Below, in pieces: positions 1 through 25,961 of a stretch of DNA of 25,961 nucleotides. Under the pieces are notes generated by a model. That model had not been told where the DNA came from. It did no database searches and saw nothing but the letters and a program-made list of their open reading frames with translations. The stretch's first letter is position 1; every line of letters starts with the position of its first letter. The stretch comes from a virus: positions 1-25,961 of the IMG/VR virus record IMGVR_UViG_3300047557_003367. The stretch is one strand, 5' to 3'. The position numbers and the translations under genes are program-made.

Positions 1-393
1 GAATAGTGTACCTGCACCTGATCCTTTCATGTCAGCCATTATCTCTGTGTCTGCATCGTTGATCTTTTCTGCAATAGCTACTACAACTGCTCTTTTCATT
101 AATTGATCATCTGTAGAAGTTCTAGCTCTCTTTTTGAACCCTTCGAACAACTTCATAATACGATCTCTATCCAATCCCCAGTCATCTACATCATCAAAAG
201 AAGATCCTGCTAATGCAAGATCTATATCTCCTGATACATCCTTCTTTCCTACAGATCCTAGAGTTTTCATTTGTGAAAAGTGCGGTTCTGCTTTTGGAAA
301 CAATTGTTTGAATTGTCTTAGGAATTCTTTAAGAGTTGGTTTTATATCCTCTTTTTTTATCGGTGCTGTATTTCCAAATACGTTTCCTCCCAT
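1..393 (-). CDS. Nucleotidyltransferase-fold protein, 3' end cut by window edge
   Basis: This open frame of 131 codons begins with ATG at 393-391 and continues without a stop to base 1, so the C-terminus is missing. Residues 46-58 read GSVGKKDVSGDID, which closely fits the polymerase-beta superfamily signature hG[GS]...DhDh, with Gly46-Ser47 and Asp56/Asp58 as likely metal ligands. The downstream stretch (WGLDRDRIMKLFEGF) and a charged helix follow. Phages carry such nucleotidyltransferases of mostly unknown substrate, so the substrate here (NTP transfer to RNA, protein or small molecule) cannot be told. It lies downstream of primase and the PD-(D/E)xK nuclease, separated from the latter by a 67-base AT-rich gap with a small hairpin. 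The fold call is fairly secure and the function is open. Confidence 0.75.
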   Translation of the reverse strand, partial: MGGNVFGNTAPIKKEDIKPTLKEFLRQFKQLFPKAEPHFSQMKTLGSVGKKDVSGDIDLALAGSSFDDVDDWGLDRDRIMKLFEGFKKRARTSTDDQLMKRAVVVAIAEKINDADTEIMADMKGSGAGTLF

Positions 394-416
394 ATTGATT
401 TATTTAATAAAGATAC

Positions 417-436
417 GAATATTCCTTTGAATATCC
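417..436 (-). other. Short hairpin in the gap before the nucleotidyltransferase
   Basis: On the minus strand GGATATTC, loop AAAG, GAATATTC forms an 8-bp stem with one G-U pair. It lies 24 bases upstream of the 393 start and is not followed by a T-run, so it is more likely a leader structure or weak processing site than a terminator. The rest of the 394-460 gap is AT-rich with nothing else recognisable. Confidence 0.3.
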
Positions 437-460
437 TACAGTTATATTAAATAAATAGTA

Positions 461-1243
461 TTAAAGTTTGATAGTTGTTGGATATGTGCTGTAGATTGGT
501 TCAGTTGTTGGGTTTTCCATCTCGTATAGTTTATAGATCAATTTGAATAGTTCAAAGTTCTCCTCTATCTTATCTACGACTTTTAGTTCCCAACCTTTTC
601 CTTGGAACTTCTTACCACTCTTATCTTCACCTCTTGTCGAAGCTTTTAACCAAAGAATACCAGTTCTATCAATTTTAATTCCCTTTGTTTCTTCGATTGA
701 TTTAGCATAAGCTGCTAATTGTAATTCGTATGACTTATGTAGTGAGTTTGATGTCTTAAAATCAATCAACCAAACCTCTCCGTTTATCTTACAAACACAG
801 TCTGCTGTTCCTGCATACTTATGTGTATCTGAATATGTAAATTCTTCTGTAAAGATTAGTTCTGGTTTTGCCTGTAGCCAGAACTGCTGGAATTTCATTA
901 TCATTCCCCATACAAGCTCATTGTATTTTGCATTACCAAAATCATCCATCCATGAAAGTTCTTTACCTTCTAGTAGCTCCTCTATTGCATTGTGAACTTG
1001 AGTACCTTCGTCTCCTGCTCTTCTCATAATGATATCTGCATTGTGACCTACATCTTTGAGCCAAGTTTCAAAGAACTTTGCTTTTGGTACATAACTTAGT
1101 ATTGATGTTACTGACGGGTAGTATACTCCTTCAGATCTTTGGTAAACTCTTCTGTCTAAGAAGTTAATTTGTTTTAGTTCTGGTTTAAAATCCAGTCTTT
1201 TCTTTGCATGTTCTGTTAGGATATTTGCTCCTTTTTGTATCAT
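461..1243 (-). CDS. PD-(D/E)xK superfamily nuclease (RecB/Cas4-like)
   Basis: This 260-aa protein has the full motif set of a RecB/Cas4-like PD-(D/E)xK nuclease. GTQVH at residues 80-84 fits the N-terminal helix motif, GTAD ends in Asp148, IDFK gives Asp161-x-Lys163, and QLAAY (175-179) is the Q-x-x-x-Y motif. Asp148, Asp161 and Lys163 are the likely metal-binding and catalytic residues. The family cuts DNA ends or flaps in replication and recombination. Its start is one base after the primase stop, so the two are surely co-transcribed, which fits a role in phage DNA replication, repair or host DNA breakdown. No helicase or iron-sulfur cysteine cluster is visible, so it is a stand-alone nuclease domain. 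The exact substrate is unknown. Confidence 0.85.
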   Translation of the reverse strand: MIQKGANILTEHAKKRLDFKPELKQINFLDRRVYQRSEGVYYPSVTSILSYVPKAKFFETWLKDVGHNADIIMRRAGDEGTQVHNAIEELLEGKELSWMDDFGNAKYNELVWGMIMKFQQFWLQAKPELIFTEEFTYSDTHKYAGTADCVCKINGEVWLIDFKTSNSLHKSYELQLAAYAKSIEETKGIKIDRTGILWLKASTRGEDKSGKKFQGKGWELKVVDKIEENFELFKLIYKLYEMENPTTEPIYSTYPTTIKL

Positions 1244-1244
1244 A

Positions 1245-2165
1245 TCATGATAGTTTATAGCGAAGAAGTTTTCCTAAGTCCATTTCTTCCGCTTGTTGTA
1301 CATAGTGAGTGAAATTCTCAAATCCCATTTCACTTGGATCTTTGTCTTGCATATCTACTAGGTAGACCCTCTTACCCATGTTCAAAAACCTTTCTGTGTA
1401 CTCTAATGCTCTTTTGAAAGCATCTTTATCGAGTGCTATGTAAACATCTTCCACCCTACTATCGACTATTTTCTTTAGTAGTGATTTTGATAGTGATTTT
1501 CCTAATATCGGAACTGCATTCCTTTTTACTGCCATTGCATCAAACACACCTTCTACCAATACAATTGGCCTGTCCCAATTGATCAGATTTTCGAACCCTA
1601 TAATGTCTTTTGATGTTTCTGGATTTCTGTACTTGTTAAAAGCATTCTCAAATGTTCTTGCAACGAAGAAGTTTAGCTGGTTTGATTCATTATATGATGG
1701 CACTATTATTCTTCCTTCATACTCTCCTGATGTGCAGTAACCTATGTTATATTTTAAGAAGTCTCTGTCTGTTAAACCTCTCTTATATAAATAGCTTCTC
1801 ACTTTGTTTGCTATAACTGAAGTGTGTGATGCTGTTGCTAGTGGTTTGAACTCTTTTGGAAGTTCCAGTACACTATCAACCTTATATCCTACCTCGTCTC
1901 CTTTCTTAACATATCGTAGAATTTCATATGCTTGTTCGGCAGGAACTTGTAGTTGTTTTAGAAGTGATTTGATTGTTTTACCTTTGAATCCGCATACCCA
2001 ACAAGCAAAGGTATTTTCTCCTTTTTCGTTTGTGTGTAGGTTTACTTCAAGCTTTGGTTTTTTATGATTGCATTTAGGACATGCAAATGCGTAGTTCTCC
2101 CTAGCTCTTTTGTAGGATTTACCTAATATGTTCTCTAAGTAACCTAATAGTATTGGACTGTCCAT
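1245..2165 (-). CDS. DNA primase, zinc-finger plus TOPRIM (T4 gp61 / DnaG type)
   Basis: It makes RNA primers for lagging-strand synthesis. Numbering from ATG at 2165 (306 aa), an N-terminal zinc ribbon has CPKC (Cys29, Cys32) and CWVC (Cys55, Cys58). A middle region with RGL.D and GEYEGRIIVPSY resembles DnaG cores. The TOPRIM motifs are VEGVFDA with Glu205 and the acidic pair LDKD at Asp246/Asp248. The length is close to T4 gp61. An in-frame TTG at 2180 would add five residues, but it falls inside the T-tract of the upstream terminator-like hairpin, so ATG at 2165 is preferred. There is no Shine-Dalgarno sequence. No DnaB/gp41-type helicase is in the window. It is followed after one base by the nuclease gene. 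Confidence 0.9.
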   Translation of the reverse strand: MDSPILLGYLENILGKSYKRARENYAFACPKCNHKKPKLEVNLHTNEKGENTFACWVCGFKGKTIKSLLKQLQVPAEQAYEILRYVKKGDEVGYKVDSVLELPKEFKPLATASHTSVIANKVRSYLYKRGLTDRDFLKYNIGYCTSGEYEGRIIVPSYNESNQLNFFVARTFENAFNKYRNPETSKDIIGFENLINWDRPIVLVEGVFDAMAVKRNAVPILGKSLSKSLLKKIVDSRVEDVYIALDKDAFKRALEYTERFLNMGKRVYLVDMQDKDPSEMGFENFTHYVQQAEEMDLGKLLRYKLS

Positions 2166-2178
2166 AACTGCAATATAC

Positions 2179-2203
2179 AAAAAAAGACTTGAACTAGCAA
2201 GCC
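2179..2203 (-). terminator. Rho-independent terminator-like hairpin before primase
   Basis: On the minus strand a 6-bp stem GGCTTG/CAAGTC (one G-U pair) closes a 6-base loop CTAGTT and runs directly into seven T residues. It lies just after the stop of the 2219-2656 gene and 13 bases before the primase ATG. It could end the virion/accessory transcript or attenuate read-through into primase and nuclease. The stem is short, so efficiency is uncertain. Confidence 0.55.
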
Positions 2204-2218
2204 TTTCTTTTATATATT

Positions 2219-2656
2219 TTACATTGTCATTGGCATTAGATCTCCTGGTCTGCGAAAGAAGCCCTTGTTGTCTAACAACCTAATAAAATTAACTTGTTTA
2301 TTATTTCTATCTAATGCAAGAATTCCATCTTCTATTTCAAATTTTTCTGGTGCTAGTTTTGCAAACATTTTCATATCGTGGTCTGATGGTTCAGTTCTTG
2401 TGAACATCTCGTATTTTGGTTGACCGGAGTACATGTAGACTATTCTATAGTTAGCGTGGGATGGAATTGAGCTACCTTTATACTTTTCAGGTTTTAGTTC
2501 TCGAAGTGTATCCTCAGCAGGTTCTAACTTATCTTCAGGAAAATCGTCGATCTTGTCACTACGATTAACTCCGTCTAGTACCTCACATAGCATTTTAGAA
2601 TTGCTAGTCAATTTATTCTCTACTAGGAACTTTTTTAAGTCAAAATTGTTATCCAT
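2219..2656 (-). CDS. Unknown protein with capsid-targeting-like N-terminus
   Basis: This 145-aa protein is not assigned to a family. Residues 1-23 (MDNNFDLKKFLVEN, then KLTSNSKML) are nearly identical to the N-terminus of the next upstream gene (2671-3255), while the remainder is unrelated to it. The body is mixed charged and aromatic (YRIVYMYSG, then FTRTEPSDHDMKMF) with no membrane segment, and it looks like a small globular alpha/beta domain. The FLVE sequence fits the hydrophobic-x-Glu cleavage pattern of T4-type prohead proteases. This leads me to infer, not see, that it is packaged in the capsid and processed. It is the last gene before the terminator-like hairpin and starts 15 bases after the preceding stop. 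Confidence 0.75.
   Translation of the reverse strand: MDNNFDLKKFLVENKLTSNSKMLCEVLDGVNRSDKIDDFPEDKLEPAEDTLRELKPEKYKGSSIPSHANYRIVYMYSGQPKYEMFTRTEPSDHDMKMFAKLAPEKFEIEDGILALDRNNKQVNFIRLLDNKGFFRRPGDLMPMTM
2616..2647 (-). repeat. 32-nt exact direct repeat, copy 1 (N-terminal tag)
   Basis: This is identical to 3218-3249. It encodes the shared residues FDLKKFLVEN at the start of the 2219-2656 gene, and sequence on the distal side (2600-2615) is also similar. It looks like a duplicated leader module rather than a repeat of whole genes. Confidence 0.85.
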
Positions 2657-2670
2657 CTCTATACTATTGT

Positions 2671-3255
2671 TTATGCTATTAAATTTTTTATAACTGGGTA
2701 TGCATTTACCATTGTTTCATCTCCTTTTGCTACTGTTTTCAACGATGATACTGCACCCTGGAACCATTCTGCATGTGATAGTTTGTCAACTGCAGCTGCT
2801 CCATACCCTGCTGCCATACCTCCTACTACTATAGCATATATTGCTTTTGTTGTCATCTCCAATGTTTTCTTGTCTTTTATGAAAAGACTCAATACTCTTT
2901 TTATTGGTGCTTGAAAAGCTACTTCATTATCATGTGCCCAGTGGTGTATCTTTTCTGCAATATCTTCTCCTTTTTTCCAATTTAATAGCTTTGCTAATTT
3001 TGCTGAGTATTTTGAAATAAAACCTACTACTGAATTAGCTGTTAGTATTGCTGCAATGGTTGCTGTAATAACTCCCTCATCTAACTGCTCTGGGGTTTTA
3101 TTTTTTAGTTCTTTTTCTAAAGCTGCAGCAATTCCATTAGCTGCATTGGAAAGTTCAGTATCAAAAGCTGCTTCTCCGTTATCACCTTCTAGCAATCTAG
3201 AATTTGCAGTTAATTTGTTCTCTACTAGGAACTTTTTTAAGTCAAAATTATCCAT
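2671..3255 (-). CDS. Putative virion protein with two hydrophobic helical segments
   Basis: This 194-aa protein has three parts. Residues 1-24 are the shared leader FDLKKFLVEN ending in RLLEG. A segment at about 62-92 (VITATIAAILTANSVVGF and following) is hydrophobic. Another at about 140-160 (AIYAIVVGGMAAGYGAAA) is rich in glycine and alanine and could insert into a membrane. Between them lies a helical stretch with IAEKIHHWAH. No signal peptide is present. LLE followed by Gly matches the (L/I)-x-E preference of T4-type prohead proteases. Similar helical proteins are, to my recollection, common among marine T4-like phages without a known role. A packaged protein that acts at the host membrane after injection is possible but unproven. 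Its ATG overlaps the end of the 41-aa gene by 8 bases. Confidence 0.75.
   Translation of the reverse strand: MDNFDLKKFLVENKLTANSRLLEGDNGEAAFDTELSNAANGIAAALEKELKNKTPEQLDEGVITATIAAILTANSVVGFISKYSAKLAKLLNWKKGEDIAEKIHHWAHDNEVAFQAPIKRVLSLFIKDKKTLEMTTKAIYAIVVGGMAAGYGAAAVDKLSHAEWFQGAVSSLKTVAKGDETMVNAYPVIKNLIA
3218..3249 (-). repeat. 32-nt exact direct repeat, copy 2 (N-terminal tag)
   Basis: This is identical to 2616-2647. It covers the 5' end of the 2671-3255 gene and encodes FDLKKFLVEN. The two copies lie about 600 bases apart in the same orientation. Confidence 0.85.
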
Positions 3256-3373
3256 TTTTAATATTGTTTAATACAGCATCATTTTGCTTTATCAGCTTCA
3301 ATGTTTTCAGCTGGGATTTTCTTCTTTTATTAAAATCGGTTCTTTGTGGAGAACTATGTTTACCTTTTGCCAT
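3248..3373 (-). CDS. 41-aa strongly basic small protein
   Basis: The ATG at 3373-3371 uses the last base of the kinase-like gene's TAA (TAATG), and the stop TAA at 3250-3248 lies inside the start of the next gene. The reading frame therefore exactly bridges two genes that would otherwise be separated by 117 bases. The sequence starts MAKGKHSSPQRTDFNKRRK, continues with SQLKTLKLIK, and is rich in Lys/Arg. It could bind nucleic acid or be a packaged basic peptide, but I recognise no family. The precise start/stop coupling on both sides is the main evidence that it is real. Confidence 0.7.
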   Translation of the reverse strand: MAKGKHSSPQRTDFNKRRKSQLKTLKLIKQNDAVLNNIKNG

Positions 3374-3813
3374 TATACGTCTATTATCTTTACGTTTCCT
3401 TGTTTGTCTTGCATAACATTATCCATTTTAACTGAACCTCCTGGTCCTTCTAAGTCTGGATAGATTCCTAGTTGATCTGCCTCATCATAAATATCGTCAA
3501 TTGGTACTTCACGTGGATCTGCTGTGTAAGGTTCTAAGTTATCCATTGTGATTATTGCCAGTTTTGGATTGATCTCCTCTACATCGTAAATATGAACAAA
3601 GTACTTTGTTTTTATTTGTTTTATTTGCTTTGCATCTTCAATCTCTTCTCCGTCAGTTGTAACCTTTAATACTTTATCTCCTAATAAAAAAGCTGCTCCA
3701 TAGTCACCAGATCCTAAGAATTTACCTCCTTGCTGTCTTATTGAATCAACTGCATCTTGGTACTCCTGGGTTGCTGATAGTATTTCCTTTATTATTGTTC
3801 TAAGTTTTATCAC
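3373..3813 (-). CDS. Kinase-like mini-protein ending at the DFG-position Asp
   Basis: This 146-aa protein resembles a truncated eukaryotic-type protein kinase or aminoglycoside-kinase fold. A glycine loop GSGDYG (34-39) is followed by KVLKV with Lys50 in the ATP-binding position, acidic residues for helix C (56-59), a hinge-like IITMDNL (87-93), then DNVMQD with Asn132 and GNVKIID with Asp145, one residue before the C-terminus. The usual catalytic Asp, five residues before Asn132, is Ser127, and the HxD motif is absent, so it may be a pseudokinase or use another residue. The kinase C-lobe after DFG is missing. The N-terminus MIKLRTIIKE matches the putative capsid-targeting motif. The start is GTG at 3813, overlapping the previous stop by four bases (GTGA). 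Confidence 0.75.
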   Translation of the reverse strand: MIKLRTIIKEILSATQEYQDAVDSIRQQGGKFLGSGDYGAAFLLGDKVLKVTTDGEEIEDAKQIKQIKTKYFVHIYDVEEINPKLAIITMDNLEPYTADPREVPIDDIYDEADQLGIYPDLEGPGGSVKMDNVMQDKQGNVKIIDV

Positions 3814-4226
3814 CCTAGTTTTTTAGCTGAAAATTTTCTTGCAAGTCTTGGAAGTGATTGCCCGTAAGGTCCTTTCACCTCTCCTGATTTTACCTTCTGT
3901 ATTGCGTCTTCTTCTGATGTAGCCATTACATCCCAATCGTGATCATCATCATTAGTGTAGAAAAATACTACATACTTTTCTAACTTATTTTCCTCATCAA
4001 GTGGTATGTTTGGATTTCCTCTATCTAATATATCGTTTCCTTTTTGTGGATCTCCCTTATCTATAGATTTATTTCCTCTTGTTACTTGATCATCTCCTTT
4101 TACTAGATTAGTTAGGATTGTTGTGAAGTCGGCTGTAGTACCTCCTTTTGTAATTCCACCTGGAGCATATTTTGAGTATCCTTTTAGCTCTTCTAAGATT
4201 AACTGTCTTAATTGTGATTTTTTCAT
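3810..4226 (-). CDS. Unknown 138-aa protein with capsid-targeting-like N-terminus
   Basis: The N-terminus MKKSQLRQLILEEL is an amphipathic Lys/Leu-rich helix ending in ILE-Glu. This is the same pattern as in the neighbouring genes and as I recall at the start of many marine phage proteins. Residues about 20-80 are low-complexity Gly/Asp/Asn-rich (KGDDQ, RGN, KGD, RGNP), probably disordered. The C-terminal part (about 82-138) has a compact domain with KYVVFFYTNDDD, EEDAIQKVKSG and PRLARKFSAKKL. No enzyme motif is visible. The start ATG overlaps the stop of the 30-aa membrane peptide (ATGA), and the stop overlaps the GTG of the kinase-like gene, so translation is coupled. Confidence 0.75.
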   Translation of the reverse strand: MKKSQLRQLILEELKGYSKYAPGGITKGGTTADFTTILTNLVKGDDQVTRGNKSIDKGDPQKGNDILDRGNPNIPLDEENKLEKYVVFFYTNDDDHDWDVMATSEEDAIQKVKSGEVKGPYGQSLPRLARKFSAKKLG

Positions 4227-4315
4227 TGCTTTCTTTTTAGTTCTATAATGAATAGGATTGTACCAAGTAGTACGATACTTGTTACTAGGTAACTTCCAAT
4301 TGGTCCTCCATCCAT
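4223..4315 (-). CDS. 30-aa single-TM microprotein
   Basis: The ATG at 4315-4313 shares its A with the TAA of the cupin gene, and its TGA overlaps the next gene's ATG (ATGA). The frame therefore fills the gap between two genes perfectly. The peptide starts MDGGPIGSYLV and carries one hydrophobic stretch (about residues 9-24, TSIVLLGTILFII) followed by a basic tail ELKRKQ, giving an expected N-out/C-in topology. It is too short to assign to a family. It could be a small membrane effector or a lysis-related peptide, but nothing shows that directly. Confidence 0.7.
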   Translation of the reverse strand: MDGGPIGSYLVTSIVLLGTILFIIELKRKQ

Positions 4316-4584
4316 TAGAATTCGTATATTTGTATATGTAAGTCCTTTGTTCCTTTTATTAACCTATGGTAGGTGTTCTTTGGTATAAATATTACATCTT
4401 TTAGTAACTGTGGTACTTCATCGTCAAATTGGAATTTCCAATCAGTATCACCAATCACTGTTACTTGCCTATCTCTTCTATCTCTATGCCAAACCAGTTC
4501 ATCCTCATCAACATCTTGTGAGAATGTTCTTACAATTAAATTGTTTTCCCTTATTTGACTATAAGGACTAACTTGCTCAGTCAC
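4315..4584 (-). CDS. Small cupin-like protein
   Basis: This 89-aa protein has a single-domain cupin outline. VWHRDRRDRQ (residues 31-40) gives His33 and acidic/basic residues of cupin motif 1. A Gly turn at IGDTDWKFQF and IPKNTYHRL (67-75) give His73 of motif 2. Cupins bind a metal and act as small oxygenases, isomerases or sensors, and the substrate here is unknown. It starts with GTG at 4584, overlapping the ferritin TAG by one base, and ends overlapping the start of the TM microprotein. The close coupling to ferritin may point to iron handling, which is inference. Confidence 0.65.
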   Translation of the reverse strand: MTEQVSPYSQIRENNLIVRTFSQDVDEDELVWHRDRRDRQVTVIGDTDWKFQFDDEVPQLLKDVIFIPKNTYHRLIKGTKDLHIQIYEF

Positions 4585-5096
4585 TACCCAAAGTATTGAT
4601 TTTCGTAATAAAGAACGTCTAACTTATTGTTAATATCAACTAATTCTGCTCCATTTAATAGAGTTGCGTATTCAGCTACAGATTGTGTTTGCCCAATTCT
4701 CAATTCTTGTAAGAAATCAAAAGTAGCCATATCACCTGGGAATATCTCTGCAGAGTTTGCATTGTATGCTAAGAATAAGTTATACTCCAATTGGTATGCT
4801 TTATTCACAATGTCAACTAGTGAAGAGAAAGTAGGTTGCATATTAACTGCAGGGATGGTTGGAACTACATTCCAATCTACTAAATACTTCTGTACTTTTT
4901 CAGCATGCTCTAATTCATTAGCTGCTTCTTTAGCAAAAAATGCTGCTGCTTTTAAGTATGCTTTTTCTTCACACCAGTTTGATGCATTTCTGTAAAAGTA
5001 ATGAGCTGTATACTCATCACCTATTCTCTCGTTAAGTAATTCAATTACTTCTCCTGATAGAGTTTGTGGTTTTAAAATTTGTTGTGTTATATCCAT
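4584..5096 (-). CDS. Ferritin-like iron-storage protein
   Basis: This 170-aa protein is the usual bacterial ferritin length. The ferroxidase residues align with E. coli FtnA at a nearly constant offset: Glu28 and Tyr35 in helix A, Glu61-x-x-His64 in helix B (NELEHAEK), Glu104 in helix C and Gln138 in helix D (GQTQSVAEY, with Glu142 nearby). The enzyme would oxidise Fe(II) and store iron in a 24-mer shell. It is unusual in a phage and sits inside a run of virion or accessory genes, directly coupled to a cupin gene. It could protect phage or host from Fe/H2O2 stress, hold iron for the infection, or be part of the virion. ATG at 5096 follows an A-rich leader without Shine-Dalgarno. Confidence 0.88.
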   Translation of the reverse strand: MDITQQILKPQTLSGEVIELLNERIGDEYTAHYFYRNASNWCEEKAYLKAAAFFAKEAANELEHAEKVQKYLVDWNVVPTIPAVNMQPTFSSLVDIVNKAYQLEYNLFLAYNANSAEIFPGDMATFDFLQELRIGQTQSVAEYATLLNGAELVDINNKLDVLYYENQYFG

Positions 5097-5112
5097 TTTA
5101 TATTTGTTTATT

Positions 5113-5673
5113 TTACCAATATCCTGAGAAGTTTTTACTTCCTCCTAATGATTTCCAATATCTTCCTATATTACATGACCAGTATCCTGGACTTGTTTTG
5201 TCTTTCTTTTTTGCACATTGGTGACGAGCAGCAAACGCAGCTCTTGCTCCTGGTTCCTTTATCTTTACTGTTAAGTTTCCTGAGTCACCGAAGTTAACTT
5301 TCTTTACATTACCTGTTTTTGGATTCTTAACATAAACGAAGAACTTTTTAGGACCTCCTCTTTTTGGTTTGTTTAGTGCAACATCCTTTCCCTTGTATTC
5401 TGCTTCGTCTAATTCCTCATCAACCATTGGAAGATCTAGTGGAACTTTATTTCCTTCGAATACACCATACTCTCCAATATCAGTTTCTCTTAGTAGCTTT
5501 TCGTCTTGTTCGTTTAGTTCAATTTTACCGTCTCTAAGAGCTTGTCTTGCTTCAGCGAACAATTGCACAAACGAGTCTGAGGAATACCTGTAGATACACT
5601 CAGACAACGTCAGTTTGTTGTCTAAGTGGTATTGCAGTGTTGGTAGCCCAACTATCTCTTGTAATTTTATCAT
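5113..5673 (-). CDS. Phage protein with C-terminal HxC/C (YWSC) domain
   Basis: This 186-aa protein has two parts. The N-terminal about 100 residues are acidic and helical (FAEARQALRDGK, MVDEELDEAEY). The C-terminal domain, from about 102, is basic: KPKRGGPKKFFVYVK, NFGD, then RHQC with His151 and Cys153, and YWSC with Cys167, followed by aromatic-rich GRYW. I recall a similar RHxC...YWSC domain at the C-terminus of many marine phage proteins near head genes, but its function is unknown to me. His151/Cys153/Cys167 could bind a metal. The LDE-Ala site at 89-91 would fit a prohead protease cut between the two halves. The ATG overlaps the upstream stop by four bases (ATGA). Confidence 0.75.
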   Translation of the reverse strand: MIKLQEIVGLPTLQYHLDNKLTLSECIYRYSSDSFVQLFAEARQALRDGKIELNEQDEKLLRETDIGEYGVFEGNKVPLDLPMVDEELDEAEYKGKDVALNKPKRGGPKKFFVYVKNPKTGNVKKVNFGDSGNLTVKIKEPGARAAFAARHQCAKKKDKTSPGYWSCNIGRYWKSLGGSKNFSGYW

Positions 5674-6110
5674 AAGAAATCTTTTTTAAAGTACCTACCC
5701 TCTATATTGTCATTTATATAGTTTGTATGCGGTTCAATTACTTCGTTAATAAATAGGAATTTATTCTCGTAATAAGTTAGCAGTTTCTTTGTAGGTACAA
5801 AGATAAGAATTTCTCTTGAGAATTCCGACTGCTTTCCTTCTTTTATTAACTGTTTTATTTCTGGATTGGATCCGTAATATGTTTTCCAGTCTGATTCTTT
5901 TACTACTTGTTTCTTTTTACTTGCTCTCTTATCTGTTAATGCTGCTAGTTCTTTTTTACCTAACGGTTTATTTTGAACAGATATTAACTGCTTTTTTCCT
6001 AAGTACTTTCTACCGGTTGGTATGTGTGTTATCTCATAGATAAACCCGAACGGTTGAGGTTCGGGCATATCTGTAAGTTCTTTTATTTCGTTTTGTTTAT
6101 ATAACCACAT
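5670..6110 (-). CDS. GIY-YIG-like endonuclease domain protein
   Basis: This 146-aa protein carries FIY at residues 23-25 and YLG at 36-38 (GFIYEI...GRKYLGKK), the two strands that define the GIY-YIG nuclease fold. These are followed by a DWKTYYGS motif, a Glu-bearing helix (YYENKFLF) and a final asparagine-rich segment (NYINDNIEGRYF). Such short stand-alone proteins occur in T4-like phages as homing-type or repair nucleases. No DNA-binding module beyond a Lys-rich linker (DKRASKKK) is visible. It lies immediately after the tail fibre gene, a common place for mobile endonucleases, and overlaps the next gene by four bases. Whether it is an active homing enzyme cannot be told. Confidence 0.7.
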   Translation of the reverse strand: MWLYKQNEIKELTDMPEPQPFGFIYEITHIPTGRKYLGKKQLISVQNKPLGKKELAALTDKRASKKKQVVKESDWKTYYGSNPEIKQLIKEGKQSEFSREILIFVPTKKLLTYYENKFLFINEVIEPHTNYINDNIEGRYFKKDFL

Positions 6111-6117
6111 TTGTTTT

Positions 6118-8118
6118 TTATCTTACTTGTTGTACTGTAACTATAATTGGTGGTGCTGCTGGATAGTTTCCTGAAGCTGCTATATACTCTAGTGTTGAGT
6201 TTGCAGCATTACTTTGGTGTGCTATTTCGTAATAATCTCCTGCTGTACTTGCGTAATCAATTATATCCACAGTCATTAGCTCGTTTGAGTTGTTTGGTAA
6301 AGTATTTACTGATGTTGAGTTAGCTATATTTGCTCCATTCTTTTTAAACCATAGATAAAAGTTTGCTGTTCCAGATCCTTGAGCAAGCTGTGCTGTAAAC
6401 TGTATATTGTAGTATCCTGGGTTTGCTACAGTAATTCTACTACCACTTACAATTGATACTCCATTTGCTACTGCTGTATCTGATAACAGTGCTGAACCTG
6501 AAGTTCCGTTCGCTACTGTTATACTTGCAGTATGGTAGAACATACCATGGTTAAACTGTTTAATTCCTCCTACATATAAATCATTCTTAATTGCAACTGA
6601 ACCTGAGAAGTCGAACGAACCTGAGTCTGGGTGTAGTGAATTTTTAAAGTTTAATTTGTATTGCGAACCTGACTGTACTGTGATAGTGTATCTGTTTGAT
6701 GTGTCAGGCCATTGCGTCATCGTAATACCGTCATTAGAACCAGATCCTATTATATTTAAAGTTGTATCGTAGATTCCGTAGTTTTGGCTTATATGATTTA
6801 GCTGAACTTTTCCTGATGTGTCTATTTTGATTCCGTCAGTTCCATACCCTTCTTGAACCCAGTTACCTATTGTTAACCTGTTTGCACTATCTCTAAATAT
6901 TGCATAACTTGATGTAGATCCTTGTGTTGCTGATCCAAAGTAGATTGGTCTGTCATCTGCCAGTACCACACTACCAGTTACTCTTAATGATCCTGTTATT
7001 TGAAATTGCGAACCTGATGCAAATACTAGATTACTTCTATTACCGGTAGATGTACCATTACCTATGATAAAGGCTGATCGTGCTGATGATGATACATTAA
7101 ATTGACCTTGTACGTGTTGATATGAACCGGATGCTACTGTATTGAATCCTTCAGCATGAGAGGCAAGGCTTAGTGCTCGTGTACCTGCTCCTTCTGCATG
7201 TGAAGCAAGCCCTGATGCTATAGTTTGAGTACCTTCTGCATGTGAGTAATCTTCTGATGCTGATGTTTCATTTCCTTCAGCATGTGACCAGTCTCCGAGT
7301 GCTACTGTTAGGTATCCTTCAGCATGTGAGAAGGTTCCTGATGATATTGTTTGATCACCTTCAGCGTGAGAATAGGCTCCTATTGCTTGGGTAATTTGTC
7401 CTTCAGCGTGTGAATGATCTCCTATCGCTGATGTTGAATTTCCCTCAGCATGTGAGTACTGTCCTGTTGCTATTGTATTATCTCCTTCTGCATGGGAATA
7501 TGAACCTGATGCAATAGTGTATGATCCTTCAGCATGTGCTCCATATCCTTCAGCAGTTGTTGAAACACCCTCAGTATGTGATCCTTCACCATTAGCGTTT
7601 GTTGTTAATCCTTCTGCGTGTGATGATGCACCTTGTGCTATATTAGCATTTCCTTCAGCATGGGAATAGGTTCCTAATGCTTGACTTGCTACACCTTCAG
7701 CGTGAGAATAAGACCCTGTTGCTATAGTTAGATACCCTTCGGCATGTGAACCAGAATTTCTAGCTTGAGTTTGTCTTCCTTCAGCATGAGAATGCCAACC
7801 TACAGCTACTGTTGCAGATCCTTCTGCATGAGAATTTAATCCTGTTGCTGTTAATCCTGCTGATCCTTGCTTAAATGATCCTGTAATTGTTACATCACTA
7901 TATCTACTTATATCAGCAGCTGATGCTGTCCAAAGAGTACCTCCTGGTAATGTTATTGATGAACTTACCACCGGTATACCTAGAGCACTACTTCCTGTCT
8001 TGAATAAGGTTATTGCACCACTTCCTAAGGATGCTGAGTAGAAGAACGAGGTAAAGTTGGTATCTACTTGCGTAAATGTTAATGCTGAGCCTGTGTCGGT
8101 TCTTAGTGTAATTGCCAT
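6118..8118 (-). CDS. Trimeric tail fibre / receptor-binding protein with SHAEG repeats
   Basis: This 666-aa protein starts with a short virion-attachment region (1-95; MAITLRTDTGSALTFTQVD), followed by seventeen 14-residue repeats of the SHAEGxxTxAxGxx type (96-333) and a degenerate eighteenth. Such repeats form left-handed parallel beta-rolls as in YadA-type head domains. A conserved-looking seam SAFIIGNGT and RSNLVFASGS comes next, then FQITGSLRVTGS. The C-terminal about 140 residues (GYYNIQFTAQL, NFYLWFKKNGANI) resemble a C1q/TNF-like jelly-roll, probably the receptor-binding tip. It is the last gene of the baseplate-fibre block, and its ATG overlaps the stop of the preceding structural gene (TAATG). 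A trimer projecting from the baseplate is expected. Confidence 0.85.
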   Translation of the reverse strand: MAITLRTDTGSALTFTQVDTNFTSFFYSASLGSGAITLFKTGSSALGIPVVSSSITLPGGTLWTASAADISRYSDVTITGSFKQGSAGLTATGLNSHAEGSATVAVGWHSHAEGRQTQARNSGSHAEGYLTIATGSYSHAEGVASQALGTYSHAEGNANIAQGASSHAEGLTTNANGEGSHTEGVSTTAEGYGAHAEGSYTIASGSYSHAEGDNTIATGQYSHAEGNSTSAIGDHSHAEGQITQAIGAYSHAEGDQTISSGTFSHAEGYLTVALGDWSHAEGNETSASEDYSHAEGTQTIASGLASHAEGAGTRALSLASHAEGFNTVASGSYQHVQGQFNVSSSARSAFIIGNGTSTGNRSNLVFASGSQFQITGSLRVTGSVVLADDRPIYFGSATQGSTSSYAIFRDSANRLTIGNWVQEGYGTDGIKIDTSGKVQLNHISQNYGIYDTTLNIIGSGSNDGITMTQWPDTSNRYTITVQSGSQYKLNFKNSLHPDSGSFDFSGSVAIKNDLYVGGIKQFNHGMFYHTASITVANGTSGSALLSDTAVANGVSIVSGSRITVANPGYYNIQFTAQLAQGSGTANFYLWFKKNGANIANSTSVNTLPNNSNELMTVDIIDYASTAGDYYEIAHQSNAANSTLEYIAASGNYPAAPPIIVTVQQVR
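7120..7833 (-). repeat. Seventeen tandem 42-nt units encoding SHAEG repeats
   Basis: Each unit encodes 14 residues beginning Ser-His-Ala-Glu-Gly, with SHTEG and AHAEG as variants. The fixed residues recur exactly every 42 bases while the positions between vary. At DNA level the core is conserved enough to allow slippage or recombination that would change fibre length. Confidence 0.9.
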
Positions 8119-9092
8119 TATATATCTATTTTAACTATTATTGTCATTTCTGTGTCCTGTGTTTTTGGAACAGGTCTATTTAATTTCCCTACAGCTATTA
8201 GTTCATTTGCATCATTATATAGACCTACTGTGGTTATGTATGGTGTAAACTCACTACCTGTTATGTTGTTGTTTAATTCTCCCTTAACTACTTTACTTGA
8301 TGTACTGTATAGGTTTGCATTATTATCATAAGTTGTTCCTATTGAACTACTTAAAGCAGTTGGGTTATATGTGTAGTTAAATTCAAAATCCCTTATTCTA
8401 CAGTGGTAGTTGTGGGTAAATATTGGCTGACTTGATTCCCACCTAAGTACTAAGTTATTTCTAGTTGCTGTATCTCTTCTTCTTAGTTCTAATTCTAAGT
8501 CTATTTCATCAAAAGGATTGTACCCTGCCCAAGCCTGACTTAGTAGTAATGCATAATCTGGATCAGTAATTACTACCATTCCATGAGGATATATAATATC
8601 TCCTAAGTAGTCTCTTGGATTGCTTCCACTTTTATATAAATTACCCTCTCCATCATCAATCAGTCCTAATGTATCTACGTTATTAAATACTACTGGATCG
8701 TTCGTATAATCATCTGCCCAGTATGATTGGCTTACGTATCTGATCTGCTGTACATCTTCTACGTAAAAATTCATTCCTATTCCTGGGTTAATGTGTGTAC
8801 CTACTACGTTTCTCGGTAGTGATATTACAAATGAACCTGTTGATAGTTCTCTTGATTGTGAATTATATAATGTTGATTGGTAGTAGTAATCGTAGGAGCT
8901 TGATAGTAGACTTCCTGATATTTTTGTTGGGTAGTATAGTTGCTGTAGGCTGTTTAAGTATATTCCGTTGACTGACGGTACTACTTGAATTCCATAACTA
9001 GGAAATTGGCTACCAGAAACTGCCCAAGATTTGTGGGCAGTATAGGTAGTTATATAAGCATCTTGTTTGTTGAGTTTTTTGTAAGTACTCAT
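8118..9092 (-). CDS. Baseplate/tail structural protein (paralogue of 9096-10121)
   Basis: This 324-aa protein ends in a domain with FEFNYTYNP, YITTVGLYNDANELIAVGKL and a final beta strand (IIVKIDI). The same layout recurs in the next upstream gene (FNYSTNPS, YMTTVGLYND, LLGVAKL). Such Ser/Gly/Tyr-rich beta proteins belong to contractile-tail baseplate or short-fibre sets in marine phages, but I cannot name a T4 homologue. The N-terminal part (SAVSGSQFPSYGIQVVP-like, rich in SGS and SSYDYYY) differs from the paralogue, which suggests a shared anchoring domain with different exposed heads. Its stop overlaps the tail fibre start, which suggests coupled expression and perhaps physical contact. 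Confidence 0.7.
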   Translation of the reverse strand: MSTYKKLNKQDAYITTYTAHKSWAVSGSQFPSYGIQVVPSVNGIYLNSLQQLYYPTKISGSLLSSSYDYYYQSTLYNSQSRELSTGSFVISLPRNVVGTHINPGIGMNFYVEDVQQIRYVSQSYWADDYTNDPVVFNNVDTLGLIDDGEGNLYKSGSNPRDYLGDIIYPHGMVVITDPDYALLLSQAWAGYNPFDEIDLELELRRRDTATRNNLVLRWESSQPIFTHNYHCRIRDFEFNYTYNPTALSSSIGTTYDNNANLYSTSSKVVKGELNNNITGSEFTPYITTVGLYNDANELIAVGKLNRPVPKTQDTEMTIIVKIDI

Positions 9093-9095
9093 TCA

Positions 9096-10121
9096 TTAAT
9101 AGTCTAATTTTATTCTAACTAGAGCTTCTTTTGTGAAATCCTTTAATAATGGTTTTGATAATTTTGCAACCCCTAAAAGATCGTTATTATCATTATATAA
9201 TCCAACAGTTGTCATGTATGCTTGAGGAGTGTTTACTAATACATCATATCTCAACTCTCCTGATCCTGTTATAATTGATGGGTTTGTTGAATAATTAAAT
9301 TCACTGTTTCTTACTCGAACAAATACATAGTTTGATGTGATTGTTTCTTCAGATTGTAATCCAAATGAACTTCCTGCTGTATTTAGTATATTATAGAAAG
9401 CCTGTGTATTTGTTTTTGCGTTTACACCTGCTGCCTCATTTATAGTTGTCATGCCTAATCCTCCAGAAGCTGGTGGTGCTAGTAATGCTGCTCCGTTTAA
9501 TAATATAACTCCAACATCTGGTAAGAACTTACCATATGATCCTGAATTAACTGTGTATCCTGTTGTTGTTAGTGATGTATTTGCTGTACCACTTGATCCT
9601 GATACTATATTGTACACTCTACCTGCATCTACATATGATATTGTAGTAGTGCTTAAGCTGTCATCTGTTAGTTTTAAAGTTGTACTTCCACTTACTAACG
9701 TTAAGTTAAAACTACCTGGTAGTAGGTTTTCTTTATACCTCGCTCTTTCTACTGAAATTATAAATACTGAGTTTGGAGTTGTTCCTGCAAAGCTAAAATC
9801 TGTATTCTCGTCTCCATTAACTAATGTCCTATACTGCCCGTAGTTAACTTTTGATGGTGTTGATTCACCTACAAGTGCATTGATTGGTGTCGATCCACTA
9901 CCATACCTATTTCCATATACAATTGAAAATTGTACATCTGCTCCGGTTGCTGAAGAAGCTGTTTGGTATATGTCAAAGTAGTAGTTACCTGCTCCAATAC
10001 TTACCTGATCTGATGATGTATAAAAGGCAGTTAGTGTTGTTGCCTGGCCACTCCAAGCTGGTGCTACTACTGATTCAGCACTTATTGTGATATCTTCTGG
10101 GTCTAATCTTTTAAATGACAT
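9096..10121 (-). CDS. Baseplate/tail structural protein
   Basis: This 341-aa protein is beta-rich with many SGS/TGS turns. Its last about 75 residues (NSEFNYSTNPS, MTTVGLYNDNNDLLGVAKL, VRIKLDY) match the C-terminal domain of the 8118-9092 product. The region before has a long Gly/Ala loop (APPASGGLGMTT) and the sequence FYNILNTAGSSFGL. It starts MSFKRLDPEDITIS, a form typical of virion proteins in this block. There is no enzymatic motif, signal peptide or membrane segment. Its placement between two other structural genes and tight spacing (three bases to the next start) support a role in the baseplate or fibre base. Confidence 0.72.
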   Translation of the reverse strand: MSFKRLDPEDITISAESVVAPAWSGQATTLTAFYTSSDQVSIGAGNYYFDIYQTASSATGADVQFSIVYGNRYGSGSTPINALVGESTPSKVNYGQYRTLVNGDENTDFSFAGTTPNSVFIISVERARYKENLLPGSFNLTLVSGSTTLKLTDDSLSTTTISYVDAGRVYNIVSGSSGTANTSLTTTGYTVNSGSYGKFLPDVGVILLNGAALLAPPASGGLGMTTINEAAGVNAKTNTQAFYNILNTAGSSFGLQSEETITSNYVFVRVRNSEFNYSTNPSIITGSGELRYDVLVNTPQAYMTTVGLYNDNNDLLGVAKLSKPLLKDFTKEALVRIKLDY

Positions 10122-10131
10122 ATTTTATATC

Positions 10132-10791
10132 TTATTGATTTACTTTTACAATAGTTACAGGAATTGTTAATCTAGCTCCTGAATCTCTACCGATGACTGT
10201 TATCGTTGTTGATAGTTCTGTATTTGTTCCAAATAGCGTATTAATTGTAGTTGCTGTTAAGTTTATTGCTGTTCCAATTACTGTTTTAGAAACATTTGTA
10301 CCTAAAGTAGTTGTTGAGTTTAAAGCTGTTGCTTCTGGTGTGTTAATTCCTACACCGTTAAAAGAGCTTAGTACTCTAGCATCAGCAATTGTAGCTACAT
10401 ATCCTGATGATTCAAAAGTTTGAGTTGACCCTAAGTAGTTTAATGTTTGTGGTGTAATAGCTAATGATGCTCCTTGCTTCAATCTAATAGCAGCATACCC
10501 TAAATCAAGAATTGGTAACTTAGCTGTTCCTCTTGGTAGAGTTGTAAGTTTGTATTTCATGATTTGGGTTTCATCTGGAAATGCTTCTAGTAATGGCATT
10601 GCTTCGATTGCTTCTCCATAGTATGCGGATCCTTCTGGATGGTTTGGATTGTATAGAGAGTAATCTATCTCATCATCTGCTAAAGCAAATTGAGTGATTT
10701 TAAAAGAACCATCTCCTCTAGCTAGTAATTCTCTTCCTTTTTTTGTTAAGATAGCATCAACTGTTACTACTTGATTACTTAAATATCCCAT
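10132..10791 (-). CDS. Tail structural protein with LTKKGRELLA N-terminus
   Basis: This 219-aa protein begins with VTVDAILTKKGRELLARGDG and then FKITQFALADDEIDYSLYNP, a strongly patterned N-terminal domain that I recognise from virion proteins of marine T4-like phages whose exact position in the tail is not known to me. The middle carries TLPRGTAKLPILDL, and the C-terminal half is Thr/Ser/Val-rich beta sequence (TTITVIGRDSGARLTIPVTIV) resembling an Ig-like or fibre domain. It follows a 50-base AT-rich leader, one of the few real gaps in this block, so it may have its own promoter. No Shine-Dalgarno sequence is visible. Confidence 0.75.
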   Translation of the reverse strand: MGYLSNQVVTVDAILTKKGRELLARGDGSFKITQFALADDEIDYSLYNPNHPEGSAYYGEAIEAMPLLEAFPDETQIMKYKLTTLPRGTAKLPILDLGYAAIRLKQGASLAITPQTLNYLGSTQTFESSGYVATIADARVLSSFNGVGINTPEATALNSTTTLGTNVSKTVIGTAINLTATTINTLFGTNTELSTTITVIGRDSGARLTIPVTIVKVNQ

Positions 10792-10807
10792 TTTTTATGT
10801 CTTTTAA

Positions 10808-10816
10808 TTATAAATA
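10808..10816 (-). promoter_or_regulatory. Candidate regulatory element TATTTATAA
   Basis: On the minus strand TATTTATAA ends 17 bases upstream of the 10791 start, within the 50-base gap 10792-10841. The same nine bases occur upstream of the starts at 20260 (20263-20271), 22546 (22559-22567) and 24461 (24527-24535). Read on the plus strand it contains TATAAATA, so its direction and meaning are uncertain and chance is possible in such AT-rich sequence. Confidence 0.3.
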
Positions 10817-10841
10817 TATGTATTTTATTTTTATTATGCCA

Positions 10842-12005
10842 CTATACTACCCCTATTACAAATCCGTTTGAGTCTAGCTTTAGGATTTCTCCTGTATCTC
10901 GGACAGCCATATAACCTCTAACAACACCGTTTAATCTGTTAAATTCTAGTTCGTAAATTTGAACTGGGTTAATTCTATATACCCCTTGTGCGTCAGGAGC
11001 ATTAACTGTTGCCAAGTTTGTCGTATTATTTATATTTCTTTCTACCCTTAACCTTAACGTACCTGCTGCAAGAGTTGGCGGAACACCTATTAAGGTAACT
11101 CTCATAATTTCATCAGCTCCACCTACCTGCAGTAGGTCTCCTATTGCTATAGATCCTGTAAGATTTGTCTGAAATGGACTACCTGGTTTTATAAAAAATT
11201 CTGTTGATGAAGCAGGGACACTACTTCCACTTATCACATACAGCAACCCTTTACGTGAAAATCCTGGTGTATCTTCAGTTCCTGCGTAGAAGTAATCTGA
11301 GTATATTGCTGTGCTGCTACTTACTTGGTTCTGGATTTGTGATATAGGCACTGTTGTTGGGTAGTTTGATCCTTGGAACACTGTTCCTGATAATAGTGGA
11401 GGGGATTGGTAATCGTATATATCGGTTTTAGTTCCACTATACCTAGCATTACTCCACCCTGTTATTGAATAATTACTATCTTGAATAACTGCTATTTCTG
11501 CTGATCCTGACAATAGTGCGTAGATATTTGCAGGTCCTGAATAACCTACTGGTACTGCTAAACTTCCTGCTGTACTCTTATCAGCTTTCATTATATAAGT
11601 TGATTCTCTATTTTCCTCGACAGATCCTCCTAATACATTATATGGACTAACACTAAATTCGTAAATATCAATATCTGGTGATAAATAAATATCACCTGTC
11701 ACTGTTGCTTGTGTAATTCCCGTTGTTGTAGCAGGTACTGTTGTGTAAACATAATATCCTGTACCATCAGCTGATTGGTTTTGTGATCGACTAGTTACAG
11801 TTAATATAATAGGTAATCCTCCTGGTTGCGGTATTGTAACCTGCTCTGCTTGAGCAAGCTTTGCTGATATGTTTTGTCCACTTGGTGTTACTGTTGGTAT
11901 TGATATTCCCAATATTGTACTAGGGTTACTTCCAGTATACCATATGTTGATATTATCTGCGTAATTGTTTGAATTTACGTGTGCAAAAAATTCTGTCTGT
12001 GTCAT
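10842..12005 (-). CDS. Virion structural protein (baseplate region), unknown
   Basis: This 387-aa protein is beta-rich with SGS-type turns and no catalytic motif. Its N-terminus MTQTEFFAHVNSNNYADNI is followed by a segment with YEFSVSPYNVLGG and STYIMKADKSTAG, then a stretch in which the virion-type motif FSRKGLLYVISG and FFIKPGSPF are prominent. The C-terminus (YELEFNRLNGVVRGYMAVR, GEILKLDSNGF) looks like a closing beta domain. It sits between the 1384-aa giant and the LTKKGRELLA protein, in the place where T4-like phages carry wedge and fibre-connector genes, so a baseplate role is inferred from context. The ATG lies one base after the upstream stop. Confidence 0.68.
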   Translation of the reverse strand: MTQTEFFAHVNSNNYADNINIWYTGSNPSTILGISIPTVTPSGQNISAKLAQAEQVTIPQPGGLPIILTVTSRSQNQSADGTGYYVYTTVPATTTGITQATVTGDIYLSPDIDIYEFSVSPYNVLGGSVEENRESTYIMKADKSTAGSLAVPVGYSGPANIYALLSGSAEIAVIQDSNYSITGWSNARYSGTKTDIYDYQSPPLLSGTVFQGSNYPTTVPISQIQNQVSSSTAIYSDYFYAGTEDTPGFSRKGLLYVISGSSVPASSTEFFIKPGSPFQTNLTGSIAIGDLLQVGGADEIMRVTLIGVPPTLAAGTLRLRVERNINNTTNLATVNAPDAQGVYRINPVQIYELEFNRLNGVVRGYMAVRDTGEILKLDSNGFVIGVV

Positions 12006-12006
12006 A

Positions 12007-15000
12007 TTATACTAACGCTCTTTTTCTAATTGGTACTGTAACTGTACTAACTCCTACTGGTGATGGTCCCCATATATATTGACTTTCCCCTATAAGAGCT
12101 ACTTTATCTACAAAAATATATTTTTGAGTTGAACTAACTGGAGACCAATTAACTGCTGAGAATGGACTTACTGTTAATCCGCTTACAGCAGGTGGACTTA
12201 GTATTCTAGTATAAAAATTAGGGTAAACTGTGACTGATGATATACAGCTTATTCCATCTGCAGATATTGCCTGTATGTGATATGCTACTGGTAGTTTCTC
12301 TCTAGCAAGGGTCTTGTTTCCTGTACTATATGTATATGGTAACTGAGTACCTTGACTGTTTGGTAAGGTTAGGTAGTTTTTAGGTGGTGTTACAACATAT
12401 ACAGGAACTAATTGCTGGTATGGTGAGTTTGAACCCGACCCTGCAATATCTGGAGGTTGTGGTACGTTTATACCTGTTCCTAGTGCTGTTGATATTGCAG
12501 TTAGTGTTGACTGTATTCCTAAATCTGATGGGCCTATTTGTGTATATATTAACTCTGCTCTATAGTTATCACTTCCTGTAGGATTTGTTACTGTATGTAT
12601 ATATTTTGTATCACTTTCCAAATTATTATCATTATCATTCATTATCATATACACATTAAATGTTATACTTGGAGGTATTTCCAATCCTTGAGTCGGTACT
12701 GGACAATAAGGTGATAGGTATGATTGTAATCCTCTATCCTTAAATGATTGTAGTGTATATCCTGATGGTGGTGTACCAAATTGTGATACTAGCGTATTAT
12801 TTGGTCTTTGTAAATATTTTGGTAAAAATCCTATACACGGATCTACAGGTGTTCCATACTGATTGAAGATGGCTCCATTTAATTGATTATTTGCAACTGA
12901 ATCTTGTGCTGCTGCGGCTATAATATCTAATCCTACTGGTGCTTGATTAGGATCTAAAACTGCGGATGGGGGGCATATACCTCCGTACTCGCTAAAATCA
13001 AACTCTAATCCATTAGATCCTGTAGGTATTGATGCAAATGCACATTGACCTACAGTTACAGTTACCGATGTTTGACAGTTACTTGAATATGGATCTACTG
13101 CTGTAATTGTTACTGATGTTCCTACATCTTGAGTAAAGTAATATGTTGTAGGATTTGGTATACCTACTGTTGTACTATCATAGGATGCTGTATACTGTAC
13201 TTGTGTTTGTAGTGAGTTAATTGTAAACCATGTTGTTAAATTTGTTGACGGTACTGATGTGCCTTGTCTTACGTTTACTTGAGTGTTACCTACTGGTGAT
13301 ACGAATAAACTACAAGTTGCAAATCTAACTAAAACTAAACTTGCACATGGTTGTTCTGCAACGTCTGGGCTTGATGCTGAAATGTAAAACTGATCGTAGT
13401 TACCATATCCTAATAGATTGAATGGTAATGTTGTTATTGAGTATGGATTTCCAGGTGTTCCTGATCCTGTTGCATTGGCTGTACTAGATGTACTATATAT
13501 TGTTGCTTCTCTTGTAAAACTAAATAAATAATTTGCTGTTAAATTAAATGTTGATGAAGTTATTATCAGCGGACTACTATGTATGCTTGATAATAAACAT
13601 CTTTCATTTGAGGAACTTACATAAAGTATCTCTCCGAAATTATACCCACCTATACTTAAATCCTTATAAGGATTATCTTCATTAAGCTCTCCATTTGTTG
13701 GATCAATTGTACTTCCATTAAATTCTCCATTATATTTTGGCTGTTCTTGACCATGTAAAAAATTTATATCTCTTAGCCCAGTTGGAGTTTGTATACTTTC
13801 AGAATAAGCTGTTGAATAGTTATTTCTACCTCCAAAAGTTTCTCCATCAGTACTTTCAATAAAAGCAGTATCTATCGACCCACTATGTTCTGGTCTCGAT
13901 CCTGATAAGAATGGTGATTTAGCTTTATTTCTCTGCAGTAGGTGTGGTTTAATTATAATTCCTGTATCTGCTACTGTTCTTGCAGGCACATAATCTCTAA
14001 CCATTTTAAAGATTACATTATCAAAGAATTTAATTAATCTAACATAATCTTTAACATCATAAGCGGCAGAGCTACTCATAATGCGGTTTGTTATTTGCTC
14101 TAAGCTGGTTTGTATACTTCCAGATGCATTTAGCAATCCGTACTCACTACTGTATAAGCTTCTTGGATCTCCAATGTAATCATCTATATTAAAAGATGAT
14201 AACGATGCTGTTGCTAGTGAGTACGATACTATTAAGTTATCAATATTATCTGTAGGTGAAAAACCTACCTCAACTTTATGCAAATCATCAGTATACTTCG
14301 TATCTCTCTTATATATTGATGTGTATTGTGATAATGTACTTCCTGATATTAGACTTCCAGTGTTATCTAGTCTTATCTTGTCTAAAGAACTTGTGTAATA
14401 TCTATAGTCCCCGTAGAAAGGTCTTTCATTTGTATTTCTTCCTCCGTATAGTTTAATTTTTAAAGTATCTGGTGGGATGCCAAAACAGTTTATTAACGCC
14501 CTTACTCCTCTCTCTGTTCCTTTTGTTTTTACTATGAAAGGTAAGTTGTGGTAAATCCTCTTTTGTACCTCTTTTGTATAATCGTCAAAACTAACATCTG
14601 TTATTGGTAAACCTGAACCTGTTACTGATCCTGTTACATATGTGTTTATGTCCTCACTTCCGGATTGGTATCCTTCTCCAATAAAAGATCCAAATAAGTT
14701 TTCGATTGACTTATTTGATGTGTATAACTTAACTCCAAAGTTTCTTAGAGCTTCTCCTACTAAGTCTTTTGATATACCAAAATCTAATCTATTATCCCCA
14801 TCATATTTGTCTGTTACAGCTTTTGCATAAATCCATAGATTATCAAAATGCTGGCCTATCATGTGAGTAAATGTTAAATAATTTTCATTATTCGGATCAT
14901 CTCTTAGGTATGTTGGTATTGAATTTATTAGGATACTTCCGTTAGATAAATCATGTTTATTTGCTACTGCTAGTTGGTTTGCGTACCAGTTGATCGCTTG

Positions 15001-16161
15001 TGACGAAGTACTTGGGTAGTTCACATATGGTACTGTTGAATTTGACTTAGGCCAAGCATAGCTACTTGATTGGTAGTATAGGTATCTTTCGTAGTGATCA
15101 AAATTATTCACTACTCCTGTTATTAAATTTTCATAGTAACTTACACTACCTGTAGTTCCTACGGACTGTGATGTTGCGGCTTGTACTAATCCTAAACTTG
15201 TATTATAACTTTCTATTAACTGTAACTTATATTTAAAGTTTACCAGCCTTTCGTATGCCGATGAAAAGTGTACAAAATCTGAGTAATCTGTATGGTCAAT
15301 GCTTAATTCAGCTCCTTTTTCACTTACTAGAGAGTATAGTTGATTATTTGTATTATTAACTGGATAGCTAAAAAGGTCTGTGTAATTTAGGTATTGTGTA
15401 GGTATTACTTGATTGTCAGTTATGTCTAAGTTGAAGTTTGCTGGACGTATTGTATTTGGTAGTTCTTCAGGAAATTGATATTGAGCATCAACTTCAAAAG
15501 CTACTGAGTCTGATATCAGTTCATTTACGTATAATACCGATTTTATGTCATATGCTAATGGTAGTGGTTCATATAGTTTAACTGCTACTACTACATTTCC
15601 ATCTACTGTTAAGGTATCGATATTTAATCCTATCAGTAGATCGTTATTTTCAAAATTTAATCTAAATTCATTAAAGTATGATTGGTTATTTAACCTATCT
15701 CTAATCTCAGTAGTATAATTTACTAAGTCCTCAGTACTTATATTTAAGTTTTGTAATAGTACTTCAGTTCTATCTGGTGAGATGTCCTTAATGAAGAACT
15801 GACTCTTTGTCTTATCTTGAGTATATGGATCGTTTAGGAAGTGGTATAGCAACTTAACTCCTCCATTACTATACCCATACGTATTTGCATCCTGAATAGG
15901 ATCGATTGTCAATATGGATGCTCCTTCCTTACCTGCAGATTGGGCAATTCCCAGTAATTTATAACTACTATAGTTGTAGTCACTTTCAATGATTTCTCCA
16001 GTAAGATCTGTAATATGTAACTCAGCAAAATGCTTATTTGTATCAAATAGTGTATTAATTTGATACTCTTTAATTAAACCTATATCAGCTTGTGAAAAAT
16101 TTTCAAAACCTGGTATGTTATCTGGGTTATCTTGGTTTACTGTATATGTGATATCTGCCAT
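12007..16161 (-). CDS. Giant baseplate/tail structural protein (possible gp7-position protein)
   Basis: At 1384 aa this is the largest gene. It lies downstream of the gp6-like gene, the position where T4 has gp7 (1032 aa), but I see no sequence proof of homology to gp7. The N-terminal about 860 residues contain recognisable virion motifs: YSSYKLLGIAQSAGKEG, then ILTIDPI, GGVKLLYHFLNDPYT, DISPDRTEV, and a conserved-looking region IVKTKGTERGVRALINCFG, then IPPDTLKI. From about 880 to 1040 a Cys-containing beta region with repeated Thr/Ser strands looks like Ig-like insertions, and a further about 340 residues follow. The extra C-terminal half may be an exposed decoration or fibre attachment. 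No protease or glycosidase motif is visible. Confidence 0.78.
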   Translation of the reverse strand: MADITYTVNQDNPDNIPGFENFSQADIGLIKEYQINTLFDTNKHFAELHITDLTGEIIESDYNYSSYKLLGIAQSAGKEGASILTIDPIQDANTYGYSNGGVKLLYHFLNDPYTQDKTKSQFFIKDISPDRTEVLLQNLNISTEDLVNYTTEIRDRLNNQSYFNEFRLNFENNDLLIGLNIDTLTVDGNVVVAVKLYEPLPLAYDIKSVLYVNELISDSVAFEVDAQYQFPEELPNTIRPANFNLDITDNQVIPTQYLNYTDLFSYPVNNTNNQLYSLVSEKGAELSIDHTDYSDFVHFSSAYERLVNFKYKLQLIESYNTSLGLVQAATSQSVGTTGSVSYYENLITGVVNNFDHYERYLYYQSSSYAWPKSNSTVPYVNYPSTSSQAINWYANQLAVANKHDLSNGSILINSIPTYLRDDPNNENYLTFTHMIGQHFDNLWIYAKAVTDKYDGDNRLDFGISKDLVGEALRNFGVKLYTSNKSIENLFGSFIGEGYQSGSEDINTYVTGSVTGSGLPITDVSFDDYTKEVQKRIYHNLPFIVKTKGTERGVRALINCFGIPPDTLKIKLYGGRNTNERPFYGDYRYYTSSLDKIRLDNTGSLISGSTLSQYTSIYKRDTKYTDDLHKVEVGFSPTDNIDNLIVSYSLATASLSSFNIDDYIGDPRSLYSSEYGLLNASGSIQTSLEQITNRIMSSSAAYDVKDYVRLIKFFDNVIFKMVRDYVPARTVADTGIIIKPHLLQRNKAKSPFLSGSRPEHSGSIDTAFIESTDGETFGGRNNYSTAYSESIQTPTGLRDINFLHGQEQPKYNGEFNGSTIDPTNGELNEDNPYKDLSIGGYNFGEILYVSSSNERCLLSSIHSSPLIITSSTFNLTANYLFSFTREATIYSTSSTANATGSGTPGNPYSITTLPFNLLGYGNYDQFYISASSPDVAEQPCASLVLVRFATCSLFVSPVGNTQVNVRQGTSVPSTNLTTWFTINSLQTQVQYTASYDSTTVGIPNPTTYYFTQDVGTSVTITAVDPYSSNCQTSVTVTVGQCAFASIPTGSNGLEFDFSEYGGICPPSAVLDPNQAPVGLDIIAAAAQDSVANNQLNGAIFNQYGTPVDPCIGFLPKYLQRPNNTLVSQFGTPPSGYTLQSFKDRGLQSYLSPYCPVPTQGLEIPPSITFNVYMIMNDNDNNLESDTKYIHTVTNPTGSDNYRAELIYTQIGPSDLGIQSTLTAISTALGTGINVPQPPDIAGSGSNSPYQQLVPVYVVTPPKNYLTLPNSQGTQLPYTYSTGNKTLAREKLPVAYHIQAISADGISCISSVTVYPNFYTRILSPPAVSGLTVSPFSAVNWSPVSSTQKYIFVDKVALIGESQYIWGPSPVGVSTVTVPIRKRALV

Positions 16162-16165
16162 CTAT

Positions 16166-16504
16166 TTACTGTGTCTCAGATTCAAGATTTAATAATTGTT
16201 CATTTAATTGTAAGTTTTGTTCCCTCAGCTGTGCTATCTCGTCTAGTAGTGGTTGAATATCCTCTACTGTTTGTGCTAGTTTGTATAATTCTGAGCTTTT
16301 CTTAACTAGGTATTCGTGAGAGTTTGATTCCCCCTCTATATCTATTTCGAAATAGTATTTGTCATATAATCGAAATAATTCATCAATACTATCTGCATCT
16401 GTTTCAATAGTAGGTTGTACAAATGTACCAAATTGTCGATTAACTACTTTATCAAACTCATTTGTACTAAATACAGATTTTTTTATTTCAATATTATTAG
16501 CCAT
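16166..16504 (-). CDS. Small coiled-coil protein, tail region
   Basis: Taking ATG at 16504, this is 112 aa. A TTG nine bases upstream would add three residues but is less likely, since the ATG already overlaps the upstream stop (ATGGCTAA). The N-terminal half begins MANNIEIKKSVFSTNEFDKVV, and a middle region is acidic with FRLYDKYYFEIDIEG. The C-terminal about 35 residues (LLDEIAQLREQNLQLNEQLLNLE) form a clear leucine-heptad coiled coil. It may be a chaperone or linker for the flanking baseplate proteins. I recognise no named family. Confidence 0.75.
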   Translation of the reverse strand: MANNIEIKKSVFSTNEFDKVVNRQFGTFVQPTIETDADSIDELFRLYDKYYFEIDIEGESNSHEYLVKKSSELYKLAQTVEDIQPLLDEIAQLREQNLQLNEQLLNLESETQ

Positions 16505-17609
16505 TTCTAACAACTTTTATAATATTACTATCACTGTCAATAACAGTGTTACTACCATCTAATGTAGTTTGTATTAATATACGATAATATCTTTCAGGTT
16601 GCAAGCCGTCCATATACACATCAAAGTAGCCTCCATTAGAGTCACAACTTATCTTTGTGAACTTACTGTCAAAATCAATAATCATTTCTTCAGTATTCTC
16701 ATCTCGTAATCCCCAATATGATGCTGTTGGTAAAGCATAGTTAGTTAGGTAAATTGAAGAAGTTGAGAATACTCTCACTGGATATTTAGGCTGTGCTGTT
16801 ATTCTAAATCTCTGCTTTCCTACATTTGCATACTCTCCTCTGTTATTGTTTACTTTTACTGTCGCTATGCTGTTATTCAATGTTGATAAGCTTCCTACGT
16901 TATACGAGCTATCATCCCATTTGAATTCTAAGTATGGTGGATAGATTGTATTCGTATCTGCACCGAAATATTTTAATCGAATAGATGAAGTTGTGTTAAA
17001 CTCTAAACTACTGCTTAGTTTTAAGATAAACCCGTTATTTGCGATAGTTGAATTGTTCCAAAGCTTTACTGCATCTGTCACATTCATATAAATATCGTAA
17101 GTCGAGTTTATCGCATTTGATTGAGTAAACTCTAAATTAGTAGCTCCTGATCCGGTATACCAAGCTCCTCCTCCTGGTTTAGAACCTGTAGTATAATACG
17201 CAACTCCTGGTCCTGATGTAGGCCATGGTGTGCTTCCACCATACTTTTGTGCAGCCCAAGATACTCCTGTGTTATTTACTGGGACATCTCCGTATTTTCC
17301 TGATCCATTATCCCATCCTGTTGTTGAGTATATAGGATATGCAAAAATAGTTGTGTTTACTGGTATTTGATATGCATCTGCTAAGTACAATCCTAATGAT
17401 GCGCTGTAGTTATTGCTACCTATCTTATTTGACACAACATCTGCTATTTCTGCAGAACTGAATTGGATTAAGATTCTGCTTGTTTCTCCTTCTCCGGATA
17501 TATCAGCATACCCTCCTATCTCTAGTATTTCATCTAATCCTGCGTTAGAACTAGATGCTTCACTAAAAATAAAAGCGTCTTGTTGTGGAAATATTCTATA
17601 TACTGCCAT
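16497..17609 (-). CDS. Virion protein with DNRLRE-like beta domain
   Basis: This 370-aa protein starts MAVYRIFPQQDAFIFSE followed by NAGLDEILEIGGY. This resembles the start of DNRLRE-type beta-sandwich modules, which often bind carbohydrate or cap fibres, and RILIQFS and LYLADAYQIP follow as expected strands. A Gly/Trp/Tyr-rich loop (WPTSGPG, GSKPGGGAWYTGSG) occupies about 125-160. NVTDAVKLWNN and GFILKLSSS complete the module around residues 175-200. The C-terminal third (YPVRVFSTSSIYL, YWGLRDENTEEMIIDFD, YYRILIQTT) is a second beta domain. It lies next to the gp6-like gene, so a baseplate location is likely. The fold call is tentative. Confidence 0.7.
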   Translation of the reverse strand: MAVYRIFPQQDAFIFSEASSSNAGLDEILEIGGYADISGEGETSRILIQFSSAEIADVVSNKIGSNNYSASLGLYLADAYQIPVNTTIFAYPIYSTTGWDNGSGKYGDVPVNNTGVSWAAQKYGGSTPWPTSGPGVAYYTTGSKPGGGAWYTGSGATNLEFTQSNAINSTYDIYMNVTDAVKLWNNSTIANNGFILKLSSSLEFNTTSSIRLKYFGADTNTIYPPYLEFKWDDSSYNVGSLSTLNNSIATVKVNNNRGEYANVGKQRFRITAQPKYPVRVFSTSSIYLTNYALPTASYWGLRDENTEEMIIDFDSKFTKISCDSNGGYFDVYMDGLQPERYYRILIQTTLDGSNTVIDSDSNIIKVVRNG

Positions 17610-17610
17610 G

Positions 17611-19440
17611 TTATAATGTTGTTACTCTTCCTTTAATATCTGTGTTTGGGTACTTTACTTCGAAGATCATAGGATCGTATGATGGATACACTACATTGTT
17701 TCTAGTTGCTCCTTTTATATCATATACGTACTCTGAGTATAATCCTCCTGCATTATTTGTAATTTCTACTTTCTGCACTGTTTGAACTCCCTTTACTGTA
17801 TCCAGCAATGTATATATACTTGATATATCAATCGGTTGATTTATGTTCCAGTTTCTAATATCAAAGTAATCTATAAGTAAGTTGTTACACTGCAATAGTA
17901 CATCTCTTCCTAAATAGTTTGGTCTTAAAATTATATCAAAAGTAACACCTATGTTAATTACAAATGCATCTTTTATGTTAATTGCATCTGTAAGTAGCAT
18001 GTATTGAGATAGATATGTTTTTAAATTATTTTTAAGATTTGCTGTTGCTGTCTGTAGGTTTCTGTTGTTATCATAAGCAAGAGTGTACAGTGATAGTGAT
18101 AGTGGATTACTATCGATTATACTGTCTGTTGCTGAGTTTGGATTTGTTAATTGATCCTGTGTTATATAAACTTTTCCTACCGATCCATATTTAGCAGGTA
18201 GTGACAAAGCTCTTACTGTATAATCTTGCAATGTTACCGCTCTTCCTTGCTCATTAAATGATCTTAGTGAGTTTTGTCTAATTTCTTCAACAGTATCTCC
18301 ATCTCTACCTCCTGTAGCTGCTTCTGGGTTTGATACTGTTAGTGTGTTTATTACTGACTGAGTGCCTTGTGTTTGTCCTCGTGATACTATTGTTGTTATT
18401 GTGTTTGCAGGTACGTTTGAATTTATACCCCCTCCTACTAAATATGTAATTGTTAAAGTCCCTAGAGGTGCTAATCCATAAGTTTGTGTGTATAGAAAGT
18501 TTGATGGATCATACGCATAGTCAATTCTAGATACACCTTGCGAATTACCCAATCCTACATTTGTTGGGTCTGGTGTTATTACAGTATCTGATTGTCCTGT
18601 TATACCTGCTCCGAATTGAATTTGTAACTGCCCTGTTGAATTTAACCTAGTTGTAAATCTCCTAGGAACTCTTTGTAGCTGTAACATATATGGTACTTTA
18701 TCTGAATCGCTACTATTGTTTTCCTGGTCTACAAAAATAGTATCCTGTCCTAGAAAAGGAACCTCATACCATGTATTTCCTGAATTATCGGTTATGCTAA
18801 GTACTGAGATTATTTGTGTGTCTGTAAGTGTTATTGTTTTGAATTTTTCAACACTTGTAATAGTTTCTGTGTATGTTTTTACCTCTCCTGATATTGCTTT
18901 TACTGATTTTATTAACCTAAACTGATCTGGCTCTCCATTAACATCTAAACTCTCAACTACTACGGTTGTCGGGTTATATGAACTAGAGAATGAAAAATCG
19001 ATTGGGTGGTCTATATAAAATCTTGGCTGACCTACCGTGTTTGACTGTAATTGTGTTCCTGCACCTATTTGCAATGCTTGTGACCAGCTAGGTATTAGTA
19101 CGCCTGCACCTCCTGGTGCTGCATCTACTAGATGTGAGATTTCTACATCAACTTCAGAAGCTGTTGTTATTTTTGGTCTGTATCCCATCATATATGCTAG
19201 TGTATATAAGTTTGCAGGGTTTTTAGCATATTGTAAATATGTTTCCTGTAACTGCATATCTTGATAGAAGGATAGTACGTCTCCTACATAAGATGCCATT
19301 TCCATAAACATCATACCCGGTGATGTTGGTGAAAAGTCATTATATGTGTTTGGGAAGTAGTTTTTTGTATACTCTATTAGCTGAGTTCTGAAATCACTGA
19401 AATCCTTGTTAATATATTTAATCTCTCTATCTTGGGCCAT
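17611..19440 (-). CDS. gp6: Baseplate wedge protein, T4 gp6-like (baseplate J-type)
   Basis: This 609-aa protein is close in length to T4 gp6 (660 aa). The N-terminus carries the family hallmark DREIKYINKDFSDFRTQL, then YTKNYFPNTYNDFSPTSPGM and the helix MEMASYVGDVLSFYQDMQ, TYLQYA, AYMMGYRP, which build the wedge interface. The middle region has the Gly-rich FGAGITGQ and later GRDGDTVEEIRQNSLRSF, QGRAVTLQDYTVRAL, typical of the baseplate J-like domain shared with phage Mu/P2 J. The product forms the inner ring of the baseplate. It follows the gp25-like gene with a one-base overlap (TAATG), the same order as in many T4-like phages. Confidence 0.9.
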   Translation of the reverse strand: MAQDREIKYINKDFSDFRTQLIEYTKNYFPNTYNDFSPTSPGMMFMEMASYVGDVLSFYQDMQLQETYLQYAKNPANLYTLAYMMGYRPKITTASEVDVEISHLVDAAPGGAGVLIPSWSQALQIGAGTQLQSNTVGQPRFYIDHPIDFSFSSSYNPTTVVVESLDVNGEPDQFRLIKSVKAISGEVKTYTETITSVEKFKTITLTDTQIISVLSITDNSGNTWYEVPFLGQDTIFVDQENNSSDSDKVPYMLQLQRVPRRFTTRLNSTGQLQIQFGAGITGQSDTVITPDPTNVGLGNSQGVSRIDYAYDPSNFLYTQTYGLAPLGTLTITYLVGGGINSNVPANTITTIVSRGQTQGTQSVINTLTVSNPEAATGGRDGDTVEEIRQNSLRSFNEQGRAVTLQDYTVRALSLPAKYGSVGKVYITQDQLTNPNSATDSIIDSNPLSLSLYTLAYDNNRNLQTATANLKNNLKTYLSQYMLLTDAINIKDAFVINIGVTFDIILRPNYLGRDVLLQCNNLLIDYFDIRNWNINQPIDISSIYTLLDTVKGVQTVQKVEITNNAGGLYSEYVYDIKGATRNNVVYPSYDPMIFEVKYPNTDIKGRVTTL

Positions 19441-19850
19441 TATATTTCAAAATTTATTCTTAATTCATCTTCAATGTTTGTCATCTTCTGACTGTATGCA
19501 AGGTATACTATGTACGTATTTTGATCTGCATTAAACTGTGTTTGTAACTTATTCACTGTAATCTGAGGGAACCATGTAGATATTCCAGATCTAATTATAC
19601 CTTGTATTTGCTCATCCCTATCGTCAGTATATTGATCAAACAGCACTGTTCTTATTCCTGCTCCAAATGTAGGATTAAAAAATCTCTCAGACTCTCCTGT
19701 TAAGAAAAAATTAATCAAGTTTGTCTTTAGTGCTTCTTGAGTTGTGTATGTAGTTGTAAATACAGTGTTAGAAGTAAAAGGTAACCCTACCCCTACTCCA
19801 ACACTAGGTTGTAAATCTAATGGATTTATTTGTTGTACATTAAATGCCAT
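19440..19850 (-). CDS. gp25: Baseplate wedge protein, gp25-like
   Basis: This 136-aa protein matches the T4 gp25 family in length (132 aa) and motif order. A hydrophobic start and a middle helix TQEALKTNLINFFLT are followed by ERFFNPTFGAGIRTVLFDQ, where GIRTVLF is the family signature, then a C-terminal strand pair (YIVYLAYSQKM). gp25 has a lysozyme-like name in older literature but acts as a structural wedge component that contacts the sheath initiator region. Its ATG overlaps the preceding TAA (TAATG) and its stop overlaps the gp6 start, so the two are translated as a pair. Confidence 0.9.
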   Translation of the reverse strand: MAFNVQQINPLDLQPSVGVGVGLPFTSNTVFTTTYTTQEALKTNLINFFLTGESERFFNPTFGAGIRTVLFDQYTDDRDEQIQGIIRSGISTWFPQITVNKLQTQFNADQNTYIVYLAYSQKMTNIEDELRINFEI

Positions 19851-20260
19851 TATCCTCCGAATCTTTGTTTATCTTTTTCTACTGATGCATTAAATACTGC
19901 AGCTGCATTTTTTACAAAATCAAACTGCGATATGTCTAATCCTGGTTCTGGTCTTGTAAAACTTTCTTCCATCATTACTGGATTCATACCTAGTCCTGGT
20001 GCTTGTACATGTTGTGACATGTCCGGATAGTATCCTGCATTCGGATCTCTTAGCATACCTGCTTTTGTCTCCTCTAGTAGATCCATAATTGGATCTCCTG
20101 TTGAAACTCTAGGTTTATGTGCAGGAGGTGTATATGGTGCGTACTTGGTTACTTTTGGAGTCTGCTTTACTGGTGTTTCAGTTAGAACATCAGCTAACTC
20201 TTCTCTAAGCACTTCTCTTACCGCTTCTTTTATTAATTTTTTAAATGCATCTGCCTTCAT
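19850..20260 (-). CDS. Virion-cluster protein with Lys/Glu amphipathic N-terminal helix
   Basis: This 136-aa protein begins MKADAFKKLIKEAVREVLREE, a strongly amphipathic helix whose LIKE fits the same hydrophobic-x-Glu pattern seen in the 2.2-4.2 kb genes. The centre is Pro-rich (YAPYTPPAHKPRV), then GDPIMDLLEETKAGM, and a C-terminal helix (FVKNAAAVFNASVEKDKQRF). There is no catalytic motif. It is translated just before the gp25-like protein with a one-base stop/start overlap and may be a small baseplate component or scaffold. ATG at 20260 lies three bases after a TATTTATAA element, an unusually short leader. Confidence 0.72.
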   Translation of the reverse strand: MKADAFKKLIKEAVREVLREELADVLTETPVKQTPKVTKYAPYTPPAHKPRVSTGDPIMDLLEETKAGMLRDPNAGYYPDMSQHVQAPGLGMNPVMMEESFTRPEPGLDISQFDFVKNAAAVFNASVEKDKQRFGG

Positions 20261-20277
20261 AATTATAAATAGCTATA

Positions 20278-21066
20278 TTATGGTAATTGATTATCTATTC
20301 TAAATTTTATCTCATCTAGTAATACTTGTGTATCTGAACTAAATGATGATGGTCCATATAGTACAGTAACTCCTGATCTATCTTTTGCTATTGCATATCT
20401 CCTTGGTGCAATTGCTGGTGAGTTAGGATCTTGTACTATCTCTAGGGTATATCCTTTATATGTATATTCATCTCCTGGAGATCCTTCTGAACCTGTGTTT
20501 TCTGGTGGTTGTATATTGTTTATTAATTGTTGAATATTTCCCTGCTCTTTTGCACAATTTTGTACAGCTATGTCTATTAACTCTAATCTACTCTTTATTG
20601 AATTCAGTGTTCGATCTGCTGAAGATATTATTCCTAAAATTCCTTGCTTTTCTGCTTCTAACCCGTCTAGTATCTTATTAAGCTGTATCAATCTATCGCT
20701 TAGCTTTGTTAAAGCAGAAAAAGGCACACCTTTTACTAATGCTCCAGGATCTGGTACAAATTGTAGAACTGTTGGTCTTGGAATTCTTTTAATTATAGCA
20801 ATTGCTGTTCTTGCTACCCTAATACTCCTATCCAGCCTATTTGCTGTTGCTTTAAGTGCATTTATCTTTTTTTGTAATTTGTTGATTGTGTTAAGTATTG
20901 TATTTTTTGCTTTTACTATACTTTGCAATCTTTGTTGGTTTGGGCACTGACTTGCGAATTCAGATAATATATCTAGAACCCTATTCTGTGCTTGAGCAAT
21001 TAACTGACCTTGTAATCTTCCTACTTGGTTTGCTATTATTTGTGATAAGTTACTTTTAAATGACAT
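20278..21066 (-). CDS. Long coiled-coil virion protein with C-terminal beta domain
   Basis: This 262-aa protein has an N-terminal about 180 residues that are almost all helical with Leu/Ile heptads (IVKAKNTILNTINKLQKKI, LKATANRLDRSI, LIQLNKILDGLEAEK). A Pro/Gly hinge (PPENTGSEGSPGDE) and a compact C-terminal domain, YKGYTLEIVQDPNSPAIAP, RRYAIAKDRSGV, VLYGPSSFSSDT, follow. I recall this C-terminal domain at the ends of other virion proteins of T4-like marine phages. Coupled to the hub-spike gene by TAATG, it may be a hub assembly factor or a tape-measure-linked protein, but its length is far short of a tape measure. Function is inferred from position only. Confidence 0.7.
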   Translation of the reverse strand: MSFKSNLSQIIANQVGRLQGQLIAQAQNRVLDILSEFASQCPNQQRLQSIVKAKNTILNTINKLQKKINALKATANRLDRSIRVARTAIAIIKRIPRPTVLQFVPDPGALVKGVPFSALTKLSDRLIQLNKILDGLEAEKQGILGIISSADRTLNSIKSRLELIDIAVQNCAKEQGNIQQLINNIQPPENTGSEGSPGDEYTYKGYTLEIVQDPNSPAIAPRRYAIAKDRSGVTVLYGPSSFSSDTQVLLDEIKFRIDNQLP

Positions 21067-22202
21067 TATTCGATAAATACCTTTCTTGATTGAATCCTTC
21101 TTAATTGTCTCTTTAGTGAATCAACAGATGCTCTTAATACAGGACCTGTTGCATTTAGTTGCGTAACCGGACCTGCTCCAACAGCACTTGCACTACTCAT
21201 AGAATTTGCTACAATTGCTAAACTATCAAGCAATTGTGTCATCCAGAATTCAAATTGCTTTCCTAATATAGCAGGTTGTTTTGTTGAATCCGGTGCTGTC
21301 CTTGCTCTGGAACCTATAAATATTTTATCAGCATCTAAGCACATATACTCCTGCCCATCGAGGTTAATTGTTTTTGCGTTTAGTCCTACTGACTCTTTTG
21401 CTGATAGAAGTATACTTTCCTCTTTTGCATTGAAGTACAGCCTTCCTCCGTTTATTACTACTTGATTTCCTTTATACTGGTCACTGGTTTTTGGAACAGT
21501 GTTGTATGTAGCTCTTTTTGTGTTTGCTGATGTTAACTTAATCTTATGGTTTGCTAGTAAGTATATTGAGTTGTAATCTTCATCTACATTTTCATATATT
21601 GGAGTATTTCCTTCTTGTGTCTCTATCTGTCCATTACTTAGTATTACATATGGATCAGCAGAGGTTCCTTCTACTTCTGGGTTTGTTCCATATCCACCGA
21701 ATCTTAAACTTTGCCCTAACCTACCTTCAAATAAGGTATCTCCTGGGTTTGCTTGTAGTGGATTTATTGTCGCTACCTCCTCTTGTCCTCCTAGTAGAGT
21801 ACTCTCCCAATTAGACTGTTTTGTATCTGGAGCAGCACCATGATGTGGATGATTCCATATATTGACTACTTTTCCCCAATACTTAACTGTTGCTGATGGA
21901 TTACCTACACTATCTGATCCTGGTCCTGTAATAATTTCGACCATCTCTCCTGGTAATGGTAACCTTCTTATCGCTGAATCTCCTTGATATGCAAATTTTA
22001 AAGTATCTGGAGTGCTCTCATCTGTTGCTATCTTAGGAACTCTGTAATACACTCCATTTAGCATAGAGCTATCCTTGCAATCTGGATCGTCGAGTGAGCT
22101 AACTATTTTTACAACTTTTCCATAACTTACTCCCTTACCAGTTCCTTTTCTTGATGCTCCTTTGTTTCCTGTATTATATTTTATATGAGAAGTATACGCC
22201 AT
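21066..22202 (-). CDS. Baseplate hub/spike protein, gp5-like (OB-fold start)
   Basis: This 378-aa protein has an N-terminal OB-fold-like region: GVSYGKVVKIVSS, LNGVYYRVP, LPGEMVEIITGPGS, YWGKVVNIWNHPHH, typical of gp5/VgrG-type hub and spike proteins. Residues about 150-300 carry LRFGGYG, DPYVILSNGQ, then SIYLLANHKIKL and the regularly spaced VVINGGRLYFNAKEESILLSA, KESVGLNAKTINLDG. The latter looks like a short beta-helical spike. No lysozyme catalytic motif is visible, unlike T4 gp5, so host cell-wall cutting must be done elsewhere. The C-terminal helix (LDSLAIVANSM, VDSLKRQLRRIQS) may trimerise. The start overlaps the stop of the 22202-22546 gene. Confidence 0.75.
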   Translation of the reverse strand: MAYTSHIKYNTGNKGASRKGTGKGVSYGKVVKIVSSLDDPDCKDSSMLNGVYYRVPKIATDESTPDTLKFAYQGDSAIRRLPLPGEMVEIITGPGSDSVGNPSATVKYWGKVVNIWNHPHHGAAPDTKQSNWESTLLGGQEEVATINPLQANPGDTLFEGRLGQSLRFGGYGTNPEVEGTSADPYVILSNGQIETQEGNTPIYENVDEDYNSIYLLANHKIKLTSANTKRATYNTVPKTSDQYKGNQVVINGGRLYFNAKEESILLSAKESVGLNAKTINLDGQEYMCLDADKIFIGSRARTAPDSTKQPAILGKQFEFWMTQLLDSLAIVANSMSSASAVGAGPVTQLNATGPVLRASVDSLKRQLRRIQSRKVFIE

Positions 22203-22546
22203 TACTCTTTTTCACTATCTAATCCTTTTCCTAATTCCTGACTTTGTTCAACTAACTTAGCCAACTCTTCTGGGTTGAAGAAGTCTCCTTCTGATGGTTT
22301 TGATCCCTCAAGTCTTTGTACTAAAGCTACTAACTTAATTAGATGCTCGTCATTTTTTACTCCTACTTCTAAATACTCTTTTATCATAGGAACAACGAGA
22401 GTTGCATCTCCTATATTTTCCACAAGAGGTTTTAGTTCTCCAATAAGTGCATTAATTTGCAGATCTTTTCTTTTCGAGTTATCATATACCTCCTTTAGCA
22501 CATCAGATACGGTCTTTTTTCCGAATATTACTGTTTCTAATCCCAT
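22202..22546 (-). CDS. Small helical protein next to the hub gene
   Basis: This 114-aa protein begins MGLETVIFGKKTVSDVLKEVYDN and contains LIGELKPLVENI, VVPMIKEYLEVGVKNDEHLIKL and a helical C-terminus with FFNPEELAKLVEQ. The pattern is mostly alpha-helical and acidic at the end. I recall close relatives next to hub genes in other marine T4-like phages but not a named function; a tail-assembly chaperone is one possibility. It lies between the late sigma factor and the hub gene, preceded by a 21-base gap with a TATTTATAA element, and its stop overlaps the hub start. Confidence 0.7.
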   Translation of the reverse strand: MGLETVIFGKKTVSDVLKEVYDNSKRKDLQINALIGELKPLVENIGDATLVVPMIKEYLEVGVKNDEHLIKLVALVQRLEGSKPSEGDFFNPEELAKLVEQSQELGKGLDSEKE

Positions 22547-22567
22547 ACTGTATTTATTTTATAAATA

Positions 22568-23281
22568 TTAACTAGGTTTATATTCTATATCAACTCCTGC
22601 TTTTATATACGATTTTGCTAATTGTGTATACTCATCTTTAAGTTTATTAATAACCCTAGTTAGTGTTGGTGTCTCGCATTCGGTCATTTCTCTTATGTAA
22701 ATGTACAATGCTTTTTTCCTAAATACATCTAGATCTTGTCTAGTTTTAAAGATTGTTAGTACTGCATCTGCTACACTCTGTTCTTGTTCCTTAGGAAATA
22801 ATTCAGGTAGATTGTCGTAGCAGTGATCTACAAAAGTGTCGACTACTTGCGATATAAAAACTTTTCTGTGGTCACTATCATCAATACCACTATCATATGA
22901 ATCCTGCATTTCGTCAAAAGATCCTACTTGTTTTAGTTTTTTATAGTTTGCTTTGTTGTAGTTTATTAACCATCTCTTAATTATTGTCTGGAAGTATGAA
23001 AATGCTTTTGCACCTGTCTCAGGTTTAAATCCTTGAATTTTCTCCTCTACTATAAGAGTTATAATATCTAATTTGAGATCTTCTATATCATCGACATCCA
23101 TGTAGTAGAATTTGAATGTGTGAATAATGTTTTCCGCCATCTTATAAAATGGGTAGTATAGATGCTGTTGAAATATCCTACTTCTCAAAACAGGATCAGA
23201 GGATAGATTATATTTAATAATCGCATCCTCTGTTTCTTGGGTAAAATAGTAATTACTATTATTTGTTGTCTTTCTTTCCAT
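22568..23281 (-). CDS. gp55: Late-promoter sigma factor, T4 gp55-like
   Basis: This 237-aa protein is somewhat longer than T4 gp55 (185 aa). Recognisable gp55/sigma-region-2-like sequence is RIFQQHLYYPFYKMAENIIH, TFKFYYMDVDDIEDLKLDI, EEKIQGFKPETGAKAFSYF, then IIKRWLINYNK, which corresponds to the core-binding helix and the promoter -10 recognition surface. In T4, gp55 directs host RNA polymerase to late promoters with the consensus TATAAATA, with gp33 and the gp45 clamp as partners; neither partner is in this window. The C-terminal about 90 residues (LPELFPKEQEQSVADAV, FRKKALYIYIREMTEC) are additional. It starts 23 bases inside the upstream gene's end. It likely drives the baseplate and fibre genes that follow. 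Confidence 0.85.
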   Translation of the reverse strand: MERKTTNNSNYYFTQETEDAIIKYNLSSDPVLRSRIFQQHLYYPFYKMAENIIHTFKFYYMDVDDIEDLKLDIITLIVEEKIQGFKPETGAKAFSYFQTIIKRWLINYNKANYKKLKQVGSFDEMQDSYDSGIDDSDHRKVFISQVVDTFVDHCYDNLPELFPKEQEQSVADAVLTIFKTRQDLDVFRKKALYIYIREMTECETPTLTRVINKLKDEYTQLAKSYIKAGVDIEYKPS

Positions 23282-23549
23282 AATCTTGTGGAAGACGGAA
23301 AGAGTTTATTAGGTCTTGGATTTCTTTCATGAAATTAAAAAAGGTTCCAATTTCGTCGTCGGCTCTAAAATGTCCTTTCTCGTCTAATTGATTAACATAT
23401 AAATTTGATTCTTGTATTGTTAGCGAAACCTTTCTTAGATAATCGATTTGCTCCTCGATAATATCTTCTGCTTTTGTTAGTTTGTTGTTTAAGTTCCATA
23501 TTACGTAACCACAAACTAAGATTACTGAAACTAATAGTGCGTATATCAT
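23259..23549 (-). CDS. Membrane-anchored coiled-coil protein
   Basis: This 96-aa protein has one N-terminal hydrophobic segment (MIYALLVSVILVCGYVIWN, residues 1-19), which acts as a signal anchor with the C-terminal side in the cytoplasm. A helical coiled-coil stretch (LTKAEDIIEEQIDYLRKV) follows, then FRADDEIGTFFNFMKEIQ, a motif I recall in other phage small proteins, ending in LPQDYGKKD. It may scaffold or tether another phage protein at the host inner membrane. It overlaps the gp55-like gene by 23 bases and follows the HD-domain gene by one base, so the three are expressed together. Confidence 0.72.
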   Translation of the reverse strand: MIYALLVSVILVCGYVIWNLNNKLTKAEDIIEEQIDYLRKVSLTIQESNLYVNQLDEKGHFRADDEIGTFFNFMKEIQDLINSFRLPQDYGKKDNK

Positions 23550-23550
23550 A

Positions 23551-24288
23551 CTAAATGTTCTTTAATACTGCTGCTAATCCTGGAGAGCTGATTGTAGGCT
23601 TTCCTGTTTGTGTCTTTCCTTTAACAGGTTTTTGAGCAGCAGCTGGTTGTGTCTTTTTCCATCTATCATATTCAACTTTTGATGCTAAGAAATCTGCTTG
23701 GTGCAGAATATGTGTTATATTACATCTTAGCTTTGAGTCAGGGTTGAATGTAATGTAGTATGGCTTATTAACATCATCATATAATCCATCATGTAGCTTG
23801 ATTGCTAGATATTCATTCTCACTTAGTGGTATTCCTGCTTGTTGCAGAATGAATAATGATCTGTCCTGGATTAGCATAAAGCTAAGATCTGTATTGTTGC
23901 TATACATTTCACCTAACTTATCCTTTCTCCACTGATCTGTTTGAGGAAGATATCCTGGTTGTCCTGGTAATCCTAATTTACCTAAGTCATGGTTAAGTGC
24001 TGAGAATACTAATTCCTCATCTGTAAAAGTAATATCTGCTCCCATCTCATCCCAAAGGCTCTTTACTTTTAAAGCACCTTGGACTACTCGGTTAACATGC
24101 TCTACATACCCTCCTGGAAAGCAGTTGTGGTAATGTTGTTTACCTGAAGCAGGAGCTGTTATCATCTCCTCAGCAAGTGATTCATATAAAGCTAGTAACT
24201 TAGCCCTTCTTTCACCTTGGATAAACGTCTCAACTATTTTAAGATGTCTTTCCCAGTTTCTTTGTATCTGTTCTGCCGATAAGTTCAT
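23551..24288 (-). CDS. HD-domain metal-dependent phosphohydrolase
   Basis: This 245-aa protein has an N-terminal His64 (YVEHVNRVV), the HD pair at His100-Asp101 (ALNHDLGKLG), a further His in IKLHDGLYDD and a final Asp region (ILHQADFLASK). These residues form the HD-superfamily metal site. Family members hydrolyse nucleotides, cyclic nucleotides or nucleotide second messengers, and the substrate here is not readable. The C-terminal tail from about 210 (QPAAAQKPVKGKTQTG) is Lys/Ala/Pro-rich and likely disordered. Its ATG shares a base with the upstream TAA (TAATG). A role in nucleotide metabolism or in blocking host signalling is possible. Confidence 0.82.
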   Translation of the reverse strand: MNLSAEQIQRNWERHLKIVETFIQGERRAKLLALYESLAEEMITAPASGKQHYHNCFPGGYVEHVNRVVQGALKVKSLWDEMGADITFTDEELVFSALNHDLGKLGLPGQPGYLPQTDQWRKDKLGEMYSNNTDLSFMLIQDRSLFILQQAGIPLSENEYLAIKLHDGLYDDVNKPYYITFNPDSKLRCNITHILHQADFLASKVEYDRWKKTQPAAAQKPVKGKTQTGKPTISSPGLAAVLKNI

Positions 24289-24461
24289 TAGTCCTGTGTT
24301 TCTGTGTTAAGTAATGTGTGGATATCTCCAATAGCATCTAATACTACTTGGATTTTCTCATAAGCTAGATTGAGGTCTCCCTTATGAATATTGTATCCTA
24401 CCTTTTTTACCTCAGACTCTAGTCGCTCTAGTTTTGTTTGTACTACGTCTTTGTTTCTCAT
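24288..24461 (-). CDS. 57-aa helical small protein
   Basis: This short gene starts with ATG at 24461-24459 and ends with TAA at 24290-24288, overlapping the HD gene start (TAATG). The protein, MRNKDVVQTKLERLESEVKK and then LAYEKIQVVLDAIGDIHTLL, is an amphipathic two-helix hairpin with heptad Leu/Val. I recognise no family, although the form resembles small phage proteins that bind a partner. It directly follows the A/T-only block, with a TATAAATA octamer ending four bases before its ATG, and is the first gene of the downstream late-looking run. Confidence 0.72.
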   Translation of the reverse strand: MRNKDVVQTKLERLESEVKKVGYNIHKGDLNLAYEKIQVVLDAIGDIHTLLNTETQD

Positions 24462-24463
24462 AG

Positions 24464-24541
24464 TTATTTATATTATTTATTATTAATATTATTATATTTA
24501 TATATTATATTATTTATATAAATTAATTATAAATAAAAAAT
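24464..24541 (-). promoter_or_regulatory. A/T-only block with three TATAAATA (late promoter-like) octamers
   Basis: On the minus strand TATAAATA, the T4 late promoter consensus recognised by gp55, occurs at 24465-24472, 24495-24502 and 24511-24518. One copy is also on the plus strand at 24528-24535. The block is about 78 bases of only A and T, so chance matches are expected to some degree. With a gp55-like gene just downstream, these are candidate late promoters for the hub/baseplate operon. The block could alternatively be a melting or origin element. Confidence 0.45.
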
Positions 24542-24559
24542 ACGAAATAAAATTCATAA

Positions 24560-24622
24560 ATGCAACAGTGGATTTATCGAGGAGATCGAGGTGGCGAGTT
24601 ACGCGGCGGATTGTATATATAA
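24560..24622 (+). CDS. Possible 20-aa plus-strand ORF in a GC-rich island
   Basis: ATG at 24560 to TAA at 24622 encodes MQQWIYRGDRGGELRGG and LYI. It is the only plus-strand frame lying in true non-coding space, and it coincides with a GC-rich island (about 24561-24613) that differs sharply from the flanking A/T block. A plus-strand TATAAATA lies 24 bases before the ATG. A tandem 9-mer (atcgaggag/atcgaggtg) causes part of the repetitive RGD/RGG sequence. No family is known, and it may be non-coding RNA or chance. Confidence 0.25.
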   Translation: MQQWIYRGDRGGELRGGLYI

Positions 24623-24644
24623 ATCATACCCTCCTACCTCACAA

Positions 24645-25280
24645 TTAATACAAAATAACATTTCCCACCATATGTAAAGCTCCTGTCTCGGTAACAACAT
24701 CCAACGCAGTCAAAGGATCGATTTTAAAAAATTCCCTACTATTTCCTTGATCAGAGTCTACCCTGTATTGAGCTAGGGCAGTATGCACATGCTGCTCTAT
24801 TTTGTACGCACTACCCTTACTAACCGGTATTGCATATTTAACAACCCATTCATGCACCGTTGCTGTGGCGTTTATTGACGTAACTCTCGCATTAACATCC
24901 TTAGTTGTTATACCTACCTTAACAAGGTTAGGATATCCGGGATTTATGAGGATATACACGTACTCTACTTCATCCTTCACCTTATCTTTAATTGATCTGT
25001 TTTCAATACCGTATAAGTATCTCCACGTATACTGGAAACATTCCCCATGCGGTATTTGCTCTAAATACTCAGTAACGTATTTTGCACTAAAAAAGTCAAT
25101 GATTTTATCTGGGGATATGTGAGGGACTTTGATTAGAAGTTCACTATAGTTATCCTTCCACAATTGTCCGTACTCGTTATTGACAGGTTTTAGCTGATTA
25201 TAACTTACATCGATCAAAGTAATTTGCCCTGCGTTTTGTAGTTGGACTGCGGTATCGTAGTCTATCTTAACGTAATTCAT
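24645..25280 (-). CDS. T5orf172/MUG113-type (GIY-YIG family) protein
   Basis: This 211-aa protein has an unassigned N-terminal about 100 residues and a C-terminal T5orf172-like domain. Its motifs are YVYILINPGYPNLVKVGIT (107-125), Arg132, KIEQHVHTAL (160-169) and the hallmark REFFKI (182-187). In the GIY-YIG superfamily, VYI and KVG correspond to the GIY and YIG strands, and Arg132 and a Glu in helix 2 are typical active-site positions. Such proteins are common in phages and are thought to act on DNA, but a biological role is not established for most. Its codons end in C more often (TAC, ACC, GTC) than in the baseplate genes, suggesting a different origin or expression class. It is followed by the non-coding region at 24462-24644. 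Confidence 0.75.
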   Translation of the reverse strand: MNYVKIDYDTAVQLQNAGQITLIDVSYNQLKPVNNEYGQLWKDNYSELLIKVPHISPDKIIDFFSAKYVTEYLEQIPHGECFQYTWRYLYGIENRSIKDKVKDEVEYVYILINPGYPNLVKVGITTKDVNARVTSINATATVHEWVVKYAIPVSKGSAYKIEQHVHTALAQYRVDSDQGNSREFFKIDPLTALDVVTETGALHMVGNVILY

Positions 25281-25282
25281 AA

Positions 25283-25480
25283 CTATCTAAAAAATGATAA
25301 AATAAAGCTAACAATAAACACAGTAACGTTGATAGGCCACAACAAAATAACCGCAAGTATTTCTTTAGCGGTGTAAGGTTCACTACTTTGCGTTGCTCTA
25401 ATAATTTGGTCAATTAAAAAAGCACTTACAAATCCAATACCTAGATACCAAGTGGCATAGTACAAAATTAAATTCATCAT
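25283..25480 (-). CDS. 65-aa two-TM membrane protein
   Basis: The sequence MMNLILYYATWYLGIGFVSAFLI forms one hydrophobic segment (about residues 3-23). After a short polar loop (DQIIRATQSSEPYTAKE), LAVILLWPINVTVFIVSFIL forms the second (about 43-62), with both ends expected on the same side of the membrane. Small two-TM proteins of phages can be holins, antiholins or host-membrane modulators, but the loop and context do not show which. Two ATGs are adjacent (25480 and 25477). It is separated by two bases from the T5orf172-like gene. Confidence 0.65.
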   Translation of the reverse strand: MMNLILYYATWYLGIGFVSAFLIDQIIRATQSSEPYTAKEILAVILLWPINVTVFIVSFILSFFR

Positions 25481-25517
25481 AACTAATTGATTTATATAAT
25501 AGTTAATATACGAAATA

Positions 25518-25949
25518 TTATTGCAACTCGCAACTATTATGTTTAAAAAATACGTTATAGAACTTTAAAAGTATTGCGCAGTGTTCGTACATCTCCTTTT
25601 GCTCGAAGAATTGTATCATTTGTGATAGGGCATAATCAATCGATTGTTCTCCGAATATATCTTTGTACTGATACAACGTTTCTACGTGCGTTATATCGAT
25701 CCTACTGATGTATCTCATCAATTGAATAAAATACTTGGTTTTAATCGAATCTTGTACTTCATCAAACCGTTGTCCGTATCTATTTCGATACATCATTTCC
25801 ATGATGTAGTAATTCTCAACTCCTTTTACTGCCATACCAAACAAAATGTATGAATCCTGGAGAATATCTGATACACCATGCTCTTTATATACTTGTTCAT
25901 CTCCGATTTCAAATAAATCAAACACGTTTGCTTTATCGAGTTTTTTCAT
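25518..25949 (-). CDS. Unknown helical protein, 143 aa
   Basis: The protein begins MKKLDKANVFDLFEIGDEQV and continues with the helices FGMAVKGVENYYIMEMMYRN, RFDEVQDSIKTKYFIQLMRY, and a final MIQFFEQKEMYEHCAILLKFY. The last segment (FEQKEMYEHCAILLK) resembles an endpiece I recall in several phage hypothetical proteins. No enzyme motif or membrane segment is visible. It is the most upstream complete gene of the window. The 37-base spacer to the next gene (25481-25517) is AT-rich with nothing else recognisable, and its leader (25950-25961) continues outside the window. Confidence 0.7.
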   Translation of the reverse strand: MKKLDKANVFDLFEIGDEQVYKEHGVSDILQDSYILFGMAVKGVENYYIMEMMYRNRYGQRFDEVQDSIKTKYFIQLMRYISRIDITHVETLYQYKDIFGEQSIDYALSQMIQFFEQKEMYEHCAILLKFYNVFFKHNSCELQ

Positions 25950-25961
25950 GTATATTATTTT

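Follow-up and report, generated by a model that had tools for sequence, protein, structure and literature searches.

The window analysed here, the whole of a 25,961-nucleotide stretch (positions 1 to 25,961 of IMG/VR virus record IMGVR_UViG_3300047557_003367), contains at positions 24,462 to 24,644 an intergenic interval in which a block of pure A/T sequence adjoins an abruptly GC-rich stretch, and this raises the question of which signals the interval carries and which genes they would serve. The first-pass annotation, made from the letters of the sequence, had read it as an array of tandem T4-type late-promoter octamers beside a GC-rich insert. We consider it likely that the interval instead places a host-type early promoter and its leader ahead of the gene run that encodes a late sigma factor, with a conserved DNA site alongside (Table 1).

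The interval and its phage group

DNA and protein matches of the window lead to Flavobacterium phage immuto, and the window is a member of the T4-related phages around it, a Flavobacterium-type group that is common in metagenomes and little studied. The minus strand carries all window open reading frames (ORFs) longer than 130 aa. The interval is flanked by a T5orf172-domain gene and a 57-aa gene, the latter being the start of the gene run that contains the gp55-like sigma gene, which is the fourth gene downstream of the interval. Relatives were taken as the best 80 of 88 viral-contig stretches encoding a relative of the phosphohydrolase-like gene. Their gene order is near-constant: genes of ∼142 aa and 65 aa, the T5orf172 gene (∼210 aa), the interval, the 57-aa gene, the phosphohydrolase-like gene, a 96-aa gene and the sigma gene. 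A T5orf172 homologue occupies the same place in 67 of the 80 loci, the other 13 being without a T5orf172 match.

The window shares its gene order, promoter motif and GC-core element with Flavobacterium phage vB_FspM_immuto (Immutovirus, MW353175), where the place of the interval marks the boundary at which a region rich in small genes gives way to the structural genes. The two differ in that the stretch from the element to the 57-aa gene holds, in immuto, a 217-aa gene (gene 149) and a second copy of the promoter, both lacking in the window, and in the element core, which is the consensus TTGCGCGGCGATTC in immuto and CCGCCGCGTAACTCG in the window. A counterpart of the 217-aa gene stands at this position in 45 of the 80 loci (for example L001:3167-3820, minus strand), and each case of the immuto type has a promoter copy on both sides. 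Pfam searches gave no match for the 217-aa gene or for the phosphohydrolase-like gene of the window.

Table 1. Features in and around the interval (window coordinates).
Feature	Position	Strand	Remarks
T5orf172-domain gene, 211 aa, upstream neighbour	24645..25280	-	Pfam PF10544, E 4.3e-14
Conserved GC-core element	24595..24625	-	Window form GATTTATATATACAATCCGCCGCGTAACTCG; relatives' consensus TATATA-N-TTGCGCGGCGATTC
Putative early promoter, host-sigma type	24537..24566	-	GTTG 24566-24563, 20-nt spacer, TATTTT 24542-24537
A/T-rich leader of 57-aa gene	24462..24536	-	75 nt, 1.3% GC
TATTTATA in gene direction (plus-strand TATAAATA)	24528..24535	-	Letters of the late-region octamer
57-aa gene (58 codons including stop), first after promoter	24288..24461	-	In 78 of 80 relative loci
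Phosphohydrolase-like gene, 245 aa	23551..24288	-	phrog_28876, metal-dependent phosphohydrolase, E 6.5e-10
gp55-like late sigma gene, 237 aa	22568..23281	-	Best structural match T4 gp55
TATTTATA in gene direction, putative first late promoter	22560..22567	-	Directly after sigma gene, 13 nt before next start

The GTTG-N20-TANNTT motif and the A/T-rich leader

Where the GC-rich part meets the A/T-only part stands GTTG-N20-TATTTT, a putative promoter of a conserved type that the first-pass annotation missed. The shared GTTG-N20-TA box is visible in the sequences upstream of the 57-aa gene in the relatives. Among the 74 sequences (73 loci and the window) that have the expected ATG and 150 nt upstream, 56 of them distinct, GTTG-N20-TANN[TC]T is present in 55 of the distinct sequences, the exception being L079. 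With other spacers the full pattern gave one match at 18 nt, five at 25 nt and none at the remaining lengths from 15 to 24 nt. The −7 box of the window, TATTTT, is a weaker match than the TATATT, TATCTT or TAACTT usual in the relatives. The A/T-only block starts exactly at this −7 box, and the leaders of the 55 distinct sequences have a median length of 66 nt and 11.6% GC. Upstream of the 57-aa gene in L079 and L080 the leader is a long TAA microsatellite and no GTTG-N20 promoter was found, and both loci have an extra 108-aa ORF after the T5orf172 gene.

The motif recurs along the genomes of the group. On the gene strand of immuto GTTG-N20-TANNTT occurs 46 times, compared with a mean of 2.8 in 10 Markov simulations, and spacers of 19 and 21 nt give three and two matches, respectively. 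All five near-complete genomes show an excess on the gene strand (42, 51, 42, 43 and 46 matches, against 12, 7, 7, 9 and 6 on the other strand), while the pattern read backwards, used as a control, reached 26 matches on a single strand of G001 and otherwise stayed at 3 to 13. Twenty-four of the 46 immuto sites fall at 60–77 kb, amid many small genes, and the last two of this cluster, at 76190 and 76900, are homologous to the window interval; the other 22 comprise 14 before 60 kb and 8 beyond 76.9 kb. The gene strand of the window has two matches, beginning at 25534 and 24566, the former (GTTG-N20-TATATT, 25534-25505, minus strand) lying upstream of the 65-aa gene at 25283-25480.

Bacteroidetes (sigma-A) promoters have a TTG at −33. 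The corresponding feature, a TTG ∼20 nt upstream of the −7 box, is found in 55 of the 56 distinct sequences and in the window too, and with the TA aligned to that of the host motif the phage GTTG would end at about −33 and the TAnnTT box would lie at −12. The flavobacterial −7 box is given as TAnnTTTG in PMC9723704. The window TATTTT resembles this sigma-A box in its TAnnTT part, whereas the final G of TTTG is absent from the immuto sites (GTTG-N20-TANNTTTG in 0 of 46) and the phage motif differs in its fixed GTTG and its spacer of exactly 20 nt. A literature search covering titles and the starts of abstracts turned up no recognisable promoter description for these phages.

The conserved GC-core element

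Positions 24563-24613 have 54.9% GC, which places them in the top 0.08% of 51-nt stretches in the window, and the longer segment 24560-24622 has 46.0% GC (top 3.4%). The GC-rich stretch, its tandem 9-mer (ATCGAGGAG/ATCGAGGTG, 24576-24593, 8 of 9 positions identical) and an intact plus-strand ORF of 20 codons (24560-24622) are all present as the first-pass annotation had listed them, although the 9-mer is not conserved, occurring in 1 of 68 sequences, that of the window. What is conserved is an element with a GC core after the T5orf172 gene, carried by all 68 sequences compared (67 loci plus the window; the 13 loci without a T5orf172 match were left out of the count, and the span searched was 450 nt instead of 200 nt for L079 and L080, which have the extra ORF in between). 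This occurrence at one and the same place rules out the earlier description of the GC-rich part as an insert, and an origin as foreign DNA likewise.

The core is TGCGCG in 61 of the sequences and a variant in seven (L025, L028, L032, L035, L037, L053 and the window). Among 43 distinct elements TGCGCG stands at the aligned place in 35, where a G follows in 34 and conservation at each of the six bases after it, CGATTC, is 74–83%. The element is nearly single-copy per genome: in 15 records of the group TGCGCGG has one copy in 12, two in G007 and none in G003 and G005, which have variants; a sixteenth record (G014), unrelated and GC-rich, has 45 copies. The exact gapped pattern of the element matched 40 viral-contig stretches, once in each, and the GC stretch of the window itself, used as a pattern in viral contigs, gave no matches. 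A host-derived site was considered and rejected, because the two matches in the bacterial and archaeal collection come from unrelated taxa and ∼3 are expected by chance (our estimate, assuming equal base frequencies). L129, found through a window-like variant, is an unrelated contig without a DNA match to the window. The shorter GCGCG occurs three times in the 160 kb of immuto, and the other two sites, at 64788 and 42488 of MW353175 (both minus strand), are in intergenic gaps on the opposite strand; both read AATTTGCGCGTG and later GCCCCCTCC and are possible cousins of the element.

One function to be weighed is a replication origin in which a protein binds the core and the A/T block melts. 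Occurrence once per genome in most cases (a single TGCGCGG in 12 of the 15 records of the group), the fixed place, the adjoining A/T-rich DNA, the DnaB helicase and primase annotated in immuto and a left half of the element that is partly repeated in tandem in seven loci would all suit an origin. However, in 39 of the 68 sequences a whole gene of ∼217 aa separates the element from the A/T-rich leader, no initiator gene was identified, and the fourfold-site skew of immuto does not change sign at 76 kb, a weak test of an origin since the genes run one way. We regard an origin as unlikely. The tandem copies are those of L038, L044, L054, L055, L057, L058 and L061, where the left half (TATATAAAAATCTTGCG or similar) occurs twice in tandem, ∼40 nt apart, after the T5orf172 stop codon.

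Since free-standing homing genes lie beside their sites, the element could also be a target or relic of the neighbouring T5orf172 nuclease gene (GIY-YIG-type), and the core does begin 6 to 91 nt after the stop codon of that gene in 48 of 49 distinct sequences, the remaining one being L079, whose core was mispicked. We think this improbable, as the more distant homologues in L084, L085 and L086 are without a GC core in the 350 nt downstream and the gene keeps a fixed position instead of turning up sporadically (67 of 80 loci, with 13 left unjudged). That the GC-rich part acts instead as RNA or peptide, whether a terminator, a small RNA or the 20-codon frame, is highly improbable even though that frame is intact in the window: the window fold has a z of −0.41 on both strands with no stable hairpin at the GC-rich part, the mean fold z of 43 distinct elements is +0.28 and +0.36, an Rfam search gave no match near the gathering score, the peptide matched only the sequence of the window itself and, by chance, two stretches of 5 residues at E 9.5, the frame has no counterpart in the fetched loci that would make it a gene, and the gap from ATATA to TGCGCG has six lengths (6 to 11 nt), so that no single reading frame crosses it in all sequences.

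Since no single frame crosses it and no RNA fold stands out, the element is a DNA site, conserved at the boundary of the early-type and structural regions. Our guess is that it may be bound by a protein that acts on neighbouring promoters or on replication. Core and GTTG are 35–36 nt apart in 25 of 49 sequences and otherwise 18–44 nt (the set of 49 treats L079 as a case with a wrongly picked core and no promoter); the observed values of 18, 19, 29–32, 35–36, 41 and 43–44 nt give no support to a helically phased activator site, which was therefore set aside.

Octamer orientation, the gp55-like sigma and the proposed switch

The A/T-only run is 79 nt long (24464-24542); the next longest in the window is 21 nt, and the longest seen across 200 Markov simulations of the window is 30 nt. 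The T4 late octamer is TATAAATA, and the run does contain it where the first-pass annotation saw it, three times on the minus strand (24465-24472, 24495-24502 and 24511-24518) and once on the plus strand. Both strands of the window together hold 13 copies against a shuffle mean of 5.68, a number that none of 100 shuffles reached, so the earlier expectation of a count above that of shuffled sequence was borne out. Within the block the excess is only modest, because against its own dinucleotide make-up four copies compare with a mean of 0.86 (P=0.011) and at least three in minus orientation have P=0.0098. Matches of enteric phages over the block (E 0.4 and above) are weak and were taken as low-complexity.

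The T4 late element is printed as TATAAAT in PMC3037559, and according to PMC2988020 a late consensus like that of T4 is common to several other T4-related phages. In an unbiased count of 8-mers in the 60 nt upstream of 89 immuto starts at 76 to 160 kb, the top 8-mer is TATTTATA, the reverse complement of the T4 octamer, with 17 occurrences against 1.15 expected. TATAAATA is not enriched upstream of the same starts (3 against 1.84, rank ∼2820), and all three of these copies sit inside TATTTATAAATA. Elsewhere in immuto TATTTATA occurs 5 times against 0.82 (99 starts, 1–60 kb) and twice against 0.64 (44 starts, 60–76 kb), and 25 of its 30 copies on the gene strand are at most 80 nt before a start. 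Run on 46 T4 starts as a control, this method ranks TATAAATA first (12 against 0.65; TATTTATA 5 against 0.42). Pooling the relatives gave 293 late-side upstream sequences, related rather than independent, with 47 copies of TATTTATA against 2.63 (rank 19, among 8-mers derived from conserved coding starts) and 4 of TATAAATA against 4.51; the 378 early-side sequences likewise hold more TATTTATA than expected (34 against 6.46). The window alone, too small a sample, has 3 copies of TATTTATA against 0.30 and 3 of TATAAATA against 0.65. Five near-complete genomes have 26, 37, 29, 29 and 30 copies of TATTTATA in gene direction and 5, 17, 11, 9 and 15 in the opposite one. The backwards sequence ATATTTAT, with 22 to 31 copies on the gene strand of these genomes, is no independent control because it overlaps the same motif.

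A T4-type array of minus-strand TATAAATA promoters read by a gp55-like sigma, as first supposed for the A/T block, agrees with the three gene-strand copies at P ∼0.01 against block composition and with the gp55-like sigma encoded nearby, but is very unlikely given that a method which recovers TATAAATA from T4 finds it unenriched in the late regions of immuto and the pooled relatives, and that it occurs in only 4 of 56 distinct leaders. These copies are probably low-complexity by-products. The TATTTATA of the leader region is itself kept in 1 of the 56 distinct upstream sequences, that of the window. Of 48 distinct sequences, 45 carry TATTTATA directly after the sigma gene and one carries TATAAATA there. 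In the immuto gaps before 119017, 128591 and 149798, read by eye, a terminator-like hairpin is followed by the octamer and then the gene start, an order that fits an octamer serving the downstream gene. On these counts the putative late octamer of this phage group is reversed relative to T4, whose TATAAATA is replaced by TATTTATA in gene direction, and scans of such genomes with the T4 octamer would call late promoters on the wrong strand.

The presence of a gp55-like sigma downstream, also claimed at first reading, is supported by structure comparison. The model of the protein drew on 36 of the 55 distinct relatives found (mean pLDDT 76.5, pTM 0.56), and structural re-alignment placed T4 gp55 (7d7c_F) first, with a Z of 10.1, although Z ∼10 can arise by chance with helical proteins, and an rmsd of 5.6 over 129 residues. 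The remaining re-alignments shown are almost only to sigma factors, and the model has the sigma domain-2 fold. Foldseek alone gave nothing under E 0.001, its second row being a sigma factor at E 0.16. The family phrog_234 (late sigma transcription factor) matched 13 of 37 members of the sigma set with a best E of 8e-4, and by record 3 of 9 with a best E of 2e-5, a model that also responds in 7 of 14 control genomes; phrog_17206 (function not assigned) matches 21 of the 37, and the window protein itself has no family match at E 0.001. A search of the sigma profile against PDB sequences returned one unrelated match (E 0.26), which was discarded. The protein is accordingly taken as gp55-like from its model, sequence support being weak. 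The system resembles the T4 late promoter with gp55 in having an A/T box of 8 bp a short way upstream of late genes, together with a gp55-like sigma. In contrast to T4, the immuto annotation lists neither a sliding clamp nor a clamp loader nor gp33; a defining feature of gp55 is a C-terminal hydrophobic/acidic clamp-binding motif, as stated in PMC2988020.

From the motifs, their positions and conservation and the sigma-like fold, all read from sequence, we infer transcription starts, timing, the pairing of sigma with motif, co-transcription and any role of the element as follows. Host RNA polymerase would read the GTTG-N20-TATTTT promoter on the minus strand (24566-24537) and start just downstream of the −7 box, giving an almost purely A/T leader of ∼70 nt. 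Such a leader would suit a host that translates without Shine–Dalgarno sites, and Flavobacterium is described as lacking Shine–Dalgarno sequences in PMC6847099. The transcript would reach the gp55-like sigma gene by way of the 57-aa, phosphohydrolase-like and 96-aa genes, and that sigma may then use TATTTATA in gene direction, the first copy lying directly after its own gene. The GC-core element just upstream would mark the border, and a protein bound there might act on neighbouring promoters or on replication.

The interval would thus be an early-to-late switch point, in that an early promoter would make the late sigma. The first-pass idea of a regulatory node near the early/late border is retained, while its choice of motif and of orientation is not. 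A more far-reaching combination, in which the GC core is a single master cis site at this border (a replication origin or a late-expression launch site, so far undescribed) and the T4 octamer is reversed so that a gp55-family sigma reads TATTTATA and not TATAAATA, seems to us rather unlikely. The preferred reading, a host-type promoter ahead of the sigma gene run, offers a testable early-to-late circuit in which the late sigma would use a reversed octamer, and the comparison also points to a strongly conserved non-coding site.

Elsewhere in the window, a SegE-like GIY-YIG protein is encoded at 5670-6110 (minus strand; PF19835, E 3.5e-27), directly after a tail-fibre-like gene with YadA-head repeats (PF05658) at 6118-8118 (minus strand), and a ferritin-like protein gene lies at 4584-5096 (minus strand; PF00210, E 1.7e-19).
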